DNA of 64,000 nt, from the NCBI RefSeq assembly GCF_944393015.1, contig NZ_CALXYQ010000013.1:1-64000 (forward strand), read 5' to 3'. The notes below the pieces were generated by a model, which saw only the letters and a program-made list of their open reading frames with translations, did not search any database and had not been told where the DNA came from. The position numbers and the translations under genes are program-made. This document shows, in pieces, positions 1-64,000 of this stretch. This stretch comes from an uncultured Brachyspira sp. GTDB lineage: Bacteria; Spirochaetota; Brachyspiria; Brachyspirales; Brachyspiraceae. How positions within the stretch are numbered: position 1 is the first letter of the stretch; the number at the start of each line of letters is the position of its first letter.

Positions 1-87
1 CCTTCAGGAAGAAAAAGACTTCGTCAAAAGATGGCTACGCATAAACGCAAAAAACGTTTACGCAAAAATAGGCATAAGAAAAAGTAA
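1..87 (+). CDS. AURKAIP1/COX24-domain small basic protein, 3' part only
   Basis: Frame 1 is open from the window edge and ends with TAA at 85-87, giving 28 residues that finish in a very basic tail (THKRKKRLRKNRHKKK). This Lys/Arg/His pattern is typical of the bacterial COX24/AURKAIP1 (DUF1713, mS38-like) proteins, short peptides of about 30-70 residues related to a mitochondrial ribosomal protein. The 5' end lies outside the window, though an internal ATG at 31 could give an 18-residue form. The family match rests on composition and the RKNRHKKK-type ending only. Confidence 0.6.
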   Translation, partial: PSGRKRLRQKMATHKRKKRLRKNRHKKK

Positions 88-149
88 TATAATATAACAT
101 TATTAATGTTTTCATCTCTTGGAATTTATATTTTTAATGGGAAAATAAT

Positions 150-419
150 ATGGCAAGCAATGTAAAAACTGTCATAGAGGTATGCGTAGGACTTCATTGC
201 TCTATGAAAGGGGCTTATGGTCTTTTAGAAGCTATTCGTTCCCATTATGATTTAGAAATAGGAGTGCCGTCATCTGATGGTATGCTCCTTAAAGAGATGG
301 AGTGTATGCATGATTGCCATAATGCCGTACCTATCCTTATTAATGGTATGGAATGTACAAAATCGTCTTTTAAAAGTATTATTAAGTATATAGAAGCTAT
401 ACATGTAAGAAAAAGATGA
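150..419 (+). CDS. NuoE-like thioredoxin-fold [2Fe-2S] ferredoxin subunit
   Basis: This 89-residue protein has the four-cysteine pattern of NuoE/HydC-type [2Fe-2S] subunits: C12-x4-C17 and C52-x3-C56. NuoE normally has about 160 residues with an N-terminal helical domain; only the thioredoxin-like ferredoxin domain is present here. NuoE passes electrons next to the FMN subunit of complex I or of NAD-linked hydrogenases. The stop overlaps the next start by 4 bases (ATGA), so it is translationally coupled to the NuoF-like gene. The role is inferred from the domain and neighbours; the electron donor is unknown. Confidence 0.8.
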   Translation: MASNVKTVIEVCVGLHCSMKGAYGLLEAIRSHYDLEIGVPSSDGMLLKEMECMHDCHNAVPILINGMECTKSSFKSIIKYIEAIHVRKR

Positions 420-1579
420 AGAAATTTGTACTGCATAGTGAAAATAATATAGAAAATATTCAGTCATACAGAGATCATTTCGGGGAATATTTAGCAGTTC
501 AAAATATAGGTAATTCTTTTTTTGAAGATTTAAAAGAATATCCTTTATTAAAAAGAGATATTACTCAAACTTCTATATATCAATTATTAACTGACGGAAA
601 TATTAAAGAAGATTATATTCTAGTCAATGCCGCTTCATTTGATTATTTGGTTTTCAAAGATAAATTTCTATTAAAAAATAATCCGCATCTTATATTAGAC
701 GGCTCTGTTTTTATAGCCAAAATCTTAAATATTAAAAGAATAGATATAATATTAAAAGATTATTATTTAGAAGAAAGAGATATTTTATTAAAAGCAATAG
801 TTGAAGCGGAAGATGCCAATTTTGTCGGTGATATAGAAATAAACATATACGATGAATATGGCTACTATAATAAATATAATATCAGAATCACACCTTCTTT
901 TTTAGAAAATAAAAAATACATATTCGATTTGGAAACTATATCACAAATTGCATATTTGGCTCATATCGGAGGATTTACTTTCAAAGATTATGGAAATGGA
1001 GAGTATAAAGGAAGTAATATACTTTCTATTACAGGGGATATTATTAGTCCTAATCTATATGAATTTGAAATGTATACTCCATTAAGAAATATTGTCAAAG
1101 CTGCCGGCGGAACGGTAAAAGAATATACTATAAAATGCGTATTTACTAATGGTTTTTTGAACCCTCCTATTGATTTTGAAACTTTCCAGAAAATGACTTT
1201 AGATTATGAATGTTTTGACAGTCTTAATATGAAGATGGGAAATGGCGGTATATGTTTCATACAAGAGGATAGATGTATAATAAGGGTTGTAGTAAAAATA
1301 ATTCAGTTTGGTAAGAGCATATCATGCGGAAAATGTTCTCCTTGTCATAATGGATTCGATTTATGCGAATATTATATCAATAGAATGCTTTTAGGAAATT
1401 CAAATTTTGATGATTATTCTAATTTGAAAGAAGCTGTTGAAATGATTAAAATAGGGGCTTCATGTTTGTATATAAGAAGTCTTGCTAACTGTATATTATC
1501 TGCTATGGAAATGTTTAGAGATGAGTTTGTGTATTTGATAGAGAATAAGATAACATTATATAGTTTTTTAAAAAGTTAA
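416..1579 (+). CDS. NuoF-like subunit with degenerate FMN/NADH site
   Basis: The 387 residues align with NuoF/HydB over the 'NADEGEPG' region (here NAAS...FKDKFLLKNNPHLILDG), the SLBB-like segment (about 215-260, PLRNIVKAAGG) and the C-terminal [4Fe-4S] domain, with ligands C304, C307 and C310 (CGKCSPC) and C350. The glycine-rich FMN/NADH loop (GRGGAGFP-type) and the GAGAYICGEET-type motif of true NuoF proteins are absent. The iron-sulphur site is therefore kept while flavin and NADH binding look lost. It overlaps the NuoE-like gene by 4 bases and lies 30 bases before the NuoG-like gene. It is probably an electron-relay subunit rather than an NADH dehydrogenase. Confidence 0.72.
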   Translation: MKKFVLHSENNIENIQSYRDHFGEYLAVQNIGNSFFEDLKEYPLLKRDITQTSIYQLLTDGNIKEDYILVNAASFDYLVFKDKFLLKNNPHLILDGSVFIAKILNIKRIDIILKDYYLEERDILLKAIVEAEDANFVGDIEINIYDEYGYYNKYNIRITPSFLENKKYIFDLETISQIAYLAHIGGFTFKDYGNGEYKGSNILSITGDIISPNLYEFEMYTPLRNIVKAAGGTVKEYTIKCVFTNGFLNPPIDFETFQKMTLDYECFDSLNMKMGNGGICFIQEDRCIIRVVVKIIQFGKSISCGKCSPCHNGFDLCEYYINRMLLGNSNFDDYSNLKEAVEMIKIGASCLYIRSLANCILSAMEMFRDEFVYLIENKITLYSFLKS

Positions 1580-1609
1580 AAATCTTTTTTATATTAGAGG
1601 TTTTATTTA

Positions 1610-3007
1610 ATGATAGTAAAATTTAATGTTGATGGAAAGACGGTATCATCTCAGAAAGGATATACTATACTTCAGGCACTGTCCTACATCAATATAGATA
1701 TACCTCATTTATGCTCATATAAAATAAATAGTACAAATACTTTTGAAGAAAAAAATAATATTCTAAGATGCAAATTATGCTTGGTTAAAGTAAAGAAAAA
1801 AAATGAAAATGATTATTCTTATAAATATGCATGCAATGAAATAGTAGAAAATGGAATGAGTGTTTTAAATGAACATGATGATGATATTATAAGATATAGA
1901 ACTTCTTTATTAAAGGCCATGCTTTATATGCATGAGCCTATATGCGAAAGCTGTAAGGCTGATTATATATGCAGATTAAAAAAATATTTAGATATTTATA
2001 ATGTTTCAATAGAGGCATCTCCAAATGCATTCGATGAAAATGATATTAACTTAATAGAATTAAAGAATATAGTAGAAAAAATGAATCTTCCTAACTTTAT
2101 AAATGTCAATTTTGACAGATGTATTAATTGCGGTATATGCGAAGATTATAAAGTTGTAGACGGATATAATTCTATGATAACAGATTTATGTCCTACTCAT
2201 GTATTTGAAGTTCAAAGGGATATAGATAATAAAATCAATGATGATATAAGTACAGTAAGAAGCATAGACAGTTTTTGTATAGGATGCAATCATTTATGCG
2301 ATGCTAAATACAGTTATATTGATTATAGTATAAAAGATATATCATCTCCAAAGGGCAAAAAATACGGAATATGCGATTATGGAAGAAAGCTGGATTATTA
2401 TTCAAATAATACATTAGAAAAGCCTTTTTATAGTGGAATGCAGTATGAGTTTGATGAGGCTAAAGAATTGTATCATAAATTTATTAATGATATTGAGGCA
2501 GAATCTACTTTGGCTTTAAACTCTAGTATGTATCCTATTGAAGATATTGAGGCTTTCAATGAATTTATTGATTCTTTGGGAATACAAAATTTAATATTCA
2601 AAAAAAATAGAATGGCTACTAATTCAAAAAATATCAGAGATAATTATACAAATATTAATGATTTTTCTATAAGAGATTTAAAGCAGGATATAAAGCATTC
2701 TATATTTGACGATAATTATATATATAATGAAAAATTTAAAAAATTTATTATAGTAGGCGACTCATTAGATGATAATGATAATATGATTGATTTTGCCAAG
2801 AAAAATAAGGGTAATTATATAGTATTTAGTCCGAATTTTTCTGTTTTGGCTTATAATGCTTATTTAAGTTTTCCTATATCATATCTTGGTGAGTTTGAGG
2901 GGCATTATATAGATAATCATGGCAAGGTTAAAGAGATGCAGGCTTTTTTGAAAAGTAGTAAAAATCGTATGAGTTTGAGAGAATTGTTAAAATATTTGTA
3001 TTTATAA
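1610..3007 (+). CDS. NuoG-like multi iron-sulphur subunit (truncated type)
   Basis: The 465-residue protein carries several cluster sites in NuoG/HydA order. A plant-type [2Fe-2S] domain uses C35, C54, C57 and C75. A His-Cys [4Fe-4S] site uses H108, C112, C115 and C121. A ferredoxin-like site uses C171, C174, C177 and C194. An N7-like site uses C223, C226, C230 and C255. The last 200 residues are a divergent remnant of the molybdopterin-oxidoreductase fold. No hydrogenase H-cluster motifs follow, so it is not an [FeFe] hydrogenase. An AGAGG ribosome site precedes ATG 1610. With the two genes upstream it forms a three-subunit soluble electron-transfer complex of unknown partner. Confidence 0.72.
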   Translation: MIVKFNVDGKTVSSQKGYTILQALSYINIDIPHLCSYKINSTNTFEEKNNILRCKLCLVKVKKKNENDYSYKYACNEIVENGMSVLNEHDDDIIRYRTSLLKAMLYMHEPICESCKADYICRLKKYLDIYNVSIEASPNAFDENDINLIELKNIVEKMNLPNFINVNFDRCINCGICEDYKVVDGYNSMITDLCPTHVFEVQRDIDNKINDDISTVRSIDSFCIGCNHLCDAKYSYIDYSIKDISSPKGKKYGICDYGRKLDYYSNNTLEKPFYSGMQYEFDEAKELYHKFINDIEAESTLALNSSMYPIEDIEAFNEFIDSLGIQNLIFKKNRMATNSKNIRDNYTNINDFSIRDLKQDIKHSIFDDNYIYNEKFKKFIIVGDSLDDNDNMIDFAKKNKGNYIVFSPNFSVLAYNAYLSFPISYLGEFEGHYIDNHGKVKEMQAFLKSSKNRMSLRELLKYLYL

Positions 3008-3048
3008 TGATTTTGTATATACTAGAATATATGAGGCTTATATATTAT

Positions 3049-3175
3049 TTTTTTATTATTGCTAATACAAAGCGAGTTTATTTATAAACAATAAAAAACG
3101 ATAAACGAGCAGCTGATAACTGACGAAGGAAGTTGTCAGCTAATGTATAGCGAGTTTATCGATAGCAATAAAAGG
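3049..3175. repeat. Imperfect palindromic intergenic repeat
   Basis: The space between the NuoG-like gene and glpD holds nested inverted repeats. CGATAAAC (3099-3106) pairs with GTTTATCG (3154-3161). Inside it AGCTGATAACT (3111-3121) pairs with AGTTGTCAGCT (3131-3141) around a 9-base loop. TATTGCTA near the left edge is mirrored by TAGCAATA near the right edge. The 21 bases 3101-3121 recur exactly, inverted, at 13481-13501, and 19 AT-rich bases at 3049-3067 recur at 46425-46443. It may be a short dispersed element of the REP/MITE kind. Confidence 0.6.
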
Positions 3176-3186
3176 AGAGTTTATTT

Positions 3187-4740
3187 ATGCCAAAAACAAG
3201 AGCTGAAATACTCCAAAATAGTAATAAAAAATATGATATTATTATTATAGGCGGCGGGGTTATTGGTGCTACTATAGCATTAAAGGCTTCCAGAGTAGGA
3301 CTTTCCGTACTTTTGCTTGATAAGCATGATTTTGCTTTCGGTTCTTCTTCCAGAACTTCTAAAATGCTTTCAGGCGGATTTAATGATATGAATAGTAAAA
3401 ATTTAATGTATACAATTCATAGAGTAAGAGAAAGAAATAACCTTATGTATAAGGCTTCATCTGAACATTTTGGCATTATCAATCCTATATATGAACATAG
3501 CAGTACAGGGCTTTTAAGAGAAGAAATAAAAATGATGCTATATGATATGTTTTCCCTGTTTGGAAAAACTAAAAGACATAAATCACTTAGCAGAAATGAA
3601 ACATTAGATGCCTTGCCTGATTTGATAAATAATGATGTTATAGCATCTGTAGAATATTATGAAGGCTTATTAGATGATTCCAGATATGTTATAGAACTTC
3701 TTTTGAAAGCTGAAGAGTTCGGAGCGGATATATTAAACTACTGTGAAGTTAAGGCTTTTGAATATAATCAGAAAGAAATAGAAAATGTAGTTTTTACGGA
3801 TCATATAACAGGAAGAGTATATACAGCAAATGCTAAAACTATATTAATAGCTGCAGGAGCTTGGGGACATAGTATAAGTTCTCTTCTTCCTAATGGAAAT
3901 TTTGAAGACAGACTTGTTTATGTTAAGGGAAGTCATTTGATTATAGACAGCGATTTGATTCATATAAATAAATCTGTTATTCTTCCTAAGATAAAATCAA
4001 GACCTAATGTATTTTTAATGCGTTGGAAGAATAATACTATCATAGGGCCTACAATTAAAAAAAATATTCATGATTTAGATTGTATATACACTACAAGCGA
4101 TGAAGCTGAATACTTGCTTGATATATATAATACTTATTTCAGCTCTATTGTTAATAAAAACCATATAATAACTACTCAGTCTGGAATGATGCCTCTTAAT
4201 CCTTCACAGGTTAAAATACATTCTCATCCTCAATACAGACTATTCTTAGTTGAAGGCGGAAACTTTACAACTTCTTCTGCTGTTACTATGAAGACATTAG
4301 TAAAAATGTACGGCAAGCCTTATAAATGGTTCAGTAATCAGAAGGTTGTTAATAATAAATTTGAGAAAAATGTTGAATTGGTTTTAAATGAAGATTTAGT
4401 TAAATTCCTTATAGATTATTTCGGTTCTGTTAATTTGATTTTAAAATTAAATGAGCTTTGCAAAAATGATTCATCTCTTTTAGTAGAAGTAGGGCTTGAT
4501 TATAGAATCAACAGAGGACTCATAAAATATTTTGTAGAAGTTGAACATGCTATGCATTTAGATGATATAATGATAAGAAGACTAAGATTTATATTAACAG
4601 AGAATGACTGCGGTACTTTAATATCAGAGCATATAGCAGAGGAAATGGCTAATATACTTAAATGGGACAAAAGAAGAACTGAATGGGAAATAAAAAGATA
4701 CAGAACAGAGATTAAAAGAACAAGAGTAGGTTTGTTCTAA
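3187..4740 (+). CDS. glpD: FAD-dependent glycerol-3-phosphate dehydrogenase
   Basis: This is a 517-residue DAO-family flavoprotein. The Rossmann FAD motif GGGVIG lies at residues 22-27, followed by the family block GSSSRTSKMLSGG, a variant of the GlpD consensus GTSSRSSKLIHGG. Length matches GlpD (about 500-550), including a C-terminal helical domain. GlpD oxidises glycerol-3-phosphate to dihydroxyacetone phosphate at the membrane and passes electrons to quinone or another acceptor. The start is fixed by AAAGGAGAG 7 bases upstream of ATG 3187. It is separated from the iron-sulphur genes by a palindromic repeat and faces hisH with one base between stops. A GlpA-like anaerobic role is possible. 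Confidence 0.85.
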   Translation: MPKTRAEILQNSNKKYDIIIIGGGVIGATIALKASRVGLSVLLLDKHDFAFGSSSRTSKMLSGGFNDMNSKNLMYTIHRVRERNNLMYKASSEHFGIINPIYEHSSTGLLREEIKMMLYDMFSLFGKTKRHKSLSRNETLDALPDLINNDVIASVEYYEGLLDDSRYVIELLLKAEEFGADILNYCEVKAFEYNQKEIENVVFTDHITGRVYTANAKTILIAAGAWGHSISSLLPNGNFEDRLVYVKGSHLIIDSDLIHINKSVILPKIKSRPNVFLMRWKNNTIIGPTIKKNIHDLDCIYTTSDEAEYLLDIYNTYFSSIVNKNHIITTQSGMMPLNPSQVKIHSHPQYRLFLVEGGNFTTSSAVTMKTLVKMYGKPYKWFSNQKVVNNKFEKNVELVLNEDLVKFLIDYFGSVNLILKLNELCKNDSSLLVEVGLDYRINRGLIKYFVEVEHAMHLDDIMIRRLRFILTENDCGTLISEHIAEEMANILKWDKRRTEWEIKRYRTEIKRTRVGLF

Positions 4741-4741
4741 T

Positions 4742-5371
4742 TTATCCTTGTACTAAATCTTTGAAGCCTCTTAATATATTAAGTCCTGTATTTCCGCTTT
4801 TTTCAGGGTGAAACTGTATTCCGTATACATTATCATTTTTTACTATGGCCGGTATTTGAACATCATATTCACTGTCGGCTATTATGCTTTCATCACAATC
4901 CTTGCCATAGTATGAATGTACAAAATAAACATATTCCATATTATTAATATATTTAAATAGTTTATCTTCTTTTTTTATATTGAGATTATTCCAGCCCATA
5001 TGAGGTACTTTCAAATCTTTATTTTTTAAATCTTTTTCTATAGGGCATATATTTCCTTTTATAAGTCCAAGTCCATTATACTCTCCGTATTCATAACTCT
5101 TATCAAAAAGCATTTGCATACCCAAGCATATACCCAAAATTAATTTTCCTTTTTTAGCTTCTTCTATAATAGTATTTTTTAATGTTCCGTCTTTTCTTCT
5201 TTCAAGTTTTGCTAAAGCATCTCTGAAAGCTCCTACTCCCGGCAGTATCAAAGCGTCAGATTCTTTTATAGTTTTTTCATCATCTGTAAGTTTAGCATCT
5301 ATTCCTACATACTTTAATGATGACATAAGGGAGAATAAATTTCCTACTTCATAATCTATTATAGCTGTCAT
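4742..5371 (-). CDS. hisH: Imidazole glycerol phosphate synthase, glutaminase subunit
   Basis: The 209-residue class I glutamine amidotransferase has the nucleophile C82 in GICLGMQ and the His/Glu pair H188 and E190 in FHPEKS. HisH makes ammonia from glutamine for HisF, which closes the imidazole ring in histidine synthesis. It lies downstream of hisB on the same strand, with a 140-base gap holding a G-quadruplex motif. hisF and the other his genes are not in the window, so the pathway is dispersed or incomplete. AGGA lies shortly before the ATG. Confidence 0.93.
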   Translation of the reverse strand: MTAIIDYEVGNLFSLMSSLKYVGIDAKLTDDEKTIKESDALILPGVGAFRDALAKLERRKDGTLKNTIIEEAKKGKLILGICLGMQMLFDKSYEYGEYNGLGLIKGNICPIEKDLKNKDLKVPHMGWNNLNIKKEDKLFKYINNMEYVYFVHSYYGKDCDESIIADSEYDVQIPAIVKNDNVYGIQFHPEKSGNTGLNILRGFKDLVQG

Positions 5372-5434
5372 AAAAAAATCCTATTAATTTATTAAAGTTA
5401 TTATACTAAAATAAAACATAAAAGTCAAAGTATA

Positions 5435-5450
5435 GGGGCGGGTGGGCGGG
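5435..5450 (+). other. Short-loop G-quadruplex motif between hisB and hisH
   Basis: The + strand reads GGGGCGGGTGGGCGGG: four runs of three or more G with single-base loops, the pattern that folds most stably as a parallel quadruplex. It stands out in strongly AT-rich DNA. hisB and hisH are on the minus strand, so the G-rich strand is the template and the transcript would be C-rich. It shares GGGCGGG and GGGTGGG words with the intergenic elements at 17190, 27003 and 52431 and may be a decayed or rearranged piece of one. Confidence 0.7.
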
Positions 5451-5511
5451 CAGAATAAATTAAAAAATATTAATTATATGCCTTTTATAAAAAAACAAAA
5501 AATCAAATTTT

Positions 5512-6114
5512 TTAATTTTTATTATTTTCAAGCATTCCCTTTGTAGATAATACTTCATTTTTATATTTTTCGTCTATTTCACAAGCCTGTGCTAAAGCTC
5601 TAGCAACACCTTTAAAAATAGATTCTATTATATGATGAGTATTCTCTCCATATAAAGTATTTATATGTAAAGTAATATTCATAGAATTAGTGAATGCAAT
5701 GAAAAACTCTTTAACAAGTTCAGTATCGAAGCCACCAACTTTTTCATGTTTTAAATCGCTGTTAAAAACTAAATGACTTCTTCCGCATATATCAACAGCA
5801 GCCATAGTAAGGGCCTCGCACATAGGCATACTAAAATTACCATATCTTTTAATACCTTTCAAATCCCCTAAAGCCTCAGCGAAACATTTACCTAATACAA
5901 TACCAACATCCTCTACAGAATGATGATAATCAATATGAATATCCCCATCGCATATAGTTTCTAAATCGAATCTCCCATGGCGTGCAAACAAATCAAGCAT
6001 ATGATCCAAAAATCCTACTTTAGTATTGTTTTTGTATTTTCCTGTTCCGTCTATATTTAATTTAATTTTTATCTTTGTTTCATTAGTATTTCTTTCTATT
6101 TCAGAAACTCTCAT
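5512..6114 (-). CDS. hisB: Imidazoleglycerol-phosphate dehydratase
   Basis: The 200-residue protein is the usual length of the stand-alone dehydratase, without the phosphatase domain fused in enterobacteria. The metal-binding blocks DHMLDLFARHG and DYHHSVEDVG are present, with a second His cluster (ENTHHIIESIFK) near the C-terminus. It dehydrates imidazole glycerol phosphate to imidazole acetol phosphate, the sixth step of histidine synthesis. GGAG lies about 10 bases before the ATG. hisH follows on the same strand. Confidence 0.95.
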   Translation of the reverse strand: MRVSEIERNTNETKIKIKLNIDGTGKYKNNTKVGFLDHMLDLFARHGRFDLETICDGDIHIDYHHSVEDVGIVLGKCFAEALGDLKGIKRYGNFSMPMCEALTMAAVDICGRSHLVFNSDLKHEKVGGFDTELVKEFFIAFTNSMNITLHINTLYGENTHHIIESIFKGVARALAQACEIDEKYKNEVLSTKGMLENNKN

Positions 6115-6243
6115 TTTATTATTCTCCGTTTATAAAAATTATAATTCTTAATATTTGATATATATATCATTTTTAATATATAATTGCAATAATATATTTT
6201 AATTGATAAAAGTATTTTTAATAAATGTTCAGGAGAAATGATA

Positions 6244-6693
6244 ATGCTTGATTCAGAGAGTCTTAACAGTTTTAATGATTATAAACCTAGAATTACAAAA
6301 GAAGATGTAAGAGATAAAATTTATAAAGATTCTAATATTGAGAAGAAAATAAAAGAAGGCGTGGAAAATTATTTAGATTTATCAATATTGAAAAAATATT
6401 CTGATAATGCCTATAGCGAATATGATTATATAAATAATTATATGCTCATTACTACAGAAGTATTTGAGGAAGGATATATAATCTGTGATGTTCATATAGA
6501 TGTTAACATGAAAATATATGATTATATGCCTAAAGATGATAATAAGAATGAAAGATATATCGCTTTAGATAATACATATTTAATGGGACTAAATTTAAAA
6601 TTTTCATTAAAAGAAATAGATGATGATATAGAAAATATAGAAGTGAGATATTTTAATATTTATGGAATTTCAGATAACTTACATCAATCATAA
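6244..6693 (+). CDS. Hypothetical protein, acidic, unknown function
   Basis: I do not recognise this protein of about 149 residues. It is soluble, without signal peptide or membrane segment, rich in Asp, Glu, Asn, Ile and Tyr. It has a predicted mixed fold: an N-terminal helical third (KEDVRDKIYKDSNIEKKIKEG) and alternating strands after it. AGGAG at 6231-6235 is 8 bases from ATG 6244 but only 2 from the earlier ATG 6238, so I prefer 6244. It stands alone, divergent from hisB and convergent with the glycerate kinase. Confidence 0.6.
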   Translation: MLDSESLNSFNDYKPRITKEDVRDKIYKDSNIEKKIKEGVENYLDLSILKKYSDNAYSEYDYINNYMLITTEVFEEGYIICDVHIDVNMKIYDYMPKDDNKNERYIALDNTYLMGLNLKFSLKEIDDDIENIEVRYFNIYGISDNLHQS

Positions 6694-6729
6694 ATAATTA
6701 AAAAAATTAATTTATTTAAATTATATTTT

Positions 6730-7860
6730 TTATTTTAAATCTATATTTATAAATCTTAATGCTCTTTCAGAAGCATTTTCTACCAAAGCTGCAGCATTAG
6801 AAATAGATTCTTCAAGACTCATAGCTTTTGTGCATATAGGCATTATGGACTTAATACCCAAATCATATACTATTTCAGCTCCTTCTCTAATTTCACCAAC
6901 TATAGCAATTACAGGTATATTGCCGGCTCTTTTTGCAACACCAACAGGCACTTTTCCTTCTTTAGTTTGTCCGTCAATAGCTCCCTCTCCGGTTATTATA
7001 AGAGAGGCATCTTTTATTTTTGATTCAAAATCTATTATATCAAGCACAGCATCTATTCCGCTTTTTAACTGAGCATTACAAAAAGCAACAAGTCCGCCTC
7101 CTAATCCTCCGGCAGCACCGGCACCTTCCATATAGTCTATTTCTTTACCAAATTTTTCTTTTATGATTTTTGCTATATTTTTAAGTCCTTCATCAAGTAT
7201 ATCAAAAGTTTCTTCTGTAACACCTTTCTGTTTTCCGTATACTGCAGTAGCACCATTCTTTCCATAAAGCGGATTTTTTACATCACATGCGGCAGTTATT
7301 TTTATATCGAATATTCTTTTATCAACATTACTATCATCTATATCATCAACATGCATCATGTTTTCAGCAATGGCTTCAAGCTCATTATTATCTTTATCGA
7401 GAAATTTATATCCTAAAGCATTAGCCATACCTATGCCGCAGTCATTTGTTGCACTTCCGCCTATTCCTATTAAAATTTCTTTTATATTATTATTGACAGC
7501 ATCTTTTATTAATTCTCCAGTTCCGTAAGTAGAATATTTTAAAGGATTTCTTGTTTTATCATCGATCAAAGTAAGTCCAGATGCTTCTGCCATTTCTATA
7601 ACAGCTTTTTCTTTATTAATGATTCCGTATTTAGCTTCTATTAGTTTGCCTTCAGGATTTTTTACATTTATTTTTTTTATATTTCCGCCTGCTGCATAAA
7701 GTATAGATTCTACAGTTCCTTCTCCTCCGTCAGCAACAGGAATTTTTATTATATCAGCATCTTTTATTACTTTTAATACTCCTCTTTCTATATAATTGCA
7801 AACCTCTAAACTGCTTGCACTGCCTTTGAAAGAGTCCGGTATTATTATGATTTTTTTCAT
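6730..7860 (-). CDS. Glycerate 2-kinase (GarK/GlxK family)
   Basis: The 376 residues match the GarK/GlxK family (about 380). It starts with PDSFKGS and has VADGGEGT, GIGGSATNDCG and the C-terminal ITGEGAIDGQT block, all hallmarks of the family. The enzyme phosphorylates glycerate with ATP to 2-phosphoglycerate, feeding glycolysis from glycerate or sugar diacids. It is transcribed divergently from a CdaR-type regulator; in E. coli CdaR controls garK, so the pair suggests a local glycerate-responsive switch. Confidence 0.9.
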   Translation of the reverse strand: MKKIIIIPDSFKGSASSLEVCNYIERGVLKVIKDADIIKIPVADGGEGTVESILYAAGGNIKKINVKNPEGKLIEAKYGIINKEKAVIEMAEASGLTLIDDKTRNPLKYSTYGTGELIKDAVNNNIKEILIGIGGSATNDCGIGMANALGYKFLDKDNNELEAIAENMMHVDDIDDSNVDKRIFDIKITAACDVKNPLYGKNGATAVYGKQKGVTEETFDILDEGLKNIAKIIKEKFGKEIDYMEGAGAAGGLGGGLVAFCNAQLKSGIDAVLDIIDFESKIKDASLIITGEGAIDGQTKEGKVPVGVAKRAGNIPVIAIVGEIREGAEIVYDLGIKSIMPICTKAMSLEESISNAAALVENASERALRFINIDLK

Positions 7861-8234
7861 ATTATATTCCTTTTAAATTCCTCTATGTATTTTTTAACAT
7901 TTACCTATTGTTTAATATATACAATAAATATTTCAAAAATTGTATTTATGATACAAAGAAATATATATATAATTTTGATATAATTAAAATACTAAAACAA
8001 ATATAATTAAATTATGTAAGGATTTTATATAGTTTTTTAGTATGTAATACATTATTTTTTAGTGATATCAATCGTAATTATTTTTATAATAAATTTGTTC
8101 CAATACCATATTATATGCCTAGTATTTAATCCTGCTAGGCATATTGTATTTTAAAGTGTAAATATCTTCTTGTTTTTTATTATTATAAAGATAATATATT
8201 TTATATAAAAAAATTAATTATTTTTAAGGTGCTT
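7861..8234. promoter_or_regulatory. Divergent control region between glycerate kinase and CdaR-type regulator
   Basis: This 374-base gap is very AT-rich and holds no recognisable ORF. Its one clear structure is a perfect 10-base inverted repeat, ATATGCCTAG (8113-8122) and CTAGGCATAT (8135-8144), with a 12-base spacer. It is the only GC-containing palindrome in the gap and lies about 90 bases before the regulator start. It could be the operator of the regulator, or a hairpin in its leader; only a weak T-rich stretch follows it, so a plain terminator is less likely. Confidence 0.45.
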
Positions 8235-9362
8235 ATGTATATTGATAATGAAATGGCTCAAAGATTATTAGATAAGATAATGAAAGTTATAGATTATGAA
8301 ATTAATATTAATATTATGAATGAATATGGGGAGATTATTGCAAGCGGAGATAAGGGCAGAATAGGAAAAATAAATTTGGGAGCTTTGGAAGTATTAAAAA
8401 ATTCTAAAAATATGAATTATTTTAACTTTATAGATAATGATAAAGAAAGCAGCAGACCAGGTATTAATATGCCTCTTATATTTAATAATGAACTTATAGG
8501 TGTAGTAGGAGTTACAGGAGATCCTAAAGAAATAAAATTGATAGCGAACGTTATAAAAATGACTACTGAAATATTAATCGAAAGAGAGATTGATATTGAT
8601 AAAAAAACATTAAAGCAAACAACATTAAATAATTATATATATAAAATTATATCTAAAGAAAATTACAAGTATTTATCATCTATCAATATATGGGCTGAAA
8701 ATAATGGTTATTCATTTAATATTAATAGAATGGTATGTTTAATAAAAATAGAAAAAAATAATGATTATGATATTAAAAAAATATCTGAATGCATATTAAA
8801 TAAAATAAAATTAATAAAATACTTTAGTAATCAAGATATAATTTCTCATATTGGAAATGGGCAGTTTATCATCATAAAAAGTTTGAATGATAATGATAAA
8901 AATAAAACAGTATCATCATTTTTTAAATATCTTAAAAAAGAAATAAAAATAAAATTTTCCGTTATGTGCGGATGTATAGTCAATAGTTTGGAGAATATAC
9001 CTAATAGTTTTGAACAGGCTAATTTTCTTTTTAATTATATTAAGTATACGAATAATGATATTTACTTTATAGAAGATTACATATTAGAATATATTGTTTT
9101 AAACGAAGGTTATTTTAGTTCCTCTATGATTCTTAAAAATACATTAAAGATTATTAATCAAAATTCAACTTTCAAAGAAACTATAATAACTATATGTAAG
9201 TATGATTTGAATATTAATAAAACTTGTGAAGAACTGTCCCTTCATAGAAATACTATTTTGCATAGAATGAAAAAAATTAAAGAAATATTAGGGCTTGATC
9301 CTATTAAAAATCATACAGACAGAATAAAATTTTATATTATAGCATCATTATTAGAAAAATAG
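8235..9362 (+). CDS. CdaR/PucR-type transcriptional regulator
   Basis: The roughly 375-residue protein has the two-part layout of CdaR-type regulators: an N-terminal diacid-recognition-like sensor (ALRLLDKIM-like start, SRPGINMPLIFNNELIGVVG near residue 75-95) and a C-terminal PucR helix-turn-helix (about 335-357, CEELSLHRNTILHRMKKI). In E. coli CdaR activates glucarate, galactarate and glycerate genes. The divergent glycerate kinase gene supports a similar role. A GTG at 8229 lies inside the ribosome site (AAGGTG), so ATG 8235 is the better start. The effector is inferred, not shown. Confidence 0.82.
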   Translation: MYIDNEMAQRLLDKIMKVIDYEININIMNEYGEIIASGDKGRIGKINLGALEVLKNSKNMNYFNFIDNDKESSRPGINMPLIFNNELIGVVGVTGDPKEIKLIANVIKMTTEILIEREIDIDKKTLKQTTLNNYIYKIISKENYKYLSSINIWAENNGYSFNINRMVCLIKIEKNNDYDIKKISECILNKIKLIKYFSNQDIISHIGNGQFIIIKSLNDNDKNKTVSSFFKYLKKEIKIKFSVMCGCIVNSLENIPNSFEQANFLFNYIKYTNNDIYFIEDYILEYIVLNEGYFSSSMILKNTLKIINQNSTFKETIITICKYDLNINKTCEELSLHRNTILHRMKKIKEILGLDPIKNHTDRIKFYIIASLLEK

Positions 9363-9525
9363 TTGTTTAATTGTAAGTCTTATAAATATATTGTGATATT
9401 CATTACAATTTTAAGTATATATAAACGTTATATTATTAATGATATAGTATTATGCAAAAAATAATTTAATAATTTTAATATAAATTTTATGTGAAAAAAT
9501 AAATCAAAAATTTCTATAAAAAGTA

Positions 9526-9554
9526 TTGATATTTTATGGTTTTACATATATTAT
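9526..9554 (+). promoter_or_regulatory. Sigma-70-type promoter of the symporter gene
   Basis: TTGATA (9526-9531), a 17-base spacer and TATTAT (9549-9554) form a good vegetative promoter about 40 bases before the symporter start. The rest of the 233-base gap from 9363 is AT-rich and shows no other structure that I can support. Confidence 0.45.
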
Positions 9555-9595
9555 AAAAAATTGATAATGAAAAAATAAAAATAAGGAGAGGAAAG

Positions 9596-11095
9596 ATGAG
9601 TCATCATCATCACAGAGGACAATGGGGGACTAGAGCAGGATTCATACTTGCTGCTATAGGTTCAGCTGTTGGTTTAGGTAATATATGGCGTTTCCCATAT
9701 ATGGTTGCATCTAATGGTGGCGGTGCTTTTATGATAGTTTTCCTTTTGGCTATGCTTACTGCTGGCATACCTATAATGATACTAGAGTTTTCTATAGGAC
9801 ATAAGACTCATAAAAGTGCACCTGGTGCTTTAAAAGCATTGAACCCTTCTTGGGAATGGTTAGGTTGGTTACAAGTATTTACATGTTTTGCAATAGTTAT
9901 TTATTATTCAGTCATTATTGCTTGGTCATTATCTTACGGACTCTTTTCTATTCAAGGTTTAAAATGGGGAGCTGATACAGCCGGCTTCTTTACTAAAGAG
10001 TATTTAAAACTTCAAGATGGTTTTTCACTTAGTAATTTTAATATTGGAGTTGCTATACCATTAATTATTGTTTGGATTATTATATTAGTTTCTGTTATTG
10101 GCGGTGTTAAAGATGGTATAGAAAAAGCAAATAAAATATTCATGCCTTTATTAGCTATATTGGTAGTAATTATTCTTATTAGAGGTGTAACTTTGCCTGG
10201 AGCTTTAGCAGGTCTTGATTATATGTTCAAACCTGATTTTTCTAAACTTACTAATCCTAAAATTTGGATAGATGCTTATGGTCAGGTATTCTACAGTATG
10301 TCTGTAGCATTCGGTATAATGATTACTTATTCTAGTTATTTGCCTGATGATTCAGATATTGCAAACAATGCATTTATGACAGGTTTTGCTGATACTAGTT
10401 TCAGTTTGTTCGCTGGTATAACAGTATTTAGTATAATTGGTTATATGGCTCATACTCAAGGAAAGCCTGTTGCTGAAGTTGCTGGAAGCGGCGGTATAGG
10501 TTTAGCATTTATGGTATTTCCTGAAGCTATTAACTCTTTACCTGGTTTAAATGGATTATTTGGTGTAGTATTCTTCTTGGTACTTTCATTTGCAGGATTA
10601 ACATCTGCTATTTCTCTTGCTGAAGTTGTTATATCTTCATTTATAGATAAATTCCATTTCAATAGAAAAAAAGTAAGTATTGTTATCATAGTTATACAAG
10701 GTCTTATATCTATGGTATATGCTACAGGAAGCGGACTTTCTATACTTGATATAGTCGATGCATTTATAAACAATTATAATATTGTAGTAAGCGGTTTAAT
10801 AGAGATTATATTAGTTGCTTGGGTATATAAACTTGGATCATTCAAAGAAACTATCAATACAGTGAGTGAATTCAGAGTAGGCAGCTGGTGGGATTTCTGT
10901 TTGAAATTCTTAACTCCAGTATTCTTAGCTGTAATGTTATCATTGAAATTAATAAATGATTTCAAAACACCTTACGGCGGTTATCCTACTTGGGCATTAT
11001 TCGCTTTAGGTTGGTCAATGCCTGTTATAGCATTCATAGTTGGAATATTATTTGCTAAGTTTAAAGATAGACAGCCTAATATACCTCATAAATGA
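9596..11095 (+). CDS. Sodium-dependent amino-acid symporter (NSS/SNF family)
   Basis: The 499-residue protein opens with the TM1 signature of the neurotransmitter:sodium symporter family (GFILAAIGSAVGLGNIWRFPY), which binds Na+ and substrate, and continues with about 11-12 hydrophobic segments. Bacterial members (MhsT, TnaT, MetP) import hydrophobic amino acids. A start at ATG 9596 is supported by AAGGAGAGG just upstream. The N-terminus is MSHHHHRGQ, a natural run of four His. A MetS-type micro-subunit follows 25 bases downstream, which points to the MetP-like two-component branch transporting methionine or alanine-like substrates. Confidence 0.9.
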   Translation: MSHHHHRGQWGTRAGFILAAIGSAVGLGNIWRFPYMVASNGGGAFMIVFLLAMLTAGIPIMILEFSIGHKTHKSAPGALKALNPSWEWLGWLQVFTCFAIVIYYSVIIAWSLSYGLFSIQGLKWGADTAGFFTKEYLKLQDGFSLSNFNIGVAIPLIIVWIIILVSVIGGVKDGIEKANKIFMPLLAILVVIILIRGVTLPGALAGLDYMFKPDFSKLTNPKIWIDAYGQVFYSMSVAFGIMITYSSYLPDDSDIANNAFMTGFADTSFSLFAGITVFSIIGYMAHTQGKPVAEVAGSGGIGLAFMVFPEAINSLPGLNGLFGVVFFLVLSFAGLTSAISLAEVVISSFIDKFHFNRKKVSIVIIVIQGLISMVYATGSGLSILDIVDAFINNYNIVVSGLIEIILVAWVYKLGSFKETINTVSEFRVGSWWDFCLKFLTPVFLAVMLSLKLINDFKTPYGGYPTWALFALGWSMPVIAFIVGILFAKFKDRQPNIPHK

Positions 11096-11120
11096 AAATA
11101 AATAAAAGGAGGAATTAATT

Positions 11121-11216
11121 ATGGGATTAGATTCTGCTATATTTATGGGATTCAGCTTATTAGCTATTTGGGGAGGATTTGCTTTCTTTTTAGGAATAGC
11201 TTTAAGAAAGATGTAA
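11121..11216 (+). CDS. metS: MetS-type small subunit of NSS transporter
   Basis: A 31-codon ORF (MGLDSAIFMGFSLLAIWGG...ALRKM) encodes a single membrane helix. Tiny one-helix proteins with a central IWGG motif follow NSS genes of the MetP type and are needed for transport in the corynebacterial MetPS system. It has a strong ribosome site (AAAGGAGG, 11105-11112), starts 25 bases after the symporter stop, and is followed directly by a terminator, so it is the last gene of a two-gene operon. Confidence 0.82.
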   Translation: MGLDSAIFMGFSLLAIWGGFAFFLGIALRKM

Positions 11217-11239
11217 GTTATAATTTGAATTAAAAATAT

Positions 11240-11275
11240 AAGGCATAGGCTTACTTTTAAGTCTATGCCTTTTTA
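11240..11275 (+). terminator. Rho-independent terminator of the symporter operon
   Basis: AAGGCATAGGCTTA pairs with TAAGTCTATGCCTT (one G-U) around a short loop and runs into TTTTT. Confidence 0.85.
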
Positions 11276-11373
11276 TATTATTAGTTTTATATTATATTAA
11301 TATTAAATAATGTACATGTATTTACATTTGTTTAATTTTTTTATATTATATTAATATAATTTAGGTGTGCAAA

Positions 11374-12513
11374 ATGAAAAAGATTTTTCTAATTATGATG
11401 GCATTACTGAGTATGTCATATTCTTCAATATTTGGTATGTATGGAGATCAGGATGATTGGATTGATTTTCTTACAGACGGCAATCAGTTTAGAGCTAGAA
11501 TGGATCAATTAGGATTTGTTTTAGGTAATAGTACTATTAAAGGTACTTTTGGTTTTAGAACTCAGAGTTCATTAACTAAATTAGGAGATATTTTGTTGCA
11601 TAATAATGTTGGTACTTATTTTGGAGCAACTATTTCCGGCGGTATAGGATATACTTCTGAGGCTTTTAGTATAGGTTTAGGTTATAATTATACTACACCA
11701 TCCTTTTTGCCTACTAGTTATAACTTTGGTTCTCATACTCCTGTACTTATGATTAATGCTTTAAATGATAATTTGAGGATAGCTATTCCTGTGCAAATAT
11801 TAGTACATAATGGAAGTATTGATCAACTTGGGAGCTATAGAGATAATTATTTAGGGATAAGTACTGATACGCAAATAAGATATTATACAGGTATAGATGC
11901 TTTTAATGAAATAAGATTATATGTAAAATATGGGCAATTAGGATATAAGTTTGATATGCAAGAAGTTTTAGCAAGATCATTTGGTTTTGAAACAAGATTC
12001 TATTTTTTGAATACTGCTGTTGGAAATGTAACTATCAATCCTTTTATTAAAGTAGCATATAATACAGCTTTGCATGGATTTAGTACTATGGTAAGAGCAT
12101 TAGATGGTATGTATGAAGAAATAGGAGGTTATGATCCAAATACTACTGTTTCCCCGCAAGCAAATATCAATGTTAAATGGGATAAGAATCCTTATGATGT
12201 AACTGTTCAGGCAGTATTGGGAGTAACAGCTAATAGTGATATAGTATCACTTTATGTTGAGCCTTCTTTAGGTTATAAGGCTAGATATTTAGGAAAAATG
12301 CAATATGAAGATCAAGATGGAAAAGTTAATTATGATTTTAAAGTTAATCATTATTTATCTTGGGGTGCTTATGCAGAGCTTTATATAACTCCGGTAAAAG
12401 ATTTAGAATGGTATTTTGAAATGGATGTTAATAATAGTGATTCAGATTCTACTGGTATACCTGTTAGTTTTGCTTCTACTACAGGGATAACTTGGTATTT
12501 GCCTGAATTTTAA
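11374..12513 (+). CDS. Vsp39-like variable surface / outer-membrane protein
   Basis: The protein of about 379 residues has a signal peptide (MKKIFLIMMALLSMSYSSIFG) followed by MYGDQDDWIDFLTDGNQF and RARMDQLGFVLGN, the N-terminal block I associate with the Brachyspira 39-kDa variable surface (Vsp) proteins. The mature part is rich in Gly, Tyr and alternating strands and ends in Phe (WYLPEF), as outer-membrane barrels do. GTG 11365 overlaps the ribosome site AGGTG, so ATG 11374 is preferred. It is a single copy here, whereas vsp genes are often clustered. The family call is from memory of its N-terminus. Confidence 0.65.
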   Translation: MKKIFLIMMALLSMSYSSIFGMYGDQDDWIDFLTDGNQFRARMDQLGFVLGNSTIKGTFGFRTQSSLTKLGDILLHNNVGTYFGATISGGIGYTSEAFSIGLGYNYTTPSFLPTSYNFGSHTPVLMINALNDNLRIAIPVQILVHNGSIDQLGSYRDNYLGISTDTQIRYYTGIDAFNEIRLYVKYGQLGYKFDMQEVLARSFGFETRFYFLNTAVGNVTINPFIKVAYNTALHGFSTMVRALDGMYEEIGGYDPNTTVSPQANINVKWDKNPYDVTVQAVLGVTANSDIVSLYVEPSLGYKARYLGKMQYEDQDGKVNYDFKVNHYLSWGAYAELYITPVKDLEWYFEMDVNNSDSDSTGIPVSFASTTGITWYLPEF

Positions 12514-12538
12514 TTTTATTTTATATTACAAAATAAAA

Positions 12539-12575
12539 AAAGAGGTATTTATTTTTTAATAATAAATACCTCTTT
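12539..12575. terminator. Bidirectional terminator between vsp-like and yugP-like genes
   Basis: A perfect 15-base stem, AAAGAGGTATTTATT and its complement, has a 7-base loop. It has T-rich sequence on the + side and an A-run before it that gives a U-run on the minus transcript, so it can stop both convergent genes. Confidence 0.85.
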
Positions 12576-12606
12576 CATTTTATTTATATTTTTTAATTTA
12601 AAAATT

Positions 12607-13314
12607 TTAATCTCTTCTTCTTTGTGCTAGCATTAAAAGTCTTAATAATGTAAGTATAGCAGTAACAGCAGCGGCAACATAAGTTAAAGCAGCAGCAGAT
12701 AAAACTTTTTTAGCTCCGTCAAGTTCTTCACTATCTAAGAATCCGCCTTTATCCAATATCTTTATAGCTCTGTTTGAAGCGTCAAATTCAACAGGCAAAG
12801 TAACTAAAGAGAAGAAAACAGCAAATGCAAAAAGTATAATACCAGCCATCATTATGTAGTATGAAAAACTTCCGGCACCTCCTATCATAATGCCTATTAA
12901 TACCAAATAAGGCCCAAATTGATCTCCTATAGCACATAGAGGATAAAAACCGTTTCTTATAGAAAGAGGAGCATATCCTCTGTCATGCTGTATAGCATGT
13001 CCTACCTCATGAGCAGCAACTCCCAAAGCAGCAACATCTGTACCATCATATACACCATAAGAAAGTCTTAATACTCTTGCAGAAGGGTCATAATGGTCAG
13101 TTAATGTACCGCCTATTCTTTCAACAGGTATATCTATTCCATATCCTTCTAGAATATATTTTGCTGTTTGAGCACCTGTAATGCCTCTTTTATTTTCCAT
13201 TCTGCTGTATTTAGCATAAGTAGATTTTACTTTCATCTGAGCCCAGAAACCGAGAATTATACCTGGAATTAGTATCCATATATATCCGAAATAATATTCA
13301 AAATATCCAAACAT
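12607..13314 (-). CDS. YugP-family membrane zinc metallopeptidase
   Basis: The 235-residue protein matches the Zn_peptidase_2 (YugP) family in length and layout. An N-terminal membrane helix is followed by a soluble part with the zinc site AHEVGHAIQHDRGY (HExxH, about residues 101-105), then a hydrophobic block around residues 125-170 and a C-terminal helix (LSAAALTYVAAAVTAILTLL). AGGAGG lies about 8 bases before ATG. Substrates of the family are not established; a role in membrane-protein quality control is inference. It is monocistronic. Confidence 0.88.
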   Translation of the reverse strand: MFGYFEYYFGYIWILIPGIILGFWAQMKVKSTYAKYSRMENKRGITGAQTAKYILEGYGIDIPVERIGGTLTDHYDPSARVLRLSYGVYDGTDVAALGVAAHEVGHAIQHDRGYAPLSIRNGFYPLCAIGDQFGPYLVLIGIMIGGAGSFSYYIMMAGIILFAFAVFFSLVTLPVEFDASNRAIKILDKGGFLDSEELDGAKKVLSAAALTYVAAAVTAILTLLRLLMLAQRRRD

Positions 13315-13480
13315 ATTAAAAAACCTCCTATTTTTTAGTATTTTTCATTTATAAATATATAAATTAATTGCAATAATTATAACATTTTTTTATAACAATG
13401 TTAATAGTTTTAATGTAAAATTAAATTTTGTATGTTATATAATTATTTTATAATAGCTTACAATTTTATTTTTATTCGTA

Positions 13481-13501
13481 AGTTATCAGCTGCTCGTTTA
13501 T
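13481..13501 (-). repeat. Inverted copy of the 3101-3121 repeat
   Basis: These 21 bases are the exact reverse complement of 3101-3121. The copy is only part of the left hairpin arm; the second arm is not found here. It lies just downstream of the M28 peptidase stop codon, in the gap to the YugP-like gene. Confidence 0.75.
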
Positions 13502-13510
13502 GACTGAAAA

Positions 13511-14500
13511 TTAATAAACTTTATCAGCGTTCTTTATCGTATATTCTATTGTCTTTCCTACTGCTTCTAAAGTCTTTTTATCTAATTTATCTATAGTATC
13601 CTGTGATGTATGATGAAATGGATATCCCATATCTATAACATCAATGAAAGGTATTCTCTCAGTTAAAAACGGAGTATGATCATCTATTATAGTACCATAA
13701 TGTCCGTCAATAAAATATTCTTTGTATCCTAAATTATCGGCATAATTCCAAACTTTATCGTATATTGCAGAATAATATGTATGAGCAAAACTTTCATATC
13801 TGAATTTTGCATTCTTGCTTCCAACCATATCAAGAAGTATACCGAATTTTATTTTTTGTTTATCTAATATTTTATCTCTTAATATAATTTCATTCACAAA
13901 AGCAATGCTTCCCTGTATCCAATCTGTTTCTATTAAAGAATCACCTTCAACATCGAATAGATTTCCATCATCTTCCAAATCGAATAGTACAAAGCATACG
14001 CTATAAGGCAAATCATTATAATTTTTTAAAGCCTTCATAAGTTCAAGTAAAACACCGCTGCTGCTTGCTCCATCATTAGCACCGCTTATAGGCTTATCTC
14101 TATTAAATTGTACAGGGTCTTTTTCAGCAACAGAGCGGCTATCGAAATGACTAGTAATAATTATATAATCATCAGTTTTGCCTTTAAGAAATGCATATAT
14201 ATTTTCTCCTTTTCTTCCTTTTATGTAAGGAGCTTCAAAATTATGACTATGAACTTCATATCCAAGATCAGAAATTTCTTGTTTAAAGAATTCTCTTACT
14301 TTTTTATGAGCTTCAGAGCCGTAATTACGTGGTCCTAAATCTGTTTGCTTTTTTATATAATTATATGCATTATCAGCATTGAAATAAAAATTTTCATTTA
14401 TTTTTTGATTGTTTTCTTTTTTAGATGTATTTGCTTTAGCATCGCTGCATGAATATAACATTATTGTCATTACTATAAAAAGAGTGGTGATATATTTCAT
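13511..14500 (-). CDS. M28-family lipoprotein, glutaminyl-peptide cyclotransferase-like
   Basis: The 329-residue protein has a lipoprotein signal peptide with lipobox LYSC (Cys about residue 18). The M28 metal ligands appear in order: TSHFDS (His/Asp), GANDGASSSG (Asp), FDLEDDG (Glu/Asp) and FHHTSQDT near the C-terminus. The spacing, the DSLI...W..GS segment after the acidic motif and the late IDVIDMGYPFHHTSQD block are closer to glutaminyl cyclases than to aminopeptidases. Such enzymes turn N-terminal Gln into pyroglutamate. An aminopeptidase activity cannot be excluded. It would sit on the periplasmic side of a membrane. Confidence 0.75.
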   Translation of the reverse strand: MKYITTLFIVMTIMLYSCSDAKANTSKKENNQKINENFYFNADNAYNYIKKQTDLGPRNYGSEAHKKVREFFKQEISDLGYEVHSHNFEAPYIKGRKGENIYAFLKGKTDDYIIITSHFDSRSVAEKDPVQFNRDKPISGANDGASSSGVLLELMKALKNYNDLPYSVCFVLFDLEDDGNLFDVEGDSLIETDWIQGSIAFVNEIILRDKILDKQKIKFGILLDMVGSKNAKFRYESFAHTYYSAIYDKVWNYADNLGYKEYFIDGHYGTIIDDHTPFLTERIPFIDVIDMGYPFHHTSQDTIDKLDKKTLEAVGKTIEYTIKNADKVY

Positions 14501-14801
14501 ATTTTTATAACCGTATATATTTATTATATTATATTTGTTAATTTTAATTTAATAGCGGTAAAAAGTCAATAAAATATCATGTTTTAATGTATAAGAATAC
14601 AGTTAAAACCTCTATCGGAATTTTTTTATAAAAAATTAGTCTTTACTTTTTTTTAAAAGATATTATAATATGGTGTACGTGAAGTTAATATTATGTTACT
14701 GTTTTGTAGGGGATGACTAAACAGATATAAAATGCATAATATAGATAGCTTTAGAAAATAAAATTACAAAATATTTTAAGCACTATTCATGGAGGGTAGT
14801 T
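14501..14801. promoter_or_regulatory. Divergent region with flaB promoter and leader
   Basis: The 301-base gap between the M28 lipoprotein gene and flaB contains a candidate vegetative promoter, TTTACT (14642-14647), 16 bases, TATAAT (14664-14669), which would leave a flaB leader of about 125 bases. No good sigma-28 consensus was found. The leader contains no ORF of useful length. Confidence 0.4.
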
Positions 14802-15638
14802 ATGATTATCAACAATAATATTTCTGCATTAAATGCAAACAGACAATTGAATTTAACTGGAAATTCAATGACTAAAACAATAGCACAGCTTTCTAGTGGT
14901 ATGAGAATTAACACTGCTGGAGACGATGCTTCTGGATTAGCAGTATCTGAAAAAATGCGTTCACAGTACCGCGGTTTACAACAAGCTACTAGAAACGCTC
15001 AAAGCGGTATATCTTTCATTCAAACAACTGAAGGTTATTTAAATGAAACTACTAACATTATGCAAAGAATGAGAGAATTAGCTATTCAATCTGCTAACGG
15101 TATATACTCTGACAGCGACAGAGCTTTAATCCAAGTAGAAGTTAATCAATTAGTAGCTGAAGTTGACAGAATCGCTTCTCAAGCTGAATTCAACAAAATG
15201 AACATGTTAACTGGACGTTTTGCTGCTGATGGTCAAACTCCTATGACTTTCCACATCGGTGCTAACATGGATCAAAGAATTTCTGTAAACATAGGTTCTA
15301 TGACTGCTGCTAACTTACAAGTTGGAGGAGATACTCCTATATCTATTTCTTCTGTTGAAACTGCTAACCAAGCTTTAGGAAGAATCGATGAAGGTATTCA
15401 AATGGTAGTAGCTCAAAGATCTGAATTAGGTGCTGTTCAAAACAGAATGGAATCTATGGTAAAAAGCTTAATGATCGCTACTGAAAACACTATCGCTTCT
15501 GAAAGTGTTATACGTGATGCTGATATGGCTTCTGCTATGGTTGCTTATACTCGTGAGCAAATCTTACAACAAACAGGTGCTGCTATGTTAGCTAACGCTA
15601 ATATGAAAAATCAATCTATAATGAGAATTATTGGATAA
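14802..15638 (+). CDS. flaB: Periplasmic flagellar filament core protein FlaB
   Basis: The 278 residues match spirochaetal FlaB flagellins, which consist almost only of the conserved D0/D1 helices. The N-terminal block (MIINNNISALNANRQL, SSGMRINTAGDDASGLAVSEKMR) and the C-terminal block (MLANANMKNQSIMRIIG) are intact and there is no large variable middle domain. It forms the core of the endoflagellar filament between the membranes. A strong GGAGGG site precedes ATG 14802 and a terminator follows, so it is monocistronic. Codon use is richer in C-ending codons than in its neighbours, as expected for a highly expressed gene. Confidence 0.96.
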   Translation: MIINNNISALNANRQLNLTGNSMTKTIAQLSSGMRINTAGDDASGLAVSEKMRSQYRGLQQATRNAQSGISFIQTTEGYLNETTNIMQRMRELAIQSANGIYSDSDRALIQVEVNQLVAEVDRIASQAEFNKMNMLTGRFAADGQTPMTFHIGANMDQRISVNIGSMTAANLQVGGDTPISISSVETANQALGRIDEGIQMVVAQRSELGAVQNRMESMVKSLMIATENTIASESVIRDADMASAMVAYTREQILQQTGAAMLANANMKNQSIMRIIG

Positions 15639-15672
15639 TTTGATTTAAGCGACTTATTACAAATGTAGATAT

Positions 15673-15711
15673 AAAGCCCATTAATAGTAATATTAGTGGG
15701 CTTTTATTTTT
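15673..15711 (+). terminator. flaB terminator
   Basis: AAAGCCCATTAATA pairs with TATTAGTGGGCTTT (one U-G) around GTAA, followed by a run of T. Confidence 0.88.
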
Positions 15712-15748
15712 TTGTCTAATTTAATTTTTTATTTATAAAAGGATTTTT

Positions 15749-16591
15749 ATGCGTGATATAGATGTTAATCTTATAACAGAAACTGTTGCTCAATTATGTA
15801 TAGATGCTAATATTTATTTAAATGATGATATTAAAAAAGCTCTGATTGAAAGCGAAAAAAAAGAAGAAAACAAAATTGCAAAAAATATTCTTAATGTTTT
15901 GATAGAAAATGCTGATATAGCTTCTAAAGAATTAAAGCCTATATGTCAAGATACAGGTATGGCAATTATATATATGGATATAGGAATGGATGTGCATTTT
16001 ACCGGCGGTAATTTAACAGATGCTATTAATAAAGGTGTTGCTTTAGGATATACGAAAGGCTATTTAAGAAAGTCAGTATTAAATGATCCTATAGACAGAA
16101 AAAATACTAATGATAATACTCCTGCAGTAATACATTATAATATTGTAGATGGTGATAAAGTAAAAATCATAGTTGCCCCTAAAGGTTTCGGCAGTGAAAA
16201 TATGAGCAAGATAAAGATGCTTCCTCCTTCAGCTGGAATAGAAGGTGTAAAAGAGTTTGTATATGAAACAATAAAAACAGCCGCTTCTAATGCTTGTCCT
16301 CCTATGATTATAGGAATAGGTTTGGGCGGAAGTATGGAGAAATGTGCTGATATTGCAAAAAGGGCTTTGCTTAGAGAAGTTGGCACAAAAAGTGAAGATA
16401 TTCGTTTACAAAAATTAGAAGAAGAATTACTTGAGAATATTAATAAAATGAATATAGGACCATCAGGATTCGGAGGAAAAACAACTGCTTTAGCCGTTCA
16501 TATAAACATGTATGCGGCACATATAACTTCTCTTCCTGTATGTGTTTGTACCGGATGTCATGTAACAAGGCATAAAGAAATTATTCTATAA
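15749..16591 (+). CDS. Class I fumarate hydratase / tartrate dehydratase alpha subunit
   Basis: The 280 residues match the alpha subunit of two-subunit class I hydro-lyases (FumA N-terminal part, TtdA). The three [4Fe-4S] cysteines lie in CQDTGM (near residue 71), NACPPMIIGIGLGG and CTGCHVTRH. The enzyme adds or removes water at an oxygen-sensitive cluster, interconverting fumarate and malate or dehydrating tartrate. The beta subunit follows 51 bases downstream. Fumarase is the more likely main role in a fermenting anaerobe, but sequence reading alone does not separate it from tartrate dehydratase. Confidence 0.88.
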   Translation: MRDIDVNLITETVAQLCIDANIYLNDDIKKALIESEKKEENKIAKNILNVLIENADIASKELKPICQDTGMAIIYMDIGMDVHFTGGNLTDAINKGVALGYTKGYLRKSVLNDPIDRKNTNDNTPAVIHYNIVDGDKVKIIVAPKGFGSENMSKIKMLPPSAGIEGVKEFVYETIKTAASNACPPMIIGIGLGGSMEKCADIAKRALLREVGTKSEDIRLQKLEEELLENINKMNIGPSGFGGKTTALAVHINMYAAHITSLPVCVCTGCHVTRHKEIIL

Positions 16592-16642
16592 AAAATAGTA
16601 TATCATTTATAGTAGCAATAAAAAAATTAGGAGTGACAGAAA

Positions 16643-17173
16643 ATGGAAATAAAAAAATTAAATACGCCTTTAACAAAAGAAAAATTATCTGTTTTGAATG
16701 CCGGTGATATGGTGGCTCTAACAGGTACTATTTATACTGCAAGAGATGCCGCTCATAAAAGATTAATTGATATGTTAAACAACAATGAAAAACTTCCTTT
16801 CAATATAGAAAATCAAACAATTTTTTATGCTGGTCCTTCTCCGGCAAAACCTAATGAAATTATGGGAAGCATTGGTCCTACTACTAGTTACAGAATGGAT
16901 GCTTATTCTCCTAAACTTTTAGAGCTTGGGCTTTTATCAATGATAGGGAAGGGTAAGAGAAATAAAGAAGTGATAGATGCCATAATAAAATACGGCGGAG
17001 TTTATTTTGCTGCTATTGGAGGGGCTGCTGCATATATGTCTAATTGTGTTAAGTCTGCTAAGATTATAGCTTTTGAAGATTTAGGTACTGAGGCTATAAG
17101 AGAGCTTTATGTTGAAGATATGCCTTTGATTGTAGCTATAGATTCTAAAGGAAACAATGCCTTAACTGCATAA
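16643..17173 (+). CDS. Class I fumarate hydratase / tartrate dehydratase beta subunit
   Basis: The 176 residues match the C-terminal (beta, TtdB) half of class I fumarases. They contain YAGPSPAKP and GSIGPTTSYRMD, which form the substrate-binding part, and GGAAAYMSNCVKSAK. It pairs with the alpha subunit upstream. AGGAG lies about 10 bases before ATG. The stop is followed 16 bases later by the repeat element at 17190. Confidence 0.88.
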   Translation: MEIKKLNTPLTKEKLSVLNAGDMVALTGTIYTARDAAHKRLIDMLNNNEKLPFNIENQTIFYAGPSPAKPNEIMGSIGPTTSYRMDAYSPKLLELGLLSMIGKGKRNKEVIDAIIKYGGVYFAAIGGAAAYMSNCVKSAKIIAFEDLGTEAIRELYVEDMPLIVAIDSKGNNALTA

Positions 17174-17189
17174 TAAATTTAAATAAAGC

Positions 17190-17525
17190 TTGGGCGGGTG
17201 CTGTATTTTATAGTTTAGTAATAAGGCTAATGAAAATTATAATTTTAAAATAGATTAAAAAATATATAGGTCGGGGTATGTAAATAAAACAAAAAAATAA
17301 TTTGTTTTTTGTTTTATTTTGTAATCCCACCCTATATGCTTATTGTTTATTTTAGTGTTAATAATTTTTTTATTTTTTATAATTTAATTCTGTAATTATA
17401 GCACCCACCCAAAAATTATTTAGAATTTAAAAATATTATCAACGCACGCAGAATAAATTTTTTATATATTGATTAATTAATAAATAGAATAATATTTATA
17501 TATAAAGTTTCGCTAACCGTGCGTT
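17190..17525. repeat. Mirror-symmetric intergenic element, copy A (left end missing)
   Basis: Nested inverted repeats share one centre near 17300.5. The innermost stem is 15 bases, AAATAAAACAAAAAA (17282-17296) with its complement at 17305-17319. Next come TATAGGTCGGGG (from 17265) and CCCACCCTATA (to 17336). Outside these are TTGGGCGGGTGCT (17190-17202) and AGCACCCACCCAA (17400-17412). A terminal module on the right runs from AACGCACG (17441-17448) to CGTGCGTT (17518-17525). The matching left module would fall inside the upstream gene and is absent. The element fills the gap between the convergent fumarase beta and trmL genes. Confidence 0.75.
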
Positions 17526-17557
17526 ATTTATTAGTTAATAATTTGAGAATAAATAAG

Positions 17558-18052
17558 TTAATTATTAATTAAAACAATATGTCTGTATGCTTCATAAGCA
17601 ACTATAGCTACAGTATTAGATACATTTATTGAACGTATATTATCACTCATAGGTATATATACAGAATTTTCTAAATCGTTTTCCCATAATGATTCTCTAA
17701 GCCCAGTTGATTCTCTGCCGAATAAAAGTATATCATTATTAGAATATTGAAATTCATCGTATCTATGCTTTCCAAATTTAGTAATAGGTACTATTCTTTT
17801 ATTGTTATTATTGCAGTATTCTAAAAAAGTATTTTCATTTTCATGTTTTACTAATTGCAAATTCTCCCAATAATCAAGTCCAGCACGTTTAACTTCTTTA
17901 GAGCTAATTATAAAAGAAGGCTTTGACACTATATGTAAAGGTATATTAAGTCCTACACATAATCTTCCAATATTTCCTGTATTAGCAGGTATTTCCGGGC
18001 GATATAAAGCTATAATTATATTAAAGTCATCATTTATTTTTTTTTGAGGCAT
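17558..18052 (-). CDS. trmL: tRNA (cytidine/uridine(34)-2'-O)-methyltransferase
   Basis: The 164-residue SPOUT methyltransferase has the usual TrmL length. The N-terminus (IIALYRPEIPANTGNIGRLC) and the knot region (FGRESTGL; IPMSDNIRSINVSNTVAIVAYEAYR) match. TrmL methylates the 2'-OH of the wobble nucleotide in tRNA-Leu using S-adenosylmethionine. The gene is monocistronic, with the repeat element copy A downstream. Confidence 0.9.
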   Translation of the reverse strand: MPQKKINDDFNIIIALYRPEIPANTGNIGRLCVGLNIPLHIVSKPSFIISSKEVKRAGLDYWENLQLVKHENENTFLEYCNNNNKRIVPITKFGKHRYDEFQYSNNDILLFGRESTGLRESLWENDLENSVYIPMSDNIRSINVSNTVAIVAYEAYRHIVLINN

Positions 18053-18205
18053 AATTTTACACTAAATTTTATAAATTTATTTTTATTTTATTCTAGTATA
18101 GATTATATTTTTTTCAATATGTTTTATAATATCTATTGATTTTTTTTGTTTATAAGTTAAAGTAATAACATGGCTATTTAGATCAAATTAAGGTAAGGGA
18201 AGAAA

Positions 18206-19699
18206 GTGAACAAAATAGAAGAATTTAATCAATCCACTTCCAAATATGAATTATATACTCATTTAAGTGAAAAAATAGTATCAGGCGAAATAAAAACATT
18301 TTCAGAAATTTTTACTTATGCTAAAAATGTTAATTTTGAAAAAGTACATGACCATAAGAAAATATTAAAAGGTTTATTCGATCTCATACGAAAAATTAAT
18401 TGGGGGTTTTTTAATAATTTAGATAAAGAACTCTACCCGAAATTGTGGTCTCAATTCGTTACAGAGAATCAAAAATATAATTTTGCTGGTGATTTAAAAT
18501 TAAGCCTTTCAATAGCTGATATTTATATAGCAATGCTTGATATACATGGTTATACAAAGTTTTGCGAAGAAAATAAAAATAATCTTTCTAAAATGCATGC
18601 CTTAGATGATTTAATGCAAAATAAAGTAAGCGAAGTAACAAGATTTTATAATGTTATATCACATAGAAAACAAGGCGATGAAATAATTATGGTATGCCCT
18701 ACAGCAACAGATGCTTTGAGTGCTACCATTGCTATAATAGGAGTATTAAGTAAGAAAAGATTATTGAATGAATACCCAAGTGTAGATACGAGCGGTTTGC
18801 CCGAGTTTAAAATCAGTGCCGGAATATCCGGAGGTAATACTAATAGTTCTTTAATTATTACGGAAGATGGGGATTTATCAGGATTTTTAATTAACAATGC
18901 TGCGAGAATGCAGGCAAGAGCAAATACTTTAGCACCTAAGGAAAATAAAGTAATAGTAACTAAAAATTTACAATTTAACTTTTTGAAGGAAAACAGCAAA
19001 GTTAAAAGTGAAATATTTGAAAAGGATATAATATCTTTTTATGATAATGGTATGATATCATTTAAAGGTACTGAAATACCTATAGTAGAAGCGATATTCA
19101 ATCCTGATGAAAAATATAAAGAGCATTTCTTTACAGAGATGGAAGAGCTAGTTAAAAGTGTTAAGGGTAATTTATGGAAGCAGAGAATGTTTACAGCAAT
19201 TTTAGATTTGATATCAAAAGTTGCTAAATCAATGCCTCCTTTCCAAATAGATGAGCATGTAAATGAATATATATCAAGCTATACAAATTCAACTATATGT
19301 GATTTATGCGATAAGGCAAACGGAGCTTATGTAGTTAAAGAAAATTATAAAGAGGCCATAGATACTTTTGCTTTGATTATTAAGTTGCTAAAAACTATTC
19401 CGGATTTTGATAAGATGGTTTTAGAATATGCAGAAAGTATTTGTGCCGGATATGAAAAGGTATTGCCTATATATGATGTTGTTATTAAGAAAGATATAGA
19501 AGCTAATATATCAGAGATTTTCCCTGCTAATCATATACCAATATTCCAGAATGTTCAGAAGGCTAATGAAACATATAATAAATTGATGAATATTGCTATG
19601 AGCAGTAAAACATTAAAAAGAAGAAAATCTATTTGGTATGGAATATTAGAAAAAGAACTTCCTAATTTAGTAATTAATATGTATTCAGGAAAAAAATAA
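18206..19699 (+). CDS. Class III nucleotidyl cyclase-like protein
   Basis: The 497-residue protein has a central domain (about residues 105-270) resembling class III adenylate/guanylate cyclases. D112 lies in MLDIHGYTKF (first metal Asp), D158 in GDEIIMVCPT (second metal Asp, 46 residues later, the usual spacing), with KISAGISGG and NNAARMQARA after them. The N-terminal 100 residues and C-terminal 220 residues are helical and match nothing I know. No membrane segment or signal peptide is visible. GTG 18206 is preceded by AAGGGA. It may make cAMP or cGMP; substrate residues cannot be judged, and a catalytically dead sensor is possible. Confidence 0.6.
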   Translation: MNKIEEFNQSTSKYELYTHLSEKIVSGEIKTFSEIFTYAKNVNFEKVHDHKKILKGLFDLIRKINWGFFNNLDKELYPKLWSQFVTENQKYNFAGDLKLSLSIADIYIAMLDIHGYTKFCEENKNNLSKMHALDDLMQNKVSEVTRFYNVISHRKQGDEIIMVCPTATDALSATIAIIGVLSKKRLLNEYPSVDTSGLPEFKISAGISGGNTNSSLIITEDGDLSGFLINNAARMQARANTLAPKENKVIVTKNLQFNFLKENSKVKSEIFEKDIISFYDNGMISFKGTEIPIVEAIFNPDEKYKEHFFTEMEELVKSVKGNLWKQRMFTAILDLISKVAKSMPPFQIDEHVNEYISSYTNSTICDLCDKANGAYVVKENYKEAIDTFALIIKLLKTIPDFDKMVLEYAESICAGYEKVLPIYDVVIKKDIEANISEIFPANHIPIFQNVQKANETYNKLMNIAMSSKTLKRRKSIWYGILEKELPNLVINMYSGKK

Positions 19700-19833
19700 C
19701 ATTTCTTTATTTAGGAATTAATTATTTTTGTCAAGTTTATATATGTAAATTTTATATGTTTTATACTTGCAGAAATATTTATATATGATACACTATACTA
19801 TTATTAAATTGTTTTTTATTTTAAGGAGTATTT

Positions 19834-20607
19834 ATGAGTTTGAAAAACCTGAAAAAATTAATATTGATAATATCTTCATTTTCTATAATAGCTTGCTCAC
19901 AAACTCAAGGAGGAAGCACAAGCGGATCAAAAACTTCATCAGATTCTCTAGCTTATTTGAAAGGCGGAGAAGGTGAATGGGTATTAAAAGTAGATGATTT
20001 TACTATTAATCAAACTAATTTTACTAAAGACTTACAAGCTTCTTTAGTACTTCAAGGTGCTACAGCTGAACAAATAGCTATGTACGCTAATGATGCCGCT
20101 ACTAAACAAATATATGCAGATCAGTTGATAAATTCTATTTTATTATTGAATAAAGCAGAACAAGAAAAATTCTTTGAAACAGAAGAAGCTAAAGATTTTA
20201 TTAATCTTTCAATCAGAAATATAAAATTCCAATATTATGTAACAAAACTCATGGCAGATGCTTCTAAAAATATACCAGATCCTACACCAGAACAGGCTCA
20301 AGCATTCTTTGAACAAGCTAAACAGCAATTAACTCAAATGTATGGAATCACAGCATATAATACAGAAACAGCTCCTTATATTGCTCAATTATACAAAAAT
20401 GCTTATGCTCAGCAATTAGTAGAAAGAGATATACAGGATTTAAAAGATAAAGCAGTAATAGAAAGAAATACAGCTGTATTAGGTGAAGCAAGCATACTCC
20501 CTCCTCAAATAGGAGATACTAATGCTACAGCTATACCGCAAGGTACAAATAACCCAGCAGCTTTACCTCAGCAAGGTGATAATTTATTACCAAGAACAAA
20601 TAATTAA
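19834..20607 (+). CDS. SurA-N-like periplasmic lipoprotein
   Basis: The 257-residue protein has a lipoprotein signal (LILIISSFSIIAC, Cys about residue 21), a Ser/Gly/Thr linker, then a helical domain opening WVLKVDDFTINQTNFTKDL, like the N-terminal chaperone domain of SurA/PrsA foldases. No PPIase (parvulin) domain follows; the C-terminus is a Pro/Gln/Asn-rich tail. A role as a periplasmic chaperone for outer-membrane proteins is inferred. AAGGAG precedes the ATG. infB starts 28 bases downstream, so the two may be co-transcribed. Confidence 0.6.
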   Translation: MSLKNLKKLILIISSFSIIACSQTQGGSTSGSKTSSDSLAYLKGGEGEWVLKVDDFTINQTNFTKDLQASLVLQGATAEQIAMYANDAATKQIYADQLINSILLLNKAEQEKFFETEEAKDFINLSIRNIKFQYYVTKLMADASKNIPDPTPEQAQAFFEQAKQQLTQMYGITAYNTETAPYIAQLYKNAYAQQLVERDIQDLKDKAVIERNTAVLGEASILPPQIGDTNATAIPQGTNNPAALPQQGDNLLPRTNN

Positions 20608-20635
20608 AATTTAATATTAATGGGAAAGGAAAAGA

Positions 20636-22960
20636 ATGTCTCAAAAAAATGAGAATAATGAAAAAAATTTAAATCAGGAAAGCTCTGCAGCTGATAATAA
20701 GCCAAAAAAATTTATTATCAAAAAAAGTAATGCATCTAATAATAATGATGATAATCAAGCTGCAGCAGCTGTTAAGAAAGTAAAAAAAGTTATAGTAAAA
20801 AAGAAAATAATAATACATAATAAATCAGATAAGCCTGATGCTCAAAAACAGGAAAATAATAACAACAATAACAATACTCCTGAAAAAAATAATATAGCAA
20901 AAGAAAATAGAGATACTAGAGATAATAATAAAGAATCTAAGAATAAAAATTATTCTCATAATAGAGAAAATAGAGATTTTAAAGAAAATAAATCATATAA
21001 AGATTCTTCTCCTGTTGAAGATGTATCTTCTTTTAAGAAAGACAATAAAAAAGATAATAAGAAGAGAGATTACGAGAAGAAAGATAAAGAATACGATAAA
21101 AAATCATCTCAAAAAGATTCTAAAGCAGAGGCAGCTCAAAGACAGGAAAATAAAATATTTAATAAACTTCAGGCTAAAAAACGTCAGCAGGAACAAAGAC
21201 TTGCAAGTGTTGAAAAAGAAATCAGCATAATGGAAACTATTACTGTTGGTGATTTAGCTAAAAAGATGAATTTAAGAGCTTCTGACATAATATCCAAACT
21301 TATGGGTATGGGTACTATGGCTAGAGTTAATGATATAATTGACTCTGATACTGCTACAATTATTGCTGATGATTTTGGTTGTAAAGTTAATGTTATATCT
21401 TTACAGGAAGAGGCAACTATTGAAGTAAAAGAAGACAGAGAAGAAGATTTGCAGCCTCGTCCTCCAGTTGTTACAATAATGGGACACGTTGACCATGGTA
21501 AAACTTCTTTGCTTGATGCTATAAGACATAGTAATATCACATCAAAAGAAAGCGGCGGAATCACTCAAAATATCGGTGCTTATAAAGTAAAAATACCTAG
21601 CGGAGAAATAGCTTTTATTGATACTCCTGGACACGCTGCATTTACTATGATGAGAGCTAGAGGAGCTAAAAGTACAGATATAGTAATACTTGTTGTTGCT
21701 TCAGATGACGGTGTAATGCCCCAAACAGTTGAAGCTTTGAATCATGCTAAAGAAGCTAATGTTCCTATAATAGTTGCTGTTAATAAAATGGATTTGCCTA
21801 ATGCCAGTATGGATAAGGTAAAAGCAGCATTATCAGAGTATGGACTTACTCCTGAAGAATGGGGCGGAGATACTCAATATATAGGTGTGAGTGCTTTAAC
21901 TAAACAAGGTATCAATGATTTATTGGAAGCTATTATATTACAGGCTGAAATGCTTGAATTAAAGGCTAATCCTAATAGAGAAGCAATAGGTATAGTATTA
22001 GAGGCTTCACTTGATCCGGGCAGAGGTCCTGTAGGTACTGTACTTGTACAAAATGGTACTTTGAAAATAGGTGATTATTTTGTATGCGGTTTATCAGTTG
22101 GTAAAGTACGTGCTATGGTTAATGATTTGGGTCAGAGAGTTACAAAGGCTTTGCCTTCTACTCCTGTTGAAGTTTTAGGTTTTGAAAAGACTCCTGAAGC
22201 TGGTGAATCATTCAATGTTATGCTTGATGAGAAAGAAGCTAAGGCCATAGCTGATAAAAGAGTTCAATTAAAACAGCAGGAAGCTTTAAAGGCTAATGTT
22301 AAAGTTACATTAGAAAACCTTTATGAAAAAATAGCTTCTGAATCTATGAAAGAGTTCAAAGTAATAATTAAAGCTGATGTTCAGGGCAGTGCTGAGGCTT
22401 TGAGAGATGCTTTAAATAAAATACAAAGTGATAAAATAAGATTTGTTTCAATATATAGTGCATCAGGTGCGGTTACTGAAAGTGATGTAAACTTAGCTCA
22501 TGCATCTAATGCTATCATTATAGCTTATAGAGTTCGTCCTTCCGGAAAGGCTAGAGAATTAGCTGAGAAACTTGGAATACCTATAGAAAGATATGATATT
22601 ATTTATGAGGCAATAGAGGCCATTCAAAATGCTATGAAAGGTTCTCTTGAAAGACTCAAAAAAGAGGTTGATATTGGTACTGTTGAAGTTAGAGATGTAT
22701 TCCATGTGCCTAAGGTTGGTACTATTGCCGGATGTTATGTAACTAATGGAAAAATAGAAAGAAATGCTGGTGTAAGAGTGATGAGAGATAATGTTCTCAT
22801 TTATACAAGCAAGATTTCTAGTTTAAGAAGAATTAAAGATGATGTTAAAGAAGTTGCTAGCGGTTATGAATGCGGTGCTTCTATAGAGAACTTTAATGAT
22901 ATTAAGAAAGGCGATGTTCTTGAGATATTCAAGATTGAAGAAATAGCTCAGGATTTATAA
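20636..22960 (+). CDS. infB: Translation initiation factor IF-2
   Basis: The 774-residue protein has a Lys/Asn/Asp-rich low-complexity N-terminus (about 1-190), an IF2_N domain (near 200-250, [16 protein letters not shown]), and the GTPase domain with GHVDHGKT (G1), DTPGHAAF (G3) and NKMD (G4). Domains II-IV follow, including the fMet-tRNA-binding C-terminus. It places initiator tRNA on the 30S subunit. GGGAAAGG lies before ATG 20636. nusA and rbfA, often its neighbours, are not adjacent; a SurA-like lipoprotein gene is upstream instead. Confidence 0.97.
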
Positions 22961-22973
22961 AATTAATTTTTTA

Positions 22974-23021
22974 ATATAATGATGGGTAATACATATTATT
23001 TTGTATTACCCATCATTATAT
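22974..23021 (+). terminator. infB terminator with a perfect 20-base stem
   Basis: Bases 22974-22993 are perfectly complementary to 23002-23021, with an 8-base loop; the core is GATGGGTAATACA. No long T run follows on either strand, but the stem is exceptionally stable for this DNA. Confidence 0.75.
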
Positions 23022-23086
23022 AGTTGCTATTTATATAAATATATATATATAATTATAAATATACGTATTCTATAAGAGGATTAAAT

Positions 23087-23626
23087 ATGAAATTATACTC
23101 TGTACTTTTTTCATTTTTAATTATATTAATTGTTTCATGCACAAAAAATACAGGTGTTGTTGTAACTAATCCAGGTCCAGACATAGTTTTAAATAAAATT
23201 CGGTATGGTAATTTTAAAGGAGTAACTATAAATGCTGACAATGTATTAACTATAACTGGAAGCACCAAAGGTAATAATGGAACATATCGGTTTGTTGGTT
23301 ATGATTTAACTATATCTGCTGACTTTGTAAAAATAAATGATGAAGGAAAAAATCTGCAAGTTGTACCATCAGGAAAATCAGTTCTTGTAGTTAGTACTAC
23401 TCAATCAGCAATGGATTTTATGGATAAGATTAGAAAATCAGATAATACTGAATATAAAAAAATTGCTACAAATATGTTAGGACAGCTTATGAAGACTGGT
23501 AGTATAGATACGACTAAAACCGATGAATTACTTAAAGGCGTTAATTTATCTGAAAGTGAACGTAATCAAATTACGAATGAGTTATTAAGTCTGAAAGATG
23601 GTTTTTTTACTGAAGTTATTAAATAA
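23087..23626 (+). CDS. Hypothetical lipoprotein
   Basis: The 179-residue protein has a lipoprotein signal (FLIILIVSC, Cys about residue 18). A strand-rich region (about 40-110) with an LTITGSTKGNNGTYRFVGYDLTIS-like pattern follows, then a helical C-terminus (about 120-179). I do not recognise the family. It is the first of three tightly spaced envelope genes on the + strand, so the products may act together at the outer membrane. Confidence 0.7.
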   Translation: MKLYSVLFSFLIILIVSCTKNTGVVVTNPGPDIVLNKIRYGNFKGVTINADNVLTITGSTKGNNGTYRFVGYDLTISADFVKINDEGKNLQVVPSGKSVLVVSTTQSAMDFMDKIRKSDNTEYKKIATNMLGQLMKTGSIDTTKTDELLKGVNLSESERNQITNELLSLKDGFFTEVIK

Positions 23627-23644
23627 TTTTTGAAAGTGTAAATT

Positions 23645-24565
23645 ATGAAAAAGTTTTTAATAGTATTTTTTATTTTTTCAATGCATACGGCATTTTCTAA
23701 GGGACTTCCTTTATCTACAGAAGTTACAGGTGAAAATTATAGTTGGATAAAGGGAAGACAGATGATAAGCTTTAATCTAAATCCAGGTGTTTCTGTATTT
23801 ACTCCTATGATTTTAGATACTATTTTCAAACATGGAATGTATACAGTAGGTATGTTTGGTGCGGATTTAGGAAATGCTGGAAAATATTTACAGTATATAA
23901 ATCTTAAGGCATTTGGATGGTATATACCTTCTGTTGAATATTCATTATTTGTTCATAATCAAATATCTGTAAGTGCAGGTATTGGATTATATGGAAGCCA
24001 GTATTCTTTCTATATTAGCAAAGAGAATGCTCTTAAATTATCTGGTAACATTAATTTGCCTCAGGGTTCCGATGCAGATCTAACTAGCTTTGTTGTAGGT
24101 GATACTAAATTTAATACTTCTATTATTATAATGCCTGTTACATTCGGAGTGAAATTTTATGGTAAGAAAAGACAGTTTTATAATCATTTCCGTTTGGCTA
24201 TAGATGCATTTTTTTATGATATTCAAACCGAACATGGTGTTACTGCAGTGAGATCAAGTCAGACAGTAGCAGATGCAGCCGTTTATATTTCTTATGAAAT
24301 TGGATGGAATATAGAATTATTTCCTACAAAAGAATGGAGAGTTAAACCTACTATTGATATAGGATTATTGGAGATAGGATATTATATAATGCCTTGGGCT
24401 GATAATATGGCGGGTGCTGTATATGGAAATTTAGCGGCTTTGGTTACTTCAGGATTTTTAGGTGGTGACATATCTAATGTTGCTACTTTGCCTGATTGGG
24501 CTAAGATACTTCTTAATTTTAGAATCGGTTTATTTCCAAGAATAGGTTTTAGTATAAGGTTTTAA
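23645..24565 (+). CDS. Hypothetical outer-membrane beta-barrel-like protein
   Basis: The 306 residues begin with a cleavable signal peptide (MKKFLIVFFIFSMHTAFSKG). Alternating hydrophobic/polar strands rich in Gly and aromatic residues follow, and the chain ends in Phe (RIGFSIRF), the usual last residue of outer-membrane barrels. No known family is recognised. It starts 18 bases after the lipoprotein gene and 14 bases before a second barrel-like gene. The two barrel-like proteins share a similar ending (RxxLFPRIGFSIRF; RFIWLPRIAIGVTF) and may be distant paralogues. Confidence 0.7.
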   Translation: MKKFLIVFFIFSMHTAFSKGLPLSTEVTGENYSWIKGRQMISFNLNPGVSVFTPMILDTIFKHGMYTVGMFGADLGNAGKYLQYINLKAFGWYIPSVEYSLFVHNQISVSAGIGLYGSQYSFYISKENALKLSGNINLPQGSDADLTSFVVGDTKFNTSIIIMPVTFGVKFYGKKRQFYNHFRLAIDAFFYDIQTEHGVTAVRSSQTVADAAVYISYEIGWNIELFPTKEWRVKPTIDIGLLEIGYYIMPWADNMAGAVYGNLAALVTSGFLGGDISNVATLPDWAKILLNFRIGLFPRIGFSIRF

Positions 24566-24579
24566 TGGATATTTAGATT

Positions 24580-25245
24580 ATGAAAAAAATTATAATATTT
24601 ATATTATTATTTAATTCTTTGATATATGCAGCAAGCTATGAGAATGCTAGACATGCTGTAGGTATAGATTTTGGTACTACAATGTATTCTACAGTTACTT
24701 TGCCTCTTGTAGGAAATTTATTATTTAAGCCCCAAAATGGATCAGACGAGCAATTATTTAAAGGCGGATTTGGTATAGGATTTACATATAATTATGCATA
24801 TTTACCAAAACAGGCAATAGATGCTTATCTTGGAATATATAGTTTTAGTGCTCATTATAATGGTACTATAACTATTAATGGCTCAACTGCTTATCAAAAA
24901 TCATATAAGGCTGATGTTGTAGTTATACCGGCATCTATAGGTGTTCGATTTTATTTTAATAAAAGTAATAGAGATAATGGTTTTTTCCTGCTTCCAAAAA
25001 TAGGTATGAATATATTTGCTGTTAATGGAAAAGATTATTCAGCAAATAAAGAAGAGTTAAGTGCTATAGTAAATTTTTATATATCGGGGGAGATGGGATT
25101 TAAGATAGATATGTTTACAAAAAAAGGAGCAAATTGGCCTGTTCGTCCTTTTATTGACATATCTTTAATTGATTTAGGATATTCTTTTACTCATGGATTA
25201 AGATTTATATGGCTTCCTAGAATTGCTATAGGTGTAACATTCTAA
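24580..25245 (+). CDS. Hypothetical outer-membrane beta-barrel-like protein
   Basis: The 221-residue protein has a signal peptide (KIIIFILLFNSLIYAAS) and a strand-rich mature part with repeated Gly/aromatic segments. It contains PFIDISLIDLGYSFTHGLRF, which resembles PTIDIGLLEIGYYIMPW in the gene upstream, and ends in Phe. It is probably a smaller relative of the preceding protein. It is last in the three-gene operon, followed by a terminator. Confidence 0.7.
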   Translation: MKKIIIFILLFNSLIYAASYENARHAVGIDFGTTMYSTVTLPLVGNLLFKPQNGSDEQLFKGGFGIGFTYNYAYLPKQAIDAYLGIYSFSAHYNGTITINGSTAYQKSYKADVVVIPASIGVRFYFNKSNRDNGFFLLPKIGMNIFAVNGKDYSANKEELSAIVNFYISGEMGFKIDMFTKKGANWPVRPFIDISLIDLGYSFTHGLRFIWLPRIAIGVTF

Positions 25246-25267
25246 AAGTGTGTTAATTGAATTTTTT

Positions 25268-25300
25268 AATAGGTATAGATTTGTATCTGTACCTATTTTT
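25268..25300 (+). terminator. Terminator of the three-gene envelope operon
   Basis: AATAGGTATAGAT pairs with ATCTGTACCTATT (one U-G) around a 4-base loop, followed by TTTTT. Confidence 0.85.
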
Positions 25301-25338
25301 ATGTTTTTATTAATTATTTATATTAATAAAAAAAATTC

Positions 25339-25366
25339 TTGTAAATATATAAAATATTGGTATACT
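25339..25366 (+). promoter_or_regulatory. Candidate purMN promoter
   Basis: TTGTAA (25339-25344), a 16-base spacer and TATACT (25361-25366) lie about 48 bases before the purM start. No purine riboswitch-like structure is visible between them. Confidence 0.4.
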
Positions 25367-25414
25367 TAATAAACGTTTTTTCTATTTTTTAAATATCAAA
25401 TAAGGGAATTATTT

Positions 25415-26428
25415 ATGGGTATTTCTTATAAAGACAGCGGAGTCAGCAGAGAAGAAGGCTATAAAGCTGTATCTCTGATGAAAGAAGTTGTGGCTAAAAC
25501 TATGCATACAAATGTACTTAACAATATAGGAAGTTTTGGTGCTTTGTATGAACTTGGTAAGTATAATAATCCTGTACTTGTATCAGGAACCGACGGAGTA
25601 GGTACAAAGTTAGAGATAGCATTTTCTATGAAGAAATATGATACTGTTGGGATAGATGCTGTTGCTATGTGTGTTAATGATGTGCTTTGTCATGGTGCTA
25701 AGCCTATTTTCTTTTTAGATTATCTTGCATGCGGAAGATTAAATGGGGAAACTGCTGCTTTAATAGTTAAAGGTATTGCTGACGGATGTTATGAGGCTGG
25801 TGCTGCTTTAATCGGCGGAGAAACTGCTGAAATGCCTGGTTTTTATAAAGATGGAGATTATGATATAGCTGGTTTTTGTGTTGGTGTTGTTGAGAAGGAT
25901 AAAATTATTGACGGCTCTAAAGTAAGTGAAGGAGATGCTATTATAGGTATAGCTTCTTCCGGTTTTCATAGTAATGGATATTCACTTATAAGAAAACTTG
26001 TAAGGGATTATAATGCTGTATATGAAGGTGAAAAAATAGGTGAAACTCTTTTAACACCTACTAAAATATACGTAAAAAAAGTACTTCCTTTATTAGAAAA
26101 ATATAATATTAAAGGGATGGCTCATATTACAGGAGGCGGTTTAATAGAAAATGTTCCGCGTTCTGTTGCTAAAGGATATAAGGCTGTAATTAAAAAGGAT
26201 AGTTTTGTTACTCCAAATATATTTAATTATATTCAGTATTTGGGTAATATAAAAGAAGAAGAGATGTATAATACTTTCAATATGGGTATCGGATTTGTAA
26301 TAATAGCTTCTAAAGAGGATAAAGATAGTATCATAAATGATTTGAAAGAACAAAATGAATCCGCTTATGAAATAGGATATATTGCTAAAAATGATAATGA
26401 GGATAAGAGTGATATATGCTTAGAGTAG
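25415..26428 (+). CDS. purM: Phosphoribosylformylglycinamidine cyclo-ligase (AIR synthetase)
   Basis: The 337-residue protein has the full PurM length. Signatures include the N-terminal YKDSGVS and GYKAV, VSGTDGVGTKL, CVNDVLCHGAKPIFFLDYLACG and GGETAEMPGFY. It closes the imidazole ring of aminoimidazole ribonucleotide using ATP. AGGGAA precedes ATG. Its 3' end overlaps purN by 13 bases, so the two are coupled. Confidence 0.97.
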   Translation: MGISYKDSGVSREEGYKAVSLMKEVVAKTMHTNVLNNIGSFGALYELGKYNNPVLVSGTDGVGTKLEIAFSMKKYDTVGIDAVAMCVNDVLCHGAKPIFFLDYLACGRLNGETAALIVKGIADGCYEAGAALIGGETAEMPGFYKDGDYDIAGFCVGVVEKDKIIDGSKVSEGDAIIGIASSGFHSNGYSLIRKLVRDYNAVYEGEKIGETLLTPTKIYVKKVLPLLEKYNIKGMAHITGGGLIENVPRSVAKGYKAVIKKDSFVTPNIFNYIQYLGNIKEEEMYNTFNMGIGFVIIASKEDKDSIINDLKEQNESAYEIGYIAKNDNEDKSDICLE

Positions 26429-26976
26429 CCGTTTTAATTTCCGGAGGCGGAAGTAATTTAAAATCTTTAATAGATTCACAGGATAATGATTATTATAAAA
26501 TAGATATAGTTATTGCAGATAGGGATTGCGGAGGACTTAATATTGCTGAAAATGCTGGAATAAAGGCTGTATTATTAGATAGAAAAGTATATAAAAAAGA
26601 TTTATTCAAAAAAATAGATGAAGAGATTTCTAATATAGATTTGGTTGTATTGGCAGGATTTTTATCAATAGTAGACAGTGCCTTTATAAGAAAATGGGAA
26701 GGAAAAATTATTAATATTCATCCATCTCTTCTTCCTAAATATGGCGGAAAGGGAATGTATGGCATTCATGTACATGAGGCTGTAATTGCAAACAAGGAAA
26801 AAGAATCAGGCTGTACTGTTCATTATGTTACTGATACTATAGACGGAGGAGATATCATAATGCAGACTAAAGTTGAAGTAAAAGAAGATGATACTGCAGA
26901 AATTTTACAAAAACGCGTATTAGTAGAAGAACATAAATTACTTCCTGCTACTGTTAAAAAACTTTCTAAAATGTGA
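26416..26976 (+). CDS. purN: Phosphoribosylglycinamide formyltransferase
   Basis: The 186 residues match PurN. The phosphate loop is VLISGGGSNLKSLID, the folate/catalytic region is INIHPSLLPKYGGKGMYG (catalytic Asn-His) and GCTVHYVTDTIDGGDII follows with the catalytic Asp. It formylates GAR with 10-formyl-tetrahydrofolate. The start lies inside the end of purM. It is followed closely by repeat element copy B. The rest of the purine pathway is not in the window. Confidence 0.96.
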   Translation: MLRVAVLISGGGSNLKSLIDSQDNDYYKIDIVIADRDCGGLNIAENAGIKAVLLDRKVYKKDLFKKIDEEISNIDLVVLAGFLSIVDSAFIRKWEGKIINIHPSLLPKYGGKGMYGIHVHEAVIANKEKESGCTVHYVTDTIDGGDIIMQTKVEVKEDDTAEILQKRVLVEEHKLLPATVKKLSKM

Positions 26977-27002
26977 TTTTAAATTTTGGCTTTATTCTAA
27001 TT

Positions 27003-27198
27003 CCCCGCCCTTTAGGTTTATTGTGCATATTAGAAATATAATCACCATTGTTTTTTTATTTTTATAAGAAAAAGCAATGCCCACCCAAGCTGGGATTAGA
27101 TTTATAGCTTTGTTAAACGCATGCTTAGTTATTTTTAATTATATAGAATAACTATGAATTATAATTATTTTATATTTTTTGCCTGTTTAGCATGCGTT
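27003..27198. repeat. Mirror-symmetric intergenic element, copy B (right half only)
   Basis: The boxes follow the right half of copies A and C in order and spacing: CCCCGCCC (27003-27010), CCCACCC (27080-27086), AACGCATGC (27116-27124) and GCATGCGTT (27190-27198). The left half would fall inside purN and is absent. The terminal arms read GCATGC where A and C have GCACG, and the change is present in both arms, so pairing is kept. The last box runs into the stop codon of the convergent anti-sigma gene. Confidence 0.7.
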
Positions 27199-27721
27199 AT
27201 TTACCCATATAATAAATATAAGCAGACATTATAGATATCTCAGCATTATTATAGTCATCATCTGATGATGCCTCTGCTGCTTCAGGATCAAGATCACCAT
27301 AACTAAAATAGCTTGATAAAGGAGCATAATCATCTTCAGTATTATAATCATCTATGCTAGTTCTTATTATAGAATCATTCAAATCAGCAACCATTAATTT
27401 AGCAGAATCATTTGGATTACCTGGAATATTATTATTGTTATATATTGTACTTACTGCACCGAATATGAGTAAAGCAGCAGCTATTGAACTTATAGATGCT
27501 ATGACTCTCTTTTTATTGAAAATGCTTGCAGGTTTCTTATTTACTTTGATATTTGACATACCTAAAAGTATAGATGACATAGAATTGATTTCATCTCTGA
27601 ATTTCTGACAAGATTTACAAGAAGCTAAATGTTTTTCCATTTCAAAGATTTCATTAGCATCTAAATCATTGTCCTTATGTCTGCTGATAAGCATTTCATA
27701 ATATTCATGATTATTTTTCAT
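27197..27721 (-). CDS. Zinc-finger anti-sigma factor
   Basis: The 174-residue protein has the ZAS zinc-binding motif H31-x3-C35-x2-C38 (HLASCKSC) of zf-HC2 anti-sigma factors. One membrane helix (about 70-92, RVIASISSIAAALLIFGAV) and an Asp/Glu/Tyr-rich extracytoplasmic tail follow. It would hold the ECF sigma factor at the inner membrane. Its start overlaps the sigma gene stop by 4 bases, the standard coupled arrangement. Its stop codon lies in the last bases of repeat copy B. Confidence 0.88.
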   Translation of the reverse strand: MKNNHEYYEMLISRHKDNDLDANEIFEMEKHLASCKSCQKFRDEINSMSSILLGMSNIKVNKKPASIFNKKRVIASISSIAAALLIFGAVSTIYNNNNIPGNPNDSAKLMVADLNDSIIRTSIDDYNTEDDYAPLSSYFSYGDLDPEAAEASSDDDYNNAEISIMSAYIYYMGK

Positions 27722-28263
27722 AAGCTCACCCCCATTTTTTTTATAATAGATAGAAGTTTTTTTCTAGCTCTGAATATCCTAGTTCTGACAGTATTAACCG
27801 GCAGATCCAATTTTTCTGATATTTCATTGTAAGAGTAATTTTCATATTCAGCCATCATAAGCGGAATTCTGAAATCATCTTCCAATTTTTCCAAAGCCTC
27901 GGCTAATATAATTCTATGTATGCTGTCATCATTTCCGGATCCCTGTACTTCAGAATTTCTATATTCTTTTAAGCGGTATTTTTTTTCTCGCTCTTTTTTT
28001 CTTATATGATCAACAGCCCTGTTAAAAGAAACCCTATAAAGCCAAGTGTATATTTTACTTCTTCCCTCAAAACTTTCACGTTTTATGTAAAAACTTACAA
28101 AAACGTCTTGCACAATCTCTTCAGCTTCATCTTTATTAGAAATGATAGAATAAACCAAATTGAATAATGGTTTTTTATACATTTCTATAAGCTCTTTGTA
28201 AGCTTCCTCATTACCCGTTTTGAATGCATCTATATTATCTTCATAAGCCATAGCACTGCTCAT
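27718..28263 (-). CDS. ECF-family RNA polymerase sigma factor
   Basis: The 181-residue protein has the two ECF domains: sigma-2 (about 15-85, FNLVYSIISNKDEAEEIVQDVFVSFY; YTWLYRVSFNRAVDHIR) and sigma-4 with the HTH YNEISEKLDLPVNTVRTRIFRARKKL (about 140-170). It directs polymerase to stress promoters. The preceding Spy-like gene is 21 bases away and the anti-sigma gene overlaps, giving a three-gene operon. The operon is read from a promoter (28796-28824) with ECF-type boxes that recurs at two other sites, so autoregulation is likely. Confidence 0.93.
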   Translation of the reverse strand: MSSAMAYEDNIDAFKTGNEEAYKELIEMYKKPLFNLVYSIISNKDEAEEIVQDVFVSFYIKRESFEGRSKIYTWLYRVSFNRAVDHIRKKEREKKYRLKEYRNSEVQGSGNDDSIHRIILAEALEKLEDDFRIPLMMAEYENYSYNEISEKLDLPVNTVRTRIFRARKKLLSIIKKMGVSL

Positions 28264-28284
28264 ATTTATCCTTATAAAAATTAC

Positions 28285-28743
28285 CTATCTCATCATGCAG
28301 CTGTTTAGCTGAGCTTTTTGCTCCGGAGTAAGAACAGCTATAATATCCAAATCTCTCACTATCCTTAAATAATCTCTTAAAGCCTCTTGCTCTTTTTTCT
28401 GTTTTATCAGCTCTTTAATAGCATTTCTATCAGTATTGTCTTTCATTAACTCCAATCTTATACTGTTTTCTATTCTTTCTATTTCTAATCTGATAGGTTC
28501 TTCTTCTGTAATAAATTTGATGGCTATATCATACATTCTTTCAGCCTGTTCATCAGTTAGAGTTATACCAATTTTTCTAAAAAACTGTAAAGGATCATGT
28601 CCTAATCTTTTATCAAATTCGCCTCCTCTTCTATTTCTTCCATGTCCAGGCCCATGAGGACCGGGACCTTTAGGACCCGGTTGTGCAAAAATTGACAAAG
28701 ATAATAATAATATCAAAGATACAGTATAAAATATTTTATTCAT
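28285..28743 (-). CDS. Spy/CpxP-like periplasmic stress protein
   Basis: The 152-residue protein has a signal peptide (MNKIFYTVSLILLLSLSIFAQ) and a Gly/Pro/His/Arg-rich linker (about 21-42). An all-helical domain with LTxxQ-type motifs follows (ITLTDEQAERM and VLTPEQKAQL), as in Spy, CpxP and CnrX-like sensors. Such proteins act as periplasmic chaperones or as stress sensors. It is the first gene of the sigma/anti-sigma operon, so it may help sense envelope damage or metal. GGAGAG lies before ATG. Confidence 0.75.
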   Translation of the reverse strand: MNKIFYTVSLILLLSLSIFAQPGPKGPGPHGPGHGRNRRGGEFDKRLGHDPLQFFRKIGITLTDEQAERMYDIAIKFITEEEPIRLEIERIENSIRLELMKDNTDRNAIKELIKQKKEQEALRDYLRIVRDLDIIAVLTPEQKAQLNSCMMR

Positions 28744-28795
28744 AAACTCTCCTTATCACTCCATAACTTTCAATATCATATTATCTTTTGCATTG

Positions 28796-28824
28796 TTAGA
28801 CGTAAACATTATTTAAAAAGTTCC
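28796..28824 (-). promoter_or_regulatory. ECF-type promoter of the Spy-like/sigma/anti-sigma operon
   Basis: Read on the minus strand: GGAAC (28824-28820), 17 bases, CGTCTAA (28802-28796). The same boxes occur at 29284-29257 and 30487-30514. It lies about 53 bases before the Spy-like start codon. Confidence 0.75.
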
Positions 28825-28826
28825 CA

Positions 28827-29225
28827 CTATTTTTTAAAAATAATATAATATTTTATCCTTTTTATCTCATTATCTGAAAATAATGATAATATATCCAAGT
28901 CGCATGACATTATAGTATAATCAAAATCGGCTTCTTTTGCTTTTTTCTCAAATATTAACTGTTTAACACTCTCTAAATCCACATTTTCTTTTTTAAATTC
29001 GTCATTTATTTTCATATCAATTTTATTTATTTCAAATAAAATCTTTCTAGCATCTTTTAAGTATTTTTTTGTGATTGAATTTATAGTGTATTTTTTTTCT
29101 AAGTCTATATCCACTCCGGCATCAGTTAATACTTTAATAGAAGCATCATTTATTATAAAATGTTCTTCGGCATATAAGCTATATATATTAAAAATTAATA
29201 CCGCAATAATCATTATTTTTTTCAT
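28827..29225 (-). CDS. Second Spy/CpxP-like periplasmic protein
   Basis: The 132-residue protein has a signal peptide (MKKIMIIAVLIFNIYSLYAE) and a helical domain whose spacing parallels the neighbouring 152-residue protein. INKIDMKINDEFKKENVDLESVKQLIFEKKAKEADF matches IERIENSIRLELMKDNTDRNAIKELIKQKKEQEAL, and CDLDILSLFSDNEIKRI matches RDLDIIAVLTPEQKAQL. It is a diverged paralogue without the Gly/Pro linker. It has its own copy of the ECF promoter, so it belongs to the same regulon. Confidence 0.65.
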   Translation of the reverse strand: MKKIMIIAVLIFNIYSLYAEEHFIINDASIKVLTDAGVDIDLEKKYTINSITKKYLKDARKILFEINKIDMKINDEFKKENVDLESVKQLIFEKKAKEADFDYTIMSCDLDILSLFSDNEIKRIKYYIIFKK

Positions 29226-29256
29226 ATAAAAACCTCTTGATTTGATTATTTCTCAT

Positions 29257-29284
29257 TTAGACGAATGAATTATTAAAAAGTTCC
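29257..29284 (-). promoter_or_regulatory. ECF-type promoter of the second Spy-like gene
   Basis: Read on the minus strand: GGAAC (29284-29280), 16 bases, CGTCTAA (29263-29257), about 32 bases before the start codon. After GGAAC the T-run (TTTTT) is shared with the copy at 28824-28796. Confidence 0.75.
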
Positions 29285-29374
29285 TAAAAATAGTTTTATA
29301 TTTTACGCTTTAAAAAATAAAGTATTTATATTATAATAAAATGAATATATTGTTTATGTAATTTGGATATAATA

Positions 29375-30439
29375 ATGTATAAAATAATTTTTTTAGATGA
29401 GAAATTAAAGACAATAAAACTTCTCTATGATAATAAAAGTAATGATGAAAATGCTATGTTTTCACTTATGAAATATATAAAATCTAAAATAAATGGAAAA
29501 ATAGAAAGATCAAATGAAGGCTTTTTATTGTTTAATGATGAAAAAAAATATTTATTTTATATATTGGATAATGATGCTATATGTATAAAAGTGCTTATGC
29601 ATGATGATAAAGTTGCTTTTGCCAATTTTAAATATATGGAAAAAGAGTTTAAAAATTATATAGATGAAATTAATATATTGATTGCAAAAGAGAAGATAGA
29701 AAATATAAATAAGTCAATAAAAAATAATATGTGGCTTGATTTTATGATCTCTAATTATGGTAATAACTTGAATATAGTAGGAGGCAATGATTTAAGCTGC
29801 AGTCATATTATAGAAATTATTTTTAAAAATGCTTCTTTTGTTCAATGTTCAAAGTATTTTAATGCATGTCCGAATGAATATGATATATTTCATTTATGCA
29901 GTAATGATGAAATAGAAGAAGTAATTAAAAAATATAAAAATGTCATTAATGGTAAATATTCTATCATGATAAAAATTAAAGCAGATGATATGAATAGTTA
30001 TTTTTATATAGCATGCGATGGAATAGACTTTATTTATAAAGAGGTAGTATATGATTATGATTTTACTTCTCTTTATACTGCCGACAAAGAAAATATAATA
30101 AAAAAATATGATCTTATAAAAGAAGGAGATTCTTGGTATCATGAGAAAGAAAACTCACATAAGACATTAATATTTACAGATAAATTTTTCAATAGAAATG
30201 ATACCATAGGAATATTATTTAGAATATATAAATTATGTTTTGCTAAAGTGAAATATTTTAGAACTTATATGTTTAAATTTGAACCTTATAAATATGATTA
30301 TAAAAAAGGCTTTATAGAAACAGAACTTTGGGATGCTGAATTTTTTAAGCATATTGATTCAGGATATATGCTTGATTTAAGATATTTGCAGTCTATAAAA
30401 GTTTATGATGATTTTATAAAGTTATGTAATGAATTGTAA
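29375..30439 (+). CDS. Hypothetical protein in the ECF stress locus
   Basis: I do not recognise this protein of about 354 residues. It is soluble, without signal peptide or membrane helix, rich in Lys, Asp, Asn, Ile and Tyr. It has scattered cysteines (for example SCSHII, VQCSKYFNACPNEYDIFHLC) that could bind metal but form no known motif. ATG 29375 is preferred to TTG 29363; no clear ribosome site precedes either. It lies divergent to the Spy-like gene and upstream of the RND pump. I find no ECF boxes in front of it, so its membership of the regulon is open. Confidence 0.55.
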   Translation: MYKIIFLDEKLKTIKLLYDNKSNDENAMFSLMKYIKSKINGKIERSNEGFLLFNDEKKYLFYILDNDAICIKVLMHDDKVAFANFKYMEKEFKNYIDEINILIAKEKIENINKSIKNNMWLDFMISNYGNNLNIVGGNDLSCSHIIEIIFKNASFVQCSKYFNACPNEYDIFHLCSNDEIEEVIKKYKNVINGKYSIMIKIKADDMNSYFYIACDGIDFIYKEVVYDYDFTSLYTADKENIIKKYDLIKEGDSWYHEKENSHKTLIFTDKFFNRNDTIGILFRIYKLCFAKVKYFRTYMFKFEPYKYDYKKGFIETELWDAEFFKHIDSGYMLDLRYLQSIKVYDDFIKLCNEL

Positions 30440-30486
30440 GAATTTGAAAAATAAAATGATTATATCATAAAAAAGTAGTTTATATT

Positions 30487-30514
30487 GAAACTTTTTTGAA
30501 AATTATTCGTCTAA
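30487..30514 (+). promoter_or_regulatory. ECF-type promoter of the RND pump gene
   Basis: GAAAC (30487-30491), 16 bases, CGTCTAA (30508-30514). The T-run after the first box and the second box match the two promoters of the sigma locus. It lies about 65 bases before the pump start. Confidence 0.7.
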
Positions 30515-30578
30515 AAATAAATAATAGAATAAGAGTTTAATATATATAGTATGCTATATAAAAGGCGGGGTGAAGTGA

Positions 30579-33500
30579 ATGAGAAATTTTATAGAATTAG
30601 TAGTAAAAAGACCAGTAGCTGTTTTTATGTGTATGATAGCAGTATTAATATTAGGGATTGTAAGTTTAAGTAAATTATCAGTTGATTTTTTGCCGGATAT
30701 GGAGTTTCCTTATATTACAGTAAGTACAGAATATGATAATGCGGGACCTGAAGAAGTAGAAAAATCGGTTACAAGAATAATTGAAAATGCTGTTGCAACA
30801 GTAAGCGGTATTAATACAATAAGCTCCACTTCAGAGGAAGGTAAGTCAAGCGTATTTATAGAATTTAACTGGGGTACTGACTTAGCAGTTGCTACAGCAG
30901 ATGTAAGAGAAGCTATAGACAGTATAAAGAATTCTTTACCAGATGATGCTGATAGTCCTATAGTGCTTAAATTTTCAACAGATACTACACCTATTATGGA
31001 AATAGCTTTTTTCGGTACAGACAATTTAGGAGCATTATATACATTGATAGATAATCAGGTATTAAATAAAATAGAACAGTCCTCAGGAGTAGCAAGAGCA
31101 GAAATAAGAGGCGGATTAAAAAGTGAAATGAAAGTTGATTTAGTGTTAAATAGACTTCATGCTTATGGTATAGATATTAACAGCATAGTTTCTCTTTTAT
31201 CCTCAGAAAATCAGAATCTATCCGGCGGTGATACTTATGAAGGAGTTTATAAGTATACTCTAAGAACTATGGGTGAGTTTACAACTCCGGAAGATATTGA
31301 AAATACTGTTGTAGTATTAAAAACAAATGATACACCTATAAAATTAAAAGATATAGGAAGAGTTTATCAGGGATATAGTGATGATTCTGAAATAGTAAAA
31401 ATTAATGGAATGCCTGCAATATCTGTATCAGTTAATAAAGAATCAGGCGGAAATGCTGTTAATGTATCAAAGGCGGTAAAAAAACAATTAGCTAATCTTA
31501 ATCTTCCTGAAGGCGTAGAATATGAGATATTATTTAATAGTGCTGATAATGTAAATCAGGCTATAAAGGGAGTATTAGATACAGCTTGGCAGGGCGGATT
31601 ATTTGCCGTTATTGTATTAATGCTTTATTTATGGAATGTAAAAACAGTTTCTATAATAGCAGTTTCAATTCCTATGTCTATTATCATTACATTTACATTG
31701 ATGTATTTTATGGGAATAACTTTGAATATTATATCATTATCAGGACTTGTTTTAGGTATTGGTATGATGGTTGATAACTCTATTGTAGTGCTTGAAAATA
31801 TATTCTATTACCGAAATAATGGGTATGGTAAATATTCTTCGGCTATCAATGGTACTTCAACTGTTGCTCTTGCGATATCTGCTTCAACTCTTACAACTAT
31901 AGCAGTATTTTTGCCTTTCCTTTTCGTTGAAGGACAAACAGGACAATTATTTAGAGATTTATGTATTACAGTTACAGTTTCAATGATAGGTTCTTTATTC
32001 GTTGCTCTTACTATAGTTCCTATGCTTGGGGCTAGACTTGTAACAAATAAGAAAACTAAATTTTTAATACCTATAGAAAATTTTGTTAATAATAAATTCC
32101 ATAGTAAAGTTAATAATCTATATTCTAATTTATTAAGCTATTCTATAAAAAATAAAAAGAAAGTATTTATCTCTTCATTATCAGTGGTGTTTGTAATAAT
32201 AATATTAGGCTTAATTTTTATAGGTAAGGAAGGATTTCCTACTTCAGATGAAGGACAATTCAAAATAGAAGTGAAAATGCCTGTAGGTACTAAATCAGAA
32301 CAGACACAGGCTTTCATTACTAGAATGGAAGGCGATATACAAGCGGCAATCGGAGAAGAAGATTTTTACAGAATGCAGTCTAGGGTAAAATCAGGTTCTG
32401 AAGAAAATTCGGCTGAGATAAGGGTTCAGCTTAGAGGTAAAAGCGAAGGAAGAAAAAAGTCAGTTGATGAATATATAGAGATAACAAGAAAATCATTATT
32501 ATCTTATCCTGCACAGATTAATATATCCGCAGTAACAACATCGTCTATAGGCAGCATCGGAAGAAACGGAGGAACAGGAGGAAATGAAATAGAAATAGAA
32601 CTTGTAGGAGATGATTTGGATAAGTCCACTGAAATAGCTAATAATATAATAAAAGCAATATCGGATATAGAAGGAATAAGAGAACCAAGACTTACAAGAG
32701 ATGATTCTAATCCTGAGTTAAAAATATATGTTAATAGGGAAATAGCAGCTAAAATGGGGGTTAATGTTAATACAATAGCGAATATTATTAAAACTAGTTT
32801 TGCAGGTACAACAGCTACAACTATGACTCCTGCTAATTCTGATGTTACTGATATAGATGTTAATGTTCGTTTAGGAGAGCCTGACAGATTAAAGATAGAT
32901 GATATATCAAGAATTATGATACCTACAACATCAGGAATAGTACCTATATCATCAATAGCAACTATAGAAAAAAGCTATGGCCCTACAGAAGTAGAAAGAA
33001 AAGACAGCACAAGAATAACAACTATCAAAGCATCAGCTTATAATAGAGCATTAAATGAAATAATGCAGGATGTTCAGAATAATATTTCAAAAGAAGTATT
33101 TCTTCCTTCAGGATTCACTATTAATTATGCCGGAGATTTTGAGAATATGAAAGAAGCATTTTTACAGCTCCTTCAGGCATTTATTTTAGCATTGATTTTA
33201 GTTTATGCTATAATGGCTAGTCAGTTTGAATCTTTTATTGCTCCTTTCGTTATAGCATTTGCAATACCATTTGGTTTTGCTGGTTCTTTAGTGGCATTAT
33301 TTATAGGAAGACAAACTTTGAGCGTATACAGCGGAATAGGTTTTATAGTGCTTATTGGTATTGTAGTAAATAATGGTATTGTACTTATAGACTATATGAA
33401 TCAGCTTATGTATGAAAAAAATATTAATGGAGATGATGCAGCATTGGAGTCAGGGCCAAGAAGATTAAGACCTGTACTTATGACAACGCTTACTACTATA

Positions 33501-33734
33501 TTAGGACTTTTACCTATGGCATTAGCAGGAGGAAGCGGAAATGAAATTTATCAGCCTTTATCCATTGCTATACTAGGAGGACTTTTAGTTTCAACTGCAT
33601 TTACTCTTATAATAGTACCTACTATTTATGCCGCTATAAGAAATAAAATACCTCTAAAAGATTATGATAAAAAAGATTTAGAAAGTAAAAATGATTTTGC
33701 TGATTATGATACTATAAATGTTACAGGTAAGTGA
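30579..33734 (+). CDS. RND-family efflux transporter permease
   Basis: The 1051-residue protein has the length and duplicated layout of AcrB/HAE1-type RND pumps. There is an N-terminal helix (RPVAVFMCMIAVLILGIVSL), two large periplasmic loops (about 35-330 and 550-860) and two six-helix blocks. TM4 carries GIGMMVDNSIVVLENI with the proton-relay Asp. RND pumps export drugs, lipids or metals with an adaptor and an outer-membrane channel. Neither partner gene is adjacent. The upstream ECF promoter suggests induction by envelope stress. The substrate is unknown. Confidence 0.92.
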   Translation: MRNFIELVVKRPVAVFMCMIAVLILGIVSLSKLSVDFLPDMEFPYITVSTEYDNAGPEEVEKSVTRIIENAVATVSGINTISSTSEEGKSSVFIEFNWGTDLAVATADVREAIDSIKNSLPDDADSPIVLKFSTDTTPIMEIAFFGTDNLGALYTLIDNQVLNKIEQSSGVARAEIRGGLKSEMKVDLVLNRLHAYGIDINSIVSLLSSENQNLSGGDTYEGVYKYTLRTMGEFTTPEDIENTVVVLKTNDTPIKLKDIGRVYQGYSDDSEIVKINGMPAISVSVNKESGGNAVNVSKAVKKQLANLNLPEGVEYEILFNSADNVNQAIKGVLDTAWQGGLFAVIVLMLYLWNVKTVSIIAVSIPMSIIITFTLMYFMGITLNIISLSGLVLGIGMMVDNSIVVLENIFYYRNNGYGKYSSAINGTSTVALAISASTLTTIAVFLPFLFVEGQTGQLFRDLCITVTVSMIGSLFVALTIVPMLGARLVTNKKTKFLIPIENFVNNKFHSKVNNLYSNLLSYSIKNKKKVFISSLSVVFVIIILGLIFIGKEGFPTSDEGQFKIEVKMPVGTKSEQTQAFITRMEGDIQAAIGEEDFYRMQSRVKSGSEENSAEIRVQLRGKSEGRKKSVDEYIEITRKSLLSYPAQINISAVTTSSIGSIGRNGGTGGNEIEIELVGDDLDKSTEIANNIIKAISDIEGIREPRLTRDDSNPELKIYVNREIAAKMGVNVNTIANIIKTSFAGTTATTMTPANSDVTDIDVNVRLGEPDRLKIDDISRIMIPTTSGIVPISSIATIEKSYGPTEVERKDSTRITTIKASAYNRALNEIMQDVQNNISKEVFLPSGFTINYAGDFENMKEAFLQLLQAFILALILVYAIMASQFESFIAPFVIAFAIPFGFAGSLVALFIGRQTLSVYSGIGFIVLIGIVVNNGIVLIDYMNQLMYEKNINGDDAALESGPRRLRPVLMTTLTTILGLLPMALAGGSGNEIYQPLSIAILGGLLVSTAFTLIIVPTIYAAIRNKIPLKDYDKKDLESKNDFADYDTINVTGK

Positions 33735-33812
33735 TTTTTTATAATATATGTTAAGGGTTTGATTTTTTATTAAAATACAAGCCCTTAATTATTTTTTACT
33801 GAAAATTTTTAG

Positions 33813-34128
33813 TATATACCTAAATAACTATACTTTGTAAAAAATAAAGTTATATTTTGTTTTTAATATCTGGGGCTTTGCCCCATACCCCAGTTCTTTT
33901 ATTGGTATAAAAGAACCAAAAGAACTGCATTTTTAGTCTAAATTTAGGTTATACCATACATTTAATACATATATTTTTAATATAAAGTTCTAACAATTGC
34001 ATTTTTCGCATAGCGTATCCGAAGGATAAAAACTTTGACGAAGTACGCAGAGCGGTGGGGCAAAGACACCACAAACAATAAAATTGAAAAAACTAAAATT
34101 GACAAAATATATTTGTTTAGGTATATAT
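33813..34128. repeat. Second type of palindromic intergenic element
   Basis: This 401-base gap between the convergent RND and antiporter genes is largely one element. Its ends are inverted repeats: TATATACCTAAA at 33813-33824 and TTTAGGTATATA at the right edge. Inside, CTTTGCCCCA (33877-33886) pairs with TGGGGCAAAG (34056-34065). GGGGCTTTGCCCC is itself a hairpin, CAGTTCTTTT (33891-33900) pairs with AAAAGAACTG (33918-33927), and TATCCGAAGGATA forms another hairpin. No ORF is present. Its boxes differ from the elements at 17190, 27003 and 52431. Confidence 0.6.
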
Positions 34129-34135
34129 TATTAAT

Positions 34136-35326
34136 TTATTCATGTTCTAATAATTTTTTATAAGTAGCATCTATGGCAAAAGCTCCTAGTGGGGCTGTTA
34201 TCAGTATGGCAAGAACTGCTATAACAAGTATAATCTCTCCTGAAGCAAAACCTAATGATAAAGGAATTGAACCTATTGCAGCCTGAACTGTTGCTTTAGG
34301 ACAATATGCAATCATGCTGAATATTCTCTCTTTTTTATTTAATTTAGTTTTTATTAATGATACAAGCACTCCAAACATTCTGAATATCAAAACAGCAAAT
34401 ATCAATATAATTCCTAATGCTCCGGCTTTCATAGCATAATTAATATTTACAGCAGCACCTACAAGTACGAAAAGCATAATTTCAGCAGCTACCCAAAGTT
34501 TAGAATATTTTAATGAAAGTCTTTTTGATAATTCTTCTTTTGATTTTTTAAGATATGCTCCTATACTCATAACGGCCAAAAGTCCTGATATTCCTATAAT
34601 GCCGCCGAATAGATTTGATATTGAATTTTCTATGCTTACAAGTATAAATGATATGCTTAGTATTATAACTACTTTAGCACTGTCTCTTATATGAAACTTA
34701 GTAAAGAATTTGGATAATATGAAACCAATAATTATTCCCAACAAAAGCCCGAATATAATTGAAGTAGGTATCTTTATAAAATCAAGATAAGATATATTGC
34801 CTCCTTTTACAAGAGAAGTAAAAGATGTAAATAATACTATTACAAATATATCATCAACGGAAGCACCTGCCATTAATAATTGAGGTATGCTTTTATTAGT
34901 ACCATATCTTTCATCTATAAGTTTAAGCATCTTAGGGACAAGCACAGCCGGAGATACGGCAGCAACAACAGAACCCATTAAAGCAGCATCTAATAAGCTA
35001 ATATCAAAAAGTTTAGGAGCTATTAAAATCATTCCTATTATTTCAAATGTTGCAGGCACAAAGCACATAAGTATTGCAGGGCGTCCTACCTTTTTTAAAT
35101 CTTCTATATCAAGATTAAGTCCGGCACGTGTTAATATTATTATTAATGCCAATTCTCTTAAATCTGCTGATATTGAAAGTATTGAATTATCAAGTAAATT
35201 AAAGCAGTATGGTCCTAGTATTATACCTGTGATTATAAGTCCTAACAGAGAAGGAAGTTTTAAAAGTGAGAATATTTTTCCAAGTATCATTCCGCATAAA
35301 AATATCAAAGCTAAACTGAGAAGCAT
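34136..35326 (-). CDS. CPA2-family cation/proton antiporter (Na+/H+ exchanger)
   Basis: The 396-residue protein is almost wholly membrane embedded, with about 11-12 segments. It carries family features such as LPSLLGLIITGIILGP near the N-terminus and LTRAGLNLDIEDLKK. The conserved AGASVDDIFVIVLF segment holds the paired Asp residues expected in electrogenic CPA2 antiporters (Asp-Asp type). No TrkA-N regulatory domain follows, so it is the short transporter-only form. Na+ or K+ specificity cannot be told. Monocistronic, minus strand. Confidence 0.85.
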   Translation of the reverse strand: MLLSLALIFLCGMILGKIFSLLKLPSLLGLIITGIILGPYCFNLLDNSILSISADLRELALIIILTRAGLNLDIEDLKKVGRPAILMCFVPATFEIIGMILIAPKLFDISLLDAALMGSVVAAVSPAVLVPKMLKLIDERYGTNKSIPQLLMAGASVDDIFVIVLFTSFTSLVKGGNISYLDFIKIPTSIIFGLLLGIIIGFILSKFFTKFHIRDSAKVVIILSISFILVSIENSISNLFGGIIGISGLLAVMSIGAYLKKSKEELSKRLSLKYSKLWVAAEIMLFVLVGAAVNINYAMKAGALGIILIFAVLIFRMFGVLVSLIKTKLNKKERIFSMIAYCPKATVQAAIGSIPLSLGFASGEIILVIAVLAILITAPLGAFAIDATYKKLLEHE

Positions 35327-35413
35327 AAATATATAATCCTTTTTTATTAGTATTTGATTTTTTATGAGTATATGAATTATTGGATTTTAGTTGAAAAAAA
35401 TATAAAAACTGAA

Positions 35414-35489
35414 TCTGCAAATCCATATATAAATTATTAAAGATTTTATTTGTTCTTTAATAATCATAAAAAATCATCAAATTTGCAGA
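35414..35489. other. Nested inverted repeats between neuB and the antiporter gene
   Basis: An outer stem, TCTGCAAAT (35414-35422) with ATTTGCAGA (35481-35489), encloses an inner stem, ATTATTAAAGA with TCTTTAATAAT (35433-35464). It lies downstream of neuB and upstream of the antiporter gene on the minus strand, so it could end the neuB transcript or shape the antiporter leader. The rest of the 296-base gap shows nothing else. Confidence 0.4.
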
Positions 35490-35622
35490 AGTCATCAGCT
35501 TTTATATATAAAAAAATAAATAAAGCGGTTTAATTATTTAAATATAAATTGATTAAATAATCTAAGGAGACCTCATTCCTTATTTGCTGTATACTTTATC
35601 ATAAAATATTTTTTATTTCAAG

Positions 35623-36657
35623 TTATTTTTTTAAATCTCTAAAACTTAAAGCTGTATTTGATTTTTTATCAACTTTTAATTTCATACCTAAAACTTTATT
35701 ATAATATTTAGCAGGTATTCCAACGCAAGGTCTTAAAGCTATTAAATCTTTTTCTGTAATTATTTCACCTCTAAGCATTGCATGACTTAAATAAATACCT
35801 CTTTTTGCATATACAAGTTCCTTTTTTTCCTGCTTGCTTAATACATGCTCTTTCTTGCTTGCAGCATCTCCTCCAAGCATAGTTAATGTTTTATCAATAG
35901 ACTTTATCATCTCCAACATGCCATTTGTTTCTAAGCTAATAATATGATCTCCTGTTTCTTTTTCAGGTGTAACAGTAAAGTGTTTTTCTATTATTTTAGC
36001 ACCTAAAGAAACAGCAATTATAGGAGCTTCAATACCTATAGTATGATCTGAATATCCTATTATATTATTTTTAAATAGATTTTTCATAACAGATATTCTG
36101 TTGAGTCTAGCATTTTGTAAAGGAGTAGGGTATTCTACAGAACAATGTAATAATGCTACTTCATTTTTTTTCAATATTTTTAAGGCTTCTTTAATATCTT
36201 TATTTAAAGCTAGCCCTGTTGAAAGTATGACAGGCTTTTGAGTCTTAGCAACAGTTTCAAGCAAAGGTATATTATCTATATCGCATGAAGCTATTTTTAT
36301 TATAGGTATATCGTAGCTTACAATATCATTTACAGAATCTACAGAAAAAGGAGTTGTTATAAATATGATTTTATTTTTTTTAGCTTCTTTTATTAGAGGT
36401 TCATACCATTCTTTTTTTAATATGATATTGTCAACACCGTCTAAAGCATCATCTTTTAATTTCAAAATTTTAGTATATTCTTTTGCAGCGAATAAAGTTT
36501 TTTGTGTGAAGCTTTGAAATTTTACAGCATCAGCACCGGATTTAGCTGCTTCTTGAATAAGTTTTATTGCAGTATTTAAATCGCCTTCATGATTACATCC
36601 TGCTTCAGCTATTATGAAATATCCTTTTTTATTTATAAGATCTTTTAATTTTAACAT
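35623..36657 (-). CDS. neuB: Sialic-acid-type synthase (NeuB family)
   Basis: The 344 residues match NeuB/PseI/LegI synthases: EAGCNHEGD, ADAVKFQS, the barrel with GYSDHTIGIEAP and EKHFTV, and a C-terminal SAF (antifreeze-like) domain (about 280-344, RGIYLSHAMLRGEIITEKDL). The enzyme condenses phosphoenolpyruvate with an N-acetylated hexosamine to a nonulosonic acid. No other nonulosonate genes are adjacent, so whether it makes neuraminic, legionaminic or pseudaminic acid is open. In spirochaetes such sugars can decorate flagellin or surface glycans. Confidence 0.85.
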   Translation of the reverse strand: MLKLKDLINKKGYFIIAEAGCNHEGDLNTAIKLIQEAAKSGADAVKFQSFTQKTLFAAKEYTKILKLKDDALDGVDNIILKKEWYEPLIKEAKKNKIIFITTPFSVDSVNDIVSYDIPIIKIASCDIDNIPLLETVAKTQKPVILSTGLALNKDIKEALKILKKNEVALLHCSVEYPTPLQNARLNRISVMKNLFKNNIIGYSDHTIGIEAPIIAVSLGAKIIEKHFTVTPEKETGDHIISLETNGMLEMIKSIDKTLTMLGGDAASKKEHVLSKQEKKELVYAKRGIYLSHAMLRGEIITEKDLIALRPCVGIPAKYYNKVLGMKLKVDKKSNTALSFRDLKK

Positions 36658-36771
36658 ACAATCATATCCTAACTATTAGTTTGCAATATATTATCGAAAT
36701 AGAATTGTTTAATTATTAAAACTTTTTAGTATTGGGAATATTGAAAAAACAAATGCGTTAAAAAAAAAATG

Positions 36772-36844
36772 AGCTGGTGATGGGACTCGAACCCGCAACC
36801 GGCTGATTACAAATCAGCTGCTCTACCAATTGAGCTACACCAGC
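36772..36844 (-). tRNA. tRNA-Thr (anticodon UGU)
   Basis: The 73 bases on the minus strand fold as a cloverleaf. The acceptor stem GCTGGTG pairs with CACCAGC, the D arm is AGCTCAATTGGTAGAGC, the anticodon arm CTGATTTGTAATCAG has anticodon TGT, and the T arm has GGTTCGAGTCC. The discriminator is T(U). The 3' CCA is not encoded (CAT follows), so the tRNA needs the CCA-adding enzyme encoded at 61851-63245. Confidence 0.95.
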
Positions 36845-36931
36845 AAAGTGATTATTATTATACAATAACTGAAAAAAAAGTCAAGCGATTGAATAAAAAA
36901 ATTGCATATTTTTTTATTATCATTAACTTAA

Positions 36932-39253
36932 TTATTCTTCTCTGTCTTTTAATCCTTCAACCATATCCAATCTATTTATATAATAAGCACTCATTACAGA
37001 TACAAGGAATATTACAGTTATAAGCAATGCTATAGCAAGTATATAGCTTGACTGATATACATGCGGAACAAATGAAAATAATTTGCTTGAGAAAGGTTTT
37101 TTTACCAAATATAATATTCCGTATCCTGCAGCTATTCCTAATGGTATGGCAACTATTATTTGTGTAATAGTTTCTTTTAATGAGGCTATCATAATTTCCT
37201 TTGTAGTATATCCCATAACTTTTAGAAGAGTGAATTCATATCTTCTAGTTGCAAGCGTTATAACACCTACACCATAAAGAGAAGTAGCACCCAGTAAGAA
37301 GGCTATGAATATAAGTATCTGCACCAAAAGATATATAGTAGCTATCTGATTTTTATAAGCCTCATACTCATCATTTCTGAAGCTGTAATATGAAACCTCT
37401 TTACTTTTATCCAATATATCTTTCATATCTTCCTTAGTGAAATCATCTTTAGTTGATATAAATATGCTGTTATAAACATCTTGTATATCGAATGTTTCTT
37501 CAGCAAATTTTTTATCTATATAAACATAGAACATACCTTGCTGATCAACGAATTTACTCACTTTAACTCTTCTTGAAATACTGTTTCCTAAAGTATATAA
37601 TTCTATTCCAATATAATCATTTTCTTTAATATTTAATTTTTCAGCTAAATATTTAGGAATCATAACAGAATCTTCTTTGTCATTATTATTAGGTATATCC
37701 ATAGAAGAAAAACTGTCTTTATATATTAAAGCAGGTATATACAAACTTTCAGCACTATCCTCAAATGCAGGATATAATCTTGCCTGATAAATAGCTGCCT
37801 TATCATAATATTTAATGCCTTCATTAGTAAATATATCAGAATTATCTTCCCATTTTGTAGGATTTATATTTGCAACAACATCATATAAAGCAAATTTTTC
37901 ATATAAGTTGTATAAGAAATAATCAAAGGAATTATTAAACCCTTGAGCAAATATAGTCATACTTATAGCAGCGAACATTCCCCAAAGAGAAGCTAAATAT
38001 CTTGTTTTGCTTCTTGAGGCATTTTTTATAGCATATCTTGTATTGAAAGAAAATTTATTCCAAATCGGTAATTTCTCTACAAAGCTTTTACCTGATCCTT
38101 TAGGCGGCTCTCCTCTCATAGACTGAGCAGGATTTAATTTCAATATTGATACAGCAGCCAAAAGGTTAGAGAATATGCATACAAATAATATTATTACCGC
38201 TGATATTATCCATAAATCTATATAGGTGTTATGATTAAAATTAGGCATATCAAATATATTTCCTAATGCATTGAATATAGGAGGCAAAAGGAAATTGCTT
38301 GCAATAAAAGCTAAAAGTATACCGAAAAATGATACTAAGAATGAATATTTTATATACATAAACATTATAGAAAAATCTGTAAGTCCGATAGCTTTCATTA
38401 TACCTATTTGTTTTCTTTCTACAGCAACATTTCTTCTTTGTATAATATAAAGTAAAAGTATTGCCATAAGAAGAAGTATAGAAGGACATATATATGAAAA
38501 AGAGTCTATTTGGAGTAATGTTTGTTCATAGTTTACATAGTTAACAGATTGTTTTCTATCTGTGAATAAGAATATTTTTTGTTTTAATTTTATTCTTATT
38601 AGATTTTCAACATTTTCTTTATTAGCATCTTCTGTGTATTTTATATATATTGAATTGTAAGGTATATAATTAAAATGATCCTCATGAACTTCTATAACTG
38701 CAAAATCTTTAGCTTCTGAAGCAGTGCTTGCTCCGTCTTTAAATAAAAATACATAATTAGGATAAGATACTAAAGCGGCTATAACAAATGAATTAGTTTT
38801 ATCATTAAATACTAATTCTACAGTATCGCCTAATTTTAAAGAATTAGCTTCTGCAAAGTTTTTATTAATTGCTATTTCATTAGTCTTTAATTCAGATTTT
38901 CCTTCATATACATAAGGCTTATTTATCCTATCTTCAGCATTATCAGTACCGTAAATTATAGCATCAATATTGTCTATTTTACCTTGAAATCTATGCTTAG
39001 CAACAACTTTATCAACGCCTTTCATTTCTTCAAGAGTTTCTATATCATTAGTATCAAACATACCGAATAATACTAAATCATCCAATGTATTTTCTTCAAA
39101 ATAATTTTCAGCTGATAGTTTAAAATCTCTATATACTGTTTTTACAGCAACGAAGAAAAGCACAGCCAATGTTACTATGAATACAGCAGACATAAATATA
39201 GCAAGCTGCTTATTTATTTTTCTAAATAATAGTTTAGTTTTTATATTTATCAT
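36932..39253 (-). CDS. FtsX-domain ABC transporter permease
   Basis: The 773-residue protein has the MacB/LolCE-like layout. An N-terminal helix (about 15-38) is followed by a periplasmic domain to about 250, three helices (about 255-375) and a cytoplasmic link. A second helix-periplasmic unit and three C-terminal helices (about 640-765) complete it, so two FtsX domains lie in one chain. It is 7 bases downstream of its ATPase gene. These systems export lipoproteins, peptides or drugs by mechanical coupling. The substrate is unknown. Confidence 0.88.
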   Translation of the reverse strand: MINIKTKLLFRKINKQLAIFMSAVFIVTLAVLFFVAVKTVYRDFKLSAENYFEENTLDDLVLFGMFDTNDIETLEEMKGVDKVVAKHRFQGKIDNIDAIIYGTDNAEDRINKPYVYEGKSELKTNEIAINKNFAEANSLKLGDTVELVFNDKTNSFVIAALVSYPNYVFLFKDGASTASEAKDFAVIEVHEDHFNYIPYNSIYIKYTEDANKENVENLIRIKLKQKIFLFTDRKQSVNYVNYEQTLLQIDSFSYICPSILLLMAILLLYIIQRRNVAVERKQIGIMKAIGLTDFSIMFMYIKYSFLVSFFGILLAFIASNFLLPPIFNALGNIFDMPNFNHNTYIDLWIISAVIILFVCIFSNLLAAVSILKLNPAQSMRGEPPKGSGKSFVEKLPIWNKFSFNTRYAIKNASRSKTRYLASLWGMFAAISMTIFAQGFNNSFDYFLYNLYEKFALYDVVANINPTKWEDNSDIFTNEGIKYYDKAAIYQARLYPAFEDSAESLYIPALIYKDSFSSMDIPNNNDKEDSVMIPKYLAEKLNIKENDYIGIELYTLGNSISRRVKVSKFVDQQGMFYVYIDKKFAEETFDIQDVYNSIFISTKDDFTKEDMKDILDKSKEVSYYSFRNDEYEAYKNQIATIYLLVQILIFIAFLLGATSLYGVGVITLATRRYEFTLLKVMGYTTKEIMIASLKETITQIIVAIPLGIAAGYGILYLVKKPFSSKLFSFVPHVYQSSYILAIALLITVIFLVSVMSAYYINRLDMVEGLKDREE

Positions 39254-39260
39254 TATTATT

Positions 39261-39968
39261 TTACCACTCTATATCTTCAGGATTCAAAGGATTTGCCACA
39301 TCATATTTATCTAATACTTCACCGCTTAAAATTTTTACAACAGTATCAGCCATTTTAGCTATTTCTTTACTATGTGTAATAAGTATGATGCTTGTTCCTA
39401 AATTTCTGTTTAGGTCTCTAAGTATTTTTAGAGCCATAACACCTGTTTTATTATCTAATGCTCCAGTAGGCTCATCGCATAATACCACTTTAGGCTTTTT
39501 AGCTATGGCACGTGCTATACTTACTCTTTGCTGTTCTCCTCCGGATAATTCTGTAGGATAATGTTTTACTCTGTTTTCAAGACCTAATAATTTTAAAGCC
39601 TCTTCTGCATTACTTCTTGAAAGTCCTGTAATTTCAGTAGAAAATTCAACATTCTCTATAGCTGTTAAGTTAGGAAGTAAGTTATAGCTTTGAAATACGA
39701 ATCCTATATTTTCTCTTCTAAATTTAGCTAATCTTTTATCACTATAATGAGAAATATCCTCACCCAAAAATAATACCTGTCCGCTTGTAGGTTTATCTAA
39801 AGCACCTAATATATTAAGTAAAGTACTTTTTCCTGAACCGCTAGGTCCTAATATAGCAGTAAGTTTTCCTTCTTCTATTGTAAGGTTAACAGATTTTAAT
39901 GCCTGTGTAGCACCTCCGCCATGTCCATATATCTTACTAATTTCTTTTATTTCATAAAGGTAGCTCAT
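39261..39968 (-). CDS. ABC transporter ATPase (LolD/MacB type)
   Basis: The 235-residue ATPase has Walker A GPSGSGKST (about 41-49), Q-loop FVFQSYNLLP, signature LSGGEQQR and Walker B VVLCDEPTGALD, with the switch His in ILITHS. The LolD/MacB subfamily is indicated by the DEPTGALD box. It works with the FtsX-type permease downstream. Its start shares one base with the coaBC stop (TAATG), so the three genes form one operon. Confidence 0.95.
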   Translation of the reverse strand: MSYLYEIKEISKIYGHGGGATQALKSVNLTIEEGKLTAILGPSGSGKSTLLNILGALDKPTSGQVLFLGEDISHYSDKRLAKFRRENIGFVFQSYNLLPNLTAIENVEFSTEITGLSRSNAEEALKLLGLENRVKHYPTELSGGEQQRVSIARAIAKKPKVVLCDEPTGALDNKTGVMALKILRDLNRNLGTSIILITHSKEIAKMADTVVKILSGEVLDKYDVANPLNPEDIEW

Positions 39969-41179
39969 TATTTAAAATCCCGTAATATTATTTTTTTCTT
40001 CCATTCTGAAACAGCTTCAGAAACTATTTCTTTAGCACATTCTTTTTTACTTAAAAGAGGAAAAGATTTAAATCTTCCGTCTTTAAAAAATATTGTAATT
40101 TTATTAGTATCTTTTCCTATAGCATCCTGTATTTTGTTAGCAACTATCATATCAGCATCTTTTCTTTTCATCTTATCTACAGCATAATTTTTTAGTTCCT
40201 CATCATTTTCAGCAGTTTCCGCAGCAAAAGATACTATTAATGTTCCATTTTTCTTTTTATTTTTTGAAGATGCAAGTATATCATCATTTTCAATTAATTC
40301 TATAGTATTTATATTATGTTTTTTTACCTTTTTATCAAAAACTTGTGCAGGTCTGAAATCTAAAGGAGCAGCAGCCATAAGAAGTATATCTGTATTATCA
40401 AGTTCATTCAATACATTATCCTGCAATTCTTTAGTAGTATTTATTTTGATTTTTTTATCATTATTTTTTACAGCTAAAGAATCATTAACTTTGCCCTCTA
40501 TATATGTAGATATTCCACCATTTGAAGATATTTCTTCATATATAGAAGCTCCCATTTTTCCGCTTGAATTATTAGTGATATATCTTATAGGGTCTATCCA
40601 TTCTATTGTAGCCCCTGATGTAATAGTGAATCTTATATTATTGTATTTCAATGATTCATTATTTGAAGTTACTATTTTTATTATAGTATCAAGATCGGCA
40701 AGCCTTCCAACACCTTCATCATTGCATGCCATATTTCCGCTTTCTGGCGGTATTAACTCATAATTTAATTCTTCTATTAGATATTTAACATTTTTTTGAT
40801 TTGCTTTATTAGTCCACATATGAGGATTCATAGCAGGAGCAAAATATTTCTTTTTTGTATATGCACATGCTATTGTACTTATTGCATCATCGCATATACC
40901 ATTTGCTATTTTTCCTATAATATTAACATCGGCAGGGGCAATTAATAATATATCTGTTTCTTCATTAATATGAATATGTCTAAGTACATCGTCTTCCTGC
41001 CATAAATCTGTTATCACTTTATTTCCGCTCATAGTTTCTAATGCTTTAACGCCGACCATGTTTTGTGCATTTTTTGTAACTGCACAAATAACATTATGTC
41101 CTTGTTTTTTTAAATGACTAACAAGGAATGGTGTTTTGTATGCAGATATTGAGCTTGTTATTGCAAGTAAAATTCTCAT
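39968..41179 (-). CDS. coaBC: Bifunctional CoaBC (phosphopantothenoylcysteine synthetase/decarboxylase)
   Basis: The 403 residues hold two domains. The N-terminal flavodoxin-like decarboxylase CoaC (about 1-180) has ITSSISAYK, APADVNIIGKIANGICDD, APAMNPHMW and the active Cys in GNMACNDEGVGRL. The C-terminal ligase CoaB (from about 190) has TSGATIEWIDPIRYITNNSSGKMG. It joins phosphopantothenate to cysteine and decarboxylates the product to phosphopantetheine for coenzyme A. coaX at 61066 provides the first step of the same pathway. It heads an operon with an ABC exporter, with no obvious functional link. Confidence 0.95.
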   Translation of the reverse strand: MRILLAITSSISAYKTPFLVSHLKKQGHNVICAVTKNAQNMVGVKALETMSGNKVITDLWQEDDVLRHIHINEETDILLIAPADVNIIGKIANGICDDAISTIACAYTKKKYFAPAMNPHMWTNKANQKNVKYLIEELNYELIPPESGNMACNDEGVGRLADLDTIIKIVTSNNESLKYNNIRFTITSGATIEWIDPIRYITNNSSGKMGASIYEEISSNGGISTYIEGKVNDSLAVKNNDKKIKINTTKELQDNVLNELDNTDILLMAAAPLDFRPAQVFDKKVKKHNINTIELIENDDILASSKNKKKNGTLIVSFAAETAENDEELKNYAVDKMKRKDADMIVANKIQDAIGKDTNKITIFFKDGRFKSFPLLSKKECAKEIVSEAVSEWKKKIILRDFK

Positions 41180-41642
41180 AATTTAAAATATAACTTTATA
41201 CCCTTTATTAAACTATACTCTTAAACTATTATATACTACTATAAATAAAAAAAATAGTCTATATATTTTTATAATTTTTTTTATTTTTCTTTACAATAAT
41301 AATATACTTCATATTGAAAATTATTTTATTTTTTAGTAGTTATAAGTAAGATAATATGAATAAAATAATATTTTTATATATATAATATGATATATGAATT
41401 TTATATATGTGAAATAATAGTTAAAAAATAATGCGTAAACTACTAACATATAAAAAATGATTTTTTTAATAAATTCTAAAACCATATAAATAGAATTTAT
41501 TGTTTTATCGATATTTTAATATACTATAAATAAATATTGTAAAAAATGTCATATTTTTTTTAGTTGATATTGACAATAGATATGATTTTAGTATATTATT
41601 AAAGTAAAAGATATTAAATTTTTTAAAAAGGGACTTAATATA
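41180..41642. promoter_or_regulatory. AT-rich gap with phoH promoter
   Basis: This 463-base gap between the divergent coaBC and phoH genes is about 85% A+T. Most of it has no structure I can support. Near its right end lies a good promoter: TTGACA (41570-41575), a 16-base spacer and TATATT (41592-41597), which would start RNA near 41604, about 25 bases before the phoH ribosome site AGGGA (41629-41633). Confidence 0.5.
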
Positions 41643-42593
41643 ATTAACAACAAACTTTTAGATAATAAAGTAAAATTCAAAGATAATGCTTCTTTTATAT
41701 CTGTATGCGGAGTAGAAGATAAACATCTTGAAATATTAGAAAATAAATTTAATGTTTCCATATATCCAAAAGGAAATGAATTAACTATAAAAGGTGATTT
41801 AGTAAAAATAGAAGACACCATAAAAGTTTTATATACTTTAAAAGATTTATACAATTCATCTGCTGAAATAACCGAACAAAAAGTAATCAATATAGCCGAC
41901 AACATCTATAATGATAAAGAAAATAAATTTATATCCATGAAAATAAAATTGCCTTATTTGGGCAGAAATATAGAAATGAAAACTGTATCTCAGGGAGAAT
42001 ATTTATATAAGATGCAAAAAAGCGATATAATATTTTCTACAGGTGCTGCAGGTACAGGTAAGACTTTTCTTTCCGTGGCTTATGCTATCAATTTACTTTC
42101 TGAAGGAAAAATAGAACGTATCATTATAACAAGACCAGTTGTAGAGGCGGGTGAGAGTTTAGGATATTTGCCTGGGGATTTTAAAGAGAAAATATCTCCT
42201 TATATGCGTCCTGTTTACGATGCTCTATACAGCATTATATCTGCTGATATGATATCAAGATTTACAGAAGAAGGTAAAATAGAAGTAGCTCCTCTTGCAT
42301 ATATGAGAGGAAGAACTTTAAGCCGATCTTTTATAATACTTGATGAGGCACAAAATACTACTATATCTCAGATGAAAATGTTTTTAAGCAGAATAGGAGA
42401 GAAGTCTAAAGTTGTTGTTACAGGCGATATTTCTCAAAGCGATTTGCCTAAAAATGCTCAGTCAGGACTAGAACATGCTTTGAAAATATTAAGCAATATA
42501 AACGGTATTAGTTTTCATCATTTTGAAAAGAAAGATGTTATAAGGCATCATTTAGTTTCTAAAATATTAGAGGCTTATGATAATGCTGATTAA
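41643..42593 (+). CDS. phoH: PhoH-family ATPase, apparently with a non-AUG start
   Basis: The domain with Walker A GAAGTGKT and Walker B FIILDEAQN starts near ATG 41937. The same frame stays open back to a stop at 41589 and encodes about 98 more residues (FISVCGVEDKHLEILENKF; VSIYPKGNELTIKGDLVKI), matching the KH-like N-terminal domain normal for PhoH. The full product of about 316 residues has the family length. There is no ATG, GTG or TTG in this extension. AGGGA (41629-41633) precedes ATA 41640 and ATT 41643, of which AUU is the known rare start. If translation began at 41937 the protein would lack the domain. PhoH proteins act as RNA-linked helicases; it begins a cluster with pgpH and ybeY. 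Confidence 0.8.
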   Translation: MNNKLLDNKVKFKDNASFISVCGVEDKHLEILENKFNVSIYPKGNELTIKGDLVKIEDTIKVLYTLKDLYNSSAEITEQKVINIADNIYNDKENKFISMKIKLPYLGRNIEMKTVSQGEYLYKMQKSDIIFSTGAAGTGKTFLSVAYAINLLSEGKIERIIITRPVVEAGESLGYLPGDFKEKISPYMRPVYDALYSIISADMISRFTEEGKIEVAPLAYMRGRTLSRSFIILDEAQNTTISQMKMFLSRIGEKSKVVVTGDISQSDLPKNAQSGLEHALKILSNINGISFHHFEKKDVIRHHLVSKILEAYDNAD

Positions 42594-42626
42594 TTTATAT
42601 AAATATATTAAAAAAGGTACTAATTT

Positions 42627-45107
42627 ATGAATACAAATAAAAAAATAGTAAAATCTGTTTTGAATAAAACTCCAAATATAGAAAGATTTTTCCAATTAAG
42701 TATAGCTATATTATTATACTTGTTTACTCTATTTTTGGTTTTTCCAACTTATATGCAGAAAGTTAATATCCCTAATATAGGTGATATAGTTACAGAGCCT
42801 TTCATAGTAAAGCAGAATGTAAAATATGAAAATAAAGAAGAAACTCAAAAAGTTGTATATTATACAGAAGCAGCTGCATCCCCTACATTTGATATGCCTA
42901 AAAATATAGAATATGAAGCTTTATCTAAAATAAGCAATATGTTTTCTTTTATGAGAATATCTCATGATAATAATATTTCTATTGATGATATGTATAATCA
43001 ATTTTTACTTATGTATGATGAGCCTATAAATAAATCTGTATTTTCAAATGCTGTAGTTAATGATCTTAATATAGGTTATGAAGCTAAAGTAATAGAAACA
43101 GTTAAAGAATTACTAGGCGTAGGCATCATATCCAGAGGAAATTTAAGTGCTGATACTTTAAGTTTAATATTGGATAATGGTATATTCGTATATAGCTATG
43201 ATAACTATATAGTTGAAGAAAAATTACTTCCTAAAAACAGAGTTTTCTTTTTGGAAGATTTAAGAGTTGAACTTCCTTCAATGATAGGTACTAAATATAG
43301 AAATCTCAATATAAATCATATAAATTCTATATCATCTATTGTTAATGCATTTTTAAGAGATAATTTAATATATAATTCTTCAAGAACTAAAGAAAAAATA
43401 AATAATCTAAGACATAATGTAGATCCTATTTATAATGTAATAAAAAAAGGTTTTCCTATTTTAAGTGTAGGGGAAAGAGTAACTGAGGAAAAAGCTGAAT
43501 TAATTAGAAATTTATTCGGAAATAATTTTGGAGGATATAATGTATCTATATTCATAGGTCAGGCTTTATTTATTCTGCTTCTTTTTTCATTTATTGGATT
43601 TATTATATTAAGATATAAGATACCTTTTTACATAACTTTCAAAAATTTCTTATTGTTTGCTATAGAGTACGCTGTAATAATTGGAATCACTTATATTTTT
43701 TATAATCATGTTTCTTATAGTTTATCAAATGTTTATATTCCTTTTTATGTATATACATTCATTCCTATGTTCAGTATAATAAACTCTTTGCTTGGAGCTA
43801 AAAGAGGAATATCTTCTATGATAACATTATGTATAACTTTACTTGCGGCAAATGTAGCACAGGCTGGAATATTTGAAATATCTTCATTGTTTGTTATATC
43901 TGTTATTGCATCTATATTGTCAAAAAGAATACATAATAGATATTCTATTATGTTAATTGGTTTGTTTATAGGGGCATATTTAAGTTTGATGTGTTTGGTA
44001 AGTATATTATTAGATGATAGTCTAAAGATAAATTATATAACTTTTATATTTGCATTTGTAAGCGGATTTACTCAGTCTATACTTGTTATGATATTTTTAC
44101 CTATTATTGAATATGTACTTGAAACAGCAACTATATTCAGACTTCAGGAATTATCAGATTTGAACAATCCTCTTCTTAGAAAACTTCAGATGAACGCTCC
44201 TGGTACTTATCACCATTCTATAAGTATGGCTAATTTAGTTGAAACTATAGCTGAAGAAATAGGAGAAGATGCAAGACTTGCCTGTGTATCTGCATATTAT
44301 CATGATATAGGTAAAATGGAGAATCCTCTCTATTATATAGAAAATACGAATAAAACAGAAAACAGACATAATAAATTAAAGCCTACTCTTTCTGCTTCGA
44401 TAGTAAAAGCCCATGTTCGTTTAGGTGTTGAAATAGCTAAAAAATACAGACTTCCGAAAGAGGTTATTGCGGCAATTAAAGAACATCATGGAACTAGCTT
44501 AATAAAATATTTCTATGTGGAAGCTATGAAAGAAAATCCTGATGTTGATGTTAATTTATTTACATATCCAGGTCCTAGACCTCAGTCAAAAATTACTGCG
44601 ATATTAATGATATTAGATTCTATAGAGGCAGCAAGCAGGTCTTTAGATTCGCCTAGAAGAGAAGATTTAGAAATGCTCATAGAACATATTGTAAATGATA
44701 AAATGGCTCATGGTGAGTTAAACGACAGCGGTCTTACTTTGAAAGATATAGAAATAATTAAAAAGATATCATTCCAGCAAATAATAGCATCATTGCATGA
44801 GAGAATTAAATATCCTGAGTTGAATAATAATTCTGAATCAGATAAGAAAGAAGAAAAGAAAGATGATAAAAAAGAAGAAAAAGATTCTAAAAAACAAATA
44901 GCTAAAGATGCTAAAGAGGAAAAGAAATCTAAGAAAGTAGAAAAGATTAAAGAAAATATAAAAGAAAAAATAGCTAAGAAAATACCTTTGAAGCATAAAG
45001 GCGAAAAGGATGCAAAAGAATTAAAATACAGCAAAGACACTAAAGAAAGTAAAGAAGTTAAAGAAATAAAAGAAACTAAAGATACTAAAGAATCTGTAAA
45101 AAAATAA
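42627..45107 (+). CDS. PgpH-like 7TM-HD phosphohydrolase (c-di-AMP phosphodiesterase type)
   Basis: The 826-residue protein has an N-terminal helix (about 22-45), an extracellular 7TMR-HDED domain (to about 300), seven helices (about 310-505) and a cytoplasmic HD domain. The HD domain contains TYHHSISMANLVE, YYHDIGKMENP and EHHGTSLIKYF. In Listeria, PgpH hydrolyses c-di-AMP. The last 90 residues are an unusual Lys/Glu/Asp-rich tail with repeated KDxKE units, probably disordered or a coiled coil. It follows phoH by 33 bases and precedes ybeY by 5, the order phoH-pgpH-ybeY common in bacteria. Confidence 0.9.
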   Translation: MNTNKKIVKSVLNKTPNIERFFQLSIAILLYLFTLFLVFPTYMQKVNIPNIGDIVTEPFIVKQNVKYENKEETQKVVYYTEAAASPTFDMPKNIEYEALSKISNMFSFMRISHDNNISIDDMYNQFLLMYDEPINKSVFSNAVVNDLNIGYEAKVIETVKELLGVGIISRGNLSADTLSLILDNGIFVYSYDNYIVEEKLLPKNRVFFLEDLRVELPSMIGTKYRNLNINHINSISSIVNAFLRDNLIYNSSRTKEKINNLRHNVDPIYNVIKKGFPILSVGERVTEEKAELIRNLFGNNFGGYNVSIFIGQALFILLLFSFIGFIILRYKIPFYITFKNFLLFAIEYAVIIGITYIFYNHVSYSLSNVYIPFYVYTFIPMFSIINSLLGAKRGISSMITLCITLLAANVAQAGIFEISSLFVISVIASILSKRIHNRYSIMLIGLFIGAYLSLMCLVSILLDDSLKINYITFIFAFVSGFTQSILVMIFLPIIEYVLETATIFRLQELSDLNNPLLRKLQMNAPGTYHHSISMANLVETIAEEIGEDARLACVSAYYHDIGKMENPLYYIENTNKTENRHNKLKPTLSASIVKAHVRLGVEIAKKYRLPKEVIAAIKEHHGTSLIKYFYVEAMKENPDVDVNLFTYPGPRPQSKITAILMILDSIEAASRSLDSPRREDLEMLIEHIVNDKMAHGELNDSGLTLKDIEIIKKISFQQIIASLHERIKYPELNNNSESDKKEEKKDDKKEEKDSKKQIAKDAKEEKKSKKVEKIKENIKEKIAKKIPLKHKGEKDAKELKYSKDTKESKEVKEIKETKDTKESVKK

Positions 45108-45112
45108 CAATT

Positions 45113-45538
45113 ATGAAAGTAAATGTTTTTAATGAAACTGATTATGATATAAATATAAAGTATTATAAATATTTTTTATATTACTCTGCCAAAACTGCTG
45201 ATATTGACGGTGAGGTTAATTTACTTTTTTGCGATGATGAATATATAAAAAATCTTAATAAAGAGTTTAGAAACAAAGATAAAGCTACCGATGTGCTTAC
45301 ATTTCCTATGGGAGATATTAATGAAGGCGGAGATATAGTTATTTCTTATGAATGGGTAGTAACTAGATATAGTGAAGAAAAGATAAAAAAGACTATATTA
45401 AAATTGATTATTCATTCAATACTTCATTTGAAAGGAATACATCATAATTATACTAGAAAATCATTAATGGAAAATCATAATAAAATGAGAGAATTATATA
45501 AGAAAGTAATAAAAACAATAAAAGAAAATAAATCATAA
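45113..45538 (+). CDS. ybeY: Endoribonuclease YbeY, rRNA maturation factor
   Basis: The 141-residue protein has the zinc site HSILHLKGIHH (the H-x3-H-x5-H pattern), although the typical GYDH after it is changed to GIHH. The upstream block LNKEFRNKDKATDVLTFPM is highly conserved in the family. YbeY processes the 3' end of 16S rRNA and takes part in ribosome quality control. It starts 5 bases after pgpH with no clear ribosome site, so it is likely coupled to it. Confidence 0.92.
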   Translation: MKVNVFNETDYDINIKYYKYFLYYSAKTADIDGEVNLLFCDDEYIKNLNKEFRNKDKATDVLTFPMGDINEGGDIVISYEWVVTRYSEEKIKKTILKLIIHSILHLKGIHHNYTRKSLMENHNKMRELYKKVIKTIKENKS

Positions 45539-45557
45539 TTTAAGGACATATATAAAA

Positions 45558-46364
45558 ATGCCAATAAATAAATTAATATCTAAAATAGTGAAAAAAAAAG
45601 ATAGTGATACGGAAAAAAATAATTATGTAAATTTATCCACATTAACAGAAGCTGAAAGAGAAATTATAACAAATACTATAGAATTGAAATCAAAAAGTGT
45701 AAGAGAAATAATGGTGCCTAGAGTTGATGTTGTTATGATACCTATAGACTCTTCTTATGATAAAGTTATAAAGGCTTTTAATAAGGATAGAAACTCAAGG
45801 ATTCCGGTATATAAAGACGGCATAGATGATATAGTTGGTGTTTTGTATGTTAAAGATTTGATTGATGCTGAAGAAAAGAATTTCTCTCTTAAAAAGATTC
45901 TTCATAAACCTTTATTTGTTCCAATATCAATTTCATTAATGGAATTATTAAAAAATTTCAGAGAGAAGCAAATTCATATAGCAATGGTTGTTGATGAGTA
46001 CGGCGGATTTTCTGGTATTGTTTCTATGGAAGATGTACTTGAACAGATTATAGGGGACATAAGAGATGAATACGATGAAGAAGATGAAGAAGTAAAGAGC
46101 AATGATGACGGAACATATTTGGTTGATGCAAGAACTAGAATAGATGATTTTAATAAATATGATATACTTCCTCCTATACCAGATGATGAGGCAGATACTG
46201 TTGGAGGATTTTTATTTTCGTATTTGGGCAGACTTCCTAAAAGAAATGAGGATATAGAATATAATGGGTATTCATTTACTGTTGTTGGTAAGAGCGGAAA
46301 TATTGTTACTAAAATAAGAATAGAAAAATTGAAAAAAGAAGATACAGAAAAGAATGAAAAGTAA
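45558..46364 (+). CDS. CorC/HlyC-type CBS-domain protein
   Basis: The 268 residues hold two CBS domains (about 45-165; VREIMVPRVDVVMIP, MVVDEYGGFSGIVSMEDVLEQIIGDIRDE) and a CorC/HlyC C-terminal domain (about 180-260). The N-terminal DUF21 membrane domain is missing, as in CorC itself. It is associated with Mg2+/Co2+ efflux in enterobacteria. It follows ybeY as in many genomes (phoH-ybeY-corC). AAGGA precedes ATG and a terminator follows, ending the operon. Confidence 0.9.
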   Translation: MPINKLISKIVKKKDSDTEKNNYVNLSTLTEAEREIITNTIELKSKSVREIMVPRVDVVMIPIDSSYDKVIKAFNKDRNSRIPVYKDGIDDIVGVLYVKDLIDAEEKNFSLKKILHKPLFVPISISLMELLKNFREKQIHIAMVVDEYGGFSGIVSMEDVLEQIIGDIRDEYDEEDEEVKSNDDGTYLVDARTRIDDFNKYDILPPIPDDEADTVGGFLFSYLGRLPKRNEDIEYNGYSFTVVGKSGNIVTKIRIEKLKKEDTEKNEK

Positions 46365-46393
46365 TTTTATTTTTTTAATAATAGTTGTATATA

Positions 46394-46430
46394 AAAAGCC
46401 CCGTCTATTTTAGGCGAGGCTTTATTTTTT
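46394..46430 (+). terminator. Terminator of the phoH-corC operon
   Basis: AAAGCCCCGTCTA pairs with TAGGCGAGGCTTT (one mismatch, one U-G) and is followed by a T run. Confidence 0.8.
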
Positions 46431-46453
46431 ATTATTGCTAATAAAAATTGCTC

Positions 46454-46490
46454 ATAAAAAATACCTGCCATTATCATAAATGACAGGTAC
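46454..46490 (-). terminator. Terminator of the oligopeptide-binding protein gene
   Basis: On the minus strand TACCTGTCATT pairs with AATGGCAGGTA (one A-C mismatch) and runs into TTTTTT. Confidence 0.8.
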
Positions 46491-46508
46491 TTATAATTTT
46501 TATATATA

Positions 46509-48113
46509 TTACTCTAAATAAGCATAATGGAACTGGTATTCTTGCAATGGTGTTAATACATAATCTTTCAATCTTTTACTTACTAAAGTAGGATTTGAAG
46601 GGTTGTATATAGGTATTAACAAATTATCTTCTGCTATTAATATCTTTTCAGCTTCATGCATAGCTTTCATTCTTATTTCCTGATTAGCAGAATTTCTTGC
46701 AGCTTCTATATAATTATCAAATTGTTTATTGCTGTATCCTGCAGTATTTTGGCTTCTGTAGCTTAAATAATTTTCTAAGAAAGTCATAGGATCGCTGTAA
46801 TCACCAATCCATAAAGTTCTTATAAGCTGATAATTTTTTTCGCTTCTCATTTGCTGATAAGCTGCCCATTCCATAGAAGATATCTGTAAATCAACTCCTA
46901 AGTTCTCTTTCCACATTTGCTGAATTGCCTCTGCCACTTGTATATATACTAAATCTGCAGTAGTTTTATACTCAAGTACAGGAAATCCTTCTCCATTAGT
47001 GTATCCTGCCTCAGCCATTAATTGTTTGGCCATTTCCACATTATTAGAGTAAGCCTCTTTTGATAAGTCTATATATTCTCCGCCATTTTCTCTGAAATCT
47101 CCTTTTACATCATAAGCACCTACCGGCACCCAAGCACTTGTAGGAGATTTAGCTGTAGGAACAACATTTTCTACTATATAATTTCTATCTATAGCTAAAG
47201 ATAAAGCTTTTCTTATTCTTGTATCTTTTAATATTTCATTAGTGGCATTGATACCGAATGCTACAGTAGAAAAATACGGAGCAATATTAACTATACCTTC
47301 AGATTTTAATTTTTCTAAATCCTGTTCTATAATATAAACTGAAAAGTCTAATGAACCGTCTTTAATTCCAGCTAATGCCAAAGTAGCATCTTTCATCATA
47401 ACGAAAGTAATTTTTTCAGGTACTATATTATCTTTATTCCAATAGTTAGTATTTTTTACAACTACTATTTTTTCATCAGGGTTTCTTTCAGTCATGACAA
47501 ATGCCCCATTACCTATATAGCTTTCAGGGCTTAATGACCATTGATCGCCGTACTGTTCTATTATATCTTTTCTCACAGGAGCAAATATAGGATAAGTTAA
47601 TATATCTAAAAAATAACCTGTAGGAGCTTCTAAAGTTATTTCTAAAGTATAATTATCTATGGCTTTTACTCCAAGCTGTTCAGCAGGAAGTTCGCTTGAT
47701 AGTATTTTAACTGCATTTTTAATATATTCTATAAAAGAAGTATATTCAGCACCGCTTAAAGGATTTACAGCTCTTTGTAAAGCATATACAAAATCATCAG
47801 CGACTACATCTTTACCATCAGACCATTTGGCATTTGTTCTTAAATTAAAAGTATATACAAGTCCGTCATCAGATATATTCCAGCTTTCACAAGCTCCAGC
47901 CTGTAAATTACCTTCTTTATCCTTTGTTATTAAAGTTTCAAATACATGTCTAGGATATACGAAGTCATTTCCGGATAGAGTAGGGTCTATTGTTTTTGGT
48001 TCTTCGCCTGCATTAATGAATAATTCTTTAGGGTTTCTGTTTTTAGATGATGAGCATGATATGGCAAATATCATAATAAAGGTTATTGAGAGAAGTAGTA
48101 TTTTTCTAAACAT
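46509..48113 (-). CDS. Oligopeptide ABC transporter substrate-binding lipoprotein (OppA type)
   Basis: The protein of about 534 residues has a lipoprotein signal (MFRKILLLSITFIMIFAISC) and the SBP family 5 fold. EPKTIDPTLSG lies near the mature start, then WSDGKDVVADDFVYALQRAVNP and LEAPTGYFLDIL. It would bind peptides in the periplasm for an Opp permease encoded elsewhere. The frame is open 20 codons further upstream, but the ATG at 48113 has AAGGA 7 bases before it and gives a proper signal peptide. The gene stands alone; paired palindromes lie in the divergent upstream gap. Confidence 0.92.
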   Translation of the reverse strand: MFRKILLLSITFIMIFAISCSSSKNRNPKELFINAGEEPKTIDPTLSGNDFVYPRHVFETLITKDKEGNLQAGACESWNISDDGLVYTFNLRTNAKWSDGKDVVADDFVYALQRAVNPLSGAEYTSFIEYIKNAVKILSSELPAEQLGVKAIDNYTLEITLEAPTGYFLDILTYPIFAPVRKDIIEQYGDQWSLSPESYIGNGAFVMTERNPDEKIVVVKNTNYWNKDNIVPEKITFVMMKDATLALAGIKDGSLDFSVYIIEQDLEKLKSEGIVNIAPYFSTVAFGINATNEILKDTRIRKALSLAIDRNYIVENVVPTAKSPTSAWVPVGAYDVKGDFRENGGEYIDLSKEAYSNNVEMAKQLMAEAGYTNGEGFPVLEYKTTADLVYIQVAEAIQQMWKENLGVDLQISSMEWAAYQQMRSEKNYQLIRTLWIGDYSDPMTFLENYLSYRSQNTAGYSNKQFDNYIEAARNSANQEIRMKAMHEAEKILIAEDNLLIPIYNPSNPTLVSKRLKDYVLTPLQEYQFHYAYLE

Positions 48114-48180
48114 AGCATTTTCCTTAAATATATTATTAGTTATCATAATACTATAATAATTTATATAATGCAATTATTTT

Positions 48181-48244
48181 TTACTAATAACAGTAATTTA
48201 TTTTTATGAAAAAGTAGTAAAAATTGTTTTACTAAATATAGTAA
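48181..48244. promoter_or_regulatory. Paired palindromic sites upstream of the OppA-like gene
   Basis: TTACTAATAACAGTAA (48181-48196) and TTACTAAATATAGTAA (48229-48244) are near-identical 16-base dyads whose centres are 48 bases apart. Between them TAGTAAAA and TTTTACTA form another inverted pair overlapping the second site. They lie in the divergent gap between the OppA-like and ankyrin genes and look like operators for a dimeric repressor. Confidence 0.5.
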
Positions 48245-48286
48245 TTTTTTGTTTTTTAAATCAAAAAATTAGATCAGAGAGATTAT

Positions 48287-48976
48287 ATGAAAAAGTTAAT
48301 TAGTATTTTATTTATTTTAATTTTATCTATTTCTCTTTATTCTCAAACTTCAAGATTTAAAAGACTTACTCCAGAGCAATTAACAAATCTTGCAAATCCT
48401 AGAAGACTTTCTCACAGAATATTCTATACTAGAGCTTCTCAAGGACCTAATGCTAAATGGTTTGATGCTGTTAAAGAAGGAAATCTTGATGAAATAAAGA
48501 AAATGGTAGAAGCAGGACAGGATATAGAAGTTCAGGATACATACAGTTTAAAACAAACTGCTTTAGGCTGGGCTGCTTTTATAGGATATTTAGATGTTGT
48601 TCAGTATTTAGTATCTAAAGGTGCTAATCTTTATGCAGGTGATACTGCTGATGTTACAAGTGCTTTTAAATCTGCCATACTTGGCGGCAATATAGATGTT
48701 ATAGAATATTTATACCCTTTATATAATGGAAAATTAGACCTTAATGAACAGGATAAAAGGGACGGAGAAACAATGCTTATGGTTGCTGCTGGAAACGGCA
48801 GAGAAGAGGCTGTAAAATTCTTATTAGATAAAAAAGTTGATGTAAATATAGTAAGCAAACAATTAAACAAGTCTGCTTATACTTATGCATGCGAATCAAG
48901 AAATCAAAATATTATTAAGATGATATCAGATGCCGGCGGAATTAATGTACGTACTGGAAAGGCTTCTTGTCAATAA
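48287..48976 (+). CDS. Secreted ankyrin-repeat protein
   Basis: The 229-residue protein has a signal peptide (MKKLISILFILILSISLYSQ) and three to four ankyrin repeats from about residue 65: LGWAAFIGYLDVVQYLVSKGANL, a more diverged middle unit, and GETMLMVAAGNGREEAVKFLLDKKVDV. It is a periplasmic or secreted protein-binding scaffold; the partner is unknown. It is transcribed divergently from the OppA-like gene and followed by a terminator. Confidence 0.85.
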   Translation: MKKLISILFILILSISLYSQTSRFKRLTPEQLTNLANPRRLSHRIFYTRASQGPNAKWFDAVKEGNLDEIKKMVEAGQDIEVQDTYSLKQTALGWAAFIGYLDVVQYLVSKGANLYAGDTADVTSAFKSAILGGNIDVIEYLYPLYNGKLDLNEQDKRDGETMLMVAAGNGREEAVKFLLDKKVDVNIVSKQLNKSAYTYACESRNQNIIKMISDAGGINVRTGKASCQ

Positions 48977-48997
48977 TAATACTTAAATACAAAAAAA

Positions 48998-49025
48998 TGG
49001 GGCTTAATAAAAGCCCTATTTTTAT
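48998..49025 (+). terminator. Terminator after the ankyrin gene
   Basis: ATGGGGCTT pairs with AAGCCCTAT (one G-U) and is followed by TTTTT. Confidence 0.75.
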
Positions 49026-49070
49026 TTATACCATTATTAATTTAATAAAATTATTTACGATAATACTATT

Positions 49071-50015
49071 ATGAATAACAAAAACCGTTTTATTATATTT
49101 TCTACAGTTATTATCGTTTTGATAATAGTCTCTTTTTCATCTCTTATAGTTACAGCAAATACAAAAGTTTCTGAAACTATAGTAAGAGAGAGTGAATCAA
49201 ACAATGCTGAAAATCCTAGCAAGAAATTTAACGATATAATAGAAAATAGAAAGGTAAGAATACTTATAGACCCAGGACATAATGCAGCTACTAAAGGTGC
49301 TTTAGGTTATTTGGGTTATGAATATTATATGAATTTGAGAGTGGCAAGAGAATTAGCAAAGATACTTTCAGAGGATGATAGATTTGAGTATTTTTTAAGC
49401 AGAGAAGGTGCATACTACAGCAGACCTATAAAAGAATATATGACTAATAATTATGAGGAGCTTTTGGGTATATATAATACTAAAGTAAAAGGCGAGGAGA
49501 GAACTGGAAATTTAACTAGATATCAGACCTTAGAATTATACGCTATTAGACACTATGCTATAGATAATAATTTTGATTTACTTTTAAGCATACATTTTGA
49601 TTATATGCCTTATATAAGCAGAAGAAATAAAACTTCAGGTTTTCATGTTATAGTTAGTCCATACAATAAAGAATTTCCAGCTTCTATGCAGGTTGCTTAT
49701 AAATTATCAGAAAGAATGCAGGAAAAATATAAGATTTCTCCTATTATAGGACATGATAGAGTTCTTCCTAATACTGTTTGGAAATTCTATGATAAAGAAG
49801 AGCTTATCAATAATGCTATATCATTAAGAGGATTAATAGTTATAGGCGATGCTTTTGAAAATGCTTATAATAAAGAAGAAATAAAAAAAGATGTTCCTTC
49901 TGTACTTATAGAATCTGGTTTTATACATGAATGGAAGTTTGAAAGTAATAGGGCTGTAAAAGAATTGGCTAATCAAATGTATTTGGCTTTAGTTGATGTA
50001 TATACTACAAAATAA
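49071..50015 (+). CDS. N-acetylmuramoyl-L-alanine amidase (Amidase_3 family)
   Basis: The 314-residue protein has an N-terminal membrane anchor or signal (about 6-29). The Amidase_3 domain follows with zinc ligands H70 (LIDPGH), E84 (GYEYYMNL) and H175 (LLSIHFDY) and the catalytic Glu near 281 (VLIESGF). It cleaves the bond between muramic acid and the stem peptide during cell separation. No clear ribosome site precedes ATG 49071. A LytM-like gene without zinc ligands follows after 77 bases; such proteins activate amidases in E. coli (EnvC/AmiB, NlpD/AmiC). Confidence 0.9.
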   Translation: MNNKNRFIIFSTVIIVLIIVSFSSLIVTANTKVSETIVRESESNNAENPSKKFNDIIENRKVRILIDPGHNAATKGALGYLGYEYYMNLRVARELAKILSEDDRFEYFLSREGAYYSRPIKEYMTNNYEELLGIYNTKVKGEERTGNLTRYQTLELYAIRHYAIDNNFDLLLSIHFDYMPYISRRNKTSGFHVIVSPYNKEFPASMQVAYKLSERMQEKYKISPIIGHDRVLPNTVWKFYDKEELINNAISLRGLIVIGDAFENAYNKEEIKKDVPSVLIESGFIHEWKFESNRAVKELANQMYLALVDVYTTK

Positions 50016-50092
50016 ACTATTTAACTGTTATTATTATTGATTAAAAATCAATATTTTGTTAAAATAACTCTAAAATAGGCAGTAGTAGAATT

Positions 50093-50989
50093 ATGTATAT
50101 AAAACCTAAAAAAAAGAAAAATAATAAATATTTAAATAAAAAAGAAAATTTTTTGCATTTATTTTTTGGTAAAATAGGTAAATTTCTCACCCATAGAATT
50201 TACTTTATGTTTATACCGCATTCTAAAAAGAAAACTAAAACATTATCGCTTCCAGTATATTCTATCATAATAATAGTATTAATAATTTCATTATCACTTC
50301 TTACAACTTTTTCTTTCCTTACAAAGAATACTGTTTTGGCAAGTAAAACTGAAGTATTAAGCGGAAGTTATAAGGATAAATTATCAGAAATAAATTCTCT
50401 TGAAAATATATTTAGTTCTGTGGTTACTAATGATTATTACAGAAATGATATGTCGAATATTGCTTCTCTTATGAAAGTTGAGTCAAACAATATGAATCTA
50501 TCCACAAATTATGCGGATAATATTTTGGTTATGAATTTGAGAGCAGAAGAATTAGAAAAATTGAAGATGTATTTAGATGAATTAAAAGCTAATATAACTT
50601 CAAAAAATAATGCTTTAGAACCTATACCTTCAATACTTCCTATAGATTCAAGATATGCGGTTGTATCCAGACCATATCAGGAAGGCTCTATTATATCAAA
50701 AGGAATAGGTTTTGAAACTATTGCAGGAACTTTGATTAGGTCTACAGCATCGGGTACTGTTAATGATGTATCTTATGATAAGGATACAGGATTTACAATT
50801 ACTATTTATCATAGATTTGGTATTATTACTAGATACAGCGGACTTGCTACTTCTTTGGTATCTGAAAAAATGGATGTAAAGAAGGGCGAGATATTGGGCA
50901 ATGCTAAAACTGGTGTTTTTGACTATGAATTGAGAATAGCTACTGAATATGTTAATCCATTAATATTTACAACAGTGGAATATAAATGA
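50093..50989 (+). CDS. Degenerate LytM/M23-like protein, possible amidase activator
   Basis: The 298 residues have a basic cytoplasmic start, one membrane helix (about 53-76), a helical linker (about 85-190) and a C-terminal LytM-like domain (about 200-298). In active M23 enzymes the zinc ligands lie in HxG.D and HxH motifs. Here these positions read SKGIGFE, YSGLA and FDYELR, with only H240 (HRFGIITRY) left. The domain is therefore probably inactive as a peptidase, like EnvC and NlpD. The amidase gene directly upstream fits an activator role. It overlaps atpZ by 4 bases. Confidence 0.75.
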   Translation: MYIKPKKKKNNKYLNKKENFLHLFFGKIGKFLTHRIYFMFIPHSKKKTKTLSLPVYSIIIIVLIISLSLLTTFSFLTKNTVLASKTEVLSGSYKDKLSEINSLENIFSSVVTNDYYRNDMSNIASLMKVESNNMNLSTNYADNILVMNLRAEELEKLKMYLDELKANITSKNNALEPIPSILPIDSRYAVVSRPYQEGSIISKGIGFETIAGTLIRSTASGTVNDVSYDKDTGFTITIYHRFGIITRYSGLATSLVSEKMDVKKGEILGNAKTGVFDYELRIATEYVNPLIFTTVEYK

Positions 50990-51216
50990 ATATAACTGAA
51001 AATAAAAAATTACAAAATGGAATAAAATATGCAGCACTTGGTGTTGAGTTTGGGAGTATGGTATTAGGTTTGACTTTCGTAGGACATTATGCTGATAAAC
51101 ATTTTAATAGTAAGCCTTTATTTACAATAATAGGCATATTTGTAGGTTTTGTCTCGGGAATTTACAGGCTTTATAAAATATCTAAGACTTTTGACAAAAT
51201 TAATAAAAAACAGTAA
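50986..51216 (+). CDS. AtpZ/AtpI-like small membrane protein
   Basis: The 76-residue protein has two membrane helices (about 16-36 and 45-66) with GVEFGSMVLGLTFVGHYADKHF and a glycine-rich second helix, the pattern of AtpZ (AtpI-related) proteins found next to F-type ATP synthase operons and proposed to handle Mg2+ or help c-ring assembly. No ATP synthase genes lie here, so it is an orphan. It overlaps the LytM-like gene by 4 bases and is 9 bases before pncB. Confidence 0.7.
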   Translation: MNITENKKLQNGIKYAALGVEFGSMVLGLTFVGHYADKHFNSKPLFTIIGIFVGFVSGIYRLYKISKTFDKINKKQ

Positions 51217-51225
51217 GGATATAAA

Positions 51226-52425
51226 ATGAAACCTATTATAAATAGTTTATTAGATACTGATTTATATAAATTTACTATGCAGCAATGTGCTTTAAGGCAG
51301 TTTTCTGATGTTTGGGTTCGTTATGTTTTTAGAAGCAGAAATATTTTGGAATGGACTGAAGATATGCATAGGGAGCTTTTAAAACAGATAAAATATTTTT
51401 GCGATTTAACTTTCAGAAAAGATGAATTGGAATATTTAGCTTCTTTAAGATTTATCAAAAAAGATTATATAGAGTTCCTAAAATTGTACAGACCTTTAGG
51501 AGAACATATAAGGGCATTATTTGATGATAATAAATTAACAGTAGAAATAGAAGGCCCTTGGTATCAAACTATTCTTTGGGAGATACCTATTCTTGCTATG
51601 ATTAGCGAGATTTATTATGCTTATACTATTTGTAAAGATGATAATGGTAAAAAGGCTTATGAACAGGCTGAAATTAATTTAATAAAAAAAATAGATGAAA
51701 AATTACTTCCTATACATAATTCGGATAATGGATTTAGATTTTCAGAATTTGGAACTAGAAGAAGGTTTTCTTTTGATTGGCAGAGAAGAGTTGTTTCTAT
51801 ATTAAAAGAAAAACTTCCTCCAGTATGTTTAGTAGGAACGAGCAATGTATATTTTGCTAAGACTTACGATTTGCTTGCTGTTGGTACTAATGCTCATGAA
51901 TATTATCAAGTAGGGCAGGCATTGGATAAGGTTAGGCTTGCAGAGAGTCAGAAGTTTATGCTTCAGTCTTGGGTTAATGAATATAGAGGCGATCTAGGAA
52001 TAGCTTTATCCGATACATTAGGAACCGATAAATTTTTAAAAGATTTCGATTTATATTTTGCAAAACTTTATGACGGAATAAGGCATGATTCAGGAGATCC
52101 TTTTGTTTGGGGGCATAAAGTTATAAATCATTATAAGAATCTCAGAGTTAATCCTAAAACTAAGACATTGCTTTTTAGTGATAGTCTTAATTTTGACAAG
52201 GCATATAATATATACAAAGAATTCAAAGATGAAACTAATGTGGCATTTGGTATAGGTACTTATATTACTAATGATTTTGAGCCTGTAGCAAAGCCTTTAA
52301 ATATAGTTATGAAACTTCAGAGTGTTAATGGTAAGCCTGTAGCTAAATTATCTGATGATGAAGGTAAAACTATATGTGAAGATGAGGCGTTTTTAAGTTA
52401 TTTAAAAATTGTTGCAAAAGAATAA
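51226..52425 (+). CDS. pncB: Nicotinate phosphoribosyltransferase
   Basis: The 399-residue protein has PncB length. Features are NSLLDTDLYKFTMQQC at the N-terminus, FSEFGTRRRFSFDWQ (phosphoribosyl-binding and catalytic region), GTSNVYFAK, GTNAHEY and RHDSGDPFVWG. It makes nicotinate mononucleotide from nicotinate and PRPP, entering NAD synthesis by salvage. AAGGA precedes ATG. It is last in the run from the amidase gene, followed by repeat element copy C. Confidence 0.95.
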   Translation: MKPIINSLLDTDLYKFTMQQCALRQFSDVWVRYVFRSRNILEWTEDMHRELLKQIKYFCDLTFRKDELEYLASLRFIKKDYIEFLKLYRPLGEHIRALFDDNKLTVEIEGPWYQTILWEIPILAMISEIYYAYTICKDDNGKKAYEQAEINLIKKIDEKLLPIHNSDNGFRFSEFGTRRRFSFDWQRRVVSILKEKLPPVCLVGTSNVYFAKTYDLLAVGTNAHEYYQVGQALDKVRLAESQKFMLQSWVNEYRGDLGIALSDTLGTDKFLKDFDLYFAKLYDGIRHDSGDPFVWGHKVINHYKNLRVNPKTKTLLFSDSLNFDKAYNIYKEFKDETNVAFGIGTYITNDFEPVAKPLNIVMKLQSVNGKPVAKLSDDEGKTICEDEAFLSYLKIVAKE

Positions 52426-52430
52426 TTATT

Positions 52431-52842
52431 AACGCACGGTAAGCGAATCATTATATATTATTTAAATTAAAATTTTTTACTAAACAATATATTATAGAAT
52501 TATTCTGCGTGCGTTGTGATCGTAATAAATTTAAAAAAAACTTGGGTGGGTGTTATCAATTCTAATTAAGCAATAAAGAAATAAAAATCAAAATTCAAAA
52601 TAAATTAAAAAGCCTAAAGGGTGGGGAATGAAAATAGGTTTTAAAACTTTATTACATACCCCGCCCTTTATATTTTTTAAATCAATTTATTAATTTTAAT
52701 TTTTTTATATTTAAAGCTAAATTGTCAAAGCATACCCGCCCTAGTTTTTATTAGGGTAACATTTTATTTAACGCACGTTTAATATATTGTTTAAATTATA
52801 ATTTTGGATTAAGTATATACTAAAGAATTTGCTCTGCGTGCG
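52431..52842. repeat. Mirror-symmetric intergenic element, copy C (complete)
   Basis: All boxes mirror about 52642.5. The inner pair is TAAAGGGTGGGG (52615-52626) with CCCCGCCCTTTA (52659-52670). The middle pair is TTGGGTGGG (52542-52550) with CCCGCCCTA (52735-52743). Terminal modules are AACGCACG (52431-52438) to CGTGCGTT (52508-52515) on the left and AACGCACG (52770-52777) to CGTGCG (52837-52842) on the right. The inner arms of the two terminal modules mirror exactly; the outermost right arm is displaced about 10 bases. It fills the gap between the convergent pncB and TPR genes. Confidence 0.8.
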
Positions 52843-52882
52843 ATAGAGTTGATTAATAATTTTTATTAGTGATAATAAATAA

Positions 52883-54358
52883 TTATTGTTTTAATTCGTC
52901 TATTTTTTCTAAAGCCTTATTATTATAAGGGTCTATTTCTAATAGCTTTTTATAAGAATTAATAGCATTATTTTTATCATTAAGTTTTATATATAAATCA
53001 GCTTGTTTTTCCAAATGATATATATCTAATGTTTCATTGTATATTTCTATAGCCTTTTTGTACGCTGCATTCCTTTCTTCTATGTTTCCTAGTTTTTCGT
53101 ATAGGTTTCCGATATTTTCAAAACTGTAAGCATCATTATCATTTTTATATATTTCTATGGCTTTTTTATATATTTCATTTCTATCATCTATTTTATTTAA
53201 TTTCTCGTATAAATCTCCTAATTCAATATACGCTTCAATATTATTAGAATCTTTTTCTATAACTTTTTTTAATATATCTACAGCTTTATTATATTCTTTA
53301 ATGTCTTCATATAATGCAGCCATTGAAATATAATAATTATAATCATTAGGGTTAATTTCTATAGCAGTGTTGTATAGTTCTATTGCTTTACTATACTCTT
53401 TAATATCTTTATATAATTCAGATAAATAATAATAATACTGATTATTTGTAGGATTTTCTTTCATTACATCATTATATGCATTTATTATTTCTTTATACTG
53501 TTCTATGCCGGCATCTTTATCATAAAATTTTGTTATTATGCTCCATAAAGAAGGATTAATTTCTATGTATTTTTTATATATATTGATGGCTTCTTCATTC
53601 TTTCCAATTTTTATGTATATTTTTGCAAGAGAATCTATTGCTGAAGAAGAGAAGTCCTCTAATTCACTATGATAATCTATTTTTAAGAGTTTTTGATATG
53701 TATCTATAGCCTCATTATATTGTTTATTTTTATCATAAGATAATGCCAAATAATGCATAATTTCATTGTCATTGTCATTTTGAAAATTATCTAAAGATTT
53801 TTTAAGATATTTTACAGCCTCATCAAAATTTTCAGCTTTTAAATATTCTTTTCCTAAAGTAAAAGCATAATATTGTTTATTATTATTAACTTCTTCTGTA
53901 TAATTTATTTCATAAGCTTTTTTATATGCGATAGATGCATCAGTATAATTTCCTATATTATTGTATATCTCTCCAATCAAATACCAATATTCTGAATCTT
54001 TATTATTTATCTCTATTGCATTTTTTATATTTTTTAAAGCATCATTAATAACATTAGAAGAATAATATACGCATGCAATCCAATATAAAGCTCTGTCATT
54101 TTTTGGGTCTAATTCTATTATTTTTTTTAATATTTCTATGCTGCTTTTTGAATCAAAATTTAGATAGTACGCTTTTGCCAAGAGGAATAATTTTTTTATA
54201 TTTTTATCATCGTTTTTTAAATATTCTTGTAATACATTTATAATATTGGAATATTCTTTATTGTATATGAATTCTTTTTCATCACTTTCGGAATCATCAC
54301 TATAGAACTCATTATCATTGAGTATTTCTTCAATTTTTTCTAAAGTATAATGTTCCAT
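52883..54358 (-). CDS. Tetratricopeptide-repeat protein
   Basis: The protein of about 491 residues is almost wholly TPR repeats from about residue 40. Some dozen 34-residue units show patterns such as ALYWIACVYYSSNVINDALKN and AIEINPNDYNYYISMAALYE. No signal peptide or enzymatic domain is seen. It is a cytoplasmic protein-interaction scaffold of unknown partner. Two ATGs lie in tandem; the second (54358) is 5 bases from AGGGGG and is preferred. Monocistronic. Confidence 0.88.
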   Translation of the reverse strand: MEHYTLEKIEEILNDNEFYSDDSESDEKEFIYNKEYSNIINVLQEYLKNDDKNIKKLFLLAKAYYLNFDSKSSIEILKKIIELDPKNDRALYWIACVYYSSNVINDALKNIKNAIEINNKDSEYWYLIGEIYNNIGNYTDASIAYKKAYEINYTEEVNNNKQYYAFTLGKEYLKAENFDEAVKYLKKSLDNFQNDNDNEIMHYLALSYDKNKQYNEAIDTYQKLLKIDYHSELEDFSSSAIDSLAKIYIKIGKNEEAINIYKKYIEINPSLWSIITKFYDKDAGIEQYKEIINAYNDVMKENPTNNQYYYYLSELYKDIKEYSKAIELYNTAIEINPNDYNYYISMAALYEDIKEYNKAVDILKKVIEKDSNNIEAYIELGDLYEKLNKIDDRNEIYKKAIEIYKNDNDAYSFENIGNLYEKLGNIEERNAAYKKAIEIYNETLDIYHLEKQADLYIKLNDKNNAINSYKKLLEIDPYNNKALEKIDELKQ

Positions 54359-54608
54359 CATAACCCCCTATTATAAATTGATAATTTATATAACACTATT
54401 AATAGAGACGATTACATATTTTAACATCAATTAAGAAAATATATATAATCACTTGTAAAGTAATTCTAACATATTTTTATGTTTATTTCAATTATAAATA
54501 TGTAAATAATGAGTATATAGCGATAATAGATAAAAAAGTATTAAACAAATTTTAATTATACCGAAAATATTTATAAGAAATATTAAAATTTTTGGAGGAA
54601 TACGCCTT

Positions 54609-55934
54609 ATGATGCGTTCATTATTTGCCGGCGTGTCTGGTTTGCAAAATCATCAAACTCGAATGGATGTGGTTGGAAATAACATAGCTAACGTTAATAC
54701 TTACGGATTTAAAAGAGGAAGAGTTACTTTCAAGGATATGATAAGCCAATCTTTAAGCGGAGCAGCTAAGCCGCAAGAGGATAGAGGCGGTATCAATCCT
54801 CAGCAGGTAGGCTTAGGTATGATGGTTGCAACTATAGACACTATACATACTCAAGGTGCTTTACAAGTTACAGGTGTAAACACTGATTTAGCTATTCAGG
54901 GAGAAGGTTTCTTTATTGAAAAAAGAGGCAATAATTCTTATTATACAAGAAATGGTGCTTTTTCTTTAGATAAAGACGGATATTTAGTAAATCCTTCTAA
55001 TGGTTATAAAGTACAAGGTTGGAATGCTGTACTTAATCCAGAAACTGGTGAAATGGATTTAAATACTGCTGCTGGTGTAGAAGATATAATTATACCAGTA
55101 GGTTCAAAAGATCCAGCAAGAGCTACAGCTAATACAAAATATTTCTGTAACTTACAAAAGAGCGGAGAAACACATCAATCAGATTTAACTATATACGATT
55201 CTACAGGAATCCCTCGTCAATTAAGAGCAACTTTCACTAGAACAGATGTTAACAGATGGGATATGGTAATAGATATACCAGATGCTACTGAAGGAAGTGT
55301 AAGTGTATCAGCAGGCGATCCAGTAGAAGGCGGCGGAAACAATACTTTCCAATTAGTATTTAATGATGCCGGTTCTTTGATTTCAGTAAGTGATGGAACT
55401 AACACACAAACAGAGGGCGTATTAATGCCTAATGTATCTTTCACTTATCAAGGAACAGAAGGTGAAGTAAATCAAACTATTAACCTTACTTTAGGTGAAG
55501 TTGGTTTATTTAATGGTATTACACAATTTGAATCACCATCAACAACTAAAGCTATAGAACAAGATGGTTATACTATGGGTATGCTAGAAGGTTTCAGCTT
55601 TGATGACAGCGGTCAGATTACTGGTGTATTCACTAATGGAAACAGAAAAACTTTGGGTCAGGTTGCTTTAGCTAAATTTAATAATGCAGGCGGTTTAGAG
55701 AAAGCAGGAGATACTTTATTTGTACAAAGCAATAACTCAGGAGCTGCCAATATAGGTGTTGCTTCAGCAGAGGGCAGAGGTTCTATTAAAGCAGGAACTT
55801 TAGAGATGTCTAACGTTGATTTGAGTGAGCAGTTTACAGATATGATAGTAACTCAAAGAGGATTCCAATCTAATGCTAGAACTATAACTACAGCAGACCA
55901 AATGCTTCAGGAAGTTATAGCTCTTAAGAGATAA
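54609..55934 (+). CDS. flgE: Flagellar hook protein FlgE
   Basis: The 441-residue protein has the rod/hook N-terminus (MRSLFAGVSGLQNHQTRMDVVGNNIANVNTYGFKR region), TLGQVALAKFNNAGGL and a C-terminal NVDLSEQFTDMIVTQRGFQSNARTI helix. K167 and C180 are 13 residues apart, matching the Lys165/Cys178 pair that forms lysinoalanine cross-links between hook subunits in Treponema denticola. GGAGG lies 10 bases before ATG 54609; a second ATG follows directly. It starts the flgE-flbD-motA-motB block. Confidence 0.95.
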   Translation: MMRSLFAGVSGLQNHQTRMDVVGNNIANVNTYGFKRGRVTFKDMISQSLSGAAKPQEDRGGINPQQVGLGMMVATIDTIHTQGALQVTGVNTDLAIQGEGFFIEKRGNNSYYTRNGAFSLDKDGYLVNPSNGYKVQGWNAVLNPETGEMDLNTAAGVEDIIIPVGSKDPARATANTKYFCNLQKSGETHQSDLTIYDSTGIPRQLRATFTRTDVNRWDMVIDIPDATEGSVSVSAGDPVEGGGNNTFQLVFNDAGSLISVSDGTNTQTEGVLMPNVSFTYQGTEGEVNQTINLTLGEVGLFNGITQFESPSTTKAIEQDGYTMGMLEGFSFDDSGQITGVFTNGNRKTLGQVALAKFNNAGGLEKAGDTLFVQSNNSGAANIGVASAEGRGSIKAGTLEMSNVDLSEQFTDMIVTQRGFQSNARTITTADQMLQEVIALKR

Positions 55935-55986
55935 TAAATAGACTTTTTATAATTTTATAGTATAATAGAGTTAGGAGTTTCTGATA

Positions 55987-56211
55987 ATGATACATATAAC
56001 AAGATTTGATGGAAGTATATTATATGTTAATCCTCATCAAATAGAATTCATGGAGGAGACTCCTGATTTGGTAATAACAATGTTATCTGGAAGGAAGGTA
56101 GTAACTAAAGATAGTTTTGAAACGGTGCTAAATAGAATAATAGACTACAGAACTAGAATAGTTGATGAAAAAAGTGTAAAAAAGCCATCGTTCTATGGTA
56201 ATGAAGAATGA
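55987..56211 (+). CDS. flbD: Flagellar protein FlbD
   Basis: The 74-residue protein matches the spirochaete and Gram-positive FlbD family: MIHITRFDGSILYVNPHQIEFMEETPD and GRKVVTKDSFETVLNRII. It lies between flgE and motA, its standard place in the spirochaete fla operon. Its function is not settled. Confidence 0.92.
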   Translation: MIHITRFDGSILYVNPHQIEFMEETPDLVITMLSGRKVVTKDSFETVLNRIIDYRTRIVDEKSVKKPSFYGNEE

Positions 56212-56249
56212 AAATAAATAAAAAATAAATTTTAGTTAGAGGTCAAAAT

Positions 56250-57041
56250 ATGGATATATTTGTACCATTAGGTGTTGTATTAGTTATAGCTATTAACTTA
56301 TTCGGTATCATTGCAGGAGGCGGTAATGTAGGTCATATGGTTGACTTTGCATCTGTAGTTGTTACAGGTTTGGGAGGTACAACTTCGCTTTTAGTTGCTA
56401 ATGACTTAGGAACTATATTAGGTGTTCCTAAAGCTATAAAAGTTCTTTTGAAAAAACCTGATTATGATGAAGCACAAATTATTATAACACTTTTAAGTTT
56501 TTCAGAAAAAGCTAGAAGAGAAGGTTTATTAGTATTAGAAGATGATATACAAGAAATTTCAGATCCTTTACTTAAAAAAGGTATGCAGCTTGTAGTAGAC
56601 GGAACAGATCCAGAGCTTGTAAAAAACATTCTTAATACAGAAATAGATAACGTAGAAGCAAGGCATGATACAATTAAAAAAGTATTTGAAGATGCTGCTT
56701 CATTATATCCTGCTTGGGGTATGATTGGTACATTAATCGGACTTGTAATCATGCTTAGAAGTTTGGGCGGCGGCGGCGGTATGGAAGCTATCGGTTCTGG
56801 TATGGCTGTAGCACTTATTACTACATATTACGGATCTGTTATAGCTAACGGTTTTGCTTTGCCTATAGCTGGAAGACTAGCAGCAAGACATGCTTCAGAA
56901 GCTACTGTTCAAAACATTATGCTTGAAGGTATATTATCTATACAGGCAGGTGATAACCCTAGAATAGTAAAAGATAAACTTATATCATTCTTACCTCCTG
57001 CTCAGCGTCAGAAAGTTAATGAACAAGTAGGAGATAGATAG
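56250..57041 (+). CDS. motA: Flagellar stator protein MotA
   Basis: The 263-residue protein has four membrane helices: two near the N-terminus (1-60) and two later (about 148-205). Between them is the cytoplasmic loop with R/E residues that contact FliG. The proton-channel helices contain PAWGMIGTLIGLVIML and ALITTYYGSVIANGFALPIAG. It forms the ion-driven stator with MotB, 42 bases downstream. Confidence 0.95.
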   Translation: MDIFVPLGVVLVIAINLFGIIAGGGNVGHMVDFASVVVTGLGGTTSLLVANDLGTILGVPKAIKVLLKKPDYDEAQIIITLLSFSEKARREGLLVLEDDIQEISDPLLKKGMQLVVDGTDPELVKNILNTEIDNVEARHDTIKKVFEDAASLYPAWGMIGTLIGLVIMLRSLGGGGGMEAIGSGMAVALITTYYGSVIANGFALPIAGRLAARHASEATVQNIMLEGILSIQAGDNPRIVKDKLISFLPPAQRQKVNEQVGDR

Positions 57042-57083
57042 TAATAGAAATATAGATGATATAAATAATTTTAGAGGTAAAAA

Positions 57084-57884
57084 ATGGCTACTATTAAATT
57101 TGGTAAAAAAGCTAAAAAAGTTGGAGACAAAGCACAAGTACCAGGTCCTTCAGCTCCTTTATGGCTTCAAACTTACGGAGACTTCGTAACATTAGTATTG
57201 ACATTCTTCGTAATGCTTCTTGCAACAATGTCTAGTTCTGTTAACGATTCTTCTATACAGCTTATTGCTACAGCATTCCAAGGTTCATTCGGAGTTATGC
57301 CGGGAGGTGCTACACTGTCTCAAAGCAAACTTATTTATGGAGGAGCTAATGCTAATACACTTCCATCTACAGACAGAGGATATTCTGTTGGAAGAAGCAT
57401 AGATAAGGCAAGTTCTGTTTTGGAATCAGAAATAAAAAGCAGAAAGGTAAGAATAGAAGAAGATGAAAGAGGCTTTATCATAAGTCTTGGTGCAGATCAA
57501 TATTTTGAATCTGCTTCTACTAATTTAGTTGATAATCAAAGTAATGTTGAAACTTTTATCAAATTAGCTTCTGTGCTTAGCGGTTTGCCTAATGATGTAA
57601 GAATAGAGGGTCATACAGATTCAGGATCTATCATTCCTGGAAGTATTACAGAACAGAAATTTGGTAATAACTGGGGACTTTCTTCTGCAAGAGCTATGGT
57701 TGTTTTAGAAAAAATATTTGAAAATGATCAGGCTGGTAAACTAGATAGAAATAAATATTCAATTGCAGGATATGCTGACACAAGACCAGTTGCTTCTAAT
57801 GATTTACCAGATGGAAGGGCTTTAAATAGAAGGGTTGATATTGTTGTAGTAAGAAATGATGTTACTTATTATAATCAAAGGTAA
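57084..57884 (+). CDS. motB: Flagellar stator protein MotB
   Basis: The 266-residue protein has a short basic start, one membrane helix carrying the essential ion-binding Asp (D33 in YGDFVTLVLTFFVMLLA), a plug/linker and an OmpA-like peptidoglycan-binding domain (about 130-260; VRIEGHTDSGS, SSARAMVVLEKIF, NRRVDIVV). It anchors the stator to the cell wall. The gene after it is a methyltransferase, not fliL. Confidence 0.95.
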   Translation: MATIKFGKKAKKVGDKAQVPGPSAPLWLQTYGDFVTLVLTFFVMLLATMSSSVNDSSIQLIATAFQGSFGVMPGGATLSQSKLIYGGANANTLPSTDRGYSVGRSIDKASSVLESEIKSRKVRIEEDERGFIISLGADQYFESASTNLVDNQSNVETFIKLASVLSGLPNDVRIEGHTDSGSIIPGSITEQKFGNNWGLSSARAMVVLEKIFENDQAGKLDRNKYSIAGYADTRPVASNDLPDGRALNRRVDIVVVRNDVTYYNQR

Positions 57885-57899
57885 AGCGTAAAAAATAAG

Positions 57900-58772
57900 A
57901 TGCTCTTAGCTGATAAATGGAAAGACTATAAAATTATAGATTGCGGTGAAGGCGAAAAACTTGAGAATATAGGAGGGTTTTTAGTATCCCGTCCGGATTC
58001 TCAAGTTATTTGGTCTAAACAGTTAAAAAAATGGGAAAAATTAGATGCTATATATCATCGTTCGGATAAGGGCGGAGGTTATTGGCAGTATATAAATAAG
58101 CCTAAAGATAATTTTATCATAAAATATCAAGATTTATCATTCAAAATAGAATTTACTAATTTCAAACATATAGGTATTTTTCCGGAACAGGCTGTTAATT
58201 GGCAGTTCATTATTGATAAAATAAAAGAGAAAAAATCTTCTACTCATAAAGATAAAGAAATAAAAGCATTGAATTTATTTGCATATACAGGCGGTGCCAC
58301 TGTTGCTTGTGCCTATGCTGATTGTAATGAAGTTGTACATGTTGATGCTTCAAAAAAAATAGTAGGGCATGCACAGAAAAATATAGAAATAAACAATTTG
58401 CAAAATAAAAAAGTAAGATTCATTATAGAAGATGTTATCAAATTTGTATTGAGAGAAATAAGACGCGAAAGAAAGTATGATGTTATAATAATGGATCCTC
58501 CTGTATATGGAAGAGGTCCTAATGGAGAACTTTGGCAGATAGAAACTAGTTTAAAAAGATTAGTAGAAGAATGTGTTAAACTTTTGTCAGATGAGCCTAT
58601 TCTTTTTTTGATAAATTGTTATACAGCAAGTTTTTCTCATATATCATTAAAAAATATTTTATCAACTTCTATAAAACATAATGGAATTTTTGAAAGCGGT
58701 GAAATAGGTATTCCTATAGAAAATTCTGATATTGTTCTTCCTTGCGGAATATATGCAAGGTTTCATTCTTAA
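57900..58772 (+). CDS. SAM-dependent methyltransferase (RlmI-like)
   Basis: The 290-residue protein has the class I methyltransferase fold: motif I NLFAYTGGATVACAYADC, an acidic strand VVHVDASKKIVGHAQKNIEINNL, and the catalytic-type motif IIMDPPVYGRGPNGELW. It resembles COG1092 (RlmI/RlmK-like) enzymes that methylate cytosine in 23S rRNA, but lacks their PUA domain. The rRNA target is inferred. It lies 15 bases after motB and may be read from the flagellar transcript, though no clear ribosome site precedes ATG. Confidence 0.82.
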   Translation: MLLADKWKDYKIIDCGEGEKLENIGGFLVSRPDSQVIWSKQLKKWEKLDAIYHRSDKGGGYWQYINKPKDNFIIKYQDLSFKIEFTNFKHIGIFPEQAVNWQFIIDKIKEKKSSTHKDKEIKALNLFAYTGGATVACAYADCNEVVHVDASKKIVGHAQKNIEINNLQNKKVRFIIEDVIKFVLREIRRERKYDVIIMDPPVYGRGPNGELWQIETSLKRLVEECVKLLSDEPILFLINCYTASFSHISLKNILSTSIKHNGIFESGEIGIPIENSDIVLPCGIYARFHS

Positions 58773-58786
58773 ATAAGTTTAAAAAT

Positions 58787-58817
58787 AAAAAGGAGCCATT
58801 TTACTGACTCCTTTTTT
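58787..58817. terminator. Bidirectional terminator between methyltransferase and ptsI
   Basis: AAAAAGGAG (58787-58795) pairs with CTCCTTTTT; the 5' A run and 3' T run let it work in both directions for the convergent genes. Confidence 0.85.
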
Positions 58818-58838
58818 ATTAATTATATTTTCATTAAG

Positions 58839-60584
58839 TTAATAACTTATAGTACCGCCTTTTTCATGTACTTCTATGAATCTTAACAATTCAGCTTTAA
58901 CTTCTTCAGCAGTATCAAGTGAAAGTACTCTTTTTGCTAACATCTGACATTCAGATTTATCCAAAGAGATTATCATCTTTTTAACCTCAGGTATTGATAT
59001 TGCTGACATAGAGAATACATCAAGACCGAGTCCGAAAAGTAATGGTACAGCAAGTAAATCTCCTGCTAACTCTCCGCACATAGAAATAATAATTCCGCTT
59101 GCATGTGCACCTTCTATAGCCATTTTTATAGCTATAAGTACAGAAGGGTTATAAGGATCACAAATAGCTGCTATTTTTTCGTTTCCTCTGTCTGAAGCTA
59201 AAGTGTATTGAGTTAAGTCATTAGTACCTATTGAGAAGAAATCAGATTCTCTTGCAAAAGCCTCGGCTCTGAATACAACAGAAGGTGTTTCTATCATCAT
59301 ACCCAATTCCAAAGATTCATTAAAAGGAACATTTTCTCTCATAAGTTCTAATTTACATTCATTGAATATAGCTTTAGCCTTACGGAGTTCTTCTATAGAT
59401 ACTATCATAGGAAGCATAACTTTAATTTTACCAAAAGCTGAAGCTCTAAGTAAAGCTCTGAATTGAGTTCTAATAATAGAAGTTTTATCCAAACATATTC
59501 TCAAAGCTCTCCAACCAAGAGCAGGATTTTCTTCTTTAGGCATCTCTAAATAAGGCAGATATTTATCGCCTCCTATATCCATAGTTCTTATGGTAACAGT
59601 ATGTCCGCTCATAGCAACAGCAACTTCTTTATATGCTCTAAATTGCTCTTCTTCTGTAGGGAAGTCTGTATTTTCCATAAATAGGAATTCTGTTCTATAC
59701 AGTCCTATACCATCAGCACCATTTTTCAAAACTCCTCCTAAATCAGCAGGAGAACCTATATTAGCATATACTCTTATTTTTGTACCATCTTTAGATATAG
59801 CATCTTTATGGGCATACTCTTTTAATAAAGCTCTTTTCTTGTCGAATTCATCTTTAAGCTTCAAACATTCATCTATAGATTCTTTAGTAGGATTTACTAT
59901 AACGGAACCAGTATTTCCATTAACTATTATAATTTGATTATTTTCTAAATCTTTTAAATTTTCACCTACGCCTACAACAGCAGGAAGCTCTAAAGATCTA
60001 GCCATAATAGATGTATGTGAAGTTCTTCCGCCTATTTCTGTAACAAATGCAAGGGTATTATCCAAATCCAAATTAGCAGTGTCGGAAGGAGTTAAATCTC
60101 TTGCAATTACTATAGAATCTTTAGGAAGGTTAGAAACATCAACTATATCTTCGCCTTGAATATTTCTTATCCATCTGTCAGAAATATCAAGTAAATCTCC
60201 AGCTCTCTCTCTTAAATATTCATCTTCGACTTCGCTTAACATTTTAGTATAAACTTCTATACCCTGTGATAAAGCATATTCTGCACAAACTTTATCATCA
60301 GCTATAATATTATTAACCTCTTCAAGCAAGTCATCATCTTCAAGCAAAGTAATATGAGCATCAAATATAGCAGCTTTTTCTTCTGAAACTTTTTTAGCTG
60401 TAGTTTCTCTTATTTTTATGAGCTGTTCTTTTGTTTTATTTCTAGCTTCTAATAGTCTAGCCTGCTCAGAATTTACTTCTTTACATGGGCATTTAGAAAT
60501 TACTAAGTCTTTTTTTAAAAAGAGATAAACTTTACCTATAGCTATACCGGGAGAAACCCCAATACCAGTAATTCTTTTTTCCAT
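58839..60584 (-). CDS. ptsI: Phosphoenolpyruvate-protein phosphotransferase (PTS Enzyme I)
   Basis: The 581-residue protein has Enzyme I length and domains: ITGIGVSPGIAIGKV start, HPr-binding helices (about 30-140), the phospho-His domain with GGRTSHTSIMARSLELPAVVG, and the PEP-binding barrel (FLFMENTDFPTEEEQF, SDFFSIGTNDLTQYTLASDR, ISMCGELAGD). It transfers phosphate from PEP to HPr. It follows ptsH by 29 bases. No sugar-specific EII genes or HPr kinase lie in the window. Confidence 0.97.
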   Translation of the reverse strand: MEKRITGIGVSPGIAIGKVYLFLKKDLVISKCPCKEVNSEQARLLEARNKTKEQLIKIRETTAKKVSEEKAAIFDAHITLLEDDDLLEEVNNIIADDKVCAEYALSQGIEVYTKMLSEVEDEYLRERAGDLLDISDRWIRNIQGEDIVDVSNLPKDSIVIARDLTPSDTANLDLDNTLAFVTEIGGRTSHTSIMARSLELPAVVGVGENLKDLENNQIIIVNGNTGSVIVNPTKESIDECLKLKDEFDKKRALLKEYAHKDAISKDGTKIRVYANIGSPADLGGVLKNGADGIGLYRTEFLFMENTDFPTEEEQFRAYKEVAVAMSGHTVTIRTMDIGGDKYLPYLEMPKEENPALGWRALRICLDKTSIIRTQFRALLRASAFGKIKVMLPMIVSIEELRKAKAIFNECKLELMRENVPFNESLELGMMIETPSVVFRAEAFARESDFFSIGTNDLTQYTLASDRGNEKIAAICDPYNPSVLIAIKMAIEGAHASGIIISMCGELAGDLLAVPLLFGLGLDVFSMSAISIPEVKKMIISLDKSECQMLAKRVLSLDTAEEVKAELLRFIEVHEKGGTISY

Positions 60585-60613
60585 ATTATAATTCCATAAA
60601 TAAAATTTTTAAT

Positions 60614-60880
60614 TTAGTCTTTTAAATTAGCTATAAATTCTTCTACTTTTTTTAAATTTTCTGCTTCATTATCACCATCGCAATAAACTGTAAGAACAGA
60701 TCCTTTTTTTACTCCTAAAGATAAAACTTTTAAAAGAGATGAAGCATTAACTCTTTTACCAGCTTCATTTTCTACTTCTATCTTACAGCCTGTTAATGAT
60801 TTAATAAATGTTACGAACTCATTACCAGGTCTGGCATGAAGTCCTGTATCATTTTGTATAGTAACTTTACCTGTAGTCAT
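60614..60880 (-). CDS. ptsH: Phosphocarrier protein HPr
   Basis: From ATG 60880 the protein has 88 residues with the catalytic H15 in TGLHARPG and a regulatory serine position (S48, in VNASSLLKVLSLG) equivalent to Ser46 of Bacillus. GGAGG lies 8 bases before ATG 60880; a longer frame from 60895 would put the ribosome site inside the gene, so the shorter start is preferred. It heads a two-gene operon with ptsI. Upstream 60896-61065 is AT-rich without clear signals. Confidence 0.95.
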   Translation of the reverse strand: MTTGKVTIQNDTGLHARPGNEFVTFIKSLTGCKIEVENEAGKRVNASSLLKVLSLGVKKGSVLTVYCDGDNEAENLKKVEEFIANLKD

Positions 60881-61065
60881 TGGCAACTCCTCCATTCTTT
60901 TCTTATATATAGTTTAAAGTATATCAGTTTTTTCTCATTTGTCAAATTATATATGTACTAAATGATATATTTTATTATACTAAGAGCATAGTTTTTTAGT
61001 GAATTTTTTTTATAAAAAATAAATATTATGTAAATTTCTATTTAAAATATAAATGATTATATGAT

Positions 61066-61848
61066 TTATTGTTTTTTTGCTATCATATTAAAATAAATAC
61101 CTTGCAAAACTAAAAACGGATAAACTTTACATTTTAATAATTTTAAATTAGATATTCCGCCTGTCAAAAATATTTTGCATTTAATATTATATTTGGATTT
61201 AATGTATTTTTTGGTTTCTGATACGGCATAATTAACAGTACCTATTGTATTATATATAGCACCTGACATAATAGCATCTTTTACATTATTGTTTATAGGA
61301 TTAGGTATTGATTGTATAGGACCTATTTCATAATAAGGTAAAGATGTAATATTTGATAATGCCTGATAACTTGTTTTTGTACCTGATATTATCATACCGC
61401 CTAAAAATGTGAAATCTGAAATCATAATACTTATTGTAGTAGCTGTGCCCATATCTATAACTATTGAAGCGTATTTCTCTTCATTACTATTACTGATTTT
61501 TTCAAGACATATAGATGCATAAGTTGATAAGATTCTATCTATACCAACAGAATCTTTAGGTTCATAAAAATTATCTTTTAATTCAATATCATTATGAGTA
61601 ACTCTATGAGGCTTCATATTAAAGCAATCTTCTATGCTGCCTTCGAACAAATCATTTACTTTCAGTGAAACACTGCTGTAAAATACCTGCTTTATATCTG
61701 CATGATTATTTTTTATTTCATTTAAGGCATTTACCAGATCTAAAGCATTACTATGTTCTATAGCTTTATAGTATAAAGGTTGGCAATTTTTTTCTTCAAA
61801 AATTCCTAGCTTAACTCTAGTGTTTCCTATGTCTGAAAGCAAATACAT
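61066..61848 (-). CDS. coaX: Type III pantothenate kinase
   Basis: The 260-residue protein has the ASKHA fold of CoaX: phosphate-1 motif LLSDIGNTRVKLGIFE, DSVGIDRILSTYASI, VIDMGTATTISI (the FLGGMIISG segment follows) and a late IFLTGGIS. It phosphorylates pantothenate in the first step of coenzyme A synthesis; coaBC at 39968 supplies later steps. It starts 2 bases after the cca stop, so the two are co-transcribed. Confidence 0.93.
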   Translation of the reverse strand: MYLLSDIGNTRVKLGIFEEKNCQPLYYKAIEHSNALDLVNALNEIKNNHADIKQVFYSSVSLKVNDLFEGSIEDCFNMKPHRVTHNDIELKDNFYEPKDSVGIDRILSTYASICLEKISNSNEEKYASIVIDMGTATTISIMISDFTFLGGMIISGTKTSYQALSNITSLPYYEIGPIQSIPNPINNNVKDAIMSGAIYNTIGTVNYAVSETKKYIKSKYNIKCKIFLTGGISNLKLLKCKVYPFLVLQGIYFNMIAKKQ

Positions 61849-61850
61849 TT

Positions 61851-63245
61851 TTAAACCCCGTCTTTTATATTATTACTCTCTAAAAAGTTTTTTGTTTTTT
61901 CCATAAGGAATTCTCTATTATTTAATTCCGGTTCATCTAATATTAAATCCAGTAAATAATTTAATATTTTTCCTATTAAAGGTCCTGGATTTAAATTAAA
62001 TTCATTGATTAAATCATTTCCGTCTATTTTTAGATCTTTAACCGTAATAGCATTTTCTTCTTCAATTATTTTGTCAATTCTAGCTAATAGTTTAGGTATA
62101 GCTTTGCTTTCTTTGTCTTTTCTGTTTCCGCTTCCAAGTCTGTCAGCTTCTCTTAATCTTAAAAGAGGTCTTATATTTTCAACACCAATAGCACGCATAA
62201 ATCTTCTAACCGCACCGTCAGTCCATTCATCTTGATAATAGAACATATGCTGTCTTACTAATAAGGTAACGAAATCTATTTCAGAATTTGAGTATTTTAA
62301 TCTTTTCATTATTTTTTTAGCAATACTGGCTCCTACAACCTCATGATTATAATAAACAGGATCATCTTGTTTTGATACCTTTTTTTGAACCATAGGTTTA
62401 GCTATATCATGAAATAGTGCTGCAAGCCTTACCAATAATGTTAATTCTTCAGTTTCTAAAGGCTCAACTGATTGTATTGTATGAAGAATATGATAATAAA
62501 CATCGTACTTATGAAATTTATTTTGATTGACTCCAAAACCCTGCATAAGTTCAGGTAATATTAAAGATAATACACCAGTTTTTCTAAGTAATTCTAAACC
62601 TCTGAAAGGATTTTTGGACAGCAGTATGCCGTTAAACTCTTCTCTTATTCTTTCTGCAGCAATTGAAGCAAGCATTCCTGTAGAGTGAGTTATAGCATCA
62701 AATGTTTCTTTTTCTATATCGAAATCTAATTTAGTAGCGAATCTTATGGCACGCATTATTCTAAGACCATCTTCTCTAAATCTTTCATAAGGATTGCCTA
62801 CAGATTTTACTATTTTTCTTTTTATATCTTTCATACCATCAAACATATCTATTAGACTTCCATCTAAAATGTTATACGCCATGGCATTTATTGTTAAATC
62901 TCTTCTAGGTAAATCTTCTTCTATATTAGAAGCATATTTTACATGATCAGGATGTCTTCCGTCACTGTAATTTCCGTCGCTTCTAAAAGTTGTTATTTCC
63001 ACATGCATATCTTCTATAATTACAAGTATAGTACCATGCTTGATGCCTGTTGGGATAGTATATTTAAATATTCTTTGTACATCTTCTGGTCTTGCATCTG
63101 TGGTGATATCATATTCATGCGGAGTGATGCCCATTATAGAATCTCTAACTGCACCGCCTACTAAAAAACACTGAAAGCCTTCAACATATAATATTCTTGC
63201 TATTTCTTTTATCGGATGAGGTATATCTGTAAATATTTTCTTCAC
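61851..63245 (-). CDS. cca: CCA tRNA nucleotidyltransferase (polyA polymerase family, HD-containing)
   Basis: The 464 residues hold a class II nucleotidyltransferase head (FLVGGAVRDSIMG; HEYDITTDARPEDVQRIF; RRDLTINAMAYN) with the DxD-type metal site, the RNA-binding neck (DGLRIMRAIRFATKL) and an HD domain (LVRLAALFHDIAKP). It adds or repairs the 3' CCA of tRNAs; the tRNA-Thr in this window lacks an encoded CCA, in line with this role. A poly(A) polymerase cannot be excluded from sequence alone. Confidence 0.9.
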   Translation of the reverse strand: MKKIFTDIPHPIKEIARILYVEGFQCFLVGGAVRDSIMGITPHEYDITTDARPEDVQRIFKYTIPTGIKHGTILVIIEDMHVEITTFRSDGNYSDGRHPDHVKYASNIEEDLPRRDLTINAMAYNILDGSLIDMFDGMKDIKRKIVKSVGNPYERFREDGLRIMRAIRFATKLDFDIEKETFDAITHSTGMLASIAAERIREEFNGILLSKNPFRGLELLRKTGVLSLILPELMQGFGVNQNKFHKYDVYYHILHTIQSVEPLETEELTLLVRLAALFHDIAKPMVQKKVSKQDDPVYYNHEVVGASIAKKIMKRLKYSNSEIDFVTLLVRQHMFYYQDEWTDGAVRRFMRAIGVENIRPLLRLREADRLGSGNRKDKESKAIPKLLARIDKIIEEENAITVKDLKIDGNDLINEFNLNPGPLIGKILNYLLDLILDEPELNNREFLMEKTKNFLESNNIKDGV

Positions 63246-63340
63246 TTAATATCCTATAATGTTTTTATTTTATATAGTATATACAATTTTTGATTAATTA
63301 CAAATTTTTAACACTGTACAAACATACTAATATTGTAGTA

Positions 63341-64000
63341 TTAGATCAATTTTCCTTTCATATCTAAGCATAAATCAAGTATTGAAACAGCAATAGCAGC
63401 TTCTATAACTGGTACAGCCCTTACAGCTATACATGGATCATGACGTCCTTTAATAATGAGAGTTTCTTCTTCTTTAGTTTCTATATTTAAAGTTAATTGT
63501 TCTTTCGATATTGATGGGGTAGGCTTTATAACTACATTAACAACTATAGGCATACCGTTTGATATACCGCCTAGTATTCCTCCATTATTATTAGTTTTTG
63601 TTTCAACTCTTTTTATATTATTTTCATCTTTTATAGTATAAGCATCATTGCATTCGCTTGCTTTATAATTAACGAAGTCAAAACCAAGTCCGAAATCTAT
63701 TCCTTTTACAGCTGGTACAGCAAATACAGACTGAGCTATTCTGCTTTCTATAGATGAATAAAAAGGATCTCCAAACCCTGCAGGCATATTGAATACAGCA
63801 GCAGTTATAATACCCCCTACTGAATCCATATTCATTTTAGCTTCTTCTATGGTATTTATCATTTTATTCATTGCTTCATTATCAAATACACTCAATTCTT
63901 TATTATAATTATCAGTAAACTCTTCATAAGTTGGGAAAACATTATTTGGATATTTATCTTTTATATTGTATATTTGTTTTATATGAGCCGCTATATTAAT
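63341..64000 (-). CDS. aroC: Chorismate synthase, 3' part (5' end beyond the window)
   Basis: The frame is open from the right window edge and gives about 219 residues. Signatures are DSVGGIITAAVFNMPAGFGDPF, VKGIDFGLGF, NGGILGGISNGMPIVVNVVIKPTPSI and GRHDPC with AVPVIEAA after it. The 35 codons before TTG 63895 read on in frame (FPTYEEFTDNYNKELSV), so the gene starts outside. It converts EPSP to chorismate using reduced FMN. cca starts about 95 bases downstream. Confidence 0.94.
   Translation of the reverse strand: MNIAAHIKQIYNIKDKYPNNVFPTYEEFTDNYNKELSVFDNEAMNKMINTIEEAKMNMDSVGGIITAAVFNMPAGFGDPFYSSIESRIAQSVFAVPAVKGIDFGLGFDFVNYKASECNDAYTIKDENNIKRVETKTNNNGGILGGISNGMPIVVNVVIKPTPSISKEQLTLNIETKEEETLIIKGRHDPCIAVRAVPVIEAAIAVSILDLCLDMKGKLI

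Follow-up and report, generated by a model that had tools for sequence, protein, structure and literature searches.

The locus analysed here is best explained as the control centre of an autoregulated envelope-stress regulon under an ECF sigma factor, in which the Spy-like protein SpyA would act as a brake on the sigma factor until stress brings about its release (probability roughly 0.8). That the regulon is real and conserved is, on the evidence of sequence, close to certain. It is apparently also new: no sigma regulon of Brachyspira was described in the full-text literature searched, which took in few subscription papers, and the paper on the B. hyodysenteriae genome goes no further than a count of three alternative sigma factors (PMC2650404). 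The SpyA brake is put forward more tentatively, on the strength of co-transcription and analogy, at odds a little short of even.

Results

The window, a stretch of 64,000 nucleotides from an uncultured Brachyspira sp., contains three predicted ECF promoters (boxes). The first belongs to the spyA-sigma-anti-sigma operon on the minus strand (28824-28796, GGAACTTTTTAAATAATGTTTACGTCTAA, GGAAC-N17-CGTCTAA), the second to spyB on the same strand (29284-29257, GGAACTTTTTAATAATTCATTCGTCTAA, GGAAC-N16-CGTCTAA) and the third to an RND permease gene on the plus strand (30487-30514, GAAACTTTTTTGAAAATTATTCGTCTAA, GAAAC-N16-CGTCTAA). From the end of the -10 element to the start codon the distance is 52 nt for spyA (28743), 31 nt for spyB (29225) and 64 nt for the RND gene (30579). 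The earlier note had proposed these three shared sites, and direct reading of the sequence confirmed every coordinate and spacer. Within the window the pattern AACTTTTTN{10,14}CGTCTAA matches the three boxes alone, with no match in 100 dinucleotide shuffles; across the 3.44-Mb genome, GRAACTTTTTN{10,14}CGTCTAA occurs at six sites and the backwards pattern at none.

All genes that the earlier note had named, i.e. those for an ECF sigma factor, an anti-sigma factor, Spy-like proteins and an RND permease, were recovered, in the main by profile searches. The operon runs on the minus strand in the order spyA (28743-28285), sigma (28263-27718) and anti-sigma (27721-27197), with a gap of 21 nt between the first two genes and an overlap of 4 nt between the last two. 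The sigma factor (181 aa) has two domains, PF04542 at residues 25-92 and PF08281 at 119-170. Its closest solved relatives are SigW (5WUQ) and RpoE, and its score for the RpoE equivalog TIGR02939 stays below the cut-off (99.3 vs 236.15 bits). Region 4 of E. coli sigma-E contacts the -35 element through T169, R171, S172, R173, F175, R176 and R178 (PMC6713349); at these seven positions the window's sigma factor reads T, R, T, R, F, R and R; Y156 is conserved and R149 substituted. Its recognition helix reads PVNTVRTRIFRARK, compared with PVGTVRSRIFRARE in sigma-E.

The RND efflux permease (30579..33734, plus strand) is of the AcrB type and matches PF00873, the AcrB/AcrD/AcrF family, over its full length (3.2e-238, 793.6 bits, residues 4-1020), its closest solved homologue being E. 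coli MdtB (9LYQ, 2.1e-108), ahead of CusA and ZneA. Between spyB and the RND gene lies an ORF of 358 aa (29363-30439) that is present in most Brachyspira loci at 56-97% identity; no strict box precedes it, and searches of Pfam and NCBIfam gave no match.

Pattern scans of the whole genome, which undercount degenerate boxes, yielded nine further good sites, for a total of about 12. Four of these precede Spy-like genes: a pair with a short second copy (C4:131560), a group of three G/Y-rich or Spy-like proteins of which one matches PF13801 at 1e-11 (C5:62734), a gene whose reading frame is seemingly interrupted in this genome (C9:80029), and a gene for a P-rich Spy-like protein followed by MscL (C41:8792). 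Three precede RND permease genes, one alone (C20:46001), one together with a small lipoprotein-like protein (C5:100482) and one together with an outer-membrane factor and a membrane-fusion protein (C10:22104). The remaining two precede genes for a periplasmic rhodanese (C11:13439) and for a DUF4405 membrane protein just 3' of a P-type ATPase reading frame (C4:90267). Altogether, RND permeases under this one box type number four in the genome, and Spy-like loci at least five. The system had been predicted to be compact; the regulon is instead dispersed and mostly concerned with the envelope, and it takes in several pumps of the RND type and several families of Spy-like proteins.

Two observations on these genes may be added. 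At L093 (contig C5 of this genome) and its orthologues the box-controlled secreted proteins are very rich in Gly, Tyr and Arg (YGRGYG repeats), and some are fused to a Spy-like LTQEQ domain. In this same genome two box-controlled Spy-like genes (L092:5350-5526 and L095:1070-1474) appear to be shortened or frame-broken, with longer copies in relatives.

Across the genus, the strong form GGAACTTTTN{11,13}CGTCTAA has 172 exact sites, distributed over 26/26 Brachyspira genomes, and the reversed pattern has none; elsewhere in the phylum three sites were found, in 2 of 132 genomes. An origin of the boxes by chance or as repeats was rejected on the evidence of the shuffles, the reversed patterns and this near-absence elsewhere in the phylum. 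A box precedes spyA, and with it the sigma factor's own operon, at all 14 named Brachyspira loci, so that autoregulation is predicted. In an alignment of these 14 upstream regions that was guided solely by homology of the genes, GGGAACTTTT and CGTCTAA stood out as the long blocks of full conservation, and the spacer drifted. The spyB box is present wherever spyB was found together with its upstream region. For the RND orthologue, the box is kept at 8/8 loci with a weaker -35 element, GAAAC or AAAAC; an apparent loss at five of the eight proved to be an artefact of the strict G[AG]AAC pattern, as AAAAC-N15/16-CGTCTAA is present there, in one case as CGTCTAG. The proposal of an ECF regulon with conserved predicted promoters and an RND pump among its outputs is thus supported by both box conservation and the genome scan.

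The gene order is equally persistent. At the 14 named loci, in two other genera of the family and in a sister family, the sigma operon opens with spyA, and the sigma gene adjoins its own anti-sigma gene. The two other genera (three genomes) have the spy-sigma-anti operon with a box, and boxes there also precede genes for an outer-membrane efflux protein and for H/G/N-rich Spy-like proteins. Both genomes of the sister family share the order, and one has GGAACT-N16-CGTC upstream. Outside the taxonomic order, the search for Spy-like neighbours of ECF sigma genes gave only weak matches, at two Bacteroidetes-type loci (L043 and L060). The window's sigma gene has a counterpart in 26/26 Brachyspira genomes. 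In G004 (L181, G004:C1:2136395-2136936, minus strand) it is broken by stops or a frameshift and the boxes remain; this genome may be able to do without the circuit, or the interruption may be of recent date or due to faulty assembly.

An ORF follows 140 of the 149 distinct boxes examined, at a median distance of 48 nt. By a simple hydrophobicity rule, 135 of these 140 first genes encode a hydrophobic N-terminal segment of signal or transmembrane type, as against 20 of 54 background ORFs of the window; the box-gene counts include orthologues and are therefore not independent. Spy/CpxP-like proteins, RND pumps, rhodanese, DUF4405 proteins and MscL predominate among the products; gene families recur across genomes, and a few boxes (L118, L173 and L174) precede cytoplasmic or metabolic genes.

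For the other nine boxes, no ORF of at least 50 aa begins within 260 nt. G001 and G003 have two tandem boxes, each followed by a segment of some 85-90 nt that ends in a strong hairpin and a T-run, with z-scores from -3.3 to -4.5 for the three segments that were folded; these segments (L117, G001:C1:1631480-1631676, and L172, G003:C14:428-612, both on the minus strand) share TTTTCATATNAGACTC. Since TTTTCATATNAGACTC is confined to these two among the 26 genomes, this small-RNA core is not a general output. Within the clade of G008, G010, G016 and G019 (L187, L147, L206 and L208), GGAGGTTTATG stands after the boxes, along with tiny reading frames in place of a gene; the boxes are tandem at three of these loci and a strong hairpin with a T-run is found at three. 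An Rfam search of the ORF-less boxes returned no family. These terminator-ended segments are candidate small RNAs.

The anti-sigma factor (27197..27721, minus strand) has a ZAS domain with the HxxxCxxC signature (PF13490, 23.8 vs a cut-off of 22.2 bits), one transmembrane helix, read from the sequence, and an acidic periplasmic tail of 16 D/E and 3 K/R. The prediction of a membrane anti-sigma with an acidic tail therefore stood, with a zf-HC2 domain added to it. The Hx3Cx2C signature occurs in 23/23 homologues and, together with the helix, places the protein in class I (ASDI/ZAS). The protein would bind and inhibit its cognate sigma factor. Two motifs stand out in the tail: LSSYFSY in its middle (27299..27319, minus strand, residues 135-141) and MSAYIYY towards the C-terminus (27209..27229, minus strand, residues 165-171). 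Among the 23 homologues, which represent three genera-level lineages, S166, Y168 and Y171 of the latter are invariant, as are L135 and Y138 of the former, with S136 and F139 at 0.96. Mean conservation of the tail columns is 0.79 in the two motifs and 0.50 outside them. Conservation amid such fast drift gives the two S-x-Y-phi-x-Y motifs the look of a docking site, for which they are candidates; they could also bind something other than SpyA or a protease. In the two genomes of the sister family, the anti-sigma likewise has a related aromatic motif at its end (MAAYFSATDL and LESFVAFTSR). A C-terminal signal of the OMP type was considered and rejected, as most tails end in MGK, ME or VGRD and not in F.

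SpyA (28285..28743, minus strand), the product of the first operon gene, is a periplasmic protein of the Spy/CpxP type. It matches PF13801 (4.7e-8, 33.7 vs 29.2 bits) and PF07813 (2.7e-7, 31.7 vs 24.3 bits) as well as the solved CpxP structure 3ITF (5.7e-5), and falls below the NCBIfam equivalog cut-offs for CpxP and Spy (24.9 vs 160 and 24.3 vs 174 bits). Its AlphaFold2 model is a helical hairpin (pLDDT 80) whose top Foldseek matches are CpxP, ZraP, Spy and CnrX, with probabilities near 1 and E > 0.001. SpyB (28827..29225, minus strand) is a paralogue with its own promoter and about 32% identity to SpyA (tblastn down to 1e-13). It gave no Pfam or NCBIfam match above cut-off; its model is a similar hairpin (pLDDT 81), with ZraP, CnrX and NccX as best solved matches at high probability and E > 0.1. 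Of the two Spy-like proteins that had been announced, SpyA is thus established by profiles, and SpyB is a candidate by virtue of its paralogy and predicted fold.

Discussion

We propose that the sigma factor brings RNA polymerase to promoters of the form GGAACTTTT-N(11-13)-CGTCTAA and would thereby transcribe its own operon, spyB, the neighbouring RND permease gene and about nine further units. Outputs would comprise Spy/CpxP-like proteins, RND pumps (one with membrane-fusion and outer-membrane partners), rhodanese, DUF4405 and MscL. The likely input port is the acidic, disordered periplasmic tail of the anti-sigma, whose two motifs would be bound by SpyA as a negative regulator, in the manner of CpxP or RseB, and/or by a protease. 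Stress, be it unfolded envelope proteins or toxic compounds or metals, would draw SpyA off the tail. Cleavage of the tail would follow, and then completion of the release by an M50 protease of the RseP type, which would free the sigma factor; newly induced SpyA would restore the brake. One specific form of this scheme, tentative and in our view somewhat more apt to fail than to hold, is that a Spy-family chaperone controls an ECF sigma factor through two aromatic pseudo-substrate motifs in the tail, from which unfolded envelope proteins or pump substrates would titrate the chaperone away. If true, it would be a chaperone-titration sigma switch, which to our knowledge is undescribed for Spy-like proteins. 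The regulon may moreover have multiplied this chaperone fold, giving rise to several paralogues, and terminator-ended small RNAs may belong to it in some species.

SpyA could instead be merely an output chaperone, the tail itself being the sensor that is cut by a site-1 protease, which recognises the motifs or is triggered there in an RseA/DegS-like way, and then by an M50 site-2 protease. The single-pass anti-sigma with its long tail, the conserved motifs and the M50 peptidase in this genome all fit such a cascade. We nevertheless consider it unlikely: spyA heads the sigma operon everywhere it was seen, which is more than would be expected of a mere output, and M50 peptidases are near-universal (14/14 control genomes), so that the presence of one is no more than permissive.

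Less plausible still is a metal sensor of the Cnr/Ncc type, in which SpyA would bind Cu, Ni, Co or Zn, shift its contact with the anti-sigma, free the sigma factor and so induce the pumps. The predicted folds of SpyA and SpyB do match CnrX, NccX and ZraP, and cnrYXH/cnrCBAT combines a Spy-fold sensor, an anti-sigma, an ECF sigma factor and an RND pump by the same logic (PMC4803752). SpyA is also His-rich at the N-terminus in many copies, one genome encodes a DUF305-like lipoprotein, and a P-type ATPase reading frame stands before one of the boxes. However, no His, Cys or Met is invariant among 13 SpyA sequences, which lowers the probability of metal sensing and argues against a CnrX-type site; ligands of that type were accordingly rejected. 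Furthermore, the anti-sigma is of the ZAS type (class I), CnrY belongs to another class (PMC8103513), and the window's RND permease resembles MdtB ahead of the metal pumps.

It is very improbable that the boxes are read, instead or in addition, by the other clear ECF sigma factor of the genome, whose gene (C5:13780) follows a clpX-like gene. That protein, the single clear ECF sigma besides the window's among seven Sigma70_r2 proteins, likewise occurs in 26/26 genomes, but it has SSDSAKSNYSYALKK in place of the recognition helix and lacks the sigma-E-type -35 contact residues, and the box is tied to the operon of the window's ECF in three genera. A reading of the boxes as repeats, or as operators for a repressor, which the recurrence of very similar AT-rich sequences might suggest, is scarcely credible, given that the -35 and -10 blocks alone are conserved, that the spacer is free in sequence although all but one of the 149 boxes measure 28 or 29 nt overall (28 nt in 107, 29 nt in 41, 27 nt in one) and that the boxes are oriented towards genes.

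The regulon under SpyA, sigma and anti-sigma thus reads as an ECF envelope-stress response with Bae- or Cnr-like outputs, and it departs from each of sigma-E, Cnr and BaeSR in at least one defining feature. With E. coli sigma-E, known for its promoter type and membrane anti-sigma (PMC2215328), it shares the -35 contact residues, a near-identical GGAACTT -35 element, a single-pass anti-sigma, autoregulation as read from sequence, a proposed periplasmic brake (there RseB) and, in some species, candidate small-RNA outputs. In contrast to sigma-E, a Spy-like protein takes the place of RseB beside the sigma gene, the outputs are Spy-like proteins and RND pumps, and the anti-sigma is of the zinc type, whereas RseA works independently of a zinc motif (PMC7406223). 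The BaeSR regulon of E. coli (spy, mdtABCD and acrD) similarly brings a Spy chaperone and RND pumps of the MdtB type under a single envelope response that regulates itself (PMC2731931). BaeSR is, however, a two-component system; the control operon described here contains no histidine kinase or response regulator, control is predicted to lie with an ECF sigma factor, and this genome has four RND permeases along with several paralogues of the Spy type. In the cnrYXH-cnrCBAT and ncc systems of Cupriavidus, a Spy-fold protein, an anti-sigma and an ECF sigma factor also share an operon, and the sigma factor transcribes RND genes too (PMC4803752); the present system differs in gene order, in anti-sigma class, in having no conserved metal-ligand residues and in a much larger, dispersed regulon. 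SigW-RsiW of B. subtilis provides the closest solved sigma factor and likewise has a zinc-type membrane anti-sigma. The -35 element of SigW is of the TGAAAC type. We know of no Spy-like partner for SigW-RsiW.

What emerges is a Bae-like set of outputs that appears to be wired to a sigma factor, under an anti-sigma whose tail has two short aromatic motifs as its only well-conserved features. Readable in this way from the sequence, the regulon provides a sensor that can be tested, as well as promoters and targets that can be named. It would place several RND pumps under a single stress switch in a genus to which the swine dysentery agent belongs, a matter that bears on the handling of bile, metals or drugs.

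In three genomes (G007, G009 and G022), boxes also lie upstream of genes that resemble those for methyl-accepting chemotaxis receptors (L183, L191 and L216), which suggests a link between the stress sigma factor and taxis in some species.
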